Notes under the pieces: model-generated
Told to the model about the DNA's origin: nothing
Database searches by the model: none
What the model saw: the letters and a program-made list of their open reading frames with translations, nothing else
Origin: an uncultured Geobacteraceae bacterium
GTDB lineage: Bacteria; Desulfobacterota; Desulfuromonadia; Geobacterales; Pseudopelobacteraceae
Direction: 5' to 3'
Assembly: GCA_903875605.1 (NCBI GenBank)
Contig: CAIQWT010000102.1
Location: forward strand, 1-64,000
Length of the DNA: 64,000 nucleotides
Position numbers and translations under genes: made by a program
Shown here: positions 1-64,000 of the stretch, in pieces
How the letters are laid out: every line of letters begins with the position of its first letter
Position numbering within the stretch: position 1 is the first letter of the stretch

Positions 1-687
1 CCTCTTTTTTTTGAAGAACGCCGGCTTTCGAGCCGTTCTCATTCGAAGCCAGGAGCGTTGAGGAGTACGGTTTTACAGGCTGACCGCGTTTATGCCACTG
101 GTTCTGAAGCACATCAGAGCCGCACACTGGGCGGTAGCAATAAAGGTTCCAGCAAACAGGAGCTAGTGGATATTCGGGAACGATTTGATGAAGCTATTAA
201 CTATGCCCAAAATAATCAATGCGATACGGCTCTTACCGTTCTTGATGCCATAATTACTGAGGACAGTTCTTTCGTGAAAGCCTATTGTCTCAAAGGCAGT
301 TTGTTACTGAGTACATCGCGTTTTGATGAGGCCTGCATCGTCTGCGAGATCATTCTGGGGCGTGATCCGCTCTGCTTGGTAGCGTATCTTATGCTTGGGA
401 TGATAGCGAGGCAGAAGGGTGACGACGAGGATGCCATCAGGCGTTTCCGGGAGGCCATCTATCTGGACGCATCATGTTGGTTGGCTCACTTTTACTCAGC
501 AGAGATCAGTTATGCACAGCTGGCAGAAAAACGGTCGCGAAGTTGTTACGAAGCCGCACTCAGAATCTTGGAGAAGGGGCCGCTCAGGGGGCTTGGACAG
601 GCATTTTTCCCGCTTACATTCAATGCAGAACAGTTCATCGTAATTTGCCGGCATAAACTATCGATACTGGCCCCAAAAAAGGGATAA
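1..687 (+). CDS. CheR-type chemotaxis methyltransferase with TPR tail (3' part only)
   Basis: The reading frame is open to the left edge, so only the C-terminal part is visible. The first residues (PLFFEERRLS) resemble the end of the CheR methyltransferase domain. A low-complexity linker follows, then about 110 residues of helical TPR-like repeats (for example AYLMLGMIARQKGDDEDAI). CheR enzymes use S-adenosylmethionine to methylate glutamates on chemoreceptors, and a TPR tail is known in CheR variants of Wsp/Che-like systems. The gene ends 3 bp before the CheA gene, so the two are almost certainly co-transcribed. The TTG at 58 could start a separate TPR protein, but frame continuity and CheR-like sequence upstream of it argue against that. 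The TPR call is firm; the CheR call rests on a short stretch and on context. Confidence 0.68.
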   Translation, partial: PLFFEERRLSSRSHSKPGALRSTVLQADRVYATGSEAHQSRTLGGSNKGSSKQELVDIRERFDEAINYAQNNQCDTALTVLDAIITEDSSFVKAYCLKGSLLLSTSRFDEACIVCEIILGRDPLCLVAYLMLGMIARQKGDDEDAIRRFREAIYLDASCWLAHFYSAEISYAQLAEKRSRSCYEAALRILEKGPLRGLGQAFFPLTFNAEQFIVICRHKLSILAPKKG

Positions 688-690
688 GAC

Positions 691-2925
691 ATGGCATTTG
701 ATCACTCGAAATTTTTGGCACGTTTCGTTGAAGAAGCGCGAGAACATTGCTCCCGGATAAGCGAAGGTCTGCTCAATCTCGAAAAAACGCCCGGCGATAC
801 CGAGATGATCAACGGGCTGTTCCGATCAGCACATACCATTAAGGGCTCATCGCGAATGATGAAGCTTGTAGGTGTTACAGAGCTTGCTCACAAAATGGAA
901 GATGTACTTGATGCGGTACGTGGGGGTAAAATTTCTTTGGCTGCCTCTGTTTCTGATGCCCTCTTCCGGGGAGTGGATGCTCTTTCGGCAATGTTGGAAA
1001 AGATAACTGCGGGTGATACATCATCGGTGGCGCCGGAGGCGCTCTGCGAAGAACTGGCCCGTGCAGCAGAAATACCTGTAACTGGGAATGGTGATGTGCC
1101 GGTGATCGCCGCCCCCCCCGCCATCGCTCCCAAAAAATCTGTTCAGCTCGTACCAAATGCCCCGGGAGCCGAACAGACGACTACTGCATCTTTAGACACA
1201 CCACTACCCATTGTTGCCAAGGGGAAACCTGCCGATTATCTGCGTATCAATGCTGCCAAACTTGATGATCTGATCAGGCTTATGGGGGAAATCGTATCCG
1301 AGCACGGCAGGTTCAGAAGGCATATCGCAACGCTTCGAGATATAGAACGCGCAACTGCGCGGCATTTGAAAGTTGTTGACGGACGGATAGCTACAGGTGA
1401 CAGCGGACATGACTCAATGATTGATGCCGGTGCCGCACTGCAGCTTTCCTTACGTCACTCCGTGCGGGCCATGTCAGATGCCTCACTACTGCAGGACCAC
1501 CTCGTTGCCGATTTACAGGAGACTTCCCTAAGGATGCGCATGCAACCGCTTTCGACTGTCTTTGAGCCTCTTCGTCGTACAGTACGGGATCTTGCCTATG
1601 AGCATGGCAAGGATATCGATTTCATTGTTGAGGGAGGTGACACCGAGCTGGATAGAAAAATTATCGACCGTATCGGTGATTCCCTGATGCATATGATTCG
1701 CAATTCTTTGGACCACGGACTGGAGAGCAGCGAGGAACGGGTCGCGCTTGGAAAGCCGCTCAAAGGATCCTTGAAACTCTCTGCATTTTACGACAGTGGT
1801 TGTGTTGTCATTTCCTTGAACGATGACGGTAGAGGTCTTTCCGTTGACAAAATACGAGAAAAAGCACTTGCTAAACGGTTGTTCGAGGCTGATACACTGG
1901 CTGCTATGTCCCGGGCGGAGCTCACCGACCTGATTTTTATGCCTGGCTTCAGTACGAGCCCTATTATAACGGATCTTTCCGGTCGGGGAGTGGGCATGGA
2001 TGTCGTCAATAAAAGCGTTGTCGATGAATTGAAAGGTACTATTGTCATTGACAGCGGAGAAGGGGCGGGGACCACCTTTCTGCTCCGTCTGCCGCTTAAT
2101 CTGGCTGTTTTTCCCCTGTTCTTTGTCTCAGTCAGTGGTAAAAACTGTGCAATACCGGCTACATCTCTGGTCGAAATGCTATCGCTTCAGAGGGCGGAGG
2201 TTATTGAAATCGTTAACAAGCGAGCGATCCGTCTGCGGGAACAGATCATTCCAGTTGAAAGCCTCGCTACTCTCCTCAAGTTACCGGGAGAGTCTATTTC
2301 TGGGACAGACGAGGTGTTGATTGTCATAATAAAGGATGGCGAGGAAAGGCTTGGTCTTCTTGTCGATGAGATTATAGGCAGGGAAGAAATGGTTGTAAAG
2401 CCGCTTCCGGTTCACCTGAAGAATTTGCGGCTGGTATCGGGTGTCACCATTGGAGAGCGGGACAGCATCATCAATGTTCTTCACATTCCAGAGCTGTTCA
2501 GGCAGTCCCATGAGATTGCGGATTCGGGACGAAGAGTTGCTGCGGTTAAGGATGCCCGTGTACAGACAGTGCTTGTTGTTGATGATTCCATTAATCCCCG
2601 GGAGATCGAAAAAAGTATTCTGGAGGCGTATGGGTATGCTGTGACAACAGCGGAAGACGGTGAAGAAGCGTTGGAAAAGACGCGGGATATTCTGTTTGAC
2701 CTCGTTATTACCGATGTGGAGATGCCGAGGCTGGATGGCTTCTCATTGACAAAACGGCTTCGTAGTGATGGACGTTACCGCGATGTACCCATTATAATTG
2801 TAACGTCGCTGGAAAAAGAAGAAGACAAAAAACGTGGAATTACCGTTGGGGCCAATGCGTACATCGTCAAGGGGGCTTTCGATCAGTCCAATTTAATAGA
2901 AACCGTTCGCAACCTGATCGGATAA
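691..2925 (+). CDS. cheA: Hybrid chemotaxis-family histidine kinase CheA with C-terminal receiver
   Basis: A 744-residue kinase with CheA domain order. The N-terminal HPt domain carries phospho-accepting His48 in the HTIKGSSR context. An Ala/Pro linker (about 110-175) contains no clear P2 domain. Dimerisation and HATPase regions follow, with an N-box (HMIRNSLDHGLE) and the glycine motif GRGVGMDVV. A CheW-like domain spans about 470-600, and a receiver domain about 622-744 has Asp675 in VITDVEMP. It should autophosphorylate on His48 and pass phosphate to its own receiver or to the lone receivers encoded downstream. Hybrid CheA proteins of this kind occur in Wsp/Frz-like pathways that control outputs other than the flagellum. 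Starts at ATG 691, 3 bp after the upstream gene. Confidence 0.93.
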   Translation: MAFDHSKFLARFVEEAREHCSRISEGLLNLEKTPGDTEMINGLFRSAHTIKGSSRMMKLVGVTELAHKMEDVLDAVRGGKISLAASVSDALFRGVDALSAMLEKITAGDTSSVAPEALCEELARAAEIPVTGNGDVPVIAAPPAIAPKKSVQLVPNAPGAEQTTTASLDTPLPIVAKGKPADYLRINAAKLDDLIRLMGEIVSEHGRFRRHIATLRDIERATARHLKVVDGRIATGDSGHDSMIDAGAALQLSLRHSVRAMSDASLLQDHLVADLQETSLRMRMQPLSTVFEPLRRTVRDLAYEHGKDIDFIVEGGDTELDRKIIDRIGDSLMHMIRNSLDHGLESSEERVALGKPLKGSLKLSAFYDSGCVVISLNDDGRGLSVDKIREKALAKRLFEADTLAAMSRAELTDLIFMPGFSTSPIITDLSGRGVGMDVVNKSVVDELKGTIVIDSGEGAGTTFLLRLPLNLAVFPLFFVSVSGKNCAIPATSLVEMLSLQRAEVIEIVNKRAIRLREQIIPVESLATLLKLPGESISGTDEVLIVIIKDGEERLGLLVDEIIGREEMVVKPLPVHLKNLRLVSGVTIGERDSIINVLHIPELFRQSHEIADSGRRVAAVKDARVQTVLVVDDSINPREIEKSILEAYGYAVTTAEDGEEALEKTRDILFDLVITDVEMPRLDGFSLTKRLRSDGRYRDVPIIIVTSLEKEEDKKRGITVGANAYIVKGAFDQSNLIETVRNLIG

Positions 2926-2940
2926 CAGGAGAATGATGGT

Positions 2941-3327
2941 ATGAATGCGACAGTGAAACATATTCTGGTAGTTGATGATGACCCTTTCACTGCGGAATTG
3001 ACCGGAATGATACTTGAGTCATCAGAGTACGAGGTTATTTTGGCGGACGGTGGGGTGGACGCTCTGGAAAAACTGGCCTCTGGCATTGATATATGTATTG
3101 TTGTCTCTGACATGAATATGCCTTTTATGGACGGAATTCAGCTTTTTGCAGAGATACGTGGGCAAGGCGGCACTCAGCCGTTTGTGCTTATAACGGGAGA
3201 AGATGCTGCACCTCTCAGGATTGCCCATCCTGAGATGGACGCGATTATCACCAAGGATGAAGAGCTTCAGGAAACGTTGCCTGAACTTGTGGCTGTCCTT
3301 ATGGCCACGAAGGCCGGGCAGCTGTGA
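2941..3327 (+). CDS. Single-domain response regulator
   Basis: A stand-alone receiver domain of 128 residues. The acidic pocket is visible near the start (VVDDDP), the phospho-acceptor is Asp57 in VVSDMNMPFMDG, and the Thr/Ser position is in FVLITGED. The conserved lysine is in AIITKDEE and lacks the usual following proline, so the C-terminal switch face is atypical. There is no output domain, so it probably relays phosphate or competes for it, like CheY. It starts 15 bp after cheA, and its stop overlaps the GTG start of the diguanylate cyclase (GTGA), which suggests translational coupling. Likely phosphodonor: the upstream CheA. Confidence 0.9.
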   Translation: MNATVKHILVVDDDPFTAELTGMILESSEYEVILADGGVDALEKLASGIDICIVVSDMNMPFMDGIQLFAEIRGQGGTQPFVLITGEDAAPLRIAHPEMDAIITKDEELQETLPELVAVLMATKAGQL

Positions 3328-4985
3328 ACAGTCAGGTAACTACAGCAGCAGGCAAACTGAAAAGAATTCGTGAAGCATATATCAAGCAACTTCCCGCACA
3401 GCTTGGCGTGATTCGTAAGGCGTACAATGATGCGGTTCAAGATTCATGCGGGCTTGCCGGGATGGAAATATTACATCGAAGCATTCACACGCTGAAAGGA
3501 GCGTGTGCCTCCTTTGGGTTGAAAAAACTAAGCACGGTTGCAGCTTCAGGTGAGTTATTGGCGAAAAACGTCATGAACCCAGAAGCTTCTGCCGACAGAA
3601 TCTGGCATCAAAAAATTCAGGAATGTCTCACCTCGCTGGAAGCAGAAATTAAAAACATAGACACCTCTCAATACTTTGATACACGAGCCGTTGAACTTGT
3701 CGCTGCGTCGGAGGTTACAAGCGGAAGAGACCAAAAAGTCATTTATATCTGTGAGGATGACTCTTACCAGCGTCTTTCTCTTGCCACGCAGATTGAGTGT
3801 TTCGGTTTTAATGTAACCTCCTTTGGTGAGTTGGATCAGTTGAGCAACGCAGTTCAGAATTCTGCTCCGGATGCGATTGTTATGGATATGATTTTTCCCG
3901 ATCGGCCTACGGGGGGTGCGGAGATAATCGAAACGATACGGAAGCAAGGCAGCACCGTACCAGTGGTTTATATATCATCACTAAATGACTTTAATAGCCG
4001 CCTGTCTGCTGTCCGCGCTGGATCAAGCGCTTATTTTGTCAAGCCGGTTAACGTTACGGAGCTTTGCTCAACCTTGGATACTCTCACGCATGCCGTTGCA
4101 CCTGACCCATACAGAGTGCTGATTGTTGACGATGACCATCACCTTTCTGAGTTATATGCTACAATTTTACAGTCTGCTGGAATGAATACGGTAACTGTTA
4201 ATGATCCTCTGCAGGTTATGGCACCGCTTGTAGATTTCAAACCGGATCTGGTGCTTACCGACATGTATATGCCCGGTTGTAATGGTATGGAGCTTGCCAA
4301 AGCAGTTAGACAAATGGGTGCGTCCTTCAGTATTCCGATTATTTATCTTTCCAGTGAGACAGATGTTGGAAAGCAGTTTCAGGCAATGCGCATGGGAGGG
4401 GATGAATTTCTGACAAAGCCGATTACCTCTGAAAACCTTATTGCTGCGGTGGCAGGTCGTGCCGGACGGATGAAAGTAATCCGTTCGTTTATGGTCAGGG
4501 ACAGCATGACTGGTCTGTTTAATCATTCGACGTGTAAGGACTATCTGGAAATGGCGCTTGCGCAGGCTCAACGCCAAGGGACGGAAGTATGTTTTGCCAT
4601 GATCGATGTTGACAAGTTCAAATCAGTAAACGATACATACGGACATCTCATGGGAGATCAGGTGCTAATAACTCTGTCACGCCTTCTTCAGCAGCGGTTA
4701 CGTAAAACAGATGTCGTTGGCCGCTATGGTGGCGAGGAGTTTGCTGTCATTTTCACCGATTGCGACCTTACTACTGCGATTCAAGTCGTCGATCAACTTC
4801 GCGAAAGTTTTGCTACTCTCCGCTTCCCGGTTGGTGATGAAAGTTTTTCATCGTCCTTCAGCAGCGGGGTTGCCTCATTTTCACTTTTCAAAGATATGGA
4901 AAGTATCTGCAAGGCAGCCGATACTGCCCTCTACAAGGCAAAAGAGACCGGGCGCAACAGGGTCTGTGCAGCAGCGGCAACATAA
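3324..4985 (+). CDS. Diguanylate cyclase with HPt and two receiver domains
   Basis: A 553-residue protein with domain order HPt-REC-REC-GGDEF. The HPt region has His55 in HRSIHTLKGACASFG. Receiver 1 (about 139-255) has Asp188 in IVMDMIFP. Receiver 2 (about 265-380) has Asp313 in VLTDMYMP. The C-terminal cyclase domain (about 395-550) has an intact GGEEF signature at 469-473. An RKTD sequence lies five residues before it and matches the RxxD inhibitory c-di-GMP site. It should make c-di-GMP from GTP under phosphorelay control and be product-inhibited. GTG start overlapping the upstream stop. It is the last signalling gene; the hydrogenase small-subunit gene begins 13 bp later. Confidence 0.93.
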   Translation: MNSQVTTAAGKLKRIREAYIKQLPAQLGVIRKAYNDAVQDSCGLAGMEILHRSIHTLKGACASFGLKKLSTVAASGELLAKNVMNPEASADRIWHQKIQECLTSLEAEIKNIDTSQYFDTRAVELVAASEVTSGRDQKVIYICEDDSYQRLSLATQIECFGFNVTSFGELDQLSNAVQNSAPDAIVMDMIFPDRPTGGAEIIETIRKQGSTVPVVYISSLNDFNSRLSAVRAGSSAYFVKPVNVTELCSTLDTLTHAVAPDPYRVLIVDDDHHLSELYATILQSAGMNTVTVNDPLQVMAPLVDFKPDLVLTDMYMPGCNGMELAKAVRQMGASFSIPIIYLSSETDVGKQFQAMRMGGDEFLTKPITSENLIAAVAGRAGRMKVIRSFMVRDSMTGLFNHSTCKDYLEMALAQAQRQGTEVCFAMIDVDKFKSVNDTYGHLMGDQVLITLSRLLQQRLRKTDVVGRYGGEEFAVIFTDCDLTTAIQVVDQLRESFATLRFPVGDESFSSSFSSGVASFSLFKDMESICKAADTALYKAKETGRNRVCAAAAT

Positions 4986-4998
4986 GAAGGGGGCGCAT

Positions 4999-5988
4999 GT
5001 GAAACAAAAACCAAAACTGGCGGTTTACTGGGCAGCTTCCTGTGGTGGCTGTGAAATTGCTGTTGTTAATCTTCACGAGAAACTTCTTGATGTTGATGCC
5101 GCAATGGACTTTATGTTCTGCCCATGTCTAATGGACACCAAGAAGAAAGATATTGAGTCTCTTCCGGATAGGGCAATTGCAATAACCCTTTTCAACGGGG
5201 CTCTACGCACCGAGGAAAATATCGAAATGGCTCACTTGATGCGTAAAAAATCGCAGTTGCTGGTAGCGTTCGGTTCCTGTGCCAAAGGTGGGTGTATCCC
5301 GGCTCTCGCTAATTTCACTAAAAATAATGAACTGCTGCACTCTATCTATATAGATAACCATTCAGTCGACAATCCGGCAGGTATAATCCCGTCCGGTACG
5401 ACCGCCTTTCCAGAGGGAGACATGCAACTTACGCCTCTTCTTGAGCGTGTTAAGCATCTGGCACAGGAGGTGGAGGTGGACTACTATATTCCCGGTTGCC
5501 CTCCTGAACCGCATCAGATATGGAATGTGATTGAAACATTTCTAGCCGGAGAGCTGCCATCCAAGGGGAGCACTATTGGCTGCGGTACCCTGACTGTATG
5601 TGACGACTGCGATAGGACTAAAGAGGAGAAGCGTATCACCGCTTTTCGTCGCAATTACGAATTTTACCCCGAACCAGAGGTGTGTCTGTTGGAGCAGGGA
5701 TTGCTCTGCATGGGAATAGCCACAAGAAACGGTTGCGGAGCCCCCTGTACCAAGGCCAACATGCCATGTACCGGCTGCTATGGAGCACCGGAGGGAGTAG
5801 GCGATCAGGGGGCGAAAATGGTTGCAGCGCTTGGTTCCGTCATGGATATCGGCGATACTGCCGGGTTGTCCGAAGAAGTAATATCCGAGCGGGTAAACGC
5901 TTTTCTCACGACTATTCCTGACTACTCCGGACTGTTCTATAAATATACCCTGGCCAGTTCGATACTGGGCGGCAGGGTCGGGAGGTAA
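4999..5988 (+). CDS. mvhG: [NiFe]-hydrogenase small (Fe-S) subunit, MvhG-like
   Basis: 329 residues from GTG 4999, preceded by a purine-rich AGAAGGGGG site. The frame is open upstream to 4711, but that part overlaps the cyclase gene and is not hydrogenase-like. The N terminus reads AVYWAASCGGCEIAV, with proximal-cluster Cys15 and Cys18, and there is no twin-arginine signal, so the enzyme is cytoplasmic. Further cysteines are in GSCAKGGC, PGCPPEP and the C-terminal GCGAPC and CTGC segments that bind the other Fe-S clusters. It relays electrons from the NiFe site toward the MvhD/HdrA-like partners encoded downstream. It resembles group 3 hydrogenases of the F420-non-reducing (Mvh) type; the subgroup was not tested by phylogeny. 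Confidence 0.88.
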   Translation: MKQKPKLAVYWAASCGGCEIAVVNLHEKLLDVDAAMDFMFCPCLMDTKKKDIESLPDRAIAITLFNGALRTEENIEMAHLMRKKSQLLVAFGSCAKGGCIPALANFTKNNELLHSIYIDNHSVDNPAGIIPSGTTAFPEGDMQLTPLLERVKHLAQEVEVDYYIPGCPPEPHQIWNVIETFLAGELPSKGSTIGCGTLTVCDDCDRTKEEKRITAFRRNYEFYPEPEVCLLEQGLLCMGIATRNGCGAPCTKANMPCTGCYGAPEGVGDQGAKMVAALGSVMDIGDTAGLSEEVISERVNAFLTTIPDYSGLFYKYTLASSILGGRVGR

Positions 5989-5991
5989 CGC

Positions 5992-7485
5992 ATGGCTCGT
6001 ATTACGATCGATCCGATTACCCGTCTTGAGGGGCATGGCCGGATTGATATATTTCTAAGTGATCAGGGCGTTGTCGAAAATACATACTTTCAGGTTCCTG
6101 AACTGCGTGGCTTTGAGCAGTTCTGCGTCGGGCGGATGGTCGAGGAGATGCCGGTAATCACCAACCGGATCTGCGGAGTTTGTCCAGAGGCTCACCATAT
6201 TGCGGCCACCAAGGCGCTGGACGTTGTCTTCGGTGCGGAACCAACCCCTGCGGCGAAAAAACTGCGCGAACTGCTTTACATGGCTTTTTTCGTCATGGAT
6301 CACACTACCCACTTTTATGCATTGGGAGGTCCAGATTTCATCGTCGGTCCTGATGCTCCACCTTCAGAGCGTAATATTCTGGGAGTAGCCCGCAAGGTTG
6401 GGGTGGAGGTTGCCGGCGAGGTGATTGCGTGTCGCAAACGCAACCACGAGATCATCACTTTTCTTGGCGGTAAGTCCATTCATCCGGTAGCTGGTGTTCC
6501 GGGTGGCTGGAGCCGAGCCATAACTGCTGAGGAGAGAACACAGATTGAAAGTGCGGCGCGAAAGAATATTGACTTTGCTCTGTTCTCACTGGGTATTTTT
6601 GAAAAAATAGTCCTGAAAAATCCTGTTTACCTTGATCTGGTGACTTCAGACATATACTTACACCGTACCTACTCCATGGGGACTGTTGATGCCAACAATC
6701 AGGCAAATTTTTATGACGGCATGATCAGGGTGTTGGACCCGGAAGGGAACGAATTTGTCAAATATCACCCTGGCGAATATCGTGAGCATATTGCCGAGCG
6801 TGTTGAGGCCTGGACCTACTTGAAGTATCCATACCTTAAAAAGGTCGGCTGGAAAGGTCTAACTGACGGTATCGCGAGTGGGATTTACACAGCAACACCA
6901 CTGTCGCGGCTGAATGTTTCCGAGGGTATGGCAACGTCACTGGCAAACGCTGAATATCAGAGAATGTTTGAGACTTTTGGCTGTAAAAAAATAACTAATG
7001 CCCGCTACCAGCCGGTTCATCACCGGCTTGCCACTCACTGGGCGCGACTGATTGAGTTGCTTTACTCATCCGAGCGGATGTTGGAGTTGGCGCTCGATCC
7101 TGAAATTACTTCGCCGGAGACCCGAAATATTCCGGATCCGGCCAGATTTGTCGGTGAAGGTATAGGCTCAGTCGAGGCACCACGCGGTACACTTACTCAT
7201 CATTATGTTACCGATGATCGTGGTGTGTTGACAAAGGTCAACATGATCGTCGGTACCACCAACAATTACGCGCCAATAGCCATGTCCATCAAGCGCGCCG
7301 CTGAAAAACTCATCACCAGCAACGCTCCGGATGAAGCAATTCTCAACAGGGTTGAGATGGCCTTTAGGCTGTACGATCCCTGTTTGTCATGCGCCACTCA
7401 TTTTTTACCCGGCAAAATGCCGCTGATTGTGACGATACGTGACAGTGATGGTGGAACGCTGAGGGAAATGCGGAGGAATGGGTGA
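5992..7485 (+). CDS. mvhA: [NiFe]-hydrogenase large (catalytic) subunit, MvhA-like
   Basis: A 497-residue catalytic subunit. Both nickel-binding motifs are intact: RICGVC near the N terminus (Cys61 and Cys64) and DPCLSC near the C terminus (Cys464 and Cys467), followed by ATH. About 27 residues extend past His470. In this family such a tail is removed by a dedicated protease after NiFe insertion, and a matching protease gene follows directly. It starts 3 bp after the small-subunit stop. It catalyses reversible H2 oxidation in the cytoplasm. The absence of a twin-arginine signal on the partner subunit supports a soluble bidirectional or H2-uptake enzyme. Confidence 0.93.
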   Translation: MARITIDPITRLEGHGRIDIFLSDQGVVENTYFQVPELRGFEQFCVGRMVEEMPVITNRICGVCPEAHHIAATKALDVVFGAEPTPAAKKLRELLYMAFFVMDHTTHFYALGGPDFIVGPDAPPSERNILGVARKVGVEVAGEVIACRKRNHEIITFLGGKSIHPVAGVPGGWSRAITAEERTQIESAARKNIDFALFSLGIFEKIVLKNPVYLDLVTSDIYLHRTYSMGTVDANNQANFYDGMIRVLDPEGNEFVKYHPGEYREHIAERVEAWTYLKYPYLKKVGWKGLTDGIASGIYTATPLSRLNVSEGMATSLANAEYQRMFETFGCKKITNARYQPVHHRLATHWARLIELLYSSERMLELALDPEITSPETRNIPDPARFVGEGIGSVEAPRGTLTHHYVTDDRGVLTKVNMIVGTTNNYAPIAMSIKRAAEKLITSNAPDEAILNRVEMAFRLYDPCLSCATHFLPGKMPLIVTIRDSDGGTLREMRRNG

Positions 7486-7985
7486 AGGACCTAACGGTTG
7501 ATAGCATTACGGGTGTGGGTACTGTCATCATCGGATTGGGAAATCCACAACTCTCTGATGATGGGGTCGGGCTTGCTGTCGCCGTTGCCGTTGCAGGATG
7601 TTTACGGCATCGCATGGAATTGACCGTAACGGAGCTGAATGCCGGAGGCATCAGGCTTATGGAGGCAATGGCCGGTTTCAGGCGGGCGGTTGTCGTAGAC
7701 GCAATGTTGAGTGGTGCCGCACCAGGCACAATTTTGCGTTTTGATCCAGGGAATTTCGTTACAACCAAAAACACATTTTCAAGTCATGACACCGATTTTA
7801 CAACGGCATTTAATCTGGGGAAAATGGTGGGTGTCCCACTTCCCGAGCAGGTTTCCTTCTGGGGGATAGAGGGCAGAGAGTTTAAACTTTTTGGTGAAGG
7901 TTTCACCGATGAGGTTGCAGCGGCCGTGACAGGTGCTGTAAAACTGATAGTTGCAGAAGTTATGGCATGGGAGGGGGCTGCGTGA
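7482..7985 (+). CDS. Hydrogenase maturation endopeptidase (HyaD/HycI family)
   Basis: 167 residues from a GTG that overlaps the large-subunit stop (GTGA). The N-terminal segment VIIGLGNPQLSDDGVG matches the family's first motif, whose acidic residue binds nickel. A second acidic residue lies in VVVDAML, and a histidine in SSHDTDF is near the expected third ligand. These proteases remove the C-terminal tail of the large subunit once the NiFe(CN)2CO centre is assembled, and the upstream large subunit has such a tail. Its place between the catalytic and HdrA-like genes suggests specificity for this enzyme. Confidence 0.88.
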   Translation: MKDLTVDSITGVGTVIIGLGNPQLSDDGVGLAVAVAVAGCLRHRMELTVTELNAGGIRLMEAMAGFRRAVVVDAMLSGAAPGTILRFDPGNFVTTKNTFSSHDTDFTTAFNLGKMVGVPLPEQVSFWGIEGREFKLFGEGFTDEVAAAVTGAVKLIVAEVMAWEGAA

Positions 7986-9934
7986 AAATTGGGATATATT
8001 TCTGCAACTGCGGCAGTAACATTGCGGATAAAATTAGCTACACAGCTGTTGTCGAAGCAGCCCCATCTTTTCCTGAACAAACATATGTAAAAACTGTAAA
8101 TTTTATCTGTTCGGAAGAGGGTAGGCAGCAGTTTGAGGAGAGCCTGAGGATGGAACAACCGGATCGTGTTGTCGTGGCCGCCTGTTCACCACGAGATCAT
8201 GAAGCTACGTTCCGAGGATGTTTGACCAATGCAGGAATAAACTCGTATCTTATGCAGATGGTTAACATTCGTGAGCAGATTGCCTGGGTGACCGAAGATC
8301 CGACGGTTGCAACTGAAAAAGCGATATCGGCTATCCGGGGAGCGGTATACCGGGTGAGGCTGCAGCAACCGCTGGAAAGAAAACAATTAGAAATCTGTCC
8401 CGACGTGCTTGTAATAGGCGCTGGTCCAGCTGGAATGAAGGCGGCACTTTCGTTTGCTGAAGCCGGGAGAGCGGTAGTGCTTATTGAACGTACACCTTTT
8501 CTTGGAGGTTTACCGGTCCGTTTCGAAGATCTGTTCCCATCTATGGAATGTGCCCCTTGTATGCTGGAACCGCTGATGGGGGATCTGCTTCACGGCGACT
8601 ATCCCGGTTCTATCGAGCTGATAACCATGTCAGAACTGGTTGAGCTGACCGGTTTCTATGGTAATTTCAACGCTAAAATCAAGCAGAATCCACGCCATGT
8701 TTCACTACATAAATGCATCGGCTGTGGTGAGTGCGTGGCGGTCTGCCCTGCTATTACCCACAATGAATTCAATTTCAGTACAAATGATCGCAAGGCAATT
8801 GACTTTGCTTTTGCCGGTGTCCTGCCGAATGCTCCGTTCCTGATTGAGGATGCCTGCCTCCGCTCGAATGGTGGAAATTGCCGGGCCTGCAAAGACGCCT
8901 GTCCGCTAGGTCAGGATGTCGTAAATCTGGAAGAGGCTGAGACGGTTGTCGAGCGTAAGATTGGTGCCATTGTTGTTGCAACCGGCGCTAGATTGTATGA
9001 TGCCTCCAGGATAGATGGCCTTGGAATGGGTAGGCTGCCTGATGTCTACGATTCCCTGCAATTTGAGAGAATGCTTTCATCTACAGGTCCTACTGGCGGT
9101 GTGATTAAAACAGCAGCCGGGCTTGTCCCAGCGTCGGTGGCAATTATTCATTGTGTCGGGAGTCTTGACGAAGACCATGTGCCATACTGCTCCGGTATCT
9201 GCTGCCAGTATGCCTTCAAGTTCAATCATCTGATTACGTCTAAACTCATGAATGCAACGATCACGCACTATCACCGTGAACTGGTGGTGCCGGGTAAAGA
9301 GGCATTTCACCTCTTTAATAATGCTGTTAAGGATGATAATTCCTGCCTGAAGCGATATAGCGATATCAATGACCTTACCGTTACTCCGGATGAGAAAGGC
9401 AGACTTATCGTGAGAGCTAAAGGGGATGCTGCTCCTGCGGATATTGTAATTCTCTGTCCGGCTGTGATTCCGGCCGAGGGAGCTGATAAGCTATCTGTTC
9501 TGCTTGATGTGGCCCGAGATTCCTCTGGGTTTTTCAGGGAGCTGCACGGACGGATAGATGCGGCGCAAAGCACAATCAAAGGTGTTTATCTTGCTGGTGC
9601 ATGTCAGGAGCCGATGGATATTCGTACGGCGATGCTGGAAGGGATGGCAAGTGTTGGTTATACCCTTGCTGCTCTTCAACCGGGACGCATTATTGAGATT
9701 GAACCGATCAACGCCGAGGTGGATGACACTCGTTGTGCCGGATGCCATCTTTGTATATCAGTTTGTTCCTATCGTGCCATATCATTTGATATCGAGCACA
9801 ATGTTTCTAATGTTAACGCTGTTCTTTGTCACGGTTGCGGTACATGTGTCACTGCCTGTCCGGCAGGTGCCATTACCGGTCACCATTTCACTAATGAGCA
9901 GATAATAGCCGAAATGGAGGGGAATCTGAAATGA
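7982..9934 (+). CDS. hdrA: HdrA-like FAD/Fe-S electron-transfer subunit
   Basis: 650 residues from GTG 7982, which overlaps the protease stop; an in-frame ATG at 7967 lies inside the protease gene. A conserved cysteine region opens the protein (YFCNCGSN, FICSEEG, AACSPRDHE). An FAD-binding GAGPAG lies at 146-151. Ferredoxin-type 4Fe-4S motifs begin at Cys245 (CIGCGECVAVCP), Cys585 (CAGCHLC) and Cys616 (CHGCGTCVTACP), and a further cysteine set is CRACKDAC. In methanogens HdrA is the flavin subunit that bifurcates electrons between heterodisulfide and ferredoxin. No HdrB or HdrC gene is in this window, so the high-potential acceptor here is unknown. It probably receives electrons from the hydrogenase through the MvhD-like protein. 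Confidence 0.9.
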   Translation: MKIGIYFCNCGSNIADKISYTAVVEAAPSFPEQTYVKTVNFICSEEGRQQFEESLRMEQPDRVVVAACSPRDHEATFRGCLTNAGINSYLMQMVNIREQIAWVTEDPTVATEKAISAIRGAVYRVRLQQPLERKQLEICPDVLVIGAGPAGMKAALSFAEAGRAVVLIERTPFLGGLPVRFEDLFPSMECAPCMLEPLMGDLLHGDYPGSIELITMSELVELTGFYGNFNAKIKQNPRHVSLHKCIGCGECVAVCPAITHNEFNFSTNDRKAIDFAFAGVLPNAPFLIEDACLRSNGGNCRACKDACPLGQDVVNLEEAETVVERKIGAIVVATGARLYDASRIDGLGMGRLPDVYDSLQFERMLSSTGPTGGVIKTAAGLVPASVAIIHCVGSLDEDHVPYCSGICCQYAFKFNHLITSKLMNATITHYHRELVVPGKEAFHLFNNAVKDDNSCLKRYSDINDLTVTPDEKGRLIVRAKGDAAPADIVILCPAVIPAEGADKLSVLLDVARDSSGFFRELHGRIDAAQSTIKGVYLAGACQEPMDIRTAMLEGMASVGYTLAALQPGRIIEIEPINAEVDDTRCAGCHLCISVCSYRAISFDIEHNVSNVNAVLCHGCGTCVTACPAGAITGHHFTNEQIIAEMEGNLK

Positions 9935-10350
9935 AAGATACCGTGCGCTTTGAGCCAAAAATAATCGGCTTCCTCTGTCACTGGTGCTCCTATGCCGGAG
10001 CAGATAAAGCTGGCGGTATTCAGGGCAGCTATCCTCACAATGTTAAAATTATTCGGCTCATGTGCAGCGGCAGGGTTGATCCGCTATTTGTGCTTTCAGC
10101 CTTTGAAAAGGGCGCAGACGGTGTTATTATCCTCGCCTGCCATCATGGAGACTGTCATTACAAAGAGGGGAATTGTCGGGCTTTACAGCGCCACAGCATG
10201 TTGAGCCTTATGTTGGCACAGTTGGGTATAGAAAAAGAGCGCTGCCGGCTTGATTATGTTTCTGCAGGAGAAGGCGAGAAATTCAAGCGGCTCATCAGTG
10301 AAATGGTCGAAAGTGTAAGTATATTAGGTGCACTTCAGTTGAACCTTTAA
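9931..10350 (+). CDS. mvhD: MvhD-like iron-sulfur electron-transfer protein
   Basis: A 139-residue member of the MvhD/FrhD-like Fe-S family, whose start overlaps the hdrA stop (ATGA). Visible cysteines are in FLCHWCSYAGAD, RLMCSGR and ILACHHGDCHYKEGNC, the pattern of a [2Fe-2S] protein linking the hydrogenase to HdrA. In Mvh-Hdr complexes MvhD is the physical bridge between the small subunit and HdrA. This supports reading the five genes from 4999 as one complex. It is the last gene of the operon; 97 bp separate it from the tusA-like gene. Confidence 0.9.
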   Translation: MKDTVRFEPKIIGFLCHWCSYAGADKAGGIQGSYPHNVKIIRLMCSGRVDPLFVLSAFEKGADGVIILACHHGDCHYKEGNCRALQRHSMLSLMLAQLGIEKERCRLDYVSAGEGEKFKRLISEMVESVSILGALQLNL

Positions 10351-10447
10351 GTAATACATCTGATCCAACGCCTTAAGTATACAGAATGTAGATGTTTATA
10401 AAATTTCAAGCAATTTAGTCAAAGAAAAGCATAAGGAGATTTGTATA

Positions 10448-10669
10448 ATGGCTGTTTCAATTCTCGATGCACGTGGTCTTAAATGCCCCCAACCGACCCT
10501 CAAGGTCACTGTTATGTCTATAAAGATGATGCCTGGTGATGTTCTTGAAGTTATAGCCGATTGTCCTACGTTTGAAAAAGATGTGCGCGATTGGTGCTCG
10601 CGTGCGAGGAAGACGCTTTTATGGGTAAGGGAAGAGGGTACAGCAAAGAAAGTTCAGATTCAGTTTTAA
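10448..10669 (+). CDS. TusA-family sulfur carrier protein
   Basis: 73 residues with the family signature ARGLKCPQP, in which Cys13 is the persulfide-carrying residue. TusA proteins pass sulfur as a protein persulfide to tRNA thiolation, molybdenum cofactor or dissimilatory sulfur pathways. A second cysteine pair (DCPTF and DWCSRAR) is present. An AAGGAG site lies 9 bases before the ATG. It may be transcribed separately from the hydrogenase operon because of the 97-bp gap. Orphan TusA paralogues are common beside redox operons, so the exact partner is not evident. The protein converges on recN. Confidence 0.85.
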   Translation: MAVSILDARGLKCPQPTLKVTVMSIKMMPGDVLEVIADCPTFEKDVRDWCSRARKTLLWVREEGTAKKVQIQF

Positions 10670-10705
10670 TTTTTATACCTGATTGCAATCAGCAGTGAGG
10701 CGCTG

Positions 10706-12370
10706 TCAGCTACTCGTGCTTGCAGCCAGCAGTTCGGCTGCGTGTTTAAGAGCAGAATCGGTGACTGTCGTGCCGGCCAGCATGCGTGCTACTTCGTGGG
10801 TGCGTTCATTAAGGTCGAGTTCAATAACACGTGTGGAGGTCCGCCCTCCTGCAAAAAACTTTTCTACCCGCAATTGTTGCCCGGCAAATACCGCCACTTG
10901 CGGTAGATGTGTAATGCAGAGTACCTGCTGACGTGCCGCAACGTTTTTTAGTTTTCTTCCGACCAATTCTGATGTCGCTCCACCAATTCCGGTATCAACC
11001 TCGTCAAATACCAGTGTCGGGACGTCACTGTCTGGCAGAACCTGCTTAATCGCTAGCATCAATCGGGATAATTCGCCACCTGATGCGATCCGCGCAAGAG
11101 GACGAGGAATTTCACCAGGGTTGGGGGAAAAAAGAAACTCAACTTTTTCATAGCCGCTTGAACGTGGTTCGGTCAGTGATTCGAGGGTCGGTTCAATAAC
11201 GGCGCCCCTCATTGCAAGTTGATGTGCTTCACCCTCCAGAGCATGTTTAAGGTTCTTGGTTGCTTGAGTGCGGGCAGCTGTAAGTTCTCCACCCAACTTT
11301 TTCAGCTCAATTTCCAGTGTGTCAAACTCATTTTCCAGAGTATGCCTATTCTGTTCTCTACTCTGTAATTTCTCCAGTTCGGTGTCAATTCCTGCCTTAT
11401 AAGCTAGTATCTCTTCAACCGTTGAACCATATTTCTTTTTCAGTCGGCCGATCAGATCGAGTCGATCGTCAATCAGTTGCAGTGAGGCAGGATCACACTC
11501 GATGCGAGAGGCATAGTCTCGCAGGGTTATGGCAGCATCTTCCAGTTGCAGGTAGGCTCCCTCCAGCGAAGCAGCCGTTTCCTGAAGCGAAAGGTCAATG
11601 GCAGATAACTCTTTAATTGAGCTGGCAATTCGTTTGAGTTGTCCAAGAAGAGTACCATCGCCGCCGTAAAGTCGATCGAAAGCTTCGCTGCTTACACCGC
11701 CCAGCTTTTCAGCACTTGCCAGAAGTCTGCGCTGTTCCTCAAGCAATTCCTCTTCTCCCGGTTTAAGTACCGCTTTAGCAATTTCATCCGACTGATATGA
11801 AAGTAGATCAAGGCGCCGTGCCGCATCTCGTTCGGCATGCTCAAGTCCGGTAAGTAAATCGCGTATAGATGAAATTCGGCTGAACAGTTCTGTAAACTTT
11901 TGTCGCAGTTCTCCTATGCCGGCAAACATATCCAATAGACGTAGGTGATTTTCTGGTTTGAGCAGGGTCTGAGAATCGTGCTGGCCGTAGATATTGATTA
12001 AGCGCGGTGATATTTCGGCCAATAGTGCTAAAGAAGACATACTGCCGTTGATGAAAATCTTGTTTTTACCGGCGCGTGAAAGGGAGCGCTTGATCAACAG
12101 TTCATCTTCACAGTCAAAACCGGCTTCTGCCAGCAGCCGCTTGATTTCAGGTAGAGAAGATACATCAAATAGAGCTTCTACTACAGCCTCCTCTTCCCCG
12201 GAGCGAATTAGGTCGCTGGATGCACGATTGCCCATGATCAGGCCGACAGCATCTATTATAATAGATTTTCCGGCTCCTGTTTCCCCAGTCAGTACAGTAA
12301 GTCCGTGTTTGAAAGTGATTTGGAGTGTATCAATGATGGCTACATTTTTAATGGTGAGGTCGGTTAACAT
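10706..12370 (-). CDS. recN: DNA repair ATPase RecN
   Basis: 554 residues from ATG 12370, placed 5 bp after the nadK stop. An ATG seven codons upstream lies inside nadK and adds a non-family leader. The Walker A box GETGAGKS is at 29-36 and the N terminus LTDLTIKNVAIID is typical. A long coiled coil with a central hinge fills the middle. The C-terminal ATPase half has the signature ASGGELSRLMLAIK, Walker B LVFDEVDTGIGG and a switch histidine in CITHLPQVA. RecN is an SMC-like cytoplasmic protein that helps bring broken DNA ends together for RecA-dependent repair. It is the last gene of the valS-nadK-recN set. Confidence 0.96.
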   Translation of the reverse strand: MLTDLTIKNVAIIDTLQITFKHGLTVLTGETGAGKSIIIDAVGLIMGNRASSDLIRSGEEEAVVEALFDVSSLPEIKRLLAEAGFDCEDELLIKRSLSRAGKNKIFINGSMSSLALLAEISPRLINIYGQHDSQTLLKPENHLRLLDMFAGIGELRQKFTELFSRISSIRDLLTGLEHAERDAARRLDLLSYQSDEIAKAVLKPGEEELLEEQRRLLASAEKLGGVSSEAFDRLYGGDGTLLGQLKRIASSIKELSAIDLSLQETAASLEGAYLQLEDAAITLRDYASRIECDPASLQLIDDRLDLIGRLKKKYGSTVEEILAYKAGIDTELEKLQSREQNRHTLENEFDTLEIELKKLGGELTAARTQATKNLKHALEGEAHQLAMRGAVIEPTLESLTEPRSSGYEKVEFLFSPNPGEIPRPLARIASGGELSRLMLAIKQVLPDSDVPTLVFDEVDTGIGGATSELVGRKLKNVAARQQVLCITHLPQVAVFAGQQLRVEKFFAGGRTSTRVIELDLNERTHEVARMLAGTTVTDSALKHAAELLAASTSS

Positions 12371-12375
12371 AGCAA

Positions 12376-13242
12376 TCAGCGTTCTCCCCATTTCAGTTTT
12401 GTTCGAAGTATTTCAAAGTAGTCGCGGCTGCGCGACATAACTAGCGAAGTAGTTTTCAATGCCTTTCGCACCTCTACAGAATCACCTTCCCTTAATTCAA
12501 AGCCAACCTGACCGTCCAGCGTCAGATACACTTTCTCTTCGAATGATGAGGTGACGGTAATCGAGATAATAGATTCATCTGTTACTACAATGGGGCGGTT
12601 TGTAAGGGTATGCGGACAGATCGGAGTGATGACAATGCAGCTCATGAGCGGATGGATAATTGGTCCGCCGGCAGAGAGGGAATAGCCGGTGGAGCCGGTC
12701 GGGGTAGATACTATAAGCCCGTCAGCCTTGTAAGTAGTAAGAAAATGCCGGTTGACTTTAGTTTCAAGGTCCACAATGCGGGCCAGCGCTCCTTTGTTGA
12801 TAACCATATCGTTCAGAACATGAAACTTTTCGTCCTCTTTGCCTTCACGGTGGAGGGTCACTTCCAGCATCATTCGTTCTGAAACGCGCGGACTGCCTTC
12901 CAGGCACTTTTCCAAACGGGTATATAACTCCTCAACTGTAATCTCTGTAAGGAAGCCGAGACTTCCCAGGTTGACTCCCAGAATTGGAACGTCTTTGCCG
13001 CTGAAAAGCCGGGCCACAGAGATGAGAGTGCCATCGCCCCCAAGCACCACTACCAGTTCGGCCTGCTCACGGATCTCTGTCTCTGCCAGTGCTTTTGGAT
13101 AGCCAAGCTCACGCGTCAGTTGCTCCTCTACCATCGGGGTGCAGCCGCGCTCCTCCAGCCATTTGATCAGGTCACTGGCAACTCCGAGGCAGCGTGGATC
13201 GTGGATTTTAGCAAATATGGCGACGTTCTGGAACTCTTGCAT
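12376..13242 (-). CDS. nadK: NAD kinase
   Basis: A 288-residue enzyme that phosphorylates NAD to NADP using ATP or polyphosphate. The signature GGDGT is at 68-72, with catalytic Asp70. The second conserved segment, TGSTGYSLSAGGPI, contributes to NAD binding, and a C-terminal LTLDGQVGFEL segment is typical. It lies between valS (13-bp gap) and recN (5-bp gap), all on the minus strand. The nadK-recN pairing is widespread in bacteria. Start chosen at the ATG at 13242, which is preceded by a GAGG-like site. Confidence 0.96.
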   Translation of the reverse strand: MQEFQNVAIFAKIHDPRCLGVASDLIKWLEERGCTPMVEEQLTRELGYPKALAETEIREQAELVVVLGGDGTLISVARLFSGKDVPILGVNLGSLGFLTEITVEELYTRLEKCLEGSPRVSERMMLEVTLHREGKEDEKFHVLNDMVINKGALARIVDLETKVNRHFLTTYKADGLIVSTPTGSTGYSLSAGGPIIHPLMSCIVITPICPHTLTNRPIVVTDESIISITVTSSFEEKVYLTLDGQVGFELREGDSVEVRKALKTTSLVMSRSRDYFEILRTKLKWGER

Positions 13243-13255
13243 GGAAGCCTCTTAT

Positions 13256-15916
13256 CTACTTCATTTTCCTTATTTTATCCAGACTCTCTTCTAACACCAC
13301 CTTTTTGCTGGTTACATCTGAAAGTTTCTGACGCTCCTTGGCAACAATATCGGCTGGAGCGCGATCCACAAAAGCCGGGCTTTCCAGTTTTTTAGAGAAC
13401 ATTTCGATCTCTTTTTCGATCTTGCCGATCTCCTTCAGTAGCCGTTCCTCCTCGGCGGCCACATCGACCAATCCCTTGAGAGGAACATATATCTGGACAT
13501 CGCCAGCGACCTGAATAGAGGCGTCCTCAGGCTTTTTAATGCCAAAGCCGATAGCTAGGTCGGAAACCCTCGCTAGGCTGATAATAGCGCTTTCGTTATG
13601 CTTCATCAAGCGACGTGTGTCTTCGCTGTCGCAGGAAAGGATAACGGCAATCTGTTTCGATGGCGGAACATCCATTTCGCCACGGATGTTTCGGATACCA
13701 CCGATGACCGCCATGATACGCTCCATGTCAGCAGCGTCTCCGGGGAAGGAAAGAGCAGCACAGTGAACAGGATAGGGTGCCTGCATGATGGTCGGGGTCG
13801 TTTTTGCTCCCGGCAGTACCTGCCAGATCTCTTCTGTGATAAAGGGCATGAACGGGTGCAGCAGGCGGAGCAGATTCTCCAGCGTGTACCATAGGATATA
13901 CTGAGTAGCCTGCTTTCGTTCCGGTGTACCGTTATAGATGTCCTGCTTGGATAGCTCCAGATACCAGTCGCAGAATTCGCTCCAGGTGAACTGGTAGAGC
14001 ACCATGGCGCTTTCGTTATAACGGTAGCCACTAAGGGTTTCATCAACAACCCGGGCTGTTTCATTCAGTCGGTGCAGAATCCATTTATCACCCTGGCTTA
14101 GTTCCATTTTGTCCAGGCTGAGTCCAGTCGGATCGAATCCTTCCAGATTCATGAGTGTGAATCTGGCGGCATTCCATACTTTGTTGCAGAAGTTACGGTA
14201 ACCGGCAATGCGTTCTTCTGCCAGTTTGATATCGCGCCCCTGGGCAGCAAAGGCGGCCAGCGTAAAGCGGAAGGCATCAGTGCCGTACTGATCGATTACA
14301 GTTAGCGGATCGATTACATTTCCCTTGGATTTTGACATCTTGTGTCCCTGAGCATCGCGCACCAAGGCATGAATATAGACATCGGTGAAGGGAACCTCGT
14401 CCATAAAATGCAATCCCATCATCATCATGCGGGCCACCCAGAAAAAGAGGATGTCGAAGCCGGTCACCAGGCATGCGGTAGGATAGAATGTTTTCAGTTC
14501 AGCTGTCTGGTCGGGCCATCCCATGGTTGAGAATGGCCAGAGGGCCGAAGAGAACCAGGTGTCAAGTACATCGGTTTCCTGGCGGAGTTTATCACTGCCG
14601 CATTTTGAGCAGACTGTCGGTACTTCCATCGCAACGGTTATTTCGCCGCAATGATCGCAGAACCAGGCAGGTATGCGGTGTCCCCACCAGATCTGGCGTG
14701 AGATGCACCAGTCACGGATATTTTCCATCCAGTCGTAGTAGGTATTTTCCCACTGCTTGGGGAGGATGCGTGTCTTGCCACTTTTGACAGCGTTCAGAGC
14801 CCGCTCAGCAAGCGGTGCCACTTTCACATACCACTGCAGAGAGAGGTATGGCTCAACCACGGTTTTGCAGCGGTAGCAGCCGCCAACCGACATGGCATGA
14901 TCGTCGATCTTGTCTATATAACCCGCTGATTCCAAGTCAGAGACAATCTGCCTTCTGGCTTCGAACCGCTCCATTCCTTCGTACTGATGTCCGGCAGCGT
15001 TGATGATGCCTGATTCGTCAAGAACGTTAATCTTGTCCAAGCCATTACGCAGCCCCACTTCAAAGTCGTTAAAATCGTGCGCCGGTGTTATTTTTACAAC
15101 ACCGGTGCCGAACTCGCGATCCACATAGTCGTCGGCTACAACTGGAATCTCGCGCCCTACCAGCGGCAAAAGAACCATTTTGCCAATCAGGTCGCTGTAT
15201 CGTTCATCTTCAGGATGCACTGCCACAGCAGTGTCGCCCAGCATGGTTTCTGGACGGGTTGTCGCTACGGTAACAAATCGCCCCGGTTCGCCGACTACCT
15301 GATAGCGGATGTGCCAGAGGTGCCCTTTGTGGTCCTCATGCTCTACTTCAATATCAGACAGGGCGGTGTGACAGCGGGGGCACCAGTTAATCAGGCGGTT
15401 GTCGCGGTAGATCAGCCCATCTTCGTATAATTTAACGAATACAGTTCGCACGGCTTTAGAGAGCCCTTCATCCATGGTGAACCGTTCGCGTTCCCAGTCG
15501 CATGATGCTCCGAGACGCTTCAGTTGCCCGATGATCTGGCCACCGGACTCAGCTTTCCATTTCCAGACTCTTTCAATAAAGGCTTCGCGCCCCAGATCAT
15601 GGCGGTCCTTCCCTTCGGCAGTCAATTGTCGTTCTACGACGTTCTGGGTGGCGATGCCGGCATGGTCTGTGCCCGGCATCCAGAGCACGTTATAACCTTG
15701 CATTCGCTTCCAGCGACAGAGGATGTCCTGAAGTGTGTTATTGAGAGCGTGCCCCATATGTAGGGCGCCTGTTACATTTGGCGGGGGAATTACTATGGAG
15801 TATGGCTTTTTATCTGATGTGGCGGCTGCGCGGAAATAACCTTTAGTCTCCCACTCTGTGTACCATTTTTTTTCAACATCATGGGGTTCGTACCCCTTGG
15901 CAAGTTCTTTGGTCAT
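13256..15916 (-). CDS. valS: Valyl-tRNA synthetase
   Basis: 886 residues from ATG 15916, supported by an AAGGATT site about 8 bases upstream; the in-frame ATG at 15955 lacks one. The class I signature is HMGH at 53-56, and KMSKS is at 526-530. Zinc-binding cysteine pairs CDHCGE and CSKCGS fit bacterial ValS. The C-terminal coiled-coil arm (EEERLLKEIGKIEKEIE) closes the protein. It charges tRNA-Val in the cytoplasm, with editing of threonine. It heads a minus-strand set with nadK and recN. No T-box leader is visible upstream. Confidence 0.97.
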   Translation of the reverse strand: MTKELAKGYEPHDVEKKWYTEWETKGYFRAAATSDKKPYSIVIPPPNVTGALHMGHALNNTLQDILCRWKRMQGYNVLWMPGTDHAGIATQNVVERQLTAEGKDRHDLGREAFIERVWKWKAESGGQIIGQLKRLGASCDWERERFTMDEGLSKAVRTVFVKLYEDGLIYRDNRLINWCPRCHTALSDIEVEHEDHKGHLWHIRYQVVGEPGRFVTVATTRPETMLGDTAVAVHPEDERYSDLIGKMVLLPLVGREIPVVADDYVDREFGTGVVKITPAHDFNDFEVGLRNGLDKINVLDESGIINAAGHQYEGMERFEARRQIVSDLESAGYIDKIDDHAMSVGGCYRCKTVVEPYLSLQWYVKVAPLAERALNAVKSGKTRILPKQWENTYYDWMENIRDWCISRQIWWGHRIPAWFCDHCGEITVAMEVPTVCSKCGSDKLRQETDVLDTWFSSALWPFSTMGWPDQTAELKTFYPTACLVTGFDILFFWVARMMMMGLHFMDEVPFTDVYIHALVRDAQGHKMSKSKGNVIDPLTVIDQYGTDAFRFTLAAFAAQGRDIKLAEERIAGYRNFCNKVWNAARFTLMNLEGFDPTGLSLDKMELSQGDKWILHRLNETARVVDETLSGYRYNESAMVLYQFTWSEFCDWYLELSKQDIYNGTPERKQATQYILWYTLENLLRLLHPFMPFITEEIWQVLPGAKTTPTIMQAPYPVHCAALSFPGDAADMERIMAVIGGIRNIRGEMDVPPSKQIAVILSCDSEDTRRLMKHNESAIISLARVSDLAIGFGIKKPEDASIQVAGDVQIYVPLKGLVDVAAEEERLLKEIGKIEKEIEMFSKKLESPAFVDRAPADIVAKERQKLSDVTSKKVVLEESLDKIRKMK

Positions 15917-15952
15917 TATTCGAATCCTTTTTATAAAAAATCTGAGCGTAAT

Positions 15953-15982
15953 CATATACTACTGTTGGCTGATTCAGGTCAA
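15953..15982 (-). promoter_or_regulatory. Candidate sigma-70-type promoter of valS
   Basis: On the minus strand TTGACC (15977-15982) and TATATG (15953-15958) are separated by 18 bases and lie about 40 bases before the valS ATG. The boxes match five and four of the six consensus bases. This is a sequence match only. Confidence 0.45.
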
Positions 15983-16028
15983 GTGCGCTCTTGGGAGGGT
16001 CATGGATTCAGGTTTTTGTTATACGTAA

Positions 16029-16072
16029 AACCAGTGAATCTCCGCGCCGGGTGGGCGGGAGATTCACTGGTT
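16029..16072. repeat. Perfect 15-bp inverted repeat between valS and tRNA-Asp
   Basis: AACCAGTGAATCTCC at 16029-16043 is repeated in exact inverse at 16058-16072, with a 14-base GC-rich loop. The arms extend imperfectly into GTAAAA and TTTTAC. It is distinct from the tRNA terminator at 16084-16116. In the minus direction the stem is followed by TTTTAC, so it might act as a second terminator, but the T tract is short. Function unknown. Confidence 0.85.
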
Positions 16073-16083
16073 GTTTTACAAAC

Positions 16084-16116
16084 AAAAAAAGGTGCCATTT
16101 TCAGGGCACCTTTTTT
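16084..16116 (-). terminator. Rho-independent terminator downstream of tRNA-Asp
   Basis: GGTGCC (16091-16096) pairs with GGCACC (16105-16110). The stem is extended by A runs and T runs on both sides, so it could act in both directions. It lies about 8 bases after the 3' end of tRNA-Asp. Confidence 0.85.
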
Positions 16117-16123
16117 CATATAA

Positions 16124-16200
16124 TGGCGGGGTTGACGGGGCTCGAACCCGCGACTTCCAGCGTGACAGGCTGGCACTCTAACCAACTGAGCTACAACCCC
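16124..16200 (-). tRNA. tRNA-Asp (anticodon GTC)
   Basis: A 77-base cloverleaf on the minus strand. The acceptor stem GGGGTTG pairs with CAACCCC, followed by discriminator G and an encoded CCA. The D arm contains AGCTCAGTTGGTTAGAG. The anticodon arm is CCAGC-CTGTCAC-GCTGG, giving anticodon GTC. The T arm contains GGTTCGAGCCC. Short open frames crossing it on either strand are artefacts. Confidence 0.97.
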
Positions 16201-16288
16201 ATGGCAAGTAGTTCAATTTAACTTCACTTCTATGCCACACTATGCAGTTGTTTGTCAAGCAACGTGTAACAAAAAATATAAAAAACGT

Positions 16289-18526
16289 TTACGCACACTC
16301 AGAATAGCCACATACATGGCAGACAGAGCAGCCACCTTCATGTTCAACTATTCCACCGCACTCCGGGCAGGCACCACGCTCATGGCGTGTAGTCTCGGTA
16401 TCACTATCATATCCATTGTCAACAAGGTGGTTCTGTATCGCTTTTGCAACTGCATCGGCGCAGGAAAGTACGCGATTGTCGCCAAATCCTGAAGGGCAGT
16501 GGCAGGAGATTCCCTGTAACTGCTTAACAACCTGGCGGGCCTGAACACCACTGCGCCATGCGAGTGACACCATGCGACCGATGGCCTCACTTTGCGAAGC
16601 GGCACAACCGCCTGCCTTTCCCATCGTGGTGAATAGCTCGAATAGGCCGTTTTTATCTTCGTTAATAGTAATATAGAGAGGGCCGCAACCGGTCTGCATT
16701 TGGTGAGTACACCCTTTTAGTGCTTTAGGGCGATCACGTTTTATGGCTTTCTTGTCTTCTTCTACCGGTGTAGCGGCAACAGATACGTGCTCTTCTTTTT
16801 TGCCGGTAGAAAGAACCTGCTCGTCTCTTGAGCCATCACGGTAAATAGTCACACCTTTACAGCCTGTTTCATAGGCGAGCATATAAACTTTTTCAACATC
16901 CTCAATTGTAGCAGAGTTGGAAAAATTAACCGTCTTTGAAACGGCATTATCAGTGTAAAGCTGAAAAGCGGATTGCATCTGAATGTGGTATTCAGGGGTT
17001 ATTTCGTGAGAAGTCACGAATACGTTGCGGATGTCGTCCGGTATCTCTGCGATATCATGAACAGTGCCGTGCTCGGCAATTTTCTGCATAAGGGATTCCG
17101 AGTAAAAACCACGCTCCTTCGCGATACTTTCGAATATAGGATTAACCTCTACCAGAACGTTTTTATCCATGACTGTGCGAATATAAGAAACAGCAAAAAG
17201 CGGCTCAACACCCGAAGAAGCGTTTGCTATGATCGAAATTGTGCCCGTTGGTGCTATTGTGGTTACTGTTGCATTTCTCTGTGGAGGCGCACCTTTTTTG
17301 TCAAAAATAGAGCCTTTGAAGTTGGGGAACGAACCACGTTTTTTACCTAATTCCTGTGATGCCAGATGCCCTTCGTCATTAATAAACTTCATGACTTTTT
17401 TGCCGAGTTTTACCGCCTCATCAGAGCAGTATGGAATCCCCAGTAAAATAAGCATATCTGCCCAGCCCATTACACCCAGACCGATTTTGCGGTTGGCGTG
17501 AGTCATGTCATGGATCTGTTGCAGCGGATAATTGTTAGCCTCAATGACGTTATCAAGGAAGTGAACTGCGTTGTGAATAGTTTCGCGTAGTCTTTTCCAT
17601 TCAACAGTGCCGTCTTTAATAAAAGTACCAAGATTTATAGAGCCAAGGTTGCAGGATTCATAAGGCAGAAGCGGTTGCTCACCACAGGGATTTGTCGACT
17701 CTATTTCGCCAATTAGAGGTGTCGGATTGTCACGGTTAAGGCGATCTAGGAAGACAATTCCAGGTTCGCCGTTTTCCCATGCCTGTTTGACAATTCGCTG
17801 AAATACTTTACGGGCGTTCAGGCTGCCACAGATTTTTTTGTCTCTGGGATTGATGAGATTGTATTCCTCATCACGCTCAACGGCCTGCATGAACTTTTCG
17901 GTCAAACCTACAGATATATTGAAGTTGTTGAGCTGTTTCTGGTCACTCTTGCACATAATGAAATCCATTACGTTAGGGTGATCAATCCTTAGAATAGCCA
18001 TGTTAGCGCCGCGTCTGGTTCCACCCTGTTTTATGGTTTCCGTGGCAACATCAAATACGCGCATAAATGAAAGAGGCCCGCTGGAAATGCCGGTGGTGGT
18101 ACTGACAACGTCATTGGCTGGTCTTAGCCTGGAGAAAGAAAAACCTGTGCCGCCACCGGATTTGTGAATCAGGGCAGTATATTTTACAGCATCAAAAATT
18201 TCCTCCATCGAATCGCCGATCGGTAACACAAAACAGGCTGAAAGTTGTCCCAACGGACGCCCGGCGTTCATAAGGGTGGGGGAATTGGGTAGGAATTCAA
18301 AGCTGGTCATCATACGATAGAACGTATCTGATAAGCCTTTTACATCTGCTTTTTTATCAAAATTTTTGTCGGCTGCTGAAATGGTATCTGCTACACGTCG
18401 AAACATATCGGCTGCAGTCTCGAGGACTTTGCCGGATTCATCGCGGCGCAGATATCGTTTTTCTAATACGGTAGCAGCATTTTTTGTCAGACCTGGAATA
18501 GTTTCGGGCGCGGAACTTCTTTTCAT
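16289..18526 (-). CDS. nrdJ: Adenosylcobalamin-dependent (class II) ribonucleotide reductase
   Basis: 745 residues from ATG 18526, which has a CAAGGAG site upstream. The frame is open 48 codons further, but that part runs through the promoter. NrdJ reduces ribonucleotides to deoxyribonucleotides with a cobalamin-derived radical, so it works with or without oxygen. Motifs include the active-site loop NPCGEQPLLPYESCNLGSINLG and the substrate-binding segment ATVTTIAPTGTISIIA. The C-terminal extension ends in a CPECGG/CHVCGYSEC zinc-ribbon-like pair. It is a single gene with no neighbouring nrdAB or nrdDG. The upstream region carries NrdR-like boxes. Confidence 0.95.
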   Translation of the reverse strand: MKRSSAPETIPGLTKNAATVLEKRYLRRDESGKVLETAADMFRRVADTISAADKNFDKKADVKGLSDTFYRMMTSFEFLPNSPTLMNAGRPLGQLSACFVLPIGDSMEEIFDAVKYTALIHKSGGGTGFSFSRLRPANDVVSTTTGISSGPLSFMRVFDVATETIKQGGTRRGANMAILRIDHPNVMDFIMCKSDQKQLNNFNISVGLTEKFMQAVERDEEYNLINPRDKKICGSLNARKVFQRIVKQAWENGEPGIVFLDRLNRDNPTPLIGEIESTNPCGEQPLLPYESCNLGSINLGTFIKDGTVEWKRLRETIHNAVHFLDNVIEANNYPLQQIHDMTHANRKIGLGVMGWADMLILLGIPYCSDEAVKLGKKVMKFINDEGHLASQELGKKRGSFPNFKGSIFDKKGAPPQRNATVTTIAPTGTISIIANASSGVEPLFAVSYIRTVMDKNVLVEVNPIFESIAKERGFYSESLMQKIAEHGTVHDIAEIPDDIRNVFVTSHEITPEYHIQMQSAFQLYTDNAVSKTVNFSNSATIEDVEKVYMLAYETGCKGVTIYRDGSRDEQVLSTGKKEEHVSVAATPVEEDKKAIKRDRPKALKGCTHQMQTGCGPLYITINEDKNGLFELFTTMGKAGGCAASQSEAIGRMVSLAWRSGVQARQVVKQLQGISCHCPSGFGDNRVLSCADAVAKAIQNHLVDNGYDSDTETTRHERGACPECGGIVEHEGGCSVCHVCGYSECA

Positions 18527-18597
18527 AATGGGACTCCTTGTTTTGTCGGTGTACTGATAATTATTAATACGTAGAAAATGTTGTGAGAGGTAAATAA

Positions 18598-18613
18598 ACA
18601 CAATATTTTGTGG
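18598..18613 (-). promoter_or_regulatory. NrdR-box-like site 1 upstream of nrdJ
   Basis: The + strand sequence ACACAATATTTTGTGG closely matches the 16-base palindromic NrdR box (ACACWATATATWGTGT type). It starts 32 bases from the second site, three helical turns, the spacing usual for paired NrdR boxes. It lies just downstream of the candidate -10, so bound NrdR would block transcription. Confidence 0.65.
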
Positions 18614-18623
18614 AAGGCGTTGA

Positions 18624-18652
18624 AATAAACCACAACATGTATGTGCTGTCAA
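18624..18652 (-). promoter_or_regulatory. nrdJ promoter overlapped by a second NrdR-box-like site
   Basis: On the minus strand TTGACA (18647-18652) is followed by a 17-base spacer and TTTATT (18624-18629). The spacer holds the weaker second NrdR-like site (18630-18645, + strand CCACAACATGTATGTG), whose left half matches site 1. Overlap of promoter and operator fits repression by NrdR when nucleotide pools are high. Confidence 0.55.
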
Positions 18653-18804
18653 CAAATATATTTTGTTCAAAGATAACTCGTTGAAAGTACGTAATGGCCT
18701 ATTACCCGGAACGTTACGTCGGCATAATAACTAAAAAATAACATTGAATTTACAGTTAGAGTTAATCGTGGTAATTATTCGGTGTAACTGTAAGGAGTCT
18801 ACTG

Positions 18805-19881
18805 GTGAAAACTTTCTTTTCGGTCTTTATTTTCTTGTGGTTTGCAACATTCTCACAGGCGGCAGATAATGCCGTTTCGGTGTATGAAAGAGTTGTGCTG
18901 ACTGAAGATACAACCTGGAATGGGATCGTTCTAGTTAAAGGTTTCGTTGTGGTGGCTCCACAGGCAACGCTACGCATTGACCCTGGAACAGTAGTACGTT
19001 TTGCTGCTGCGGGTGATCAACAACTTCCGGGCATGGTTATTCAAGGGCGTATTTATGCAGTTGGTACCCAGGACAAACCTATTACCCTGACTTCAGACCG
19101 ACAAAAGCCGGGGCGCGGTTCCTGGGGTGGAATCGTTCTTGTCTCAACTGAAAAACGTAATATACTTGAGCGCTGTCGTATTGAGTACGCCGAGACCGCG
19201 ATTGAAGTCCGGTTTTCCAGTGTAAATCTTAAAGCAATTACGATTGAACAGGCTCAGACTGCTCTGTTGTCTCATGACGGAGTAGTACAGATGATTAGCA
19301 GTACAGTTGCGGATTCAGAGACCGGAATCGAAATCAATAACAGCGAATTTGATGGTAAGGAGATTACTGTTTCTTCTTGTCAGCGCGGCCTAGTGTTGAG
19401 CAAGTCCGCTATTGCTCTGGCGACATTTAAGATTTTGAACAATAAGCAAACCGGACTGGACGCGGACGAATGCCGGATCAAAATTTCCAGCGGTGAATTT
19501 TCTGATAATATGTTTGGTGCTCGCATCAAAGGTGGAGAAGGGCAGATAACCATGTCCCGCTTTCAGCGAAATAAACAGACTGCACTTAACCTGATTGGTT
19601 CGAGAATTAAATTGCAACGCTGCCTGTTCACCGATAATAGTCAGGACGCTGTGCGTACGGAAGATGGCCAAGCACTTCTTTTAAATAACGCTTTTAAATC
19701 AAATGGTGGCTATAACCTCTACAATGCCGGTCTGGAACCGGTGAATGCCAGGTTGAATTGGTGGGGAAGCACGGAATTATCTCAAATTAAACAAAAAGTA
19801 AATGACACAGCTCGTAACAAAAATTCCGGTGTTGTAAAAGTCTTTCCATGGTTGAATGAAAAACCGCCGTTACTGCCTTAA
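18805..19881 (+). CDS. Exported parallel beta-helix repeat protein
   Basis: 358 residues from GTG 18805, with TAAGGAG upstream. A cleavable signal peptide is predicted by eye (FFSVFIFLWFATFSQA, cut before ADNA). The mature part is a series of short repeats with alternating hydrophobic residues and Asn/Gly turns (SEFDGKEITVSSCQRGLVLS, LNLIGSRIKLQRCLFTDNSQ), typical of right-handed parallel beta-helix proteins. The repeats resemble those of NosD and pectate-lyase-like families. The N-terminal segment (DTTWNGIVLVKG) resembles bacterial polymorphic beta-helix leaders. It is probably periplasmic or surface-exposed. No catalytic residues can be assigned. It lies 16 bp before the aminotransferase gene and may share its transcript. 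Confidence 0.78.
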   Translation: MKTFFSVFIFLWFATFSQAADNAVSVYERVVLTEDTTWNGIVLVKGFVVVAPQATLRIDPGTVVRFAAAGDQQLPGMVIQGRIYAVGTQDKPITLTSDRQKPGRGSWGGIVLVSTEKRNILERCRIEYAETAIEVRFSSVNLKAITIEQAQTALLSHDGVVQMISSTVADSETGIEINNSEFDGKEITVSSCQRGLVLSKSAIALATFKILNNKQTGLDADECRIKISSGEFSDNMFGARIKGGEGQITMSRFQRNKQTALNLIGSRIKLQRCLFTDNSQDAVRTEDGQALLLNNAFKSNGGYNLYNAGLEPVNARLNWWGSTELSQIKQKVNDTARNKNSGVVKVFPWLNEKPPLLP

Positions 19882-19897
19882 ACAAGGAGCTTATTAA

Positions 19898-21058
19898 GTG
19901 TATCTAGACAATGCTGCCACATCATTTCCTAAACCGGAAAAAGTATATGAAGCGGTTCTTCACGCAATGCGTGATGTTGGCGCTTCACCGGGTCGTGGTG
20001 GATATCGCTGCTCTCTTGAGGCCGGACGCATTGTTTATAAGGCTCGTGAATCGGTCGCCGATTTTTTTTCAATTCGTGATTCGTCACGAGTTATCTTTAC
20101 CCACAATGCTACTGGAGCACTTAATCTCGCTCTGCAGGGTACTCTGGTTCCAGGTGACCATGCTATTACTACTTCCATGGAACACAATTCTCTACTGCGT
20201 CCGCTATATGCGCTCAGAAAAAAAGGTTTAGAGCTGACTATCATTCCGGTTGGTTCTGACGGGGTAATTAACGTTGAAGATATACGTCGTGAACTGCGGG
20301 CAAATACACGAATGATTGCGGTCAGCCATGTTTCAAATGTCTGTGGTGCAATTCAGCCGATACAGGAAATATCAGAACTCTGTCACAACTCTGGAGCGCT
20401 GTTTCTGGTTGACGCAGCACAGTCTGCCGGCCATGTTCCTATTAACGTTGAATTAATGGCAATTGACCTGTTGGCAGTACCTGGTCATAAAGGATTGCTG
20501 GGACCTGGTGGAACCGGGTTTTTGTATGTAGCACCGCATGTTGCACTGAAGCCAGTTATACAGGGAGGAACCGGAACTAATTCAACTGCGGAGGAGCAAC
20601 CGCTTGTAGTGCCGGACGGATTTGAGACCGGGACCCATAATCTGCCAGGGATCGCAGGATTACAGGCCGGAATTGAGTTTATTTGTGAAGTAGGGCTTTC
20701 CGCTATTCATCAGCGTGAAAACTCCTTGCTCATTCAGGCTGAACAGGCTCTAAGAAATATTACAGGCGTGGTGATCCATGGCCCGGCAAATTCCTCGATG
20801 CGTTGCTCGGTGCTCTCTTTTACCGCATCCGGTGTAGATTCAGCACTACTAGCTGCAGAGCTTGATCATGGTTTTGACATAGCGGTTCGCGCGGGATTGC
20901 ATTGTGCTCCTCTTGCTCATAGTTCCATGGGAACCGCACCGGGTGGCACGCTGCGATTGAGCCCTGGCTGGTTTACGACCAGCGAAGAAATTGCTTTATT
21001 TTCTGACGCAGTTGTACAATGTATCGATAAAATCCGAAATATAGACAATAACAGCTAG
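19898..21058 (+). CDS. Cysteine desulfurase-like class V aminotransferase
   Basis: 386 residues from GTG 19898, with AACAAGGAG upstream. The N terminus MYLDNAATSFPKPE is the hallmark of this PLP-dependent family. The Schiff-base lysine is Lys198 in PGHKGLLGPGGTGF. A cysteine at 336 (AGLHCAPLAH) sits where the sulfur-accepting cysteine of SufS-type desulfurases lies. It resembles the am_tr_V_EF2568 subfamily of stand-alone desulfurase-like proteins. No suf or isc genes are adjacent. It could supply sulfur to a TusA-like carrier, but that is speculation; the substrate is not certain. Confidence 0.85.
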   Translation: MYLDNAATSFPKPEKVYEAVLHAMRDVGASPGRGGYRCSLEAGRIVYKARESVADFFSIRDSSRVIFTHNATGALNLALQGTLVPGDHAITTSMEHNSLLRPLYALRKKGLELTIIPVGSDGVINVEDIRRELRANTRMIAVSHVSNVCGAIQPIQEISELCHNSGALFLVDAAQSAGHVPINVELMAIDLLAVPGHKGLLGPGGTGFLYVAPHVALKPVIQGGTGTNSTAEEQPLVVPDGFETGTHNLPGIAGLQAGIEFICEVGLSAIHQRENSLLIQAEQALRNITGVVIHGPANSSMRCSVLSFTASGVDSALLAAELDHGFDIAVRAGLHCAPLAHSSMGTAPGGTLRLSPGWFTTSEEIALFSDAVVQCIDKIRNIDNNS

Positions 21059-21091
21059 TTAAATAATATATCAGTAAAAGGGGGTACTGAC

Positions 21092-21355
21092 TTGAAATTA
21101 TTGTCAGTATTATTATTCATATTCAGTCTTTGCGTAGCCTGCTCTCTCCCGCCGGAAAAACCGTTTACAAAAGAACAACTTTATAAGACAGGTATTTATA
21201 CTTATTTTACAGTAGATGATTCTCCGGAAAGTGTTCTATCTGCCATTAACAAAGACGGAGAAGTTGTGCTGAATGCCAAATATCGCAATCGCGATGTCTG
21301 GATTAAATTACTTGGCAAACTTGAAGGAATTACAGTTCAGATTATTGAAAAATAG
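21092..21355 (+). CDS. Small putative lipoprotein
   Basis: 87 residues from TTG 21092, with AAAGGGGG upstream. The hydrophobic leader (LLSVLLFIFSLCVAC) ends in a lipobox-like VAC with cysteine at -3 rather than leucine, so lipidation is probable but not canonical. The mature part is about 70 residues with no recognised domain. It is 33 bp after the aminotransferase gene and 53 bp before phoH, on the same strand. I do not recognise the family. Confidence 0.6.
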   Translation: MKLLSVLLFIFSLCVACSLPPEKPFTKEQLYKTGIYTYFTVDDSPESVLSAINKDGEVVLNAKYRNRDVWIKLLGKLEGITVQIIEK

Positions 21356-21408
21356 TCATGCTGCACCGGCACCCTGCCGTTATCCTGCATATTCAGAAAG
21401 GGACTCCC

Positions 21409-22725
21409 ATGAAAAATTTCATTCTCGATACGAACGTATTACTCCACGATCCACAGTCACTGTTTAAATTTCAGGACAACAATATTGTTATCCCGATTAC
21501 CGTAATTGAAGAGGTTGATCGCTTCAAGAAAGACATGAACGAAACCGGTCGTAATGCCAGGATGGTGTCAAGAATTCTTGATTCGATGCGTGAGAAAGGT
21601 TCTTTAGCGTCCGGAATTACCATGCCGGGAGGTGGGACTTTACGAGTTGAGATGTTCGCTGAAAAATATTTCAAGAATCTACCATTTGATCTGCGAGTTG
21701 ATAACGGCGATAATCGGATAATTGCTGTTGCTCAGGATGTTCGCGATCGTTTTCCTGATTCAGTAACCATATTTGTGACAAAAGACTCCAATCTGCGTAT
21801 CAAGGCTGATGCAATTGGGTTGATAGCGGAAGATTACGAGTCTGATAAAGTTGATATTCAGGATCTCTATTCCGGAACAAGGTCAATTGAAGTTCCGCCT
21901 GATGCCGTAGATAGGTTTTATGGTCAGGGGTGGCTTGACGCTCCGGTCGGACTTGGCCCCAATGAGTTCATTACAATTGTTGACAGTGCAAACCCGAATC
22001 ACTCGGCCATTTGTCGCAATGACCCTGCTAATGGCCGGATTATTCCTGTTCGTAAGGTTCCCAAAGAAGGGATCTGGAGCCTCTTTCCTCGCAACAGGGA
22101 GCAATCCTTCGCTCTTGATGTGTTGATGGACGACAGTATCAAACTTGTTACTCTGGTTGGTAAGGCAGGTACCGGCAAGACGCTGCTGGCGATTGCTGCA
22201 GGACTTCATAAGACAGCTGAAGAAAATATTTATAATCGTCTGCTGGTATCGCGTCCTGTGTTTCCGATGGGTAAAGATCTCGGATTCCTTCCCGGAGATA
22301 TTGAAGAAAAATTGACCCCCTGGATGCAGCCTATTTTTGATAATGTCGAATTACTTATCTCCGGGCATGAATCTGAAAAGAGACACAGTAAAGGCTATAA
22401 AGAGCTTATGGCAATGGGGCTTCTTGATATTGAGCCATTAACATATATCCGCGGTCGTTCGATACCGAATCAGTATTTAATTGTCGACGAAGCCCAAAAC
22501 CTGACTCCTCACGAAATCAAGACGATTGTTACCAGAGTTGGCGAAGGTACTAAAATTGTACTGACCGGCGATCCGTACCAGATCGACAACCCATACGTTG
22601 ACTCATCCAGTAATGGACTGACCTACCTTGTTGAAAAGTTCAAGGGAGAGCGGATTGCAGCACATGTGACACTTACCAAGGGTGAACGTTCCGAATTAGC
22701 CGAGTTGGCCGCCAATCTTTTGTAA
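21409..22725 (+). CDS. phoH: PIN domain plus PhoH-type ATPase
   Basis: 438 residues from ATG 21409, preceded by AGAAAGGGAC. The in-frame ATG at 21358 adds a non-family leader and overlaps the upstream region. The N-terminal PIN domain begins with KNFILDTNVLLHDP and has further acidic residues (RVDNGDNRI, VTKDSNLR), so it may be a ribonuclease. The C-terminal PhoH ATPase has Walker A GKAGTGKT at 251-258 and Walker B-like LIVDEAQN. Proteins with this order (YlaK/PhoH2-like) are thought to couple RNA unwinding with cleavage. Cytoplasmic; the cellular substrate is unknown. Confidence 0.92.
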   Translation: MKNFILDTNVLLHDPQSLFKFQDNNIVIPITVIEEVDRFKKDMNETGRNARMVSRILDSMREKGSLASGITMPGGGTLRVEMFAEKYFKNLPFDLRVDNGDNRIIAVAQDVRDRFPDSVTIFVTKDSNLRIKADAIGLIAEDYESDKVDIQDLYSGTRSIEVPPDAVDRFYGQGWLDAPVGLGPNEFITIVDSANPNHSAICRNDPANGRIIPVRKVPKEGIWSLFPRNREQSFALDVLMDDSIKLVTLVGKAGTGKTLLAIAAGLHKTAEENIYNRLLVSRPVFPMGKDLGFLPGDIEEKLTPWMQPIFDNVELLISGHESEKRHSKGYKELMAMGLLDIEPLTYIRGRSIPNQYLIVDEAQNLTPHEIKTIVTRVGEGTKIVLTGDPYQIDNPYVDSSSNGLTYLVEKFKGERIAAHVTLTKGERSELAELAANLL

Positions 22726-22871
22726 CTTTATACTTGAGATTCAGGTAAAAAGCGTCCCTTATGTAGATGTCATTAGGCTTTGAATAGCTGCATGGGCACT
22801 TTGATGGCAAACACTGCATCAACTCCTGCAAGGGAACACTAAATACTGCAATCCATAATGGTCTTTTTATT

Positions 22872-23918
22872 ATGCTACTTCTTGCTATTGAAACATCTTG
22901 TGATGAAACGGCCGCCGCAGTTGTGCAGGATGGTCGTAAAATTATTTCCTCTGTCATTTCTTCCCAAATTGCCATCCACGCAGCTTATGGTGGCGTAGTT
23001 CCGGAGATAGCCTCACGGGCTCATCTACAGTCCGTTGCACCGGTTATCAATCAGGCGCTTCAGGAAGCAGGCATTGGAATGGATGCTCTTGAAGGGATTG
23101 CGGTTACCCGCGGTCCCGGATTGTCCGGGGCGTTGTTGGTCGGTTTTTCAGCTGCGAAGGCTATTTCCTTTGCCCGAAAAATTCCTTTTGTCGGAGTTCA
23201 TCATATTGAAGGACATCTGTTTGCACCATTCCTGGAACAACCGGTTGCTTTTCCCTTTCTGGCATTGGTAGTATCTGGAGGGCACACCCATCTGTACCAT
23301 GTTGAAGGTTTTGGTCGTTATACAACTCTTGGCAGAACAATTGACGATGCGGCCGGTGAAGCTTATGACAAATGCGCAAAAATTATGGGAATGCCTTACC
23401 CTGGCGGGCATATAATTGATCGTATGGCTCAGAACGGCAACCCGGATGCGATTCGTTTTCCGAGGCCGCTGTTGCGTGACGGTTCCCTCAACTTCAGCTT
23501 TAGTGGCCTGAAAACAGCTGTAATGCAGCACGTCATGAAAAATCCGGTTTCAATACCGAGTCAGGCTGGCGATGATTTGTGTGCTTCTTTTCAAGATGCG
23601 GTTTGCCACGTCCTTGCGTCAAAAACCGAGGCTGCCATCATGCAGACCGGGGCCACTCGCCTAGTAGTCGCGGGGGGAGTTGCCTGTAATAGTGGTTTGC
23701 GCCTTAGGATGTCAAAACTGTGTATGCAGCTGGGAGTTGAACTATCTATCCCGAATCCCGACTTGTGCGGCGATAATGCGGCTATGCTTGCGGTCCCTGG
23801 CGACTATTATCTTTCCCATGGAATTGTGTCTCCGCAGTCACTCGACGTCACCGCTACCTGGGATATGGACAGTTTGACTGCTCCCCGTCCTGAAGTACGA
23901 GGTTTTCCAATTCGCTGA
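22872..23918 (+). CDS. tsaD: tRNA N6-adenosine threonylcarbamoyltransferase TsaD
   Basis: A 348-residue member of the Kae1/TsaD family. The N terminus LLAIETSCDETAAAVV and the metal-binding HIEGH (His111 and His115) are both intact, as are the nucleotide motifs VSGGHTH, DDAAGEAYDK and VVAGGVACNSGLR. It transfers the threonylcarbamoyl group to A37 of ANN-decoding tRNAs, together with TsaB and TsaE. A YrdC/Sua5 protein that makes the threonylcarbamoyl-AMP substrate is encoded 1.2 kb downstream, so both ends of the t6A pathway lie close together here. It is preceded by 146 bp without a gene. Confidence 0.97.
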   Translation: MLLLAIETSCDETAAAVVQDGRKIISSVISSQIAIHAAYGGVVPEIASRAHLQSVAPVINQALQEAGIGMDALEGIAVTRGPGLSGALLVGFSAAKAISFARKIPFVGVHHIEGHLFAPFLEQPVAFPFLALVVSGGHTHLYHVEGFGRYTTLGRTIDDAAGEAYDKCAKIMGMPYPGGHIIDRMAQNGNPDAIRFPRPLLRDGSLNFSFSGLKTAVMQHVMKNPVSIPSQAGDDLCASFQDAVCHVLASKTEAAIMQTGATRLVVAGGVACNSGLRLRMSKLCMQLGVELSIPNPDLCGDNAAMLAVPGDYYLSHGIVSPQSLDVTATWDMDSLTAPRPEVRGFPIR

Positions 23919-23960
23919 GTCGAGCCTGATGTCAACATGTGACACTATGACTTACAGAAT

Positions 23961-24110
23961 CTACAAGTCCTGCCGCTGGTACCATGCGTCAGGACCGAGT
24001 CTGAGCATGTAGTTATAGGAAAAGCGAACACAGCCAAATGTCCGTGCAAGATTAATCTCCTGCTCAGAAGTTGGGTAGAATCTGTATCTGTAAGCTCGTT
24101 TCATATCCAT
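23961..24110 (-). pseudogene. TnpB (IS200/IS605 OrfB) N-terminal relic
   Basis: The minus strand from ATG 24110 encodes 49 residues. They begin MDMKRAYRYRFYPTSEQE and contain LARTFGCVRFSYN, the start of TnpB proteins (the transposon-encoded RNA-guided nucleases). A TAG at 23961 ends the frame where a full protein would run to about 350-400 residues. The RuvC catalytic part is therefore missing, and no continuation is seen on this strand before tsaD. With the hairpin at 24212-24242 this is what remains of an insertion element in the 350-bp gap between tsaD and rsmA. No tnpA is present. Confidence 0.85.
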
Positions 24111-24211
24111 GTTTAAATAGTATCACACATTGGTGTAAAATGTAATTGTTATCCAAATATCAGACATAAAACCACGCGCGCGGCGCACTATGAATCACTT
24201 GGATGCACCTT

Positions 24212-24242
24212 TCATCCCCGCCCTGAACGACGGGGTTTTACG
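24212..24242 (-). mobile_element. IS200/IS605-like end hairpin
   Basis: CCCCG (24216-24220) pairs with CGGGG (24231-24235) around CCCTGAACGA. On the minus strand it reads CCCCGTCGTTCAGGGCGGGG, the kind of hairpin found at the right end of tnpB elements, in the scaffold of their guide RNA. Here it lies upstream of the TnpB relic rather than after it, so the element is rearranged or two ends are juxtaposed. On the + strand the hairpin is followed by TTTTA and could weakly terminate transcription. Confidence 0.6.
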
Positions 24243-24268
24243 GTGAGGCCAATAAAGGAATCAATAAA

Positions 24269-25132
24269 ATGAGTGCCACTCGTCGTCCCCTGAAATCACT
24301 TGGACAAAACTTTCTGGTTGATGGGAATATTATCAACAGAATTATTCAAACTGCAGATATCAAGACTGGCCAGGCTGTGCTTGAAATCGGCCCGGGGCGA
24401 GGTGCTTTGACTACACATCTTGCCGAGCGTTCCGGACGGCTCTTGCTGATTGAGTTCGACCATGCATTGGCAGCCTGGCATCGGGTTCAATATCAGCAAA
24501 AACCTCATGTCACAGTAATTGACGCTGATGTCCTTAAAGTTGACCTTGAGGCACTCCTTCCGGAAACGCCTCAAAAATGGAATGTAGTTGCCAATCTACC
24601 ATATAATATTTCTACTGAAGTTCTGTTTCGCCTGTATCATGTTCACGAACGGTTGGCACGTATGACCCTGATGCTGCAAAAAGAGGTTGGTGACCGACTT
24701 GTCGCACCGCCTGATTGTTCTGCGTATGGTGTGACTACCGTTCTTCTTGGTTTGTGGTTTGATATAAGTCGTGCTTTTGTAGTGCACCCCGACTCTTTTC
24801 ACCCAAGCCCTAAAATTGATTCGGTCATACTTAACTTCATCCCCCGCACTGAAGCCAGGGCCGAAGTTGGAGACGAGGAGGTTTTCAGGGCTGTTGTAAA
24901 AAGCTCCTTCTCAATGCGGCGTAAGACCCTTTATAACTGTCTGAAATCAGCTGAGTTTGCCAAAGAGATTGATTGTAGCGAGTTGTTGGAGGCATGTTCA
25001 ATTGAGGGCCGTAGAAGAGGCGAAACTCTTTCCCTTGAAGAGTTTTCAGTATTGTCGCGGTGGGTAACGGAAAAGTTGCGCGTTATTCACCGGAAAGCTA
25101 ACACCGCTGAGGAATACTGCCATGATACTTGA
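24269..25132 (+). CDS. rsmA: 16S rRNA dimethyladenosine methyltransferase RsmA (KsgA)
   Basis: A 287-residue SAM-dependent enzyme that dimethylates two adjacent adenines near the 3' end of 16S rRNA. The SAM site LEIGPGRGALT and the catalytic NLPYNIST motif are intact, with the N-terminal KSLGQNFLVD signature. AAAGGAAT lies before the ATG. The last 11 bases overlap the downstream YrdC/Sua5 gene, so the two are translationally linked. The gene follows the decayed insertion element, whose remains may separate it from any earlier promoter. Confidence 0.96.
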   Translation: MSATRRPLKSLGQNFLVDGNIINRIIQTADIKTGQAVLEIGPGRGALTTHLAERSGRLLLIEFDHALAAWHRVQYQQKPHVTVIDADVLKVDLEALLPETPQKWNVVANLPYNISTEVLFRLYHVHERLARMTLMLQKEVGDRLVAPPDCSAYGVTTVLLGLWFDISRAFVVHPDSFHPSPKIDSVILNFIPRTEARAEVGDEEVFRAVVKSSFSMRRKTLYNCLKSAEFAKEIDCSELLEACSIEGRRRGETLSLEEFSVLSRWVTEKLRVIHRKANTAEEYCHDT

Positions 25133-25733
25133 AATAAACTCCGAACACCCACAGCCACACCAGATATCACAGGTGGTTGAATGTCTGAGAGATGGTCGGG
25201 TCATCGCCTACCCAACAGATACTACGTACGGAATTGGCTGCTCAATATTTTGTAAAAAAAGTATCGAACGAATCTATCAGATGAAACAGCGTGACCGTCG
25301 GAAGCCTTTCTCGGTTATCTGTTCATCTTTATCAGAAATATCCCGGTATGCTAAGGTAAGTAATTCAGCTTTTAAGATAATAAAACGTTATTTACCAGGT
25401 CCTTATACTTTTGTTTTTGAAGCTACACGTGAAGTGCCGGATTTGCTTCTGACCAGACAAAAAACGGTGGGAATCCGTATACCAGATAACAGAATATGCT
25501 GCGATATTGTTACTGCACTGGGGAATCCTATTATAACCACAAGTGCCAATATTTCCGGTGAAGAGCCTGAAGGTGATCCGCGCACCATAGCGGATACTTT
25601 TGGTAATCAGCTTGATTATGTTATTGATGGCGGCATTTTGACAACTGATGTAAGTTCTGTTGTTAGTTTGATTGGATCTGTTCCGGAGGTCCTGCGTGCC
25701 GGTCTTGGTGATGTTTCATGGTGTGTAAAGTAG
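25122..25733 (+). CDS. Threonylcarbamoyl-AMP synthase (YrdC/Sua5 family)
   Basis: 203 residues, short form without the Sua5 C-terminal domain. The signature segment YPTDTTYGIGC and the conserved KQRDRRKPFSVIC are visible, with TSANISGE near the ATP site. It makes L-threonylcarbamoyl-AMP from threonine, bicarbonate and ATP, the substrate for TsaD. It overlaps rsmA by 11 bases and precedes a small membrane protein. TsaC-like and YciO-like members are hard to tell apart, so a paralogue with a different role is possible. Confidence 0.88.
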   Translation: MILEINSEHPQPHQISQVVECLRDGRVIAYPTDTTYGIGCSIFCKKSIERIYQMKQRDRRKPFSVICSSLSEISRYAKVSNSAFKIIKRYLPGPYTFVFEATREVPDLLLTRQKTVGIRIPDNRICCDIVTALGNPIITTSANISGEEPEGDPRTIADTFGNQLDYVIDGGILTTDVSSVVSLIGSVPEVLRAGLGDVSWCVK

Positions 25734-25748
25734 TCAGCGGGGGCGATT

Positions 25749-26114
25749 GTGCGTAAACGTACTGTCAGAAATGGAATGCGCCTTATACTGGCTGCATTGA
25801 TTATGATTGTTCTGGCCAGTTTTTTTAATGTACCTTTGTCTGAAATCATCTCATTGTCCTCTGGCGCAGAGAACCGAATCTACCGTATTGGGTTGTTTTG
25901 GGCGGCGGCAATTGGTGGCTATGGTGTTGTCGTAACTGTTTTTGGTTTCGTGCTTTCCCCCCACAAAAATGATGCCAGGATTCGTCTGATGCCGGTTTTT
26001 ATCGGAATGTCCGCACTTATCTTTATCTTCTTTTATCTTTTTTCATCTTCAATAAATGCCCCGGCCAGAGATGAGCAGAGGCGGGTACGTCCTGGTGAGA
26101 CAATCACTATCTAG
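25749..26114 (+). CDS. Small membrane protein of unknown function
   Basis: 121 residues from GTG 25749. Three hydrophobic stretches (RLILAALIMIVLASFF, IGLFWAAAIGGYGVVVTVFGFVL, PVFIGMSALIFIFFYLF) suggest three membrane helices, with a charged C-terminal tail. I do not recognise the family. It starts 15 bp after the threonylcarbamoyl-AMP synthase gene on the same strand and may be co-transcribed with it. Confidence 0.65.
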   Translation: MRKRTVRNGMRLILAALIMIVLASFFNVPLSEIISLSSGAENRIYRIGLFWAAAIGGYGVVVTVFGFVLSPHKNDARIRLMPVFIGMSALIFIFFYLFSSSINAPARDEQRRVRPGETITI

Positions 26115-26193
26115 ATTTTGCGGGGGGCCATGTGAGGTTCGTTAATCGCTGACATATGCCACTTATTAGATTAAAAGTAAAACGAGGAGCATC

Positions 26194-27486
26194 ATGCAGA
26201 ACTTGAAAATCCCAGATCTGTTATTCACTGATTCGCCAGATGCTTGGTGTGGATTGAAGGGTCGCTTGTTTTCGTTTTTTCAGTTTATCTATGTCACTTC
26301 TACAAATTTTCAATCACACAATGGATCCTTGCGCGCCGCCGCCCTGACTTATACCACCGTTCTTTCACTCGTCCCAATGCTCGCCATAGCTTTTTCAGTT
26401 CTTAAGGGTCTCGGAGCACAAAATGCACTCGAACCGTTCCTGCAGCAGATTGCAGGGGATTCTGAAGAAACGATTTCTCGTCTGATTGCCTATGTAAATA
26501 ATACCAATATGAAGTCTATGGGTGCCATAGGCCTTGTAATGCTTATACTGACCGTTGTTTCTCTGATGGGAAGCATCGAGGAGGCTTTCAATGCTGTATG
26601 GGGAGTGCGTGAAACCCGTTCCTTACAGAGACGATTCAGTGATTACTTGAGTGTTGTTGTTGTAGGGCCGATTTTACTGCTTGTAGCGACTAGTATGAGC
26701 TCCTCATTGCAGAGCCAGTGGATGCTTCAATGGTTAATCCGGAATACCTATTTCGGTGATGCAATTCTATTGCTTTTTCGTTTTTTACCATATCTCAGCG
26801 TCTGGATAGCTATGGTATTTTTGTACTTATTCATTCCCAATACCCGTATTCGCTTTGCATCCGCAGTTACTGGAGGAGTTATTGCCGGTACTGCCTGGGA
26901 GCTGGCGCAGTGGGGCTATTTCCATTTCCAGGTCGGTGTTGCCAACTACAATGCAATTTATGGAACGCTGGCTGCTGTCCCCATTTTTCTTGTCTGGATA
27001 TATACAAGTTGGCTGATTGTGCTTTTCGGCCTTGAGATTGTTTTTGCTCATCAACATCGTGGTCACGGACTATCAGGATGCAGTACTTTTTGTTTGTCAG
27101 AAGTCGCTCGCGAAGAGTTGGCTGTGGCGCTGTTGGTACAAGTTAATATTTTTTTTCAAAAAGGTTGCACTCCTCCATCAGCTCAGTCCCTGGCTGATGA
27201 GCTGAATGTTCCGCTGTTAACGCTTGAGACAGTTATTGATGAATTGGAAAAACTGGGATTTCTGGCTGCAACATCAGGAAGTGAGACCGGGTGGCTGCCC
27301 GCGCGTGATCCCTCAGAGGTTCAGGTCAGTGATATTATCGGATCATTGCGCGGTGTTTCCAGTCTTCGGACAGCTCCTTCTGCTGTTCAAATTGCCGAGG
27401 ATGTAGTTCGCCAGGGGTGGAATGGTAACCTGGCAAGCCTTAAAGGGGTTACGTTGCGTGATCTGCTTGAGAAAACAGTAAAATAA
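26194..27486 (+). CDS. YihY/BrkB-family inner membrane protein
   Basis: A 430-residue protein with the YihY/BrkB pattern: an N-terminal SLRAAALTYTTVLSLVPMLAIAFS helix and about six membrane segments through residue 290. The segments include the conserved AVWGVRETRS and YNAIYGTLAAVPIFLVWIY motifs. A soluble C-terminal winged-helix-like tail of about 130 residues follows (ELAVALLVQVN, LADELNVPLLTLETVIDELEKLGFL). Proteins of this family were once called RNase BN in error; their role is not settled, and transport or envelope functions are proposed. ACGAGGAG upstream sets the ATG start. Confidence 0.88.
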   Translation: MQNLKIPDLLFTDSPDAWCGLKGRLFSFFQFIYVTSTNFQSHNGSLRAAALTYTTVLSLVPMLAIAFSVLKGLGAQNALEPFLQQIAGDSEETISRLIAYVNNTNMKSMGAIGLVMLILTVVSLMGSIEEAFNAVWGVRETRSLQRRFSDYLSVVVVGPILLLVATSMSSSLQSQWMLQWLIRNTYFGDAILLLFRFLPYLSVWIAMVFLYLFIPNTRIRFASAVTGGVIAGTAWELAQWGYFHFQVGVANYNAIYGTLAAVPIFLVWIYTSWLIVLFGLEIVFAHQHRGHGLSGCSTFCLSEVAREELAVALLVQVNIFFQKGCTPPSAQSLADELNVPLLTLETVIDELEKLGFLAATSGSETGWLPARDPSEVQVSDIIGSLRGVSSLRTAPSAVQIAEDVVRQGWNGNLASLKGVTLRDLLEKTVK

Positions 27487-27547
27487 CATATCGTTATAGG
27501 TGCCGTAGCTGCGCAGCCGTAACTATCTGAAAAACGGGGACAAAAGA

Positions 27548-30244
27548 ATGAATAAAAATTTTCTGGCAGCGCTTTCGGGGGAATCGCTTGATGCACTTTA
27601 CCGTGACTGGCAACGTTCCGCTGATTCTGTGCCGGAAGACTGGCAGATTTTTTTCTCTGGTTTTGGGCTTGGATTGGAAAATACAGTCGTCAGTAATAAA
27701 AGTTTTGATGAGCAGGCGGCGCTTAAGCTCTCTGGAGTTCAGTCCCTTTTGTATCGCTATCGCTCACTAGGCCATCTCCTTGCCTGCACGGATCCACTCT
27801 CACCATGTCAATTATTCCACCCGCTACTCGATCTCTCCGCTTTCGGCCTTGATGAAAGTGATCTTGACACGGTCTTTACCTGTCGTCGCTTTCTCAATGT
27901 AAGCTCTACCCTGCGCGATATATTGGTAACCATGCGTGAAACCTATTGTCAGGAAATAGGTGTCGAATTTATGCATATTGAGGAACCTGATGAGCGCCAG
28001 TGGCTTATTGATCGTATGGAACCCTGTAGAAATCATCCCGCCTACTCGGTAGATGAAAAACTGCATATTCTGGATAAGCTCCATAAAGCCGCTTTGTTTG
28101 AGTTGTTTTTGCATCGCAGGTTTGTCGGGCAAAAACGTTTTTCACTTGAGGGGGGTGAAATTCTGATTCCGGTTCTAGACCGGATAGTTAACGGTTGTCC
28201 GAAAGCGGGAATAAGTGACGTGGTTATGGGCATGTCTCATCGCGGAAGACTGAACGTACTGGCACATATTTTACGAAAACCGTATGAATCCCTTTTTGCC
28301 GAGTTTAAGGAAAACATTTCACTCGGATTTTTAGGGGATGGTGATGTTAAATATCACAAGGGACATTCGTGCGATATCGGCATTGATGGCCACAATGTAC
28401 ACGTCACAATTGCTGCAAACCCGAGCCATCTGGAAGCGGTTAATGCCGTTGTTGAGGGTAAAAGTCGTGCTAGGCAGGATCGCTATGGAAAAGATGGCGC
28501 CACTAGAGTTCTGCCGGTTTTGATACATGGCGATGCCGCTTTTGCAGGGCAGGGGAGTATCATGGAGGTTCTTAACATGTCCCAACTGGATGGTTATGGA
28601 ACCGGAGGGACTATTCATGTGGTACTAAATAATCAAATAGGTTTTACAACACTTCCCAAGGACTCCCGTTCAACCTGCTATGCAACGGACGTTGCCAAAA
28701 TGCTATCTTGTCCGATTTTTCATGTTCAAGGTGAAGCGCCTGAAGCTGCTATTCATGTTGTCGATCTAGCCATGGAATATCGAAGCAAATATCGTAGAGA
28801 TGTTGTGATTGAGTTGATCTGCTATCGTCGTCACGGGCATAACGAAGGAGATGAACCGGCTTTTACTCAACCGAAGTTGTATCAGCAGATTGCCGCCCGT
28901 CCCTCGGTAAACCGCATCTATGAAACTGTTCTTGCTGAAGAAGTCGGAATATCTACTGATACTTTGGAACTGCTTGAACAACTTACTAGTGAAACACTGG
29001 AAGCCTCTTTCAAAAAGACACCCGTACCCGATACTAACGGGTTTTCTGATCGTTGGAGTTCAATCAGTACCGAGTTTAGCACTGAACCGGTTGAAACAGC
29101 CGTATCAACTGAAAAACTGGTGACAATTGCACGGCGCCTGGCCGCTCTTCCTTCCGGTTTCTCTCCTCACACAAAAATCGGTACTCTGATTCAGAAACGC
29201 TTTGAGGCTGTAGTTAATGGTAATGGGATCGATTGGGGAAATGCGGAAACTCTTGCGTATGCAACTCTTCTTGATCAGGGGTATTCTGTTCGGATTTCCG
29301 GTCAGGATTCTCGACGTGGAACATTTAATCATCGGCATTGTGTTGTGATTGACAACCACAACGAACACAGTTTTTCACCACTTGAAACCGTTGCACGCGA
29401 TGGAGCATCTTTTCAGGCCTGGAACAGTCTGCTTTCCGAATTTGGTGTGCTTGGATTTGAATATGGTTACTCTTTGGAGTCGCCCACCTGCCTGACTTTG
29501 TGGGAAGCCCAGTTTGGAGATTTTGCCAACGGAGCACAAGTTATCATTGATCAGTTCATTGCCAGCGGTGAATCCAAATGGAATCGCGCCAGCGGACTTG
29601 TAATGCTGCTTCCTCACGGATATGAGGGGCAGGGTGCGGAACATTCCAGTGCCCGCATTGAGCGATATCTACAGTTATGTGCCTCAGAAAACATGATTGT
29701 TGCCATTCCGTCAACACCGGCACAGATATTTCATCTGCTAAGACGCCAGATGCTGCAGTCTTTCAGAAAGCCACTGGTTATCTTTACGCCGAAGAGCCTG
29801 CTACGTCACCCCATTTGTGTTTCTACCGCTGCAGAATTCTGCGAAGGCACGTTCGAAAATTGTATTGTAAGCCCCTGTGATTTTTCTTCTGCACAACGGG
29901 TCCTGTTTTGTAGCGGGAAAATATATTACGAACTTGAATCAGAACGTACACGGCTCGATCAGTTTCATACGATGATTGTAAGAATTGAACAATTGTATCC
30001 TCTGGATTGCTCAGCATTACGGAGAATTTTTGATTTGTGTGTAGCAACCTGTCAGATGTACTGGGTTCAGGAGGAACCGGAAAATATGGGTGCCTGGCAG
30101 TATATGGATCGACATTTTGATAAATTATCTGTTTCAGTTGGTTACATAGGCCGTCCGGCAGATTCCTGCCCTGCGGTATGGTCGCACCATATTCATGCCC
30201 AACAACAGGAGGAAATAGTGCGCCAAGCTTTAGCTTTACAGTGA
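27548..30244 (+). CDS. sucA: 2-oxoglutarate dehydrogenase E1 component
   Basis: 898 residues, close to the usual length. The N terminus (NKNFLAALSGESLDALYRDWQRS) resembles the E2-binding tip of SucA. Thiamine diphosphate and catalytic segments include MGMSHRGRLNVLAHI, HGDAAFAGQGS and CYRRHGHNEGDEP; the C-terminal half has LPHGYEGQGAEHSS. It decarboxylates 2-oxoglutarate in the TCA cycle and loads the succinyl group onto the E2 lipoate. No sucB or lpd follows; the next gene is unrelated. Its E2 and E3 must be encoded elsewhere. Confidence 0.95.
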   Translation: MNKNFLAALSGESLDALYRDWQRSADSVPEDWQIFFSGFGLGLENTVVSNKSFDEQAALKLSGVQSLLYRYRSLGHLLACTDPLSPCQLFHPLLDLSAFGLDESDLDTVFTCRRFLNVSSTLRDILVTMRETYCQEIGVEFMHIEEPDERQWLIDRMEPCRNHPAYSVDEKLHILDKLHKAALFELFLHRRFVGQKRFSLEGGEILIPVLDRIVNGCPKAGISDVVMGMSHRGRLNVLAHILRKPYESLFAEFKENISLGFLGDGDVKYHKGHSCDIGIDGHNVHVTIAANPSHLEAVNAVVEGKSRARQDRYGKDGATRVLPVLIHGDAAFAGQGSIMEVLNMSQLDGYGTGGTIHVVLNNQIGFTTLPKDSRSTCYATDVAKMLSCPIFHVQGEAPEAAIHVVDLAMEYRSKYRRDVVIELICYRRHGHNEGDEPAFTQPKLYQQIAARPSVNRIYETVLAEEVGISTDTLELLEQLTSETLEASFKKTPVPDTNGFSDRWSSISTEFSTEPVETAVSTEKLVTIARRLAALPSGFSPHTKIGTLIQKRFEAVVNGNGIDWGNAETLAYATLLDQGYSVRISGQDSRRGTFNHRHCVVIDNHNEHSFSPLETVARDGASFQAWNSLLSEFGVLGFEYGYSLESPTCLTLWEAQFGDFANGAQVIIDQFIASGESKWNRASGLVMLLPHGYEGQGAEHSSARIERYLQLCASENMIVAIPSTPAQIFHLLRRQMLQSFRKPLVIFTPKSLLRHPICVSTAAEFCEGTFENCIVSPCDFSSAQRVLFCSGKIYYELESERTRLDQFHTMIVRIEQLYPLDCSALRRIFDLCVATCQMYWVQEEPENMGAWQYMDRHFDKLSVSVGYIGRPADSCPAVWSHHIHAQQQEEIVRQALALQ

Positions 30245-30285
30245 TCCATGAGCGCAGTATTACTTGATTTTATCGCCTATTGAAG

Positions 30286-30314
30286 TTGACAATCAGGGGG
30301 AGTCCGTGTACATA
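30286..30314 (+). promoter_or_regulatory. Candidate promoter for the 30341-33459 genes
   Basis: A perfect TTGACA (30286-30291) is followed by a 17-base spacer and TACATA (30309-30314), 27 bases before the ATG at 30341. The -35 is ideal and the -10 is weak. Confidence 0.4.
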
Positions 30315-30340
30315 AAAGCAATCAAATCTAAAGGTAATTC

Positions 30341-31837
30341 ATGCTAAATCTGCTTTTCATATCGGACAGTGCAAAGGCTGAGTACATTAAAAATGTCCTT
30401 CAGCCCGTTCTAAAGGTGATTATTGATGTTGTAAATGACTTCGACCATGGCCTTAAGGACGTATTTGAAAAACGCCCGTCAACTGTTTGCATTCAGGATC
30501 AGATAGGCGGTGTAACCGGTGAGAGTGTTGCCCGTCACATTCAGATGCTGCTGGGGAAAAGTGCTCCTACATTTATTCTTCTCCACACCGGAAACGGTAA
30601 GGCTAGAGTAATAAAGGGATTATATGAGCACATTGTTGATTTAAGTCAACCGGATGACGTGCTTGCAGAAAATATTAAAAACACGCTCAAATCGTTACTT
30701 GGAGACCTGTGGGAAAAAATTTATATTCCACCTAAATTGTCACCTGCGGCTTTTATATCTTCAGTAGCAGTTCCTGAAGAGTCACGTGAGGACGCTGACA
30801 AGCTGGTGGACGATTTTTTGTCAGATTTAGAAATGTCCGGTTTTACAGCTGTTGACGACACTCCTTCACTGTCATCTGCCGTTTCAGCCCCCCCCCCTGA
30901 CAGTCATTCATCCTCTGTTACACCTGCGCCTGCCGAACACGTTGCAGATTTTCCAGAATTAAGCCCGCATATTCAAAGTCAGGCAACCAGTGACGAAATG
31001 GCGGAACTGCTCCTGGCAGAGGTTGAAAAGTCAATCCTTAATGAAGTTCCGGTAGCTGAATTATCCGCTGCCAGCAAAGAATCTGATGTTGTGTTTATTG
31101 TTGCACCGAAACCAGTACCGGCTGCGGTTAAGCCTTCAACCGTGCCTTTAGAAATACCTGCGACTCCACAAACACCAACTGCTGCTGAATTTAGAATCAA
31201 TCAGAATCCCACTCCTGCTGAAGAGCTTATACCTGAAGATCTTCTCTTGGCTTTTGAAGAGAACTATCGGTCAGAGTCCAGATTTTTGCGTCGCGGTGTT
31301 TATGTCTCACTATTTTGTGTCGTCTGTGTCGCAGCAGGGTGGTTTGTTATCAGGCAAAAGCCGCAATTGATAAGCTCTTTGAAGCAGCGGTTCATGTCAT
31401 TATCTGTAGGTACTGTTACTCCGGCCACTGTACCGGTGGCAGCGCCTGTTCAAAAAACGGCTCCATTTCCAGCACCTCCGCCGCTAATAACCAGCTCTTT
31501 GCCTTCATTTGTTCCAGTAAATGGCTATGATGCTTCTTATTCAGTGAAAAATCCGGGATGGGCCCGCTACGTCGGAAAAAACGCTGAATTCAGGCTGTGT
31601 ACGGTTTCAGGTCGTCTTCAGGCGGTGCAGATTCTTGCTGGTAAACATGCGCCCATTTCCAAAGCTTTAATTAAATCTGTACTGCAGGAATTTGTCGGCA
31701 GTAATGAATATAAAATAATATCTAAAAGTACAAAAGCAGGTTTAATCGTTGAAATTGGTAGCATTAATAATAAGGGTGATATCATGATATACAGTAAAAA
31801 TGGGGCTGTTAAAGCGCTTGTAGTATCAGTCAACTGA
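30341..31837 (+). CDS. Single-pass membrane protein with receiver-like N-terminal domain
   Basis: 498 residues, family not recognised. The first 120 residues have the size and alternating pattern of a receiver domain (LNLLFISDSAKAEYIKNVLQ). They lack a clear phospho-acceptor Asp, so the domain is probably a non-phosphorylated relic. A long Pro/Ala/Ser-rich linker (about 150-300) follows, then one membrane helix (VSLFCVVCVAAGWFVI, about 319-337), a second Pro-rich stretch and a compact C-terminal domain of about 110 residues. The topology suggests a cytoplasmic sensor or scaffold joined to a periplasmic domain. It precedes a LysM protein and a GspE/PilB ATPase, so a part in an envelope or secretion machine is plausible but not shown. 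Confidence 0.65.
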   Translation: MLNLLFISDSAKAEYIKNVLQPVLKVIIDVVNDFDHGLKDVFEKRPSTVCIQDQIGGVTGESVARHIQMLLGKSAPTFILLHTGNGKARVIKGLYEHIVDLSQPDDVLAENIKNTLKSLLGDLWEKIYIPPKLSPAAFISSVAVPEESREDADKLVDDFLSDLEMSGFTAVDDTPSLSSAVSAPPPDSHSSSVTPAPAEHVADFPELSPHIQSQATSDEMAELLLAEVEKSILNEVPVAELSAASKESDVVFIVAPKPVPAAVKPSTVPLEIPATPQTPTAAEFRINQNPTPAEELIPEDLLLAFEENYRSESRFLRRGVYVSLFCVVCVAAGWFVIRQKPQLISSLKQRFMSLSVGTVTPATVPVAAPVQKTAPFPAPPPLITSSLPSFVPVNGYDASYSVKNPGWARYVGKNAEFRLCTVSGRLQAVQILAGKHAPISKALIKSVLQEFVGSNEYKIISKSTKAGLIVEIGSINNKGDIMIYSKNGAVKALVVSVN

Positions 31838-31917
31838 GTTGACATTTTTATGATGTAGGTTTAACTTTGGGGACATTAATCAACCTATTACGTAAACTGT
31901 TCCTGTGCGGAGTCAAG

Positions 31918-33459
31918 ATGTCCTTTTATTTAAAGATCCGCTTACTTTTTATTTATGCCGCCGGCACATTCTCAGTACTAAGTGCTACCGGTGTGCATGC
32001 TGTCATGGATCCTCGCTTTGAGTTGGATCCGCTATCCATAACTGGTTCTAAACATACTGAAAAAACACAGCAATCAGCAGGTAAGCGCTCCTCCGGAACC
32101 AATGCCGAAAAGATATTGTCAAGGCCTGCCAAAGGCGGTGTCTATACCGTAAAGCCGGGTGATCATCTATTCAAAATTCTGATGCGAGATTATGGCTTGT
32201 CAAACAATGAGGCCGAAGCTTTCATTGAAGAAATAAAACGTGAAAACAACATATATGATATTAAACGCCTCAAAATCGGTCAAAAAATCACTATTCCACC
32301 TGTCCGGCGCGGTTCAGATGGAACACTCAAGTTGCTTCAGATCGCCAGGTCTGATAGTTCCCGCACTTCTGGCTCTGATCCGGCCATTATTCAAGCGTTC
32401 AAGCTTGAATCGTCAGTTACAGCTCTTTCAAATAAGGAATCAGTGGTCAGGGTTCAAGATGTGTGGAACAAGATTATACCATCAAAAAAAGAACAACAAA
32501 AACCCTTAGCAATTCAAACACCAACATTTTCGTTAACTCTTGAGCAGGAACGTTATCCTGTTTTTAGCAGAATGGATGGCGGTCGCATTGTGCTGGATCA
32601 AAACGCCAGTATTCCGCCACTCGTTAAATCATTAATTGAAGATAAAGACGCTTCAGTAAAAATTGTCACTGAATCACCATCCGGAACTAAAACTTTTATG
32701 GCATCGCTTTTAAATGCTGCAGGGTTTTACTCCGTTGAAGAAAATTTCAGTATGGAATTTGGCGCTGATCCAAAACTTACTATACGAGCTGATTTTAAAG
32801 TTGAAAAAACGGCTGAGAGTCTTATTAAACAGGATGTAGTGCTCGTAAACAGCGGACGAACATCTCTCCCTTACCCGCTTGGTGAGTTCCTTAAAAAAGA
32901 AGGATTTTCGCTCTATGAGCCGTTTGCTTCTCAAAAAACATTTGCCCAGCGCGACTCACGTACCATTCACCTTATTTCCGCTAAAAAACAGCCCGAGATT
33001 ATTGACTCAGTTTTATCTGCTTTATCAGTCTCTTCTGAACGTGACCGCAGCGTTGATGTTTTTGCAGCAGACAACAACGGTATCTCTCTGGCGGTCAAAG
33101 CAGAGCGTTATTTCGAACGGAGCGGTCAGCGCTATGTCGTCACCAGTTTTGATGGTGATCCTGTCAATTATACCCTGTTCAGGATTCTTGAGACCAAAGG
33201 CTATAAAGTAGTTATCCTTGAAAATCTGGATGATTTTCGGAAGATATCTGATAAGTTAATTTCAAGAATGAAGATAAAAGGTAATTTCGCTCAGCATAGA
33301 CTCCTGCACGACGCATCAACTGGCTTTTCGCTGCAGATGTCGGGCTTTAAGCTTGACGATGCTATGCTTCCAGGAGGTGGTATCTTTCTAACGGATCGTG
33401 CTATGGATCGTATAGTTAGAGATCTGGTTACCGAAAGCGGGTTTAACATAAAACAGTAG
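31918..33459 (+). CDS. Exported LysM-domain protein
   Basis: 513 residues from ATG 31918, which has CGGAGTC upstream; the in-frame TTG at 31867 adds 17 atypical residues. A signal-peptide-like segment (LLFIYAAGTFSVLSATGVHA) starts it. A LysM peptidoglycan-binding module follows (GGVYTVKPGDHLFKILMRDYG to KIGQKITIPP, about 70-125). The remaining 390 residues have no recognised domain. LysM proteins anchor machinery to the cell wall. Its place between the receiver-like membrane protein and the GspE/PilB ATPase suggests a periplasmic part of the same apparatus. A terminator-like hairpin follows the gene. Confidence 0.75.
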   Translation: MSFYLKIRLLFIYAAGTFSVLSATGVHAVMDPRFELDPLSITGSKHTEKTQQSAGKRSSGTNAEKILSRPAKGGVYTVKPGDHLFKILMRDYGLSNNEAEAFIEEIKRENNIYDIKRLKIGQKITIPPVRRGSDGTLKLLQIARSDSSRTSGSDPAIIQAFKLESSVTALSNKESVVRVQDVWNKIIPSKKEQQKPLAIQTPTFSLTLEQERYPVFSRMDGGRIVLDQNASIPPLVKSLIEDKDASVKIVTESPSGTKTFMASLLNAAGFYSVEENFSMEFGADPKLTIRADFKVEKTAESLIKQDVVLVNSGRTSLPYPLGEFLKKEGFSLYEPFASQKTFAQRDSRTIHLISAKKQPEIIDSVLSALSVSSERDRSVDVFAADNNGISLAVKAERYFERSGQRYVVTSFDGDPVNYTLFRILETKGYKVVILENLDDFRKISDKLISRMKIKGNFAQHRLLHDASTGFSLQMSGFKLDDAMLPGGGIFLTDRAMDRIVRDLVTESGFNIKQ

Positions 33460-33494
33460 GCGAAACCGATTTACATTGTCAGCTAATCTGCTAT

Positions 33495-33530
33495 AACGCT
33501 CATACCATTCTCAATGGTCGGGCGTTTTTT
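33495..33530 (+). terminator. Terminator after the LysM gene
   Basis: AACGCTC pairs with GGGCGTT, with an inner CCATT/AATGG helix, followed by six T (33525-33530). It lies between the LysM gene and the ATPase gene, so the ATPase may need its own promoter or rely on read-through. Confidence 0.75.
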
Positions 33531-33550
33531 GCTACAGGAGTTTGTGATTT

Positions 33551-35485
33551 ATGAACGTAAAAAAAGTTGGAGAACTGCTTGTCGAGCAAAAACTGATTTC
33601 TGAAGAACAGTTGCTTGAGGCACTGGATCTTCAGAAAGTTTTTCCTGATCAACCTGTCGGGCAGCTGTTGTGCAAGCTCGGTTTCATAAAAGAAAGCGAC
33701 CTCAGTTCCTTGCTTGACCAAAAGAACAAGAGGCGTAAGCTCACAGACATCCTCTTGTCTAGCGGTCTCATAGACCAGCAGAAAATATCTCATGCCCGTG
33801 AAGTTGGCAAGCAGAGTAATATCACTCTTGAAAAAGCGCTGTCCAAGTTGAATTACGTAGACGAGGACACTCTCTCAAAAGCGATTGCCAATCAATACGA
33901 TATGCCATTCATACAGATAAACACTCAAGATCTTGATCTGTCACTTTCCCGCTATATAAGTGCCGTATATGCCCAAAAGCAGCGTATTGCTCCCATCTCT
34001 AAAATTGGTAATACCTTGACACTGGCAATGGCACAGCCACTAAAATCTAATGATATAAGAGAGCTGGAAGATAGTATCAGGCTGAAAATTCTTTCTGCCA
34101 TAGCTACTGAAACCAGCATCGCCAAATCTCTTAAACGCTTATATAATATTGATATTGTCAGCACTACAACTGCCAACGATGAAGTAAACCTTGATATTGT
34201 TCCAGACAGTATTATTGACTTGTTGAGTAAAACTTCCGAGGGTGATGAGCCTGAAGTTGCTGAAGAAACCAAAAAAGTCACAGAAAAAGACAGTGTAATT
34301 GTCAAGCTTGTTAATAAAATCATCTATGATGCTTACATGAATAAGGCTTCAGATATTCATATTGAGCCATATCCTGGAAAAAAGGATGTCATAGTGCGTA
34401 CTAGGGTTGACGGTCAATGCTCGATTTATCAGCGAATTCCTTATAAATACAAATATGCACTCCCATCTCGCATTAAAATTATGGGTGATCTTGATATAGC
34501 CGAACGAAGAAAACCGCAGGACGGAAAAATTGAGTTTAAAAAATTTGGCCCTCTAGATATCGAGTTGCGTGTTGCCACAATGCCGACGGTTGGCGGCCTT
34601 GAAGATGTTGTCATTCGTGTGCTCGCAAGTGGTGACCCAATCAGTTTTAACGACCTTGGCCTTACTGAACGGAATCTACGGATTTTTCAGGAATCGCTTG
34701 CACGTCCTCATGGACTGATTTTGGTTGTCGGGCCGACCGGTTCGGGTAAAACAACAACACTTCATTCCGGACTGGCTCAGATTAATCAGACAAATCGTAA
34801 AATATGGACTGCTGAGGATCCGGTTGAAATAACTCAGCCAGGTCTTCGTCAGGTACAGGTCAATCCACGTATCGGTTTTACCTTTGCGTCAGCACTCCGC
34901 TCTTTTCTCCGACTGGATCCAGATGTAATTATGGTTGGTGAAATGCGTGATGAAGAAACTGCCAGTACGGCGGTTGAAGCGTCGCTTACAGGTCATCTGG
35001 TCTTTTCAACCCTTCATACTAATTCTGCTCCGGAAACGATTACGCGCCTTCTTGAGATGGGCCTTGATCCATACAGTTTTTCTGATTCTCTTGTCTGTGT
35101 GTTGGCTCAACGACTTGCGCGTCGTCTCTGTAAGGAGTGTAAAGAAAGTTTTCATCCTTCAGATGATGAATTTAATGAACTGGTGGATGAGTACGGCAAG
35201 GTTGAATTTGCCAATACCGCACTGGGTCGATTAGATGTTGTCATGTTTCGGGCGGTTGGGTGTGATAGATGCAACCATACAGGTTATCGCGGTCGTCTTG
35301 GTATACACGAAGTGCTTGAATGTACTGATGTTCTTAAAGGACTCATTAAGCGTAGGTCAGATACGGATCTCATTCGGGCGCAGGCCTCCAGTGATGGTAT
35401 GACTACACTTAAACAGGATGGCATTATTAAGGTGCTACAGGGCCTTACAGATATATATGAAGTGCGGCGAGTCTGCATAAAATAA
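33551..35485 (+). CDS. GspE/PilB-type secretion or pilus assembly ATPase
   Basis: 644 residues. The N-terminal 200 residues carry MshEN/GspE N-terminal-like repeats (KVGELLVEQKLISEEQLLEALD, LTDILLSSGLIDQQKISHA). The ATPase domain has Walker A GPTGSGKTTT (about 394-401), an Asp box (DPVEI), Walker B (DPDVIMVGEMRDEETA) and a His box (GHLVFSTLHTN). A zinc-binding tetracysteine (CKECKESF and CDRCNHTGYRGR) follows. These hexameric ATPases power pseudopilus or type IV pilus assembly at the inner membrane. No GspF/PilC or pilin gene is adjacent, so which machine it drives is open. AGGAG upstream supports ATG 33551. Confidence 0.93.
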   Translation: MNVKKVGELLVEQKLISEEQLLEALDLQKVFPDQPVGQLLCKLGFIKESDLSSLLDQKNKRRKLTDILLSSGLIDQQKISHAREVGKQSNITLEKALSKLNYVDEDTLSKAIANQYDMPFIQINTQDLDLSLSRYISAVYAQKQRIAPISKIGNTLTLAMAQPLKSNDIRELEDSIRLKILSAIATETSIAKSLKRLYNIDIVSTTTANDEVNLDIVPDSIIDLLSKTSEGDEPEVAEETKKVTEKDSVIVKLVNKIIYDAYMNKASDIHIEPYPGKKDVIVRTRVDGQCSIYQRIPYKYKYALPSRIKIMGDLDIAERRKPQDGKIEFKKFGPLDIELRVATMPTVGGLEDVVIRVLASGDPISFNDLGLTERNLRIFQESLARPHGLILVVGPTGSGKTTTLHSGLAQINQTNRKIWTAEDPVEITQPGLRQVQVNPRIGFTFASALRSFLRLDPDVIMVGEMRDEETASTAVEASLTGHLVFSTLHTNSAPETITRLLEMGLDPYSFSDSLVCVLAQRLARRLCKECKESFHPSDDEFNELVDEYGKVEFANTALGRLDVVMFRAVGCDRCNHTGYRGRLGIHEVLECTDVLKGLIKRRSDTDLIRAQASSDGMTTLKQDGIIKVLQGLTDIYEVRRVCIK

Positions 35486-35560
35486 CCGTTTAGCATAAAA
35501 ATATGCTTGCATTCATCCCATCAGCATGATAGGTAGAAGTACAATTTATGTTCACTCAGT

Positions 35561-35589
35561 AAGTGAGCTCGCAAGGCTCACTTTTTTTT
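35561..35589 (+). terminator. Terminator between the ATPase gene and rimP
   Basis: AAGTGAGC (35561-35568) pairs with GCTCACTT (35576-35583) with a 7-base loop, followed by a run of T to 35589. It ends the ATPase transcript or acts as a leader terminator of the nusA operon. Its position rules out the in-frame ATG at 35526 as the start of rimP. Confidence 0.85.
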
Positions 35590-35606
35590 GTCCAATCGGG
35601 ATTGTT

Positions 35607-36092
35607 ATGGCAACTCAAAAAGAAGATACATGTACAGTCGTCAGCGGAATTGCCCAACCGATTCTTGAGTCCATGGGACTAGAGCTGGTTGATATTGAAT
35701 TTGGAAGAGTCGGGCCTGATGCAGTTCTCCGGCTTTTTATTGATAAAGAGGGCGGAGTTATGCTCGACGACTGTGCCGGTCTCAGCCGGGAATTGTCAAT
35801 GATTCTAGACGTAGAAGATGTGATTGCATGCAACTATACTTTGGAAGTCTCATCTCCTGGTCTTGACAGGCCACTTAAAAAACAGGCAGATTATGACCGT
35901 TTTACCGGCCGTACCATTAAAGTTCGCACCTATCAGCCGTTTCTTGATGATAGTGGTAATAAACGTAAGACTTTTCTGGGAAGACTTGAAGGCCTTATGG
36001 ATGGCGTAGTTAAAATGACGCTCACAGAAGGGCAGACTGCATCCATCCCGATTGAGAGCGTTGCTAAAGCTAATCTTGAATATGAGCTCTGA
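35607..36092 (+). CDS. rimP: Ribosome maturation factor RimP
   Basis: 161 residues from ATG 35607. The frame is open from 35526, but that stretch contains the terminator hairpin. The conserved core GLELVDIEFGRVGPDAVLRLFIDKEGGVMLDDC and the SPGLDRPLKK segment identify RimP (YlxS/YhbC), which helps assemble the 30S subunit. It heads the nusA-infB operon, as in most bacteria. The site upstream (CGGGATTG) is weak. NusA follows after 38 bp. Confidence 0.95.
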   Translation: MATQKEDTCTVVSGIAQPILESMGLELVDIEFGRVGPDAVLRLFIDKEGGVMLDDCAGLSRELSMILDVEDVIACNYTLEVSSPGLDRPLKKQADYDRFTGRTIKVRTYQPFLDDSGNKRKTFLGRLEGLMDGVVKMTLTEGQTASIPIESVAKANLEYEL

Positions 36093-36130
36093 TCTGAAAT
36101 AACCATATATGACAGCAAGGAGAAGTAAAC

Positions 36131-37330
36131 GTGGATACAATTATTAATCTTAAGCATGCTATTGACCAACTTGTAAAAGAGAAGGGAATTGATCGCCAAG
36201 TGGTTCTGGAAGCTATGGAACAGGCGGTTTTGACTGCTGCTAATAAGAAATATCGCAACACACGCGATCTTGAAGCCCATTACAATCACGAAAGCGGAGA
36301 GGTAGAACTCTTTGAATTCGTAACAGTTGTTGAAGAGGTAGAAGATTCCTATAAAGAAATCTGCCTGGAAGAAGCACATGAAATTGATCCGGAAGCCGAA
36401 ATTGGCGATTCGCTCGGTGAAAAACTTGATGCCAGCGGATTTAGCCGTATCGCTGCTCAAACTGCCAAGCAGGTTATCATTCAAAAAGTGCGTGATGCCG
36501 AACGTGAAACAATTTATAACGAATACAGTGATCGTATTTGGGAAGTTATTACAGGTATGGTGCGCCGTTTTGAAAAGGGTGAACTGCTTATAGATCTTGG
36601 GCGTGCTGAGGCTGTTTTGCCTGCCAAAGAACAGATGCCACGTGAGGTTTACCGCCCTGGAGATCGTATTCGTGCAATAATTACCGATATTCGTATGACA
36701 ACTAAAGGTCCGCAGATTATGCTTTCACGTACTCATCCAAGCATGCTTGCCAAGCTTTTTGAGGCTGAAGTTCCTGAGATTGCCGAAGGAATAGTTGAAA
36801 TTAATGCTATTGTGCGCGATGCTGGAAGCCGTGCTAAAATTGCCGTTTCATCAAACGATCGTGATGTAGATCCAGTTGGAGCTTGTGTCGGTATGCGTGG
36901 TGCACGTGTTCAGAATGTTGTTTCAGAACTACGCGGCGAAAAAATAGATATCATTCCATGGTCGGAAGACATAGCACGTTTTGCTTGTAATGCCCTGTCT
37001 CCAGCACAGGTCTCTAAGGTGTTTGTAGACGAAGAAAAGCGCGCCCTTGAAATTATTGTAGCAGACGATCAGCTATCTCTTGCTATCGGTAAGCGCGGTC
37101 AAAATGTTAGTCTGGCTGCTCGTCTGACCGGTTGCCGGATTGATATCAAAAGTGAATCAAAAGTCACCGAAGCTCAGGCTCAGGAATTTTCCTCTTTTGA
37201 CGGTACCGATGCTGATGAAGTGGATGAAGCTGCTGTTATGGATCAGAATGTTGCTGTCACAGAGGATACTGCTGTTGAGAAAGCTGAATCTGCCGACACT
37301 GAAAGCGCAGTCGAAGTGGTGGTTGAGTAA
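36131..37330 (+). CDS. nusA: Transcription elongation and antitermination factor NusA
   Basis: 399 residues from GTG 36131 with AAGGAGAAG upstream. The NusA N-terminal domain, S1 domain (EVITGMVRRFEKGELLIDLGRAEAVLP) and two KH domains (VGACVGMRGARVQNVVSELRGEKIDII; LAIGKRGQNVSLAARLTG) are intact. A short acidic tail (TDADEVDEAA) replaces the two AR repeats found in E. coli NusA. It binds RNA polymerase and modulates pausing, termination and antitermination. Encoded in the standard rimP-nusA-infB order. Confidence 0.97.
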   Translation: MDTIINLKHAIDQLVKEKGIDRQVVLEAMEQAVLTAANKKYRNTRDLEAHYNHESGEVELFEFVTVVEEVEDSYKEICLEEAHEIDPEAEIGDSLGEKLDASGFSRIAAQTAKQVIIQKVRDAERETIYNEYSDRIWEVITGMVRRFEKGELLIDLGRAEAVLPAKEQMPREVYRPGDRIRAIITDIRMTTKGPQIMLSRTHPSMLAKLFEAEVPEIAEGIVEINAIVRDAGSRAKIAVSSNDRDVDPVGACVGMRGARVQNVVSELRGEKIDIIPWSEDIARFACNALSPAQVSKVFVDEEKRALEIIVADDQLSLAIGKRGQNVSLAARLTGCRIDIKSESKVTEAQAQEFSSFDGTDADEVDEAAVMDQNVAVTEDTAVEKAESADTESAVEVVVE

Positions 37331-37338
37331 TTAGTGCC

Positions 37339-37941
37339 ATGGCCCACAAAGGGAATACGGAAGTTCCACAACGTTGTTGTCTTGGCTGCAGGTCCAGCAA
37401 AGACAAGAACCTGTTATTAAGGTTTGTACTTACGCCTGAAATGGAAGTTCTACCGGATCTAGATAGCCGTCTTCCTGGTAGAGGGTCATATACCTGTATT
37501 GATAAGCGCTGTCTGACTACAGCGATAGAAAAACGGCAATTCAAACGTTCTTACAAAATAGATGTAACCCTAATGCCGGCAGAACAATATGTCGATTATG
37601 TCAGGCAGATGCTGCACAGTCGCATTATCGGCCTGATTGGTCTAGCCAACAAAGCGGGCCTAATCACTGGCGGTGGCTCTATGGTCAGTGACGCGTTAAA
37701 GGGTAAAAAAAGACCGGGTCTTGTTATTGTTGCTTCAGATGTTTCTGAGGCAATTGGAGCTAAGCTGATATATTCAGCAACCGTACATCAAGTACCGCAT
37801 AGAGTTGCAGTCACTAAAGATGATTTCGGAGCAATTTTAGGTAAGGCGCCCAGAAGCGCGATTGCCGTAGCATCAGGCGGCTTTGTTGCGCAACTGGTGA
37901 AAGCTATTGATAGATACAAAAACTTCCTGGGGGAGGTATAA
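37339..37941 (+). CDS. RnpM (YlxR)-L7Ae-like fusion protein
   Basis: 200 residues, a fusion of two small proteins that are often separate. Residues 1-95 are YlxR/RnpM (DUF448), with the motif [14 protein letters not shown] and LPGRGSYTC. Residues about 97-195 are an L7Ae/YlxQ-like RNA-binding domain ([19 protein letters not shown]). RnpM modulates RNase P in some bacteria; L7Ae-like proteins bind K-turns. The fused form is common in deltaproteobacteria. It lies in the standard place between nusA (8 bp) and infB (5 bp). Confidence 0.9.
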
Positions 37942-37946
37942 AGAAT

Positions 37947-40682
37947 ATGGGAAAAATTAGTGTAGGTAGTTTGGCTAAAACATTGGGAATTGAGCCCAAA
38001 GATGCAATTACCAGACTCAAGGAAATTGGTGTTGACGCTAAAACGGCTACATCGCAGGTTGATGAGGGTGTCGTTGCGCGTTTGACCGCCCCCCAGCCTA
38101 AAGACACCGGTACCAATGAGGTTAGGGTTGCATCTAATATCATTCGCCGCAGAGCTAAAATTGTTACTGCGGAAGAAGTCGAAGCTATTGTAGCCACTGT
38201 TACCGAGCCTATTACTGTTGCGCCACAGGTAAATCCGCAACCGGTTCCAGCGCCGCAGCTTACAGTGACACCGACAGCAGCAGTAATTATTAGTCCAGAT
38301 GTGCAAAAAGAGGCTGTAGTTATTGCCGCACCGGTAACCGAACCATCGCCACTGCCTGTAAAGCCTGTTGAAGAGGTAAAAGCTGGACCGAACCAGGCCA
38401 GAATACTTGGCATGGTTGAAATCCATGGCGTAACAAGTCGTCCAACTCGTGTTGTGACCAGAGAAACTCCAGTTACGCCGCGCAGCGCTCCTCAGCGTCC
38501 AGTTCAGGATCCAACGCAACAGAGAAGACCAGCCCCTGCAGCAGCAGATCAGAGAAGGCCAGCTCCTGGAGCTGACACGAGACGCCCTTCACCTGGTTTT
38601 GAGCAGAAACGACCGGTTTCAACGATTCCTTCTGCTCCCGCTACTGAGCTTGATCGCTCCAGAATGAAACAGGTTCAGCTCGCTCCAGCTGCTCTTCCTG
38701 GTGGTGACAATAGACGTGGTGGCAAGAAAGAGGGTCCTGGGTACGGAGATGCTGGAAAGGGCGTAAAAAAGGGAGCCCCACCAGCAAAGAAAAAAGAACA
38801 GCCACGTAAAAACGAAATTATTGAAAAGCGCGAGCGCGCTTTTGATCCGGCCTACAAAGGATCTAAAAAACGCGGAGGAAAAGAGCGGGTTTCCGATACT
38901 AAAAAAACTGAAATTACCGTACCAAAAGCAATTAAGCGAATTATTAAAATATCGGAAAGCATTTCGGTTGGTGAACTTGCTAAACGCCTTGGCATCAAAG
39001 CAAATGACCTTATAAAATCACTCATGAAAATGGGGATGATGGTTACTATTAACCATCAACTTGACTTTGATACAGCAGTAATTCTGGCTTCAGAGTACGA
39101 ATATGAAGTGGAAAACGTAGCTGTAGATCTTGATGAAATTCTTGAATCGACGGTTGATGCGCCGGAAACTCTTGTAAACAGACCGCCTGTTGTTACAATC
39201 ATGGGACATGTTGACCATGGCAAGACATCTTTACTTGACGCAATCCGCGAAGCCAATGTTATCGCTGGAGAGGCTGGAGGAATCACCCAACACATCGGTG
39301 CGTATGATGTTGAGTTGAACGGCCGTAAGATAACATTCCTGGATACTCCAGGACATGAAGCTTTTACTGCTATGCGTGCTCGTGGTGCAAAAGTCACCGA
39401 TATTGTAGTACTTGTTGTTGCTGCTGACGACGGTGTTATGCCTCAGACCAAAGAAGCTATCAATCACTCCAAAGCAGCCGGAGTGCCCATCATTGTTGCT
39501 ATCAACAAGATCGATAAGCCGGGAGCAAAACCAGAGAAAGTCAAGCAGGAACTAACAGAGCAGGGTATTGTTTCCTCTGAATGGGGAGGCGATGTTACAA
39601 TGGTTGAAGTTTCTGCTAAACAGCGCCTGAATCTTGAGGGATTGCTGGAGATGATTCTTCTGCAGGCCGATCTAATGGAGCTGACCGCTAATCCTGATAA
39701 ATTGGCTAAAGGTACCATTGTCGAAGGAAAACTTGATAAGGGACGCGGACCCGTTGCTACAGTTTTGGTGCAGGAAGGCACACTTAAAACAGGTGATTAT
39801 TGTGTTGTAGGTATTCATTCCGGACGTGTTAGGGCGATGCAGAATGATCGCGGTGAAAAGGTCATTGAAGCGGGTCCATCTATGCCTGTGGAACTGGTTG
39901 GATTGTCCGGAGTGCCTGATGCGGGTGATATTTTTGTGGCTATGAAGGATGAGAAGCAGGCCAAGGAAATTGCCACATTACGCCAGATCAAGCATCGGGA
40001 AATTGAGTTTGCTAAACATACCAAGTTATCGCTTGAAGATCTTTATAAACGGATTCAGAGCGGTGAAGTTAAAGATCTTAATGTTGTTGTCAAAGGTGAT
40101 GTTCAGGGTTCAGTTGAGGCTGTTGGTGAAACATTACGTAAGCTTTCTACTGAAGCGATCCGTCTGAATGTTATTCACTCTGCCGTTGGTGCTGTTACTG
40201 AAACGGATGTTAACCTTGCCGCTGCTTCAAACGCAATTATTATCGGTTTTAATGTCCGACCTGAAGTTAAGGCTCAGGGACATGCCGAAAGAGAAGGCGT
40301 TGATATAAGACTTTACAGCATTATATATGATGCGGTTGAAGATGTTAAGAAAGCCATGGAAGGTCTTCTTGACCCTACTTTTAAAGAGAAATTCCTCGGC
40401 CGTGTTGAGATTCGTGATGTATTTAGCGTACCGAAATTCGGTAATGTAGCCGGTAGTTACGTAACTGATGGCAAGATGGTTCGTAATGCTCAAGTACGTC
40501 TGCTTCGTGATAATGTTGTTGTGTATGAGGGTAAAATGTCTTCACTACGTCGTTTTAAAGATGATGTTAAAGACGTTTCCACCGGTTATGAGTGCGGCAT
40601 TGGACTGGAAAATTACAATGACATTAAAGTCGGTGATATCATCGAAGCATTTGAAATGGAAAAAATAGCTACTAAATTATAA
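37947..40682 (+). CDS. infB: Translation initiation factor IF-2
   Basis: 911 residues. An N-terminal IF-2N region ([18 protein letters not shown]) is followed by a long Pro/Ala/Arg-rich linker (about 90-300) and a second IF-2N-like segment ([21 protein letters not shown]). The GTPase domain has G1 GHVDHGKT at 420-427, DTPGHEAF and NKIDKPGA. Domains II, III and IV follow to the conserved C terminus ([21 protein letters not shown]). IF-2 delivers fMet-tRNA to the 30S subunit. It is in the nusA-infB-rbfA-truB operon. Confidence 0.97.
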
Positions 40683-40763
40683 ATCAGTTGAGTGATGAGG
40701 GAGGAGATGCGTATTCTGAATTTCTTTCTCATTACTCATCTCTTCTCTGTTTAAGAGGTTATT

Positions 40764-41135
40764 ATGCAACACAAACGCTCTGATAAAGTAGCCGAAACAA
40801 TTCATGAAATTATCTGTTCTATACTCTCAAGGGGACTTAACGACCCGCGGATAGGTTTTGTCACGATTACTGGAGTTGAAGTAACTGATGATTTAAGTTT
40901 GGCTCGCATTTATTTTACGGTTATCGGAGACGAAACAGTAAAAAAAGATACTGAAGCCGGATTAAACAGTGCAAAAGGGTTCATTCGTCGTGATATAGGC
41001 AAGAAACTTACGATCAGGCATACTCCGGAACTTGTATTCAAATACGATAAATCACTCGATTACGGCAGTAGGATAGAATCTCTTCTCAAGGAGATACACA
41101 CTGAGCATGACGGAAACAATTCTACAGATAATTGA
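40764..41135 (+). CDS. rbfA: Ribosome-binding factor A
   Basis: 123 residues with the RbfA signature: N-terminal KVAETIHEIICSILSRGLNDPRIGFVTITGVEVTDDLS, and ARIYFTV and IRHTPELVFKYD further on. It binds the 30S subunit and helps 16S rRNA mature at the 5' end, mainly in the cold. It overlaps the nrnA gene by 29 bases, a sign of coupling, and follows infB after 81 bp that hold an imperfect hairpin. Confidence 0.95.
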   Translation: MQHKRSDKVAETIHEIICSILSRGLNDPRIGFVTITGVEVTDDLSLARIYFTVIGDETVKKDTEAGLNSAKGFIRRDIGKKLTIRHTPELVFKYDKSLDYGSRIESLLKEIHTEHDGNNSTDN

Positions 41136-42066
41136 AGTAATTCGCAGTAACTCCTCATTTCTTCTAACTACTCATGAAGGGCCGGATGGCGATGCCATCG
41201 GTTCATCACTGGCTCTTGCGTCTTTTCTCAGAAAAATAGGTAAAGACGTAACGATCCATTATCAGGATCCTGTCCCTGATTTATATGCTTTCCTTCCTGG
41301 TTCTGATTCTGTTCTCTCTCACATTCCCATCCGGGATTATGACGTTTCCGTTATACTTGATATCGGCGAAAGGAAGCGGGCAGGTAATGAATTCTGCGAT
41401 TTTACGCAGGTTAACACTTCCATCAATATTGACCATCACCTCTCTTGCGAAAAATTTGGCGACTTCAATCTTATAGACTCTCAGGCCGCTGCTACCGGTG
41501 CCCTTGTCTATCGAATAGCCCATGCCTACGGATATCAATTCGACCGCGAAACTGCTCTATGTATCTATGTTGCAATTCTTACCGATACAGGTTCCTTTCG
41601 TTATTCAAATGCAAATCGCGAAGCTTTTACCATTGCCGGTGAAATGATAGATTACGGTATAAATGCCTGGGATGTTGCGGAACAGCTTTATGAAAATCAA
41701 CCACAAAAACGGCTTGAACTTTTGGCCCGGTGCCTGCCTACTCTTGACGTATTTAAAGACGGACTTGCAGCGTCAGTTGTCATAACGAGTGACATGTATG
41801 CTGCCAGCGGAGCAGATGCCGAACTTACTGATGGTTTTGTTAATTATCCCCGATCTATCCGTGGGGTAGAAGTGGCAATATTTTTCAGACAGTTGGCATA
41901 TAGGAAGTTTAAGGTTGGCTTTCGATCAAAGGGAAAAGTGAATGTTGCTGCCTTTTCAGCGGCACTTGGAGGGGGTGGTCACCATAACGCTGCCGGGTGT
42001 ACGGTTGAGGGCTCACTTGATGAAGTTAAGGCTACCGTCTACAGTATAGTGGAAGCGTCTCTTTGA
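41107..42066 (+). CDS. nrnA: DHH/DHHA1 phosphoesterase NrnA-like
   Basis: A 319-residue member of the bifunctional oligoribonuclease/pAp-phosphatase family. The DHH motifs are visible: HEGPDGDAIGSSLAL, ILDIGE, INIDHHLSCEKF and ILTDTGSF. The DHHA1 GGGHHNAAG motif is near the end. It degrades short RNA oligonucleotides and the phosphoadenosine by-products of sulfate metabolism, using Mn2+. In many bacteria it lies between rbfA and truB, as here. Its start overlaps the end of rbfA; its stop overlaps the truB start. Confidence 0.93.
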   Translation: MTETILQIIEVIRSNSSFLLTTHEGPDGDAIGSSLALASFLRKIGKDVTIHYQDPVPDLYAFLPGSDSVLSHIPIRDYDVSVILDIGERKRAGNEFCDFTQVNTSINIDHHLSCEKFGDFNLIDSQAAATGALVYRIAHAYGYQFDRETALCIYVAILTDTGSFRYSNANREAFTIAGEMIDYGINAWDVAEQLYENQPQKRLELLARCLPTLDVFKDGLAASVVITSDMYAASGADAELTDGFVNYPRSIRGVEVAIFFRQLAYRKFKVGFRSKGKVNVAAFSAALGGGGHHNAAGCTVEGSLDEVKATVYSIVEASL

Positions 42067-42974
42067 TAAACGGATTTGTTATTATCGACAAACCTGCCGG
42101 TATCACCTCTCATGATGTCGTAAGTCGTGTGCGACGCATTCTGGGGACACGTAAAGTCGGTCACACTGGGACTCTTGATCCATTTGCAACCGGCGTTCTT
42201 CCAATTGCAGTCAATAATGGGACTAAAGTTATTCCGTTCCTTGATGAAGGAAGCAAAACTTACGAAGCTCTTTTGCTTCTTGGAATTACCACCGATACGC
42301 TGGACATGACTGGAGCTGTTCTGTCTGATTCTGATCCTTCTGCTGTCACGGAAGAGCAATTTATCTCATGTATTGCCGGTTTTACCGGCGCGCTAAGTCA
42401 GGTTCCTCCGATGTATTCTGCCATAAAGCAGAATGGTCAACCTCTTTATAAATTGGCACGACAGGGGGTTGAGGTTGAGCGTAAAGCCCGCGACGTTGAA
42501 ATATATTCCATCAAGCTTCTTTCCTTTGATCTTCCCCTTATATCTATTCGCGTTGTCTGTTCACGCGGCACATATGTGCGTAGTCTGGCTGATGACATAG
42601 GACGTAAGTTAGGGTGTGGTGCCGCTCTTCAGGAATTACGACGCTGTGCAAGCGGACCGTTCCACCTGGAGAATTCTGTTGCTCTTGCAGATTTAGAGAC
42701 GGCAGTAAGCGAAATGAGGGCGATGGACCTCTGTCTGTCTCCTATGTCGGTGCTAGAACATTTGCCTGAAATTCCATTATCTCAGGTTGGACTTGAGGGG
42801 CTTCGATTCGGCAGGTCACCATCGTGGAGTGCAACCTTACTTGAAAACCCTCTAGCTTGTACCGAGGAGACCGCAGTACGCCTGACAGCAGATGGAAATC
42901 TTGTTGCAATTGGTAAGTTGATTCCTACTTGTGGTTCTGATTCTGTTATCACGCTGAAACGGGTATTGATATGA
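42063..42974 (+). CDS. truB: tRNA pseudouridine-55 synthase
   Basis: 303 residues from TTG 42063, which overlaps the nrnA stop (TTTGATAA). The catalytic aspartate is Asp39 in VGHTGTLDPFATGVLP. YEALLLLG and the RVVCSRGTYVRSLADDIG segment are also intact. It makes pseudouridine 55 in the T loop of nearly all tRNAs. The C-terminal part (about 225-303) is a PUA-like domain. The next gene, rpsO, follows after 103 bp. Confidence 0.96.
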   Translation: MINGFVIIDKPAGITSHDVVSRVRRILGTRKVGHTGTLDPFATGVLPIAVNNGTKVIPFLDEGSKTYEALLLLGITTDTLDMTGAVLSDSDPSAVTEEQFISCIAGFTGALSQVPPMYSAIKQNGQPLYKLARQGVEVERKARDVEIYSIKLLSFDLPLISIRVVCSRGTYVRSLADDIGRKLGCGAALQELRRCASGPFHLENSVALADLETAVSEMRAMDLCLSPMSVLEHLPEIPLSQVGLEGLRFGRSPSWSATLLENPLACTEETAVRLTADGNLVAIGKLIPTCGSDSVITLKRVLI

Positions 42975-43077
42975 TATTAGGCTTTACATACTCGCAACAA
43001 TATGGTAATTAATTCAACTCTAAAAAATAGTATGCGTTTTATACGCTTTAACAAAAAACACAATGGGGGAACAACCA

Positions 43078-43344
43078 GTGCTGGCAACCGAAAAAAAGCA
43101 GGAAATCATCAATGCATTTAAGAAACACGAGAGTGACACAGGTTCTCCAGAAGTTCAGATTGCAATTTTAACCGAACGTATAACCTATCTCACTGAGCAT
43201 TTTAAAACACACAAAAAAGATCATCATAGCCGTCGCGGTCTTCTTAAGCTTGTTGGCCAGAGAAGGCGCCTGCTCGATTACCTTAAGGGTAAAGAGCTGG
43301 GTAGATACAAAACTGTTATCGAAAGACTCGGCATTCGTAGATAG
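43078..43344 (+). CDS. rpsO: 30S ribosomal protein S15
   Basis: 88 residues from GTG 43078. A GGGGGA site 8 bases upstream sets this start; the in-frame ATG at 43063 sits before that site and gives an over-long N terminus. The S15 signature [15 protein letters not shown] and the [21 protein letters not shown] segment are intact. S15 binds 16S rRNA early in 30S assembly and often represses its own mRNA. The truB-rpsO-pnp order is standard. Confidence 0.97.
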
Positions 43345-43348
43345 TATC

Positions 43349-43390
43349 AGGCGGTATATCTGTAATTACTAGATATACCGCCTCACTTTT
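43349..43390 (+). terminator. Terminator after rpsO
   Basis: AGGCGGTATATCT (43349-43361) pairs perfectly with AGATATACCGCCT (43371-43383) with a 9-base loop, then CACTTTT. In other bacteria a hairpin between rpsO and pnp lets part of the transcription through. Confidence 0.85.
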
Positions 43391-43410
43391 TACAGTATGC
43401 TCATTTAAGA

Positions 43411-43434
43411 AAAGGGCTTTGTGGCCCTTTTTAT
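43411..43434 (+). terminator. Second hairpin between rpsO and pnp
   Basis: AAAGGGC pairs with GCCCTTT around a 6-base loop and is followed by T-rich sequence. It lies about 50 bases after the first terminator. The two in series would strengthen termination. Confidence 0.6.
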
Positions 43435-43597
43435 ATTTGTTGGGGGCGTGGCTAGAGCTTCTTTAAAGTAGAAGTACCTTGTTTCTGTGATGTTTACAAT
43501 GTGATTAATCCTCCCATTGCACCAATTACGTGACAAAATACACTATAAAAAGAAGTTGTAGCGACGACCCCAACGCAACCGAAGAGGAGAAATGAAT

Positions 43598-45706
43598 ATG
43601 GAACAAAATGTTCAGGTTGAGTTTGGGGGGAGAACTATTACACTCTCCACCGGCAAAATGGCAAAACAGGCCAGTGGTGCTGTTGTAGTCAGTTGTGGCG
43701 ATACTGTAGTACTTGTCACAGTTGTAGCAGCAAAAGAAGCCAAAGAAGGTCAGGACTTTTTCCCGCTTACTGTTAATTACACGGAAAAGGCTTATGCCGG
43801 CGGCAAGATTCCAGGAGGTTTTTTCAAGCGGGAGGCTCGTCCTTCTGATCCTGAAACGCTTACATGTCGTCTGATTGACCGTCCGATCCGTCCGCTATTC
43901 CCGGAAACATTTCTGAATGACACTCAGATTATTGCTACTGTTGTCTCTGCTGATCAGGACAATGATCCTGGTATTTTGTCGATGCTTGGGGCTTCTGCTG
44001 CACTCATGATCTCCGACATCCCTTTTAATGGGCCTATTGCCGGCGCAAAGGTTGCTCGTGTAGATGGTAAATTCATCTGTAATCCTTCTGCTGAAGAACT
44101 TGAAAAAAGCGATCTTGAAATTGTCGTTGCTGCAAGTCGCGATGCTGTAATCATGGTTGAAGGCGAAGCTAAATTCGTATCAGAAGCAGATTTACTGGAA
44201 GGTGTGTTCTTTGCTAAAGAAGCTATGTTGCCGCTGATTGAAGCGCAGGAAAAGCTGCAGAAACTTGCTGGAGTTGCAAAACGTGCTGTTAAAGCTGCAG
44301 TTGTTGATGAAGTCCTGCTGGCACGCGTGAAGGAACTTGCTTATAACCGCATTGGCGAAGCAGTTAAGCTGAAGGCGAAAAATGAGCGTCATGATCAGAT
44401 CAATCTGATCAAAGCTGAAACTATTGAAGCTTTAAAAACGGAGTTCGAAGGTTCGGCAAAACAGATTAAAGCGTTTTTGGGTGATTTTGAGTATGACCGT
44501 GTTCGCGCTGATGTTCTTGATACAGGTATCCGTATCGATGGCCGTACAACTAACACGATTCGCCCGATCAGTACAGAAACTGGTTTTTTACCGCGTGTTC
44601 ACGGCTCTGCACTGTTTACTCGTGGTGAAACACAGGCACTGGTTGCCGCGACATTGGGTACTTCCAGCGATGAGCAGCGCATTGATTCACTCTACGGCGC
44701 TTCACGGAAACGTTTTCTGCTGCACTATAATTTTCCTCCATTCTCTGTTGGCGAAACCAGCTTCCGATTGGGACCTGGTCGTCGTGAAATAGGTCATGGT
44801 ATGCTTGCTGAGCGTGCCCTTGCTGCTGTTCTGCCGGCTCATGATGATTTTCCATACACAATCCGGATCGTTTCCGAAACTCTTGAGAGTAATGGCTCCT
44901 CCTCAATGGCCGCCGTATGTGGCGGTTGTATGTCAATGATGGATGCCGGTATACCGGTAACTGCTCCAGTAGCCGGTATCGCTATGGGCCTGATCAAAGA
45001 AGGTGATAAGTTTGCCATCCTGTCCGATATTCTTGGCGATGAAGATCATCTTGGTGATATGGACTTCAAGGTAGCTGGCACTGCACAAGGTGTTACTGCT
45101 CTTCAGATGGACATCAAAATTGGTGGTGTAACCAAGGAAATCATGGAGCAGGCCCTCAAACAGGCTCGTGAGGGTCGTTTGCATATCCTAGAAAAAATGG
45201 CTGAAACTCTTGCTGCACCAAGGGCTGAGATGTCTCCATTTGCTCCTCGTATTACGACTATTTATGTTAAGACGGACCGTATCCGCGACGTCATTGGCAC
45301 AGGTGGTAAAAATATCCGGAACATCACTGAGACAACCGGCGTAACAGTTGACATTGATGATACCGGTCGTATTAACATCGCCAGTACTAACAAGGAAGCC
45401 TGTGACCTTGCTATTCAGATGATCCGTGGACTTACGGATGAGGCTGAAGAAGGCAAGTTGTACATGGGGACCGTACGCAAAATCATGGACTTCGGTGCTT
45501 TTGTCGAAATCATGCCTGGAACTGATGGCCTTGTTCATATCTCCGAACTTGATACTGCACGAGTTAAGCTGGTTACCGATGTTATGAACGAAGGTGACAA
45601 AGTGTTGGTAAAATGTATCGGTGTTGATAAAAATGGTAAAATCAAGCTCTCCCGCAAGGAAGCACTTGGTCTTAACCTTGACGGCTCCAAGGTTGACGCT
45701 GCATAA
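43598..45706 (+). CDS. pnp: Polyribonucleotide nucleotidyltransferase (PNPase)
   Basis: 702 residues from ATG 43598. An AGGAG site (43585-43589) is 8 bases before this ATG but only 2 bases before the alternative ATG at 43592, so 43598 is preferred. It has two RNase PH domains (with [30 protein letters not shown] and the catalytic region [18 protein letters not shown]). A KH domain ([19 protein letters not shown]) and an S1 domain ([28 protein letters not shown]) follow. PNPase degrades RNA 3' to 5' using phosphate and forms a trimer. Confidence 0.97.
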
Positions 45707-45732
45707 ACTCTAGTTGCGTTTATAAAAAGTTA

Positions 45733-45769
45733 AATAGGCGGAGCCAATTATGGTTCCGCCTATTTTTTT
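45733..45769 (+). terminator. Terminator after pnp
   Basis: AATAGGCGGAGCC (45733-45745) pairs with GGTTCCGCCTATT (45752-45764), with one G-T pair, and is followed by T residues to 45769. It ends the rpsO-pnp transcript. Confidence 0.9.
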
Positions 45770-45776
45770 AAAGCTA

Positions 45777-46133
45777 TCAGCATGAGCTATATTTTGCGAA
45801 TTCTCCTCCTGTTGTGGTCACTAGTTTTGCTCGACACTTATCTCTGGTCGCAATATTTAGACCATTCATTTTGCTGGCTATAAGGACGATAACTTCTTTG
45901 GAATTAAGCTGCCCGAGACAAGCAGGCAGAATCTCCCGTTTGATGCCGGCGTCAATTTTGCCAATGCTCCAATAACGATTGTATGAAGATAATATTTCGT
46001 AAAGCTTGGCTGATTGCATTCTGTCCCACCGATATGTTTTGTATTTGCGTTGATAATATGACCGATATACCGGTGAATCAAGAATGTTTTTAATTTTTTG
46101 GTCAACTCTATCAACATGCTGTAGGGGATGCAT
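45777..46133 (-). CDS. Hypothetical protein, 118 aa
   Basis: I do not recognise this protein. It is basic and Tyr/Arg-rich (YRSYYQRKYKTYRWDRM). There is no signal peptide or membrane segment. Its 3' end (about 45821-45877) is repeated imperfectly at 46207-46262, where the reading frame is broken. It lies between the pnp terminator and the tRNA-Pro that bounds the prophage. A TATAAT-like box is 15-20 bases before the ATG. It could be a host accessory gene or a remnant of an earlier insertion at this tRNA. The alternative overlapping frame to 46240 is less gene-like. Confidence 0.45.
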   Translation of the reverse strand: MHPLQHVDRVDQKIKNILDSPVYRSYYQRKYKTYRWDRMQSAKLYEILSSYNRYWSIGKIDAGIKREILPACLGQLNSKEVIVLIASKMNGLNIATRDKCRAKLVTTTGGEFAKYSSC

Positions 46134-46206
46134 TTTACAGATGGTATTATACTACTAGTAAAATGTGTAAGACTGCACAAATAGGCTTTTATCCTGCAAT
46201 GCCGGT

Positions 46207-46262
46207 TCTGGTTTTGCTTGACACTAATCTGTGGTTGCAATATATTGACTGTTCATTTACTG
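46207..46262 (-). pseudogene. Degenerate copy of the 3' end of the 45777-46133 gene
   Basis: This 56-base stretch matches 45821-45877 at roughly 80 percent by eye, in the same orientation. On the minus strand its reading frame resembles the end of the 118-aa protein but has an early stop. It suggests a tandem duplication in which one copy has decayed to its tail. Confidence 0.6.
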
Positions 46263-46398
46263 GACCTCCAGGTCTCCCAATTGAAGTGTTGCTCTCCCCG
46301 GAGCAAAGCTGATAAAAATGAACCTGGGTACAAAAAGGGCACAGTAGAGGTAGAAGTAGGGTAGGGCAGATTAAGTAAGTAGTTGAAATAGTTGATTT

Positions 46399-46475
46399 CG
46401 GTGCGTAGCGCAGCCTGGTAGCGCACTAGACTGGGGGTCTAGTGGTCGCAAGTTCAAATCTTGTCGCACCGACCA
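46399..46475 (+). tRNA. tRNA-Pro (anticodon GGG), candidate prophage attachment gene
   Basis: A 77-base cloverleaf. The acceptor stem CGGTGCG pairs with CGCACCG, then discriminator A and encoded CCA. The D arm contains AGCGCAGCCTGGTAGCG. The anticodon arm CTAGA-CTGGGGG-TCTAG gives anticodon GGG. A T arm with GTTCAAATC follows. The prophage lysis genes begin about 70 bases after it. tRNA 3' ends are the usual sites for tyrosine-integrase prophages, so the core attachment sequence probably lies in its 3' half. Confidence 0.96.
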
Positions 46476-46480
46476 TAAAT

Positions 46481-46526
46481 AAAGGGCTAGCGGGTTTTTA
46501 AAACCTTCTAGCCCTTTACTTTTTTA
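46481..46526 (+). terminator. Terminator after tRNA-Pro
   Basis: AAAGGGCTAG (46481-46490) pairs perfectly with CTAGCCCTTT (46508-46517), with an inner GGTTTT/AAAACC helix, followed by ACTTTTTT. It ends tRNA-Pro transcription and separates it from the converging phage genes. Confidence 0.85.
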
Positions 46527-46543
46527 GCAACATTTAGCAACAT
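46524..46543. repeat. Tandem decamer at the phage/host boundary
   Basis: TTAGCAACAT occurs twice in perfect tandem (46524-46533 and 46534-46543), between the tRNA-Pro terminator and the last phage stop codon. Short direct repeats beside an attachment site often bind integrase arms. Here that role is only suggested by position. Confidence 0.7.
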
Positions 46544-46544
46544 G

Positions 46545-46769
46545 CTATTTGCACTTTTCAGCCTGCTCCAGTATCCGAGCTAATCCGGACGCCGAAATCA
46601 GCCAACCGTCGAACGATGCCGGATTCCCCTTCTTGATCGATTGTGCCTGTGCCTCCGGCATTACCACCGGAGGATCTGGCTTGATCGGCCAGCACCCTGT
46701 CAATCCTAAGTTCAACAGCAGCAGCGTCACCAGACACAAGATCGGTCCTGCCTGCTTGATTCGCCTCAT
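46545..46769 (-). CDS. Phage o-spanin-like lipoprotein (Rz1-like), embedded
   Basis: 74 residues from ATG 46769, with GGAGG 7 bases upstream; an ATG at 46799 lacks such a site. The signal peptide LCLVTLLLLNLGLTGC ends in a good lipobox (LTGC). The mature part begins WPIKPDPPVVMPEAQAQ, Pro-rich like Rz1 proteins. The gene lies almost wholly inside the preceding phage gene in another frame, the arrangement of embedded Rz/Rz1 pairs. Spanins join inner and outer membranes and disrupt the outer membrane at lysis. The embedding, the ribosome site and the lipobox together support the call. Confidence 0.72.
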   Translation of the reverse strand: MRRIKQAGPILCLVTLLLLNLGLTGCWPIKPDPPVVMPEAQAQSIKKGNPASFDGWLISASGLARILEQAEKCK

Positions 46770-46869
46770 TGATTGCCTCCACTTTACGGGCCGGTGCATT
46801 CTCCTGCCAAAACTTCAGCAGTGCCAATAACACCGACCCAATGATGACTATGACGGACCCTACGTCCAC
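46558..46869 (-). CDS. Phage i-spanin-like protein (Rz-like)
   Basis: 103 residues from GTG 46869, with GGAG upstream. An N-terminal membrane helix (VGSVIVIIGSVLLALLKFW) is followed by a polar, helix-prone region (ARKVEAINEANQAGRTDL). This is the layout of an inner-membrane spanin subunit. The o-spanin candidate is embedded within it. It follows the holin-like gene by 2 bp. It is shorter than the classical Rz, and if it is not a spanin it is another small lysis-cassette membrane protein. Confidence 0.6.
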   Translation of the reverse strand: MDVGSVIVIIGSVLLALLKFWQENAPARKVEAINEANQAGRTDLVSGDAAAVELRIDRVLADQARSSGGNAGGTGTIDQEGESGIVRRLADFGVRISSDTGAG

Positions 46870-46871
46870 GA

Positions 46872-47222
46872 TCAGGCTCCGACGTTTATTGTCTGGACAT
46901 TGGCGGCAGTATCGACGACGGCCTGCTCCAGAGTATTAACCGTCTGAGGCGCGGTCATTACCGCAGGGATCTTGTCTCCTGCAACTTGATTGACTGTCGA
47001 GGTGATGGTCGCCGTCAGTGCTGCCTGCTCCTCGGGAGTAAGCGGAGCCGGAATGAAGTAGCAGATCACCGCTACCAGAACGGCCACGGCCACGCCTTCA
47101 TAAGTGAAGGTTCCAGTTGCGATGTACGCTTTCAGTAGAATACCGATTGCTGCAATAATGCCGAGAAGAGTGCTCTTCCAATCTTTTGGTACGCTTGGAA
47201 CTGTGACTGTTACCTGTGCCAT
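46872..47222 (-). CDS. Holin-like phage membrane protein
   Basis: 116 residues with two hydrophobic segments (STLLGIIAAIGILLKAYI and GVAVAVLVAVICYFIPAPL) and a Thr/Ala-rich tail. Position next to the endolysin and spanin genes suggests a holin or holin-like protein that permeabilises the inner membrane to time lysis. AAGGAG precedes the ATG. Assigned from size, helices and context rather than a clear family match. Confidence 0.6.
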   Translation of the reverse strand: MAQVTVTVPSVPKDWKSTLLGIIAAIGILLKAYIATGTFTYEGVAVAVLVAVICYFIPAPLTPEEQAALTATITSTVNQVAGDKIPAVMTAPQTVNTLEQAVVDTAANVQTINVGA

Positions 47223-47237
47223 AATGATTCTCCTTTT

Positions 47238-47405
47238 CTATTTGACATCGAAGTGAGCATCTACTGACGCCCCTGTATAACCAGATTTCTGGCCGTTATC
47301 ATATTCAGTCTGGCCTATAGTGGTTTTAACATTGTATCCGGTAAGACTATGACCGGAACATCCTGCTAGTACCAGGACAAACAGCACCAGGATAAATTTA
47401 CGCAT
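47238..47405 (-). CDS. Small phage lipoprotein, 55 aa
   Basis: A short gene, ATG 47405 to TAG 47238, overlapping the end of the endolysin gene by 8 bases. It encodes a signal peptide (MRKFILVLFVLVLAGC) with a textbook lipobox (LAGC). The mature part is about 40 polar residues (SGHSLTGYNVKTTIGQTEY). It lies between the endolysin and holin genes. It could be a second outer-membrane spanin component or a lysogeny protein that alters the cell surface. The family is not recognised. Confidence 0.75.
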   Translation of the reverse strand: MRKFILVLFVLVLAGCSGHSLTGYNVKTTIGQTEYDNGQKSGYTGASVDAHFDVK

Positions 47406-47973
47406 TGGCCTTGATCACCTCGATAATATTTTCATATCGGCGGATACAGTCCTTTGAATGCTCCTTGCCATACTTGGTATGCTCAAGTTTGAACGTCAGA
47501 ATATCGTGTGCCTCAACAGGCCGTGCCAATGACTTGAGATACGCTGCAAATCCATCACCCATGCTGCCATATTGGTTCACATAGTCCGCTTGTGCCAGTA
47601 ATGCCGCTGTATCGTTGACAGGTATGCAGTGGGCATTATTGAAGTTCACAGCGCTATCAAGGCAATGACTTAACTGTGCTTCGTCATACTTTGCCACAAT
47701 ATCCTTATGCGATATAAGATTGAGCGCCAGAGATTTAACGTCAATGGTCTGGTCAACAATGCCGTGAATCTCGTCTTGAGTCAGGCCACAATCGGCAAGG
47801 CATTTGAGAGCTTCACCGTTGTTGCGGGTATCGAATTGGCAGACACCAAAAGACCAACCAGATTTGCCAGATTTTATGCCGTCTGGATCGGAGAAACGCA
47901 GTGCAGCATTCAGGTTGTTATCAAGTTCATTTGCCAGTATGACCAGCCGGAATAGTTCGTTTAGAGTTTTCAT
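47398..47973 (-). CDS. Putative phage endolysin (lysozyme-like)
   Basis: 191 residues with no signal peptide. The segment SGWSFGVCQFDTRNNGEALKCL resembles the active-site region of lysozyme-like/muramidase endolysins. Position beside holin- and spanin-like genes fits a peptidoglycan hydrolase used for lysis. The catalytic residues cannot be assigned with confidence. AAGGGG precedes the ATG; its stop overlaps the small lipoprotein gene. Confidence 0.6.
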   Translation of the reverse strand: MKTLNELFRLVILANELDNNLNAALRFSDPDGIKSGKSGWSFGVCQFDTRNNGEALKCLADCGLTQDEIHGIVDQTIDVKSLALNLISHKDIVAKYDEAQLSHCLDSAVNFNNAHCIPVNDTAALLAQADYVNQYGSMGDGFAAYLKSLARPVEAHDILTFKLEHTKYGKEHSKDCIRRYENIIEVIKANA

Positions 47974-47982
47974 ATCGGCCCC

Positions 47983-49878
47983 TTACTGCAACTGTGGCGC
48001 TTGAGTAGAGAACCCGTCCCATTGCAGCTTTCTAGTCGCAGTAACGTACACTCCGGACAAGTTGGCCCCTGAAGGAGTAAGTGTGATTTGCAAGTTGTTC
48101 CCGACAATAGAGCCAGATATTGCGGCTCCTGTTATTGTTGTTGTGCCTCCGGTTGCAAGTGTTCCCAAAACTGTTGATCCAGTACCTATCGTATAAGTTC
48201 CGTTCAGATTGGAAACTACATTTAACGATGATGTGAAATCAATTGATGCCGGAGCAGTGGCCTGATTATTTGTGTTAAGCGTTGTGACTGAACCGTTTAA
48301 TGTATAATTCAAAACGCCGGCATTATTTCCGGCAACGATGATGGGCAGATCGATATAATCAATAATTGAAGGAAGTGCTGTTTTGTGTATCTGTGTCCTC
48401 TGCACCTTATCATCGTAATACATTACGTTTCCATCTGTTGTAACAGACGAATTCAGTGCATTTAATGCTAACTCAGGAGTGAGATATCTAAGGGTGTTGT
48501 AACCCTTCAAATGGGTTTGTTGCAGCGCCCCAGTGCCGGAAACTAATGGAAGCCTGGTTGCATTGCCATTCACAAAAGATATATTAGAGTTAATGAGGGC
48601 ATACGCCCCGATATCAATAAAAGCACCTGAAGAGGAACCGGAATCAGCCATAAAAACTTGACCTGTGAAATCCACTAATGTTGTACCGAGTTTTAAATAT
48701 TTGGCATGGCCTTCTACCAATCCAAAATGACGGACAACATTGCAAGAGTTTGTACCTGTTCCTATCGCATAAGCATACGAACCATCAGAGTCACTATCCC
48801 ACGCAGAACCCGGCCCACCTCCGATATGAGTAGCCCCCAGATCGAGCGAATTGACGCCATTTATATATAAACCTGGCTGCCAGTTACGAAAACTAATCAG
48901 GGAATTTTTCCCGCCGAATGTTACCGTCCCGAATGATGTTGGCGTGGTTTGCAATGCAACATAAGAGATCGGAGTAAAACCAAGACTACTTAAGCCACCG
49001 CATCTTTCCAGTACAACAGGGGAATTGCAGCCCATATAAATGTTGAAATACGTGTGATCCTCACCTTCTACATTTAGAATTCCAATTGATCCCCTCCCAC
49101 CATTTACGGTGTGCATACTTTTAAGCTCTAGCTTTACGCCACTTATCACATTCAAATGGCAGAAATTATCAGCAAGTCCACGCCAGAAAAGAAAGCCAAT
49201 AGTGCTGCAATTCGCCCCAGGGACTACATAGAAATCCTTGAACGTGAGATGATTTGTGCCTACGCAATCAAACAGTCTGCTACCTGTATCGGCTTGAATG
49301 TTAGTCGATAATCCAACACCGACTATCTGAGTATACGATTTTTCAAATGCAGTTGAAGTCAGGTCGATAGGAGTCGTTACATTATAAACTCCGCCAGAAA
49401 GTTTTATTAATCGGGATGTGGTAAATGATTGCGCTATAGCTGAAATAGCTTTGTTGATAGCGATTCCTGCATCACCAGTCCCCGTACTGGTGTTAAACCC
49501 TCCCCACCATTCAGGATATACTTCAAGAGTTGATCCCTTGCCGAAATACACCTGTCCTGAACCCTTGAAAATATTGTTTCGATCAGAGTTGAAAATACTG
49601 TTGATCGTAAATGCTGTTGAATTGGCAATGCTACCGCCTTCAAATTTCAGCTTTCTATCGGTAGGCCATGCGCCTGATATATTGCTCTGCGCTTGAGTCA
49701 GGTCGCTTGTGACAACTACGTTTTTGCCAGCGCAATCCGCTGAAGTTCTTGCCGCCTCAAGAGTCAGTTTAGTTGTATAAACTGAAGTTGTTCCGGTTCC
49801 GGTAAAAACCAAGATTGCAGCGTTGCAATTAACTGAGAAAAGTAGACAAAACAAACACGCTTGAAATAACGATTTCAT
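47983..49878 (-). CDS. Phage tailspike-like beta-helix protein with a signal peptide
   Basis: 631 residues. The N terminus is a signal peptide by eye (FQACLFCLLFSVNCNA, cut before AILVF). The central part (about 60-480) has short strand-turn repeats of a pectate-lyase-like beta-helix, including LKFEGGSI, YPEWWGGFNTS and LIKLSGGVYNV. The last 100 residues are Thr/Gly-rich. Such proteins are typically tailspikes that bind or cut surface polysaccharide. A signal peptide is unexpected for a virion protein made in the cytoplasm. AAAGGAG upstream supports the start at 49878. Confidence 0.7.
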   Translation of the reverse strand: MKSLFQACLFCLLFSVNCNAAILVFTGTGTTSVYTTKLTLEAARTSADCAGKNVVVTSDLTQAQSNISGAWPTDRKLKFEGGSIANSTAFTINSIFNSDRNNIFKGSGQVYFGKGSTLEVYPEWWGGFNTSTGTGDAGIAINKAISAIAQSFTTSRLIKLSGGVYNVTTPIDLTSTAFEKSYTQIVGVGLSTNIQADTGSRLFDCVGTNHLTFKDFYVVPGANCSTIGFLFWRGLADNFCHLNVISGVKLELKSMHTVNGGRGSIGILNVEGEDHTYFNIYMGCNSPVVLERCGGLSSLGFTPISYVALQTTPTSFGTVTFGGKNSLISFRNWQPGLYINGVNSLDLGATHIGGGPGSAWDSDSDGSYAYAIGTGTNSCNVVRHFGLVEGHAKYLKLGTTLVDFTGQVFMADSGSSSGAFIDIGAYALINSNISFVNGNATRLPLVSGTGALQQTHLKGYNTLRYLTPELALNALNSSVTTDGNVMYYDDKVQRTQIHKTALPSIIDYIDLPIIVAGNNAGVLNYTLNGSVTTLNTNNQATAPASIDFTSSLNVVSNLNGTYTIGTGSTVLGTLATGGTTTITGAAISGSIVGNNLQITLTPSGANLSGVYVTATRKLQWDGFSTQAPQLQ

Positions 49879-49890
49879 AAGTAAACTCCT

Positions 49891-50859
49891 TTATCTAAAT
49901 GCCATGTAATAAACTGTAATAGTTTCAGTAACAGCGCCCACTTTTGTCCAATTCATCGTAAAGCCATCTGCTCCGAACGCAGATATTTTTCCAGTATAGT
50001 AATCAGCATAGGCAGCAGATTGCCATAAAGTAAGAGCAGCATTATCCACACCATAAGTTCCTGCTACAAGTCGGGCACTACCATCTACACCGCCGCTTGT
50101 AGTTCCGTCATCCATCCCGACACCGAATATATTTGAACCGACTACGCCCCACACAAAAATCACTTTGCTCGGCTGAAATCCAACTCCGGTGATTGCTTGC
50201 GTGCCTCCGGTAGCAGTTGATCTGGTGAATGTACCAATCTTAATTGCGGGATTAACCAGGATATTAGCTGTTCCATCAAAGTTGACGCCGTTGATAGTTC
50301 GTGCCGTAGTGAGCCTTGCGGCGCTGCCGGTGGTATTCTGGTTCAGAGGATTGGCAACTGATATTGCACCTGACGTGTTGATAATAGTTGTCCCGTCTGG
50401 CTTTACTCCACCGAGTACTGAACTTGTAGCAGTTGGCAAAGTGTATGTTCCTGCTGGTGTCCAGCATCCTTCAGAATTGCCGGAAGCGTCCACGCCTAAT
50501 GCCGCTTGTCCAGCACTGCAATTCGTACCATTCGCTGCAAGTGCCGTTGAAGTACCAGCGTTGCCGGTGATAGTGGCTACGGTGACATTGCCTGATAATG
50601 CTTGTCCATTCACTGTGACAGTCTTGTCCACTTTGCCGTTGAGCTTTGTTTGTATCGATGAGGAAAGATTCGTGAATCTAACCGTCGAAGTTTTGCCGTT
50701 CAACTTCAACTGTGTCCTGGCCGAATAGTTTGTGAAGCGTACAACATCGAGTTTTCCTGCGGAAAGAAGTGCATTATTCTTCATCGCCTGCTGCAGGAGC
50801 TGGTCGTCAGAAAATGCAACTGCCGCCGATGCCAATATGAAAAATAGTGTCCATCTCAT
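49891..50859 (-). CDS. Phage tail-fibre-like protein with a signal peptide
   Basis: 322 residues from ATG 50859, whose start overlaps the stop of the tail-fibre anchor gene (ATGA). It opens with a signal-peptide-like sequence (WTLFFILASAAVAFS). A repeated unit follows (VRFTNYSARTQLKLNGK, then VRFTNLSSSIQTKLNGK). Collagen-poor, Gly/Thr/Asn-rich repeats typical of tail-fibre shafts come next, with a compact C-terminal domain of about 120 residues. It is probably the receptor-binding part of the fibre. As with the next protein, export by the Sec route would be unusual. Confidence 0.7.
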   Translation of the reverse strand: MRWTLFFILASAAVAFSDDQLLQQAMKNNALLSAGKLDVVRFTNYSARTQLKLNGKTSTVRFTNLSSSIQTKLNGKVDKTVTVNGQALSGNVTVATITGNAGTSTALAANGTNCSAGQAALGVDASGNSEGCWTPAGTYTLPTATSSVLGGVKPDGTTIINTSGAISVANPLNQNTTGSAARLTTARTINGVNFDGTANILVNPAIKIGTFTRSTATGGTQAITGVGFQPSKVIFVWGVVGSNIFGVGMDDGTTSGGVDGSARLVAGTYGVDNAALTLWQSAAYADYYTGKISAFGADGFTMNWTKVGAVTETITVYYMAFR

Positions 50860-51593
50860 ATACGATACCAGTTTGTCCCGTTCATGATCAGATGTATGGC
50901 TTCGTCTTGAGTGGTAAGATCTACTGACGTCTGACGGAGAACAGTCTTTCCCCCCGTACCAGTCACAGTCACCGGATTGGCGGTTGCGTCAGTTTTGATG
51001 ATTATAATCTCTCCGCTACCTGGCAGATTTGCGATCACTGTTCCTGCTGAAGCGTCGGCATAAGTAACAGTCGGAGCAGATCCTGCTCCAGCAGTTATTG
51101 ATACCGTATAACTTGCGGTTTTAAGAGTCAGATTTCCGTTTATGTCGAATCCGACAAGAGTGTCATTCAACTTCTGGGCAGGAAGTTCGAAATTTCCCGT
51201 CTGCGACGAAGGCAACTTAATTGCACGTTCTGTCATCTCTGCGATCTGCTGGATCATCATGACCATACGGTCAAAAGCATCCTCATGTATCTCCGGAAAG
51301 AAAGTCCCCAGGTTACGTATCTCGGTTGACTGTAGCAGATCTACCAGGCGCATGATGACCAGCTGATTGCCATATGCGAGAGCAATAGTGAGATTAACTA
51401 CACCGCCACCATACGATCCCGCTCCTGAGAGGGTGTAATCCGTACCCTCCACCAGAAGTGTGTCAGTTCCGTTAGCATCCACCCGTATCACAGAGATCTC
51501 CGTATTCATATAGAACCGAAAATTGAATGTGAACGGTCCAGTACTCCCGCTGCCGTTGAATGTTGCCTTGTTGATGTTCGTTGATACGGTCAT
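50856..51593 (-). CDS. T7-like tail-fibre N-terminal (anchor) protein
   Basis: 245 residues, resembling the N-terminal virion-binding domain of T7 gp17 (FTFNFRFYMNTEISVIRVD, DYTLSGAGSYGGGVVNLTI, LVIMRLVDLLQSTEIRNLG). It then has a heptad-like stretch (EDAFDRMVMMIQQIAEMTERAI) and a short beta-rich tail. It lacks a long shaft and receptor domain, which the next two genes may supply. AAGGGGG precedes the ATG at 51593. It follows the giant internal protein, the gp16-gp17 order of T7-like phages. Confidence 0.78.
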   Translation of the reverse strand: MTVSTNINKATFNGSGSTGPFTFNFRFYMNTEISVIRVDANGTDTLLVEGTDYTLSGAGSYGGGVVNLTIALAYGNQLVIMRLVDLLQSTEIRNLGTFFPEIHEDAFDRMVMMIQQIAEMTERAIKLPSSQTGNFELPAQKLNDTLVGFDINGNLTLKTASYTVSITAGAGSAPTVTYADASAGTVIANLPGSGEIIIIKTDATANPVTVTGTGGKTVLRQTSVDLTTQDEAIHLIMNGTNWYRI

Positions 51594-51651
51594 GTCTTTG
51601 ACCCCCTTTAGTGCTTTTACGCGAATAAAAAAAAATCTGTCGCGCGTGACG

Positions 51652-54600
51652 TCAGCGATTCTTTTTGTGATAATTGAATGTGTCAGTCACAGGCGACCAC
51701 GCATGTTTCGGATCGTAACTACCATCCAGGATGTCATGGAAAAATTCACCGGTTACCGTTGCCTGGGCTGTAGGTAGACCGGTAACCATGCCAACGGCCC
51801 CTGCGGCCTTCTTGCCCAACTTGGCCTCGCTCCAATCATCTTTAGTTACAGCGTTAGTCACATCATATAAAGACTCTATCCCACTATAGATAGGCATGGG
51901 ACGAAGCGTGTAATGTTCTCCTGTAATCGTGGCCTCTGTCTTTTTGGCAAAATCTCTTATTATCGGGATCCCATCTGCAAAACCGAACGTCAACCGTGCC
52001 AACAACCATTTAGGGATTTTCTCCGGATCATCTGGATACTTGCCACGTATCAGATCAAACATGACAGCCTGCGGCAAATACATGAACACGAACGTCTTCA
52101 CGGCGTTCATAGTTGAATCCTTAGTCAAACCCTTATCCTTGATCATGGTTGCCGCTTCGGAATAATGGTTGTAAGCTACCAGTGAAGGCCCGATAAACTG
52201 GGTCAAACTCCTCACCCACTGATTGCTCTGCCCCTCTATTGCCGACAAGTCACCCTTCCGTCCAGAAACTTGCGTTATCCTTACAACCGAGTCCGCAAAC
52301 CTACGAGACTGCTCTTCCGTATATCCACGGTTCTGCCCTTCCTGATAACCTGATAACCACCCGAGAGCCGCAGATTCACGGTAGAAAAACATCTTTGTCA
52401 TCATGCCGAACTTTTTTATGTCGTTTGCCACTGAATGTCTACCGGAGAGATCATTCAGTGCTTCTACAAAGTCTCGGTCTATTTCATGGGAAAGGTTTTT
52501 CAGGAAAGGGCTGGTAGATTCTGCAAAGTTGACAGCATTGTTCCTGTTTCTGCCATACGCAACAACAGCGTCCCTTACGGATGATACGGAACATTCCTTG
52601 AATACCGTAACAGCCTGAGTACCGACTTCCGATATCGCGTTCCCTATTCTCAAGCCCAGTAACGAAGTAGACATATTACGGCGGAATAGAGAGTTCAATT
52701 GCCCGACAAATCCCTCTATGTCTTCACTGAACCGGTCAGAGGTGATCGTCTGATCAATCCACCCCTTGAGGTTATTGGAATACTTTTCTCCCAGTCTGTC
52801 CTGTAATGCCTGGTTCACCTGTTCGTCGTTGAGTAATCGTCGGGCATCCCTGGCAAACTGCCAGTGTGAGATATCAAGAATGACATCATTCAGGTGCCTG
52901 GTAACGATACCTGACCAATTGAGGTCAAGGGGGAGAGATGCTTTCTCGTTGCGCTCCTTCATGTAACCTTGCTTGGTATTGCTTCCTTTGTAGGTAAACA
53001 GATCGTTGATCGTTGAGGCATCTTCTTGCAACTTACCAGCCTTCGACCACCTGGCATCATACTTGAGCGGAAAGTAACCACCCTCCAGAGTCCCGTTCTT
53101 GATCTCCATCGGCTGCGCTTCTATCCACTTCGGTTCGACTCCTAATCGTCTGCGAGCAAGTGCGGCAGCTTCCGGCTTCAACTTCTCGATGGTCTTCCAG
53201 ATGGCGTTAACAGAAGTGATATCCTTTGCTGTTAAATGGGACAGTATCTCCTGAATCTGGTCGTGGTTCAGCTCCAGAGGCATATCTCGGCCCTCAAGTT
53301 TCAAACCGTTTCGCATTAGCTTGTCCATATTCGATTCGTTCCCACAGTTCAGCGCGATGGCAATGATATCGTTTTTTGCGAGGCTCGCATCAATGGATTC
53401 TATCCGGTGGGTGATCGGACGATTGAAACGGTCAGTTCGCCCCTCAAATCCCTTGTTTCTTACTATTTCCATGATATCCGGATACACCATTTGCATCAGA
53501 CGGATCTGGTGATCTGCTGCATCGTTGTAAGTATTCATCAGCGCGTCATGCCATGGGCCAATGTCCTTGTAGTTGTCCAGACGACGAAAGATGAACTCGC
53601 GGCGTTTCAGCACCAGATCGAGCGGATAGTTCGCATACTTCTCGAACAGATCCTGTGATGCCTTGGTATCGGATTTCTTATTCTCCTTGCCAGCAGAGTA
53701 AACTGACCGAGACATCTTTCCGGCCATAAGCTGACGATCAACCATCTCACCGTTGACACGTACCTTGTTCATGTCACGCGCAGCAGTTTCAATCATCTTG
53801 AGTGTGTCACGCACAGAGCGGAGCTCATTCATCTTTAACTGGTCGAGTTGCTTCCCAGGGTTCTCGATAAAACCGGCATCGATAGGAAGTGGAGTTCCGG
53901 CGCGTTCCTCAAACCCTGCCAACCAATCACGAAAGGGTTGACGTATGGCAGTATTGTCAGGCGGAACCACTCCGAACCGTTCCAGAATCCCCTGCACTTG
54001 CCCTAACATCTCCTGATCAGCTTTACCGATGTCTCCGAGTTTCCGCTTGCTGACTATGCCGATATAGTCGCCGATCTTCTTCACTTCTGCCTTAGCGCGG
54101 GAAGCTTCAAGGAACATGAAGTGATTGAGCAGTTGGCGCGTACGCGCATCAGCCGCCAGATCATATTTACCCTCACCATTCAGCTTGAAGGCATCACGAG
54201 CCGACTGCCGTTCTGCTACCAGATACTTGTATGGGCTGATACCCTTGGCGTCCTGTTCTCCGATATGCCTCCATGCAGTTTCACGGAATTCTGCATAAGT
54301 CGGTATTTTGGTAGCAGACTCTCGGCGTTGCTCGGCGGCAGCACGATCCGCAGCATTGACGAACGGCTTGACCTGGTTGGCTTTGGCTCTGAGTGCCTTG
54401 ATTTCAGCCTCCAGGACCTTCGACCATTGCTCGTTGTGGACTGCTACCGTGGCCTCATCAACGATAGAACCGTCCAGGTGCATAGCTCCATGTTGATCGT
54501 TCATCCGTGCTGCCGTCTCTTGGGCGACGTAACTTTTATACGATGGGGTCTCTATCATACGCTTGATCATGGTATCAGCAGAATCGAAACCAAATCGTTC

Positions 54601-57600
54601 AGCAACGATGTCAGGATGGACTCCGTCTTTACCCGTGACACCCTTGGGCAGTCGCTTGACGAAATCTTCACCGTACCTATCAACCAGGAGCGATCTGTCA
54701 ATTTTCATGGGAGCGACTTCGTTTCCAGCAAAGTCCCTGCCTTTCTGTAACTCCTGAATAGCCTGGTATACCGGTTCTGCTTGTGCTTCCTTGGTAACCT
54801 GTCCATTGATCTTGGTCTGTTCCTCTTTCCACCACTCAAGATGTTGACGGCGGAATTCCTTCAGAGATGCAGCACGCAACTTTTCCCGAGCCGCTTCACC
54901 GGCCTGCTCACCAACACGCTTATATGCAGCGAACTCTTTCTCACCCATGCCCATATCTGCAGCAGTAGCGAAGAGCGGTTTCTGATCAACCTGCTCTCTG
55001 GCTCTTGCAATCTCGCTATCGGTTGCGAACATCCGCCCCATGACTTCACGAACATCATCATTGATTTTCACACCACTGTCCGACAGCTTCTGAAAAATGC
55101 CGTTGATCCATGTGGAAAGACGTTCAAACGCCCCACGCAGACCCTCAGAAGGTGCCTTGCCTTCACGGAAGAATGTGATCATGCCATCGGCGAACTTCTC
55201 ATGCTGTTCAGTGGATAGAGTCCCATCCTCGGACTTGAGCCACTTACTGACCGTTGCCCAGTCAGCTTTGACTTGCTCCGGTGCGTCTGGATGTGCTGAG
55301 AGGCGTTGTAGATCGTCAAGAGCCCAGTGACCGACCTCATGCACAAAGGTGGTTGCGTTGGCATCTTTCAGAATCCCTATTTCGCGGAGAGGTGAATCAG
55401 GAGAGGTACGAAAGAAACCGCGCTTTTGATCCTCTGCTTTCTGCCACATCTGCTTGATCTTGACATCGTTGTCGTTGAATATGACGTAATTATGAGCGCC
55501 TTCGCCTTCGCTGCGACTTGTTCCGTCAAGATACTTGATGCCGCGAATTCCGAGGGAATGGAGATATTCAGAAGTCTGACGGAGTTTTTCCTTTGCTGGT
55601 TCGGCTTTCTTATCGTTGCGGATCTTGTCAGTCCATAGCTGATTATAGATCTGCTCTCCGGTGTATCCTTCACCTTTTCCGGATTCATCCACACCGAGCG
55701 GCAGTTCTGTATTTTTGCGTAATGCAAGTAACGCTTTTTGAACTACCGGACTTTGTTCGCTGAATGACTTGCCCCACAACAGATATTCATCTTCTTTAGG
55801 CGCAAGTTCTACCTTATACAATCGGCCTTTATCGGCTTCGATCTGTACGGCGTCGCTTTTTAACTTTTCAATAGCTTCCTTGAATATCGGTTTCCACTCT
55901 TTGAAAGCGCTTTTCTCTCGACTCTTTAACTCTGCCAGTACATTCTTTTTGTCCCTGTACCCTTTGCCTGCTCCGTTGTAGGCGTCATATATAAGACGAT
56001 CCACTTTGTCAGCGTCGGAAAACATCTGTTGTGAATTGTCGTAAGCCTTGCCATCCACCACAAGAGTCGTGTTCACCCTGGACAGTTTATCCCGATACCA
56101 CTTTGCAACATCTTTACTTCCCGCAAAATACAATCCGTGTCCGAATGACTGAACGCCTTCTCCGGTCCCGACCTTATCCATGCTGAATTTATCAAAAGTA
56201 TGAGGCCCACCGTGCCAGGCAGATTGATAAAAAATCTGATCACGAGAACTCTTGACAGATTCATCAGAAAAGCGCTTAATATTATCAGAAGGCTTGAGAA
56301 GGTTGGATATTCGGTCGCTAACAGTGGGCTGCAGAACTGCCAACCAATCTTGAGCCTTTTGTTCGTTATACCAAACGCTATGACCATCCTCTAACCACTT
56401 TGCAATACCTTCCGGCTTTTTCCCAAACATAGTAACAATCCGCGAAACTTCAATGTCACGTCCTGACTGTTTGGTTTCCAAAGCAACAAGTAAATTTTCT
56501 CCACCAGATTTCAACTCCGTAAAAATAGCTTTATGCCCATCACCCTGGTCGATTACCATGATCGGATCGTTAATCGCTTCAGGCAATGAGGCCAGAGATT
56601 CGTAACTGTATTCATGCGCTGAATCTCTGCCGCCTTTTCGGTTCAATATCGATTGTTTGAGAAGAATCTTTTCGCCTTTTACTCCAGCCTCTTTTAATGC
56701 AGAAGAAGGGATACCGACTTCAATCACATTTTTTGGATTGAGAGTCTTAGCAAAATACTCTTTTAAACTGGTTCTGAAATTGTCTGCCTTGCTTGCTGCC
56801 TCCTGAAAAAGTTCCTTGCCCTGCCCCCCATTCAGTACCTTCCGAACATCCTCGTTGTTCATAGTCTTCAGATCAACACCATGAGCATCAAGCAACTGCC
56901 GCATCTGATCAAACCGCGCCTGTTTCTCTTGATTGGCTGTGTGCTCACTTCCTACAGGATAGACAGGCTGTCCCCTTAACTCTTTGTCAATAGCCTGTGT
57001 CAAATCGTTTGTGGTCGACCCTTCAGGCAAATAGCCTTGTTCGACCGCGGCCTCACGCACCTTATCGAGAGACATACCATCTTCGCGTAAAATGTTCTTC
57101 TGACCAGGCAACCTATTGCTATCAACCTCCATGCTTTTCAGGTCACCCCTATCGTCAGACACCCCACGATCTCGGACAAATGACAGCAACGAAGGAGCGG
57201 TATAAAGATCACCATCCTTGAATGTCTTGTTGCCTGAGACGGCTTCGGCACGTAACGTATCAAGCATCGGATCGGTTGCCATATCGATCTTCTGACGAGC
57301 TGCAACACGGTCAACTCTGTTGGTGAATGTAACTCTGCCGGATAGATCGTCATTCTGCCAGAACTGCCACGGATCCTGTTTGAAGTCATCAGCCATACGC
57401 AGGACATGGGCAGTTGCTATTTTTGAGTTATCTTCGGCTGTCTTGCGATCATATCTACCGAGTCCGGCAATCTGACCGTAGATATCATTGTACACCTTGA
57501 GAGCCGGTGCAGTTTCATGGGTAGCATCGGCAGCACTCTGTTCGTCCTGTTCTTTGATGAGCCTATCGAGCTCCGCCATTCTTCCGGAATCAAGTTCCCC

Positions 57601-58920
57601 GCGACTCATTGCCTCATCAGCAGAAATACCGTCAGGCCGTACCTTGATCTTACCTGCCAGATCAGCAAAGTCCTTACGCTTCCCGAACTCCGTCAGGAAA
57701 GTTTCAAGTGGGATTTTCATATCATCGCCAAGTACAAGCGACTCATGATAACCGTCATCAGTTCCGAGAACACGACGAGCTGCTTCGTCAGGTGCTTCCT
57801 TGCCATCCTGCCAGAGTGTGTTCCACTCCTGGACCGGCATATATACATCCTGGACAGGGCCGTCCTGTTTCGCCAGGCGCAGAAATTCCTTCATAGCAGG
57901 TTCAAATCTTTTGGTGACCTTGTTGTCGGTGACTTCGGTGCCGAGCTGGGTAACAAAGTCTCTTGCCTGTTGAGCTTCGACACGATCAGTCTTTTCCTTG
58001 GCATAGATATCATATGCAGCATGACCGCCGAATAACGCTCCCATTACGGCATCATGAACCATGGAATTCGGATCGAGCGGATTAATCTTGTCCGCCAGAT
58101 CATCGTATCCGCCACGTGAAAGGATGGCGCTGTCAATGGCACGGGAACCGACACCGAAACCGGTATTTAGTCCCACCCCACGCCCAATACTCCCCAACTT
58201 GGTCTTTGCCCCGAAAGGCAGCTTGGTCATGCCATACGCACCAAGGCCGGTTGCCCATGAGGATATCCAATTAGTACCGTCATCAACACCAGCGTCTGCG
58301 TTGCTCTGGATCTTATCCATGGTTGCCCCGCCAGTCATGGCGGCAACTCCTACAGGACCCATCAGTAAATATGGTGCAATTTCAGCGACTGCCCTGCCAA
58401 CATGTCCCACAGTTCCGAGCCTCTGATCCGGCGCGGCGTCCTTGCTGTACTGATGATACTCCGCCATCTGCTTTATCAGAGAATCAGTCTCTGTGGTGTC
58501 ACCTGACATATAATCAAGAGCTTTGGCAATCGGCATCATCCCTAGACCTATCGCTTGACCGATAGTTGCTCCGACTGATTGCATAGGCTTCTTCATGAAT
58601 TCTTCGATGTATGAGAGCTCCTTGACAGAATCATGGGCCACCGCTGCATTGTTACTATCAGAAAGAAACTGAGCAGTTACTGGGGATGTCCCTGACAACT
58701 CCCTTGCCTGCTGTTGTGCCTGCATCAACTTGACCGGAGCGCCGTTACGAACCAGCCCAACAGGGACTCCACTTTCGTTAGCAAGGCGCTGCCATTCAGC
58801 TTCCTGATCAGGAGTGGTTCCCGATTGGACAGCCTGAGAAATTACTGCTGGAAGAATGGCAGAATTATTTGATCTGCCAGTAACACCATGAATTATTGAG
58901 AGTACGCCGCTGTCATCCAT
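51652..58920 (-). CDS. Giant polyvalent phage protein in the internal-virion (gp16) position
   Basis: 2422 residues; ATG 58920 overlaps the previous stop (TAATG). The N-terminal part has a hydrophobic stretch (YLLMGPVGVAAMTGG, about 182-200). Residues about 715-870 look like the MuF C-terminal/PBECR nuclease-type domain (ILNRKGGRDSAHEYS, EVSRIVTMFGKK). Residues about 898-1160 look like an ADP-ribosyltransferase (AWHGG at 901, GHGLYF at 927, GIKYLDG, NYVIFND). A zincin motif HEVGH is at 1194-1198. A helical region (EWWKEEQTKINGQ) near 1355-1390 and a conserved C-terminal half (SLFRRNMSTSLLG near 2080) are typical of large polyvalent proteins. Such proteins travel with phage DNA and act on the new host. 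No lysozyme or transglycosylase domain was seen. Domain calls are by eye. Confidence 0.75.
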   Translation of the reverse strand: MDDSGVLSIIHGVTGRSNNSAILPAVISQAVQSGTTPDQEAEWQRLANESGVPVGLVRNGAPVKLMQAQQQARELSGTSPVTAQFLSDSNNAAVAHDSVKELSYIEEFMKKPMQSVGATIGQAIGLGMMPIAKALDYMSGDTTETDSLIKQMAEYHQYSKDAAPDQRLGTVGHVGRAVAEIAPYLLMGPVGVAAMTGGATMDKIQSNADAGVDDGTNWISSWATGLGAYGMTKLPFGAKTKLGSIGRGVGLNTGFGVGSRAIDSAILSRGGYDDLADKINPLDPNSMVHDAVMGALFGGHAAYDIYAKEKTDRVEAQQARDFVTQLGTEVTDNKVTKRFEPAMKEFLRLAKQDGPVQDVYMPVQEWNTLWQDGKEAPDEAARRVLGTDDGYHESLVLGDDMKIPLETFLTEFGKRKDFADLAGKIKVRPDGISADEAMSRGELDSGRMAELDRLIKEQDEQSAADATHETAPALKVYNDIYGQIAGLGRYDRKTAEDNSKIATAHVLRMADDFKQDPWQFWQNDDLSGRVTFTNRVDRVAARQKIDMATDPMLDTLRAEAVSGNKTFKDGDLYTAPSLLSFVRDRGVSDDRGDLKSMEVDSNRLPGQKNILREDGMSLDKVREAAVEQGYLPEGSTTNDLTQAIDKELRGQPVYPVGSEHTANQEKQARFDQMRQLLDAHGVDLKTMNNEDVRKVLNGGQGKELFQEAASKADNFRTSLKEYFAKTLNPKNVIEVGIPSSALKEAGVKGEKILLKQSILNRKGGRDSAHEYSYESLASLPEAINDPIMVIDQGDGHKAIFTELKSGGENLLVALETKQSGRDIEVSRIVTMFGKKPEGIAKWLEDGHSVWYNEQKAQDWLAVLQPTVSDRISNLLKPSDNIKRFSDESVKSSRDQIFYQSAWHGGPHTFDKFSMDKVGTGEGVQSFGHGLYFAGSKDVAKWYRDKLSRVNTTLVVDGKAYDNSQQMFSDADKVDRLIYDAYNGAGKGYRDKKNVLAELKSREKSAFKEWKPIFKEAIEKLKSDAVQIEADKGRLYKVELAPKEDEYLLWGKSFSEQSPVVQKALLALRKNTELPLGVDESGKGEGYTGEQIYNQLWTDKIRNDKKAEPAKEKLRQTSEYLHSLGIRGIKYLDGTSRSEGEGAHNYVIFNDNDVKIKQMWQKAEDQKRGFFRTSPDSPLREIGILKDANATTFVHEVGHWALDDLQRLSAHPDAPEQVKADWATVSKWLKSEDGTLSTEQHEKFADGMITFFREGKAPSEGLRGAFERLSTWINGIFQKLSDSGVKINDDVREVMGRMFATDSEIARAREQVDQKPLFATAADMGMGEKEFAAYKRVGEQAGEAAREKLRAASLKEFRRQHLEWWKEEQTKINGQVTKEAQAEPVYQAIQELQKGRDFAGNEVAPMKIDRSLLVDRYGEDFVKRLPKGVTGKDGVHPDIVAERFGFDSADTMIKRMIETPSYKSYVAQETAARMNDQHGAMHLDGSIVDEATVAVHNEQWSKVLEAEIKALRAKANQVKPFVNAADRAAAEQRRESATKIPTYAEFRETAWRHIGEQDAKGISPYKYLVAERQSARDAFKLNGEGKYDLAADARTRQLLNHFMFLEASRAKAEVKKIGDYIGIVSKRKLGDIGKADQEMLGQVQGILERFGVVPPDNTAIRQPFRDWLAGFEERAGTPLPIDAGFIENPGKQLDQLKMNELRSVRDTLKMIETAARDMNKVRVNGEMVDRQLMAGKMSRSVYSAGKENKKSDTKASQDLFEKYANYPLDLVLKRREFIFRRLDNYKDIGPWHDALMNTYNDAADHQIRLMQMVYPDIMEIVRNKGFEGRTDRFNRPITHRIESIDASLAKNDIIAIALNCGNESNMDKLMRNGLKLEGRDMPLELNHDQIQEILSHLTAKDITSVNAIWKTIEKLKPEAAALARRRLGVEPKWIEAQPMEIKNGTLEGGYFPLKYDARWSKAGKLQEDASTINDLFTYKGSNTKQGYMKERNEKASLPLDLNWSGIVTRHLNDVILDISHWQFARDARRLLNDEQVNQALQDRLGEKYSNNLKGWIDQTITSDRFSEDIEGFVGQLNSLFRRNMSTSLLGLRIGNAISEVGTQAVTVFKECSVSSVRDAVVAYGRNRNNAVNFAESTSPFLKNLSHEIDRDFVEALNDLSGRHSVANDIKKFGMMTKMFFYRESAALGWLSGYQEGQNRGYTEEQSRRFADSVVRITQVSGRKGDLSAIEGQSNQWVRSLTQFIGPSLVAYNHYSEAATMIKDKGLTKDSTMNAVKTFVFMYLPQAVMFDLIRGKYPDDPEKIPKWLLARLTFGFADGIPIIRDFAKKTEATITGEHYTLRPMPIYSGIESLYDVTNAVTKDDWSEAKLGKKAAGAVGMVTGLPTAQATVTGEFFHDILDGSYDPKHAWSPVTDTFNYHKKNR

Positions 58921-60857
58921 TATTTTAGACCTCCTGCCGTTACTGCTGCGGCCGATTTCTTGGCCTGATCCGGAGTAAGTTTGATTTTGTTTTGTTGTGC
59001 TACCGCCATCACTTGTCGGTACGCATCAGATGTACCGAGAAACTGATCAGGTTTTTTAAGAGCATCTCCCAAAGGCATCTCAGTTGCGGTATTTCCGAAC
59101 AGCCAGTTGTTATCAACCATGGCCGGTTGTTTTACCCAGTCCTGGGCGGACTGCTCAACCTGGATAGGATTAAGCGGGGTCCCATTCAATCGTTCTTTAC
59201 GGAAAATATACATACCAAGGCTTGCGGTACCGTTTTCAACAATCTGTTCTTCTTTGGCGTTCAGAGTACCCTTGTAACCAAGAAGACCTTTGACAGTCGT
59301 TTTAAGCTGATCCTGTGACCACGACACCGGATGACCCTTTGCCAGTTCATCGTTTTGCTTCTTGAGGGCGTCCAGCATACTCGCCTGTTCGGGATTAATA
59401 GCACCAACAGCCCTCAATCCGGCAGAACCAGTGAACATATAGCCACCATTTTTCAATTGAGCTGCAAAGTTCTGCTGTTGCTTTACCTGCTGATCGGCAG
59501 CTTGTTTTTGTGCTGACAATGTGGCAAGAGATTGCTGCCAGTGTACATTCCCTTGATATACCGATTGAATGTGATCAAGTGCCTGTAACGCCTTGTCCGG
59601 AGCAAGTGTCTGTAACAGACTCAGTTCCGGTACTGCTGTTGATGCGGTAGCAGCGTTAGGATATTTGTTTTGGGAATGAAGTTCGAACAACTTGCTATCA
59701 ATCGTCTGTAATAGCGTGTTGACTGTTGTGTCAGTTGCATTTTTGGTAATTACATCGCGCAGTGGAGAAAGACCCGCTGCATCGTAAATACCAAGTTGTC
59801 CGACCTCGTCCTTATTAATCAATGCAATCTGATCCCAAGTCGGCATAGGTTTACCGGCATCAGCTGCATCATTGATAAATTTATAGATTGCGTTTTTAGC
59901 ATTATGAACTGTGGTGTTGACCATACCGTTGTATTGCGCCTGATTATTCAGCACCTGGGCAATAATATGATTAGCCTTAACCGGATTATCCGCATAATCC
60001 TTGTTCACATCGGCGTAAGTTTTTGCCAGATCGATAGGTTGACCAGGGGTATAGTATTTGTTGGCGGCGACTGACACCTCCTGAGCCTCTGCTACCGGAG
60101 CAATATGCTTGTAGAAGGTAGCCGCATCTGTACCGGTGATCTTGTTCAACGCAACCTGCTCGTCGAAATACTTCTTCGCAGCTACCGGTTGTTGACTGTC
60201 CATCATCGCTTGAGCAACCGCTATATGTGCAGCACTCTCGGCATTTGCTCCCTTGATTCTCGCCTCCTCACTGTCCGGATCGAGATGACTGTTTGAAGCA
60301 CTCAGTCCGGTCATGGCAATGGCACGAACATTTTTGATCGAGTCGGCCACTACTTGAGGTTGACCGACAAAATTACGGATTGTCGCCAATTGGGCATTCA
60401 TAGCGCTGGAGTCAGATTCTGCATACCACTTGTTAGCTTCATCCCTGCTATGCGTTAAGACTCCGGATTCCAACTGTGTGCGCTGCTGTTTAACGAATTC
60501 GTCAAAAGATGCTAATACTGATGGGATCGTCAGAGTGTCACGGACATCGGAAATGTTCTTGTCGAACTCTTCAAGCGTCTTATGTGGTTGGTTTATCGCG
60601 GCTTGTCCTTTTACCTGTTTCGCCTCATCAAATAGCGTGTTGACTATGGTGCTGCCGTCGCTGATAGCATCAAGCATTGAAGCACGTGCTACTTTCGCCT
60701 GTTCTGACTTTGCAATCTCTGAGACGGCCCCCGCCGCCTGCATTATTCTCTGACCAAGTCCAGCCCCAAAATCATTAGGGCTTAGTCCCTGCATCTGAGG
60801 AGTTGACGGTGCAATGGTTTGGACCGTTGGATCTGTATAACGTGGTACTTGCGGCAT
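58920..60857 (-). CDS. Internal virion protein (T7 gp15-like)
   Basis: 645 residues from ATG 60857, with GGAGG upstream; a start at 60935 would lie inside the previous gene. Long helical, Ala/Gln-rich sequence (AAGAVSEIAKSEQAKVARASM, AHIAVAQAMMDSQQPVAAKKYFDEQVALN) fits the inner-core proteins of T7-like virions, which are ejected into the cell. Position between the gp14-like and giant genes gives the assignment; I saw no diagnostic motif. The stop overlaps the giant gene's start. Confidence 0.6.
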   Translation of the reverse strand: MPQVPRYTDPTVQTIAPSTPQMQGLSPNDFGAGLGQRIMQAAGAVSEIAKSEQAKVARASMLDAISDGSTIVNTLFDEAKQVKGQAAINQPHKTLEEFDKNISDVRDTLTIPSVLASFDEFVKQQRTQLESGVLTHSRDEANKWYAESDSSAMNAQLATIRNFVGQPQVVADSIKNVRAIAMTGLSASNSHLDPDSEEARIKGANAESAAHIAVAQAMMDSQQPVAAKKYFDEQVALNKITGTDAATFYKHIAPVAEAQEVSVAANKYYTPGQPIDLAKTYADVNKDYADNPVKANHIIAQVLNNQAQYNGMVNTTVHNAKNAIYKFINDAADAGKPMPTWDQIALINKDEVGQLGIYDAAGLSPLRDVITKNATDTTVNTLLQTIDSKLFELHSQNKYPNAATASTAVPELSLLQTLAPDKALQALDHIQSVYQGNVHWQQSLATLSAQKQAADQQVKQQQNFAAQLKNGGYMFTGSAGLRAVGAINPEQASMLDALKKQNDELAKGHPVSWSQDQLKTTVKGLLGYKGTLNAKEEQIVENGTASLGMYIFRKERLNGTPLNPIQVEQSAQDWVKQPAMVDNNWLFGNTATEMPLGDALKKPDQFLGTSDAYRQVMAVAQQNKIKLTPDQAKKSAAAVTAGGLK

Positions 60858-60870
60858 TGCGTTACCTCCA

Positions 60871-61380
60871 TTAATTCCAGGCTTTACCGCCGTATTTTGC
60901 ACTGTAATAACCAGATCCTGCGCTTGCGACTCCACCGATCAGAGTTCCGGCCGCTGTGAGAGCTCCACCGGTTGCAGCAGCGTTACCCTTGTATTCTTCG
61001 ATAGCTGCCTGAGAGTTCAATCCGCTTGCCGTCCTCTGCGCGTTGTTTAGAATACGCAATGCGTCGAGCTCTCCGGTTCCGGCTGTCTCGGTCGAGATCT
61101 GGAGCGCAGTTCCTGTCGCGGTATTGATTCCGGATGCAGCACCCTGGGTAATCTGAGTTGATTCAAGCTGCTTCACCTTCTGCTGATGTTCGGCAGCAGC
61201 AACGGATCCCTGTTGTTCAGCAGCAAGAGCATTTTGTTTCATGACAGTTGAATTATAATCTGCCGCATGCTTCTGAGACTGACCTGATTCGTAAGCAGAA
61301 TAACCGGCTATTCCCGCCCCTGCTACCGCTGAGACTGCGGCGATAGTTGCCAATGTGGTTGCTGATATAGAACCGGCCAT
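60871..61380 (-). CDS. Internal virion protein (T7 gp14-like)
   Basis: 169 residues. A glycine/alanine-rich hydrophobic N terminus (ATIAAVSAVAGAGIAGYSAYESG) is followed by a helical Gln/Ala region (ALAAEQQGSVAAAEHQQKVKQLE) and a Gly/Ala-rich C terminus. This matches gp14-like proteins that insert into the host outer membrane during DNA ejection. AAGGAGC upstream supports the ATG. Assigned from composition and gene order. Confidence 0.6.
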   Translation of the reverse strand: MAGSISATTLATIAAVSAVAGAGIAGYSAYESGQSQKHAADYNSTVMKQNALAAEQQGSVAAAEHQQKVKQLESTQITQGAASGINTATGTALQISTETAGTGELDALRILNNAQRTASGLNSQAAIEEYKGNAAATGGALTAAGTLIGGVASAGSGYYSAKYGGKAWN

Positions 61381-61381
61381 A

Positions 61382-61807
61382 TTAGTTGCTCCTTGTCATG
61401 AGGCGTTCATGTTCATCTGTGAATTCTTCTTCTGCCGCTTCCAGTGTTTCGGCAGCAGTGGCGAATATCATTGCTAGATGTGTGTCTTCATGAGCGATGA
61501 ATACCTGTTTACGTCCCGCTGAAGCCTTGAGCACATGATACCCTTTGACATTTATGGTCCGGCCACCGATGAAAACAGTGCAATGACCGCAGACAACAAG
61601 CGTTGTTTCTATCTTGATGAGAGCGCCGGTAATAACCACACCAGCGGGAATTGTTACAGTACGTGTATAAACACCACCATGGAGCGTCTGTGTGTGAACC
61701 AGATCAACCTGGGGCATTTGCAGAATTAAATCCTCAATCGCTCTTGCCTTACCGATATCATCTTCCGTCATAGCAGGCAGTATGTCGGACAAAATCAAAT
61801 CACTCAC
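61382..61807 (-). CDS. Phage cupin-like protein
   Basis: 141 residues from GTG 61807, which lies just before the stop of the acetyltransferase gene and is preceded by GGGGG. An upstream ATG at 61831 lies further inside that gene. The segment VITGALIKIETTLVVCGHCTVFIGGRTINVKGYHVLKAS has the strand pattern of a cupin barrel, and IAHEDTHLAMIFAT follows. An accessory morphogenesis or host-takeover gene between the gp13-like and gp14-like genes. Function unknown. Confidence 0.55.
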   Translation of the reverse strand: MSDLILSDILPAMTEDDIGKARAIEDLILQMPQVDLVHTQTLHGGVYTRTVTIPAGVVITGALIKIETTLVVCGHCTVFIGGRTINVKGYHVLKASAGRKQVFIAHEDTHLAMIFATAAETLEAAEEEFTDEHERLMTRSN

Positions 61808-62249
61808 TGAACCCCCGCATAAACACCTCATTCGATAATCGGTATTTTTTACTTCTCTTTAACGCGCTCGATAGTTTGCCGCCTGCCGGAGCACTGATTA
61901 ACAGTCCTATTGCGTTAGCCTCCCGTGCGTACTGTTCCACATATCTCAACAGTTTTGCTCCGGCCCCGAACTTACGATAATCAGCATGAGCAAATATGGA
62001 CTCAATCGTCACAAGAGTTTTTCCGTAGTGAGCGATCTTGATTGTCAGAACAGTAACGAAACCCACCAGCTGGGTATTGTCCCATGCACCGACTACGTGC
62101 AGACCCTTAAACCCGCACATTTCCTCATACATCGAGATATCAGCAGACGGCCTGGGTAATCCCTCCAACTGGCACTCATCCGCATACAGATCCAAAAGGC
62201 CGGACTGCACGACATCGTTGATCGTACATGGTTTGATAACTATCTTCAC
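61800..62249 (-). CDS. GNAT-family acetyltransferase (phage)
   Basis: 149 residues with the GNAT fold pattern: LVGFVTVLTIKI, then IESIFAHADYRKFGAGAKLLRYVEQYAREANAIGLLIS, which contains the acetyl-CoA-binding R-x-F-G-A-G-A loop. It may modify a host or virion protein; the substrate is unknown. It overlaps the neighbours on both sides by a few bases, so it is transcribed and probably translated with the virion genes. Confidence 0.75.
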   Translation of the reverse strand: MKIVIKPCTINDVVQSGLLDLYADECQLEGLPRPSADISMYEEMCGFKGLHVVGAWDNTQLVGFVTVLTIKIAHYGKTLVTIESIFAHADYRKFGAGAKLLRYVEQYAREANAIGLLISAPAGGKLSSALKRSKKYRLSNEVFMRGFSE

Positions 62250-62710
62250 AGCCGACCTCTCATCTCAAATCTTATAAATGGAATCCCAAGAACTCCGACA
62301 GGCATAGCTTCATCCATCTTGAACCCGAGCCACTTGAGCCACTGAATTGCCCTGACGTTGCGAGAGTCTACATAGTTTTCAAGAATAGGGAAAAGGGCGA
62401 CCATTTCAGCGACGACCTTCCGGCATCTTTTCAGGAAAAGCAGCGCGTGACGATCCAGGTGATCAGTACCAACCATCCATGGACGCCCGACTCCCCCGAG
62501 TAATCCAGCCGACGCCACCCCGAACATGCAGACCGGAATACCGTCGATCAGTCCGGTATAAACAGTCTCTGAAACTCTCAGACCACGACGCATGACGTCT
62601 GCTGGTAATGAGTAAGTCGCTGCCCAGAACTCAGCACGATCCGCTTCTCGAACATGGTCAGCAATAGGAGTGATATGTTCAGATGTAGCTGGGACGATCT
62701 CGGCAATCAT
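62246..62710 (-). CDS. T7 gp13-like virion protein (acetyltransferase fold)
   Basis: 154 residues from ATG 62710, which overlaps the stop of the coiled-coil gene (ATGA); the longer frame to 62770 runs inside that gene. The segment GIPVCMFGVASAGLLGGVGRPWMVGTDHLDRHALLFLKRCRKVV and VDSRNVRAIQWLKWLGFKMDE resemble the DUF2833/gp13 family of T7-like phages. These proteins have an acetyltransferase-like fold and are needed for virion morphogenesis. Position between the tail tubular B-like and gp14-like genes agrees. Confidence 0.72.
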   Translation of the reverse strand: MIAEIVPATSEHITPIADHVREADRAEFWAATYSLPADVMRRGLRVSETVYTGLIDGIPVCMFGVASAGLLGGVGRPWMVGTDHLDRHALLFLKRCRKVVAEMVALFPILENYVDSRNVRAIQWLKWLGFKMDEAMPVGVLGIPFIRFEMRGRL

Positions 62711-63144
62711 TTGAATTCCTTCCAAAGAGTTGCCACCTTCACGAAAAACTCTGAACGGTCCAGAATCCACAATAAGAAGAACAGTCCAGTCAAAGCCGGA
62801 GTTACCATTTTGAGCTTCAGTTCTGACCAGAACTTCTCTTTTTTCTCTTCGATCTCTTCGATGCCTTCATCTTTTGCATGCACTGCCTCGATGCTACGAA
62901 CACGACCGAACAGTTCCTCGAAATGGCTGTCGTGCTTGGTGAGTCTGTTTTCATGCGTATTGATCAGCACACCCTGGGCGGCGATGTTCTCAAGAGCGAC
63001 CGCAGTACGGCGCATGTGTTCTTCGGACCGCTCCATGTGTTTGTTCACACTGTTGATATGTGAATCAAGCCTCGTCAGAGACTTTCCGAAGTTGTCGATC
63101 TTTTCCGATTGAGCGCATTCAAGTGAGGCTGCATGTTGTGTCAC
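62707..63144 (-). CDS. Phage coiled-coil protein with C-terminal membrane helix
   Basis: 145 residues from GTG 63144, with GGGGG upstream. Long coiled-coil sequence (SLTRLDSHINSVNKHMERSEE to ENRLTKHDSHFEELFGRVRSIEAV) ends in a hydrophobic helix (VTPALTGLFFLLWILD). I do not recognise the family. It lies between the tail tubular B-like and gp13-like genes. It may be a virion component or an accessory membrane protein. Confidence 0.6.
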   Translation of the reverse strand: MTQHAASLECAQSEKIDNFGKSLTRLDSHINSVNKHMERSEEHMRRTAVALENIAAQGVLINTHENRLTKHDSHFEELFGRVRSIEAVHAKDEGIEEIEEKKEKFWSELKLKMVTPALTGLFFLLWILDRSEFFVKVATLWKEFK

Positions 63145-63160
63145 TGGTATCCCCCTTTAT

Positions 63161-64000
63161 TTAACTGCCGCCTGCTGATACTTCTGGGATCACCGTCAGG
63201 ATGGTAATCGGTAAAGGCTTGGCCTGTCGAACGAACATCCGGCCTGCTTTATTCCATGTTGCCTGAACTCTCATATCCATGATCCCTGAGGCAGACGTCG
63301 CCACCTGGTCATAAGTGAGACGCTCCTGCTTGTACTCAGTGAGATGATCAGCATCCGGTCCAGCCCAGACTCCCATCGACTCCTCTACGATCAGCGAAAC
63401 ATGGTTAATCAGCTTCTTCTTGTCGCGGATGTCGTTCTGACTGGAAGCGATATCAAGAGTCTCAAAATCGGATACAATTGGCAGGCCAATGTGAACAACA
63501 ACCCCAGGATAGGGGAGAGTGACCACGCCACCGGTAACGATCTGTTGCCCCAGTGCGAACCCATCGGACAGGATATCAACCGTCTTTCCTTCCAGATGAT
63601 TAAGCTCGGCCATGGTATTACGAGCAAAGGCCCAATCAGTCCGTGCGGTATCCTGGTATGCTGTCGGGAGCGTGCAGTTCGCTATCACCTGGACGTGCTG
63701 AGTGTCGGTAAAGGCGATGATCTTGAGGCGGTATACCTTGTCACCATCGGTAAAGGCGATGAGATCCCCGAGGTCACCCGCTTGAAATCCGGTCAGCGTT
63801 CCATCGGATTTAGTCACAAACGTAGCAGTTGAAGCCGACAGAGTCAGAGTTTCCTTCTCATCCCAGTTCGTCCCGCCTGTGATTGATATCTTGGTTGCTT
63901 TGGCATTCCTGCCGTCATAACTCAGACCGCAATCAACGAAGTAAGCATCTGCCATAGTCTTGAAGTATCTGGTATTCATCCGCTCGACGTACCGCTTCTG
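63161..64000 (-). CDS. Tail tubular protein B-like (T7 gp12-like), 3' part
   Basis: The frame is open to the right edge, so the N-terminal part is missing; the visible 279 codons begin QKRYVERMNTRYFKTMADAYFVDCGLSYDG. NHLEGKTVDILSDGFALGQQIV and VVHIGLPIVSD are typical of T7 gp12-like nozzle proteins that close the short tail. This fixes the phage as podovirus-like. The ATG at 63979 is probably internal, since upstream codons continue the family-like sequence. Confidence 0.75.
   Translation of the reverse strand, partial: QKRYVERMNTRYFKTMADAYFVDCGLSYDGRNAKATKISITGGTNWDEKETLTLSASTATFVTKSDGTLTGFQAGDLGDLIAFTDGDKVYRLKIIAFTDTQHVQVIANCTLPTAYQDTARTDWAFARNTMAELNHLEGKTVDILSDGFALGQQIVTGGVVTLPYPGVVVHIGLPIVSDFETLDIASSQNDIRDKKKLINHVSLIVEESMGVWAGPDADHLTEYKQERLTYDQVATSASGIMDMRVQATWNKAGRMFVRQAKPLPITILTVIPEVSAGGS

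Follow-up and report, generated by a model that had tools for sequence, protein, structure and literature searches.

An exchangeable payload bay in a polyvalent protein, probably an ejection protein, of a BPP-1-like prophage in a Geobacter-like bacterium

Giant chains that combine MuF-C/PBECR, ADP-ribosyltransferase (ART), zincin and LPD domains and are encoded among virion genes were described as the class of polyvalent proteins by Iyer et al. 2017 (PMC5512222), who also proposed their processing by metallopeptidases and reported extensive domain mosaicism in the relatives of Helicobacter jhp1044. The protein described here belongs to this established class, and the structure of one podovirus pre-ejectosome (PDB 9k3a) already includes an ART-fold domain. 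It was found in a 64,000-nucleotide stretch of DNA (the window) from a Geobacter-like bacterium, where the gene sits among virion genes and joins several unrelated enzymatic domains, MuF-C, ART and zincin, in one chain, as polyvalent proteins do. An initial annotation had read it as a polyvalent protein with three enzyme-like parts, which the evidence for all three domains supports. With a probability of about 0.7, we consider it a virion-packaged ejection protein of a BPP-1-like podovirus, built as a conserved carrier with an exchangeable effector payload that is probably freed by the zincin.

The gene, its prophage and its family

The gene is a single intact open reading frame of the expected 2422 residues, running from 58920 to 51652 in the window without interruption; its minus strand is added here to the initial annotation, which gave none. 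It is part of a complete 39-kb BPP-1-like temperate podovirus prophage that lies only partly inside the window and carries terminase, portal, capsid and tail genes. The features at and around the gene are as follows.

46431..46475 (+): prophage attachment site in the 3' part of tRNA-Pro, one of two copies of a 45-bp perfect repeat; the other, at contig C102 85658-85702, is outside the window
contig C102 84584-85627: integrase, adjoining the attachment repeat
50856..51593 (-): tail fibre protein (phrog_1640, 2e-39), downstream of the polyvalent protein gene as in T7 and BPP-1
51652..58920 (-): gene of the polyvalent, putative ejection protein, intact single ORF, 2422 aa
58920..60935 (-): gp15-slot internal protein, 671 aa (phrog_1044, 1e-11)
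60871..61380 (-): T7 gp14-like internal virion protein (phrog_418, 9e-31)
62246..62770 (-): gp13-position internal virion protein (phrog_308, 2e-44)

The order of gp13-like, gp14-like and gp15-slot genes, polyvalent protein gene and tail fibre gene is that of T7, which agrees with the assignment of the protein to the position of T7 gp16. No SLT domain was detected in the gp15-slot protein or in its counterparts in the prophage L008 and in L021, L022 and vir555, while the counterparts in BPP-1, Carin1 and PfDIW6 have one. Between the gp13-like and gp14-like genes lies a gene for a GNAT acetyltransferase (61800-62249, minus strand, Pfam 8.5e-10), which may be a stand-alone packaged effector, since GNAT domains are found as payloads in relatives of the polyvalent protein. 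Downstream of the fibre genes, a 631-aa protein (47983-49878, minus strand) has no Pfam or PHROG match.

PHROG 9880, the family of BPP-1 Bbp10, aligns over most of its profile and covers residues 1155-2408 of the protein (E 1e-252), and matches were obtained in 45 phage records, including BPP-1, Carin1, PfDIW6, CP2 and AF, and in at least 527 IMG/VR stretches. A first IMG/VR scan with the protein as single query gave no match, no patterns could be derived from alignment A1, whose 18 members were too diverse, and NCBIfam returned no informative match to the protein. The description of the protein as nearly twice the length of gp16 holds numerically (2422 vs 1318 residues), but the emphasis on size does not, because 70 full-length homologs span 1822-3825 aa with a median of 2282 and the length is ordinary for the family.

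Domains of the chain

The following domains and regions were delineated along the protein.

58585..58824 (-): LPD22 domain, residues 33-112 (Pfam, 6.2e-16)
56833..57276 (-): conserved N-block directly before the bay, residues about 549-696 (local HMM, left anchor in 50 homologs)
55423..56796 (-): payload bay, residues about 709-1166 (DNA alignment with L008, composition, bay lengths)
56350..56631 (-): MuF-C domain, PBECR-type and nuclease-like, residues 764-857 with H769 (Pfam, 3.4e-15)
55441..56235 (-): ADP-ribosyltransferase domain, residues about 896-1160 with H903, Y931 and D1132 (relatives, conservation, predicted fold)
55051..55422 (-): zincin-like metallopeptidase domain, residues 1167-1290 with HEVGH at 1194-1198 and E1241 (family conservation)
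52462..53673 (-): helical region, residues about 1750-2153, weakly similar to podovirus ejectosome core proteins

The LPD22 domain, missing from the domains listed in the initial annotation, is common to nearly all homologs, including those of BPP-1, Carin1, PfDIW6, AF, JessA and DC33 (alignment A10). The MuF_C family (PF18819) scores 56.5 bits against a curated cut-off of 27.6, within the region at about 715-870 that had been picked out by eye as MuF-C/PBECR-like. Its H769 precedes a predicted helix (773-777) and is invariant across the three aligned proteins of alignment A4; it corresponds to the conserved histidine of the N-terminal helix of MuF_C/PBECR domains, with a putative catalytic role. 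MuF-C domains can also be catalytically dead, as in Mu gp30 (Iyer et al. 2017, PMC5512222). A genome of the same genus encodes a 5109-aa ORF with a MuF-C domain (L025:1224-16553, plus strand, 2e-22), which is a different giant polyvalent protein.

For the ART domain, the protein alone matches ART-PolyVal (PF18760, Tox-ART-HYD2 clade) at residues 902-1029 with 17-21 bits (E 0.011 for the full protein and 6e-4 for the fragment), under the curated cut-off of 31.2. Among the aligned sequences, 20 of 36 match this family at E up to 0.05, the best at 6.7e-10. H903 and Y931 are each conserved in 19 of 19 relatives and D1132 in 18 of 19, and the IMG/VR loci retrieved with the ART region have the common pattern AWHGSPHTFDKF...GTGEGAQAYGYGLYFA...GIKYLDG. 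An H-Y-D arrangement was given for this ART clade by Iyer et al. (PMC5512222), and conservation suggests D1132 as its third member. Residues 700-1300 were modelled with AlphaFold2 (pLDDT 80.8), and ART/PARP structures match residues 195-462 of the model. The best match is 9k3a_B, a chain from the pre-ejectosome of cyanophage A4, with Z 11.4 over 159 aligned residues (rmsd 4.6 A), followed by tankyrase 2 with Z 8.2 over 115 (rmsd 2.7 A) within a PARP/tankyrase range of Z 7.3-8.2, and viral predicted structures named ART-PolyVal match as well. Foldseek alone gave no PDB match with E below 0.001, and a PDB sequence search with the ART and C-part profiles returned nothing relevant. As the relatives match ART-PolyVal, the H-Y-D residues are conserved and the predicted fold is that of ART/PARP, the ART identity is confirmed for the region of about 898-1160, where AWHGG (at 901) and GHGLYF (at 927) had been noticed. 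Profile matches to the MuF-C and ART regions, the lack of which had been named beforehand as grounds for refutation, were found for both.

The HEVGH motif lies at 1194-1198 as annotated. H1194, E1195, H1198 and E1241 are each conserved in 18 of 18 aligned homologs of the zincin block, and conservation points to E1241 as a possible third ligand. The zincin part of the 700-1300 model consists of strands followed by the HExxH helix. Conservation of HExxH among the loci of the IMG/VR scan with A5 is partly circular, since the scan pattern contained this motif; the unbiased support comes from alignment A1, which was collected without the motif as bait and in which HExxH and E1241 are also nearly invariant.

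The C-part is predicted to be nearly all helix (pLDDT 72). VIA-align placed two core proteins of podovirus ejectosomes at the top of its PDB matches, 8vb2_A with Z 7.1 and 9vvp_W with Z 7.0; helical models can reach a Z of about 7 by chance. An hhalign comparison of a 13-member family to the T7 gp16 family gave a probability of 2% and E 0.024 with a weak register at gp16 617-717, and neither this nor the comparison made with the single sequence was significant. The identities of the two structures and the roughly matching weak gp16 register point the same way, and because of this agreement we read the protein as a carrier of the ejection complex.

The payload bay and its exchange

The bay has a GC content of 0.44 compared to 0.50-0.51 in its flanks. 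We measured bay length between the local-HMM anchors, the N-block and the zincin, in 50 homologs, of which 14 have an empty bay and 36 a bay filled with 95 to 1786 aa. The standard deviation of length is 60 for the region from the zincin onward vs 446 for the region before it. In Acinetobacter phage Ab9 (L037:1756-10275, plus strand), the stretch resembling the N-block was matched beyond the zincin, which suggests that either the backbone has been rearranged or the anchor is spurious. A Pfam survey of up to 730 aa preceding the zincin in 63 IMG/VR homologs identified, besides LPD22, ART-PolyVal and LPD3 (eight each), PBECR5 (four), PBECR3 (three), RadC and GGDEF (two each) and one case each of MuF_C, LPD1, LPD5, LPD23, zeta toxin and GNAT. 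The bays of named phages and prophages contain PBECR1, PBECR5, LPD3, LPD23, GNAT and ART payloads.

Whole-bay exchange between near-identical prophages is seen directly by comparison with the sister prophage L008 of a Geobacteraceae MAG (apparently contig G014:C91), whose protein is 86% identical over residues 6-709 and 95% over residues 1133-2421. Its bay is occupied by PBECR1 and not by MuF-C and ART (194 vs 470 aa), the two bays having no common sequence, and the DNA alignment of the window and L008 stops sharply after KELFQE and restarts at KRGFF. Unrelated or empty bays were likewise found in further pairs whose C-parts are 96% identical or more, namely L102/L105, L100/L105 and L099/PfDIW6, the last with bays of 199 aa vs empty.

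The MuF-C cassette is mobile, since in the homolog L170:465-9119 (plus strand) it is found near the C-terminus instead, 59% identical to residues 668-896; this C-terminal MuF-C marks a second site of payload insertion. A genome of the same genus encodes, close to the end of a contig, a stand-alone 265-aa MuF-C protein (L024:4671-5468, plus strand) that is 45% identical to residues 710-878, and stand-alone genes of this kind are possible cassette donors.

The suggestion that the combination of domains in this position may be new stands only in a narrow sense. MuF-C together with ART in this bay was seen only here among the homologs examined, but single ART, PBECR1, PBECR3 and PBECR5 payloads are common at the same place, MuF-C and ART co-occur in the other giant polyvalent proteins L054 and L057, and 9k3a already provides an ART-fold domain from a podovirus pre-ejectosome. 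The protein type is known; the clean cassette swap between near-identical phages is the instructive part, and a partial literature search found no description of a defined BPP-1-family bay with whole-cassette replacement between such phages.

Proposed role and comparison with known systems

From these observations we infer that the protein is packaged, ejected and cleaved, and likewise its enzymatic activity and its targets. The conserved N-part with LPD22 and the mostly helical C-part would form a carrier that is packaged with the gp13-, gp14- and gp15-position proteins and leaves the head at infection within a trans-envelope ejectosome; position, family and structural resemblance argue for this. 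The exchangeable bay between the two parts would bring in the MuF-C RNase-like domain and the H-Y-D ADP-ribosyltransferase. The zincin directly after the bay would most likely cut the chain and free the payloads in the host, as suggested by what Iyer et al. proposed and by its fixed place beside the bay. Ahead of any phage gene expression, the freed payloads may then shut down host defences, RNA-based or otherwise, or redirect proteins of the host. The literature searched contained no virion proteomics or experiment on any member of the Bbp10-type family.

The chain could instead be a structural ejectosome protein only, its bay domains inert, either decayed or serving as RNA- or protein-binding insertions in a flexible linker. 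The empty bays of 14 of the 50 anchored homologs, by which the bay is dispensable for assembly, and the description of the Mu gp30 MuF-C as inactive (PMC5512222) are in line with this, but an inert bay is rather unlikely given that the ART triad is kept in 18-19 of 19 relatives, that H769 is invariant in the three proteins of A4 and that bays repeatedly contain enzyme families and not random sequence. Still less probable is a payload aimed at competing phages (superinfection exclusion) or expressed from the prophage, and not directed at the defences of a new host: Iyer et al. (PMC5512222) raised anti-superinfection roles for captured polyvalent proteins and phage-phage conflict fits rapid payload exchange equally well, yet the gene is embedded in the late virion cassette and sits tightly between neighbours that share its strand. 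The 'lysin' and 'lysis protein' labels of relatives in Caulobacter and Nostoc phages would suggest a late lysis or peptidoglycan-degrading protein, which we regard as very improbable, as a Pfam search of the full protein gave none of the domains SLT, lysozyme and amidase (no transglycosylase had been seen in the initial annotation either), in BPP-1, Carin1 and PfDIW6 it is the neighbouring gene that has the SLT domain, and BPP-1 and Carin1 have separate endolysin or amidase genes.

We therefore retain the packaged carrier with an exchangeable payload. If this is right, hundreds of homologs share one carrier with differing payloads, so that the bay is a list of candidate counter-defence enzymes and the family catalogues what podoviruses inject first. 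The family also makes it testable whether the zincin of a polyvalent protein releases domains after delivery. As a generalisation to which we give an even chance, the largest ejection protein of BPP-1-like podoviruses may serve them as an all-purpose carrier of effectors, with a standard bay, recombination at fixed borders and zincin release in the host, close relatives differing chiefly in the payload injected first.

Among the known systems, BPP-1 Bbp10, Carin1 gp32 and the proteins of PfDIW6, CP2, AF and JessA share the gene position and a C-terminal-half backbone about 26-31% identical to that of the protein. They differ in payload, with PBECR1 in BPP-1, PBECR5 in Carin1, an empty bay in PfDIW6, LPD23 in AF and ART in JessA, against MuF-C and ART here. 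The pre-ejectosome protein of cyanophage A4 (Anabaena phage A-4L, PDB 9k3a) has an ART-fold segment (1418-1604) resembling the ART model. From numbering and motif, A-4L ORF27, which precedes the tail fibre genes and contains an ART-like motif (HGT...GSGTYFS) at 1423, is likely the gene of 9k3a chain B; its ART lies near the C-terminus, and it has no sequence similarity to the backbone described here. T7 gp16 is alike in gene order and in its place before the fibre gene, but has an N-terminal SLT transglycosylase and no payload bay. T4 Alt resembles the proposed role as a head-packaged ART injected with the DNA (PMC5512222, PMC9503650), but belongs to the R-S-E clade and stands outside any polyvalent protein. 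Compared to the proteins of Iyer et al. 2017, the present family has one conserved podovirus backbone with a bay between N-block and zincin that is swapped between near-identical prophages.
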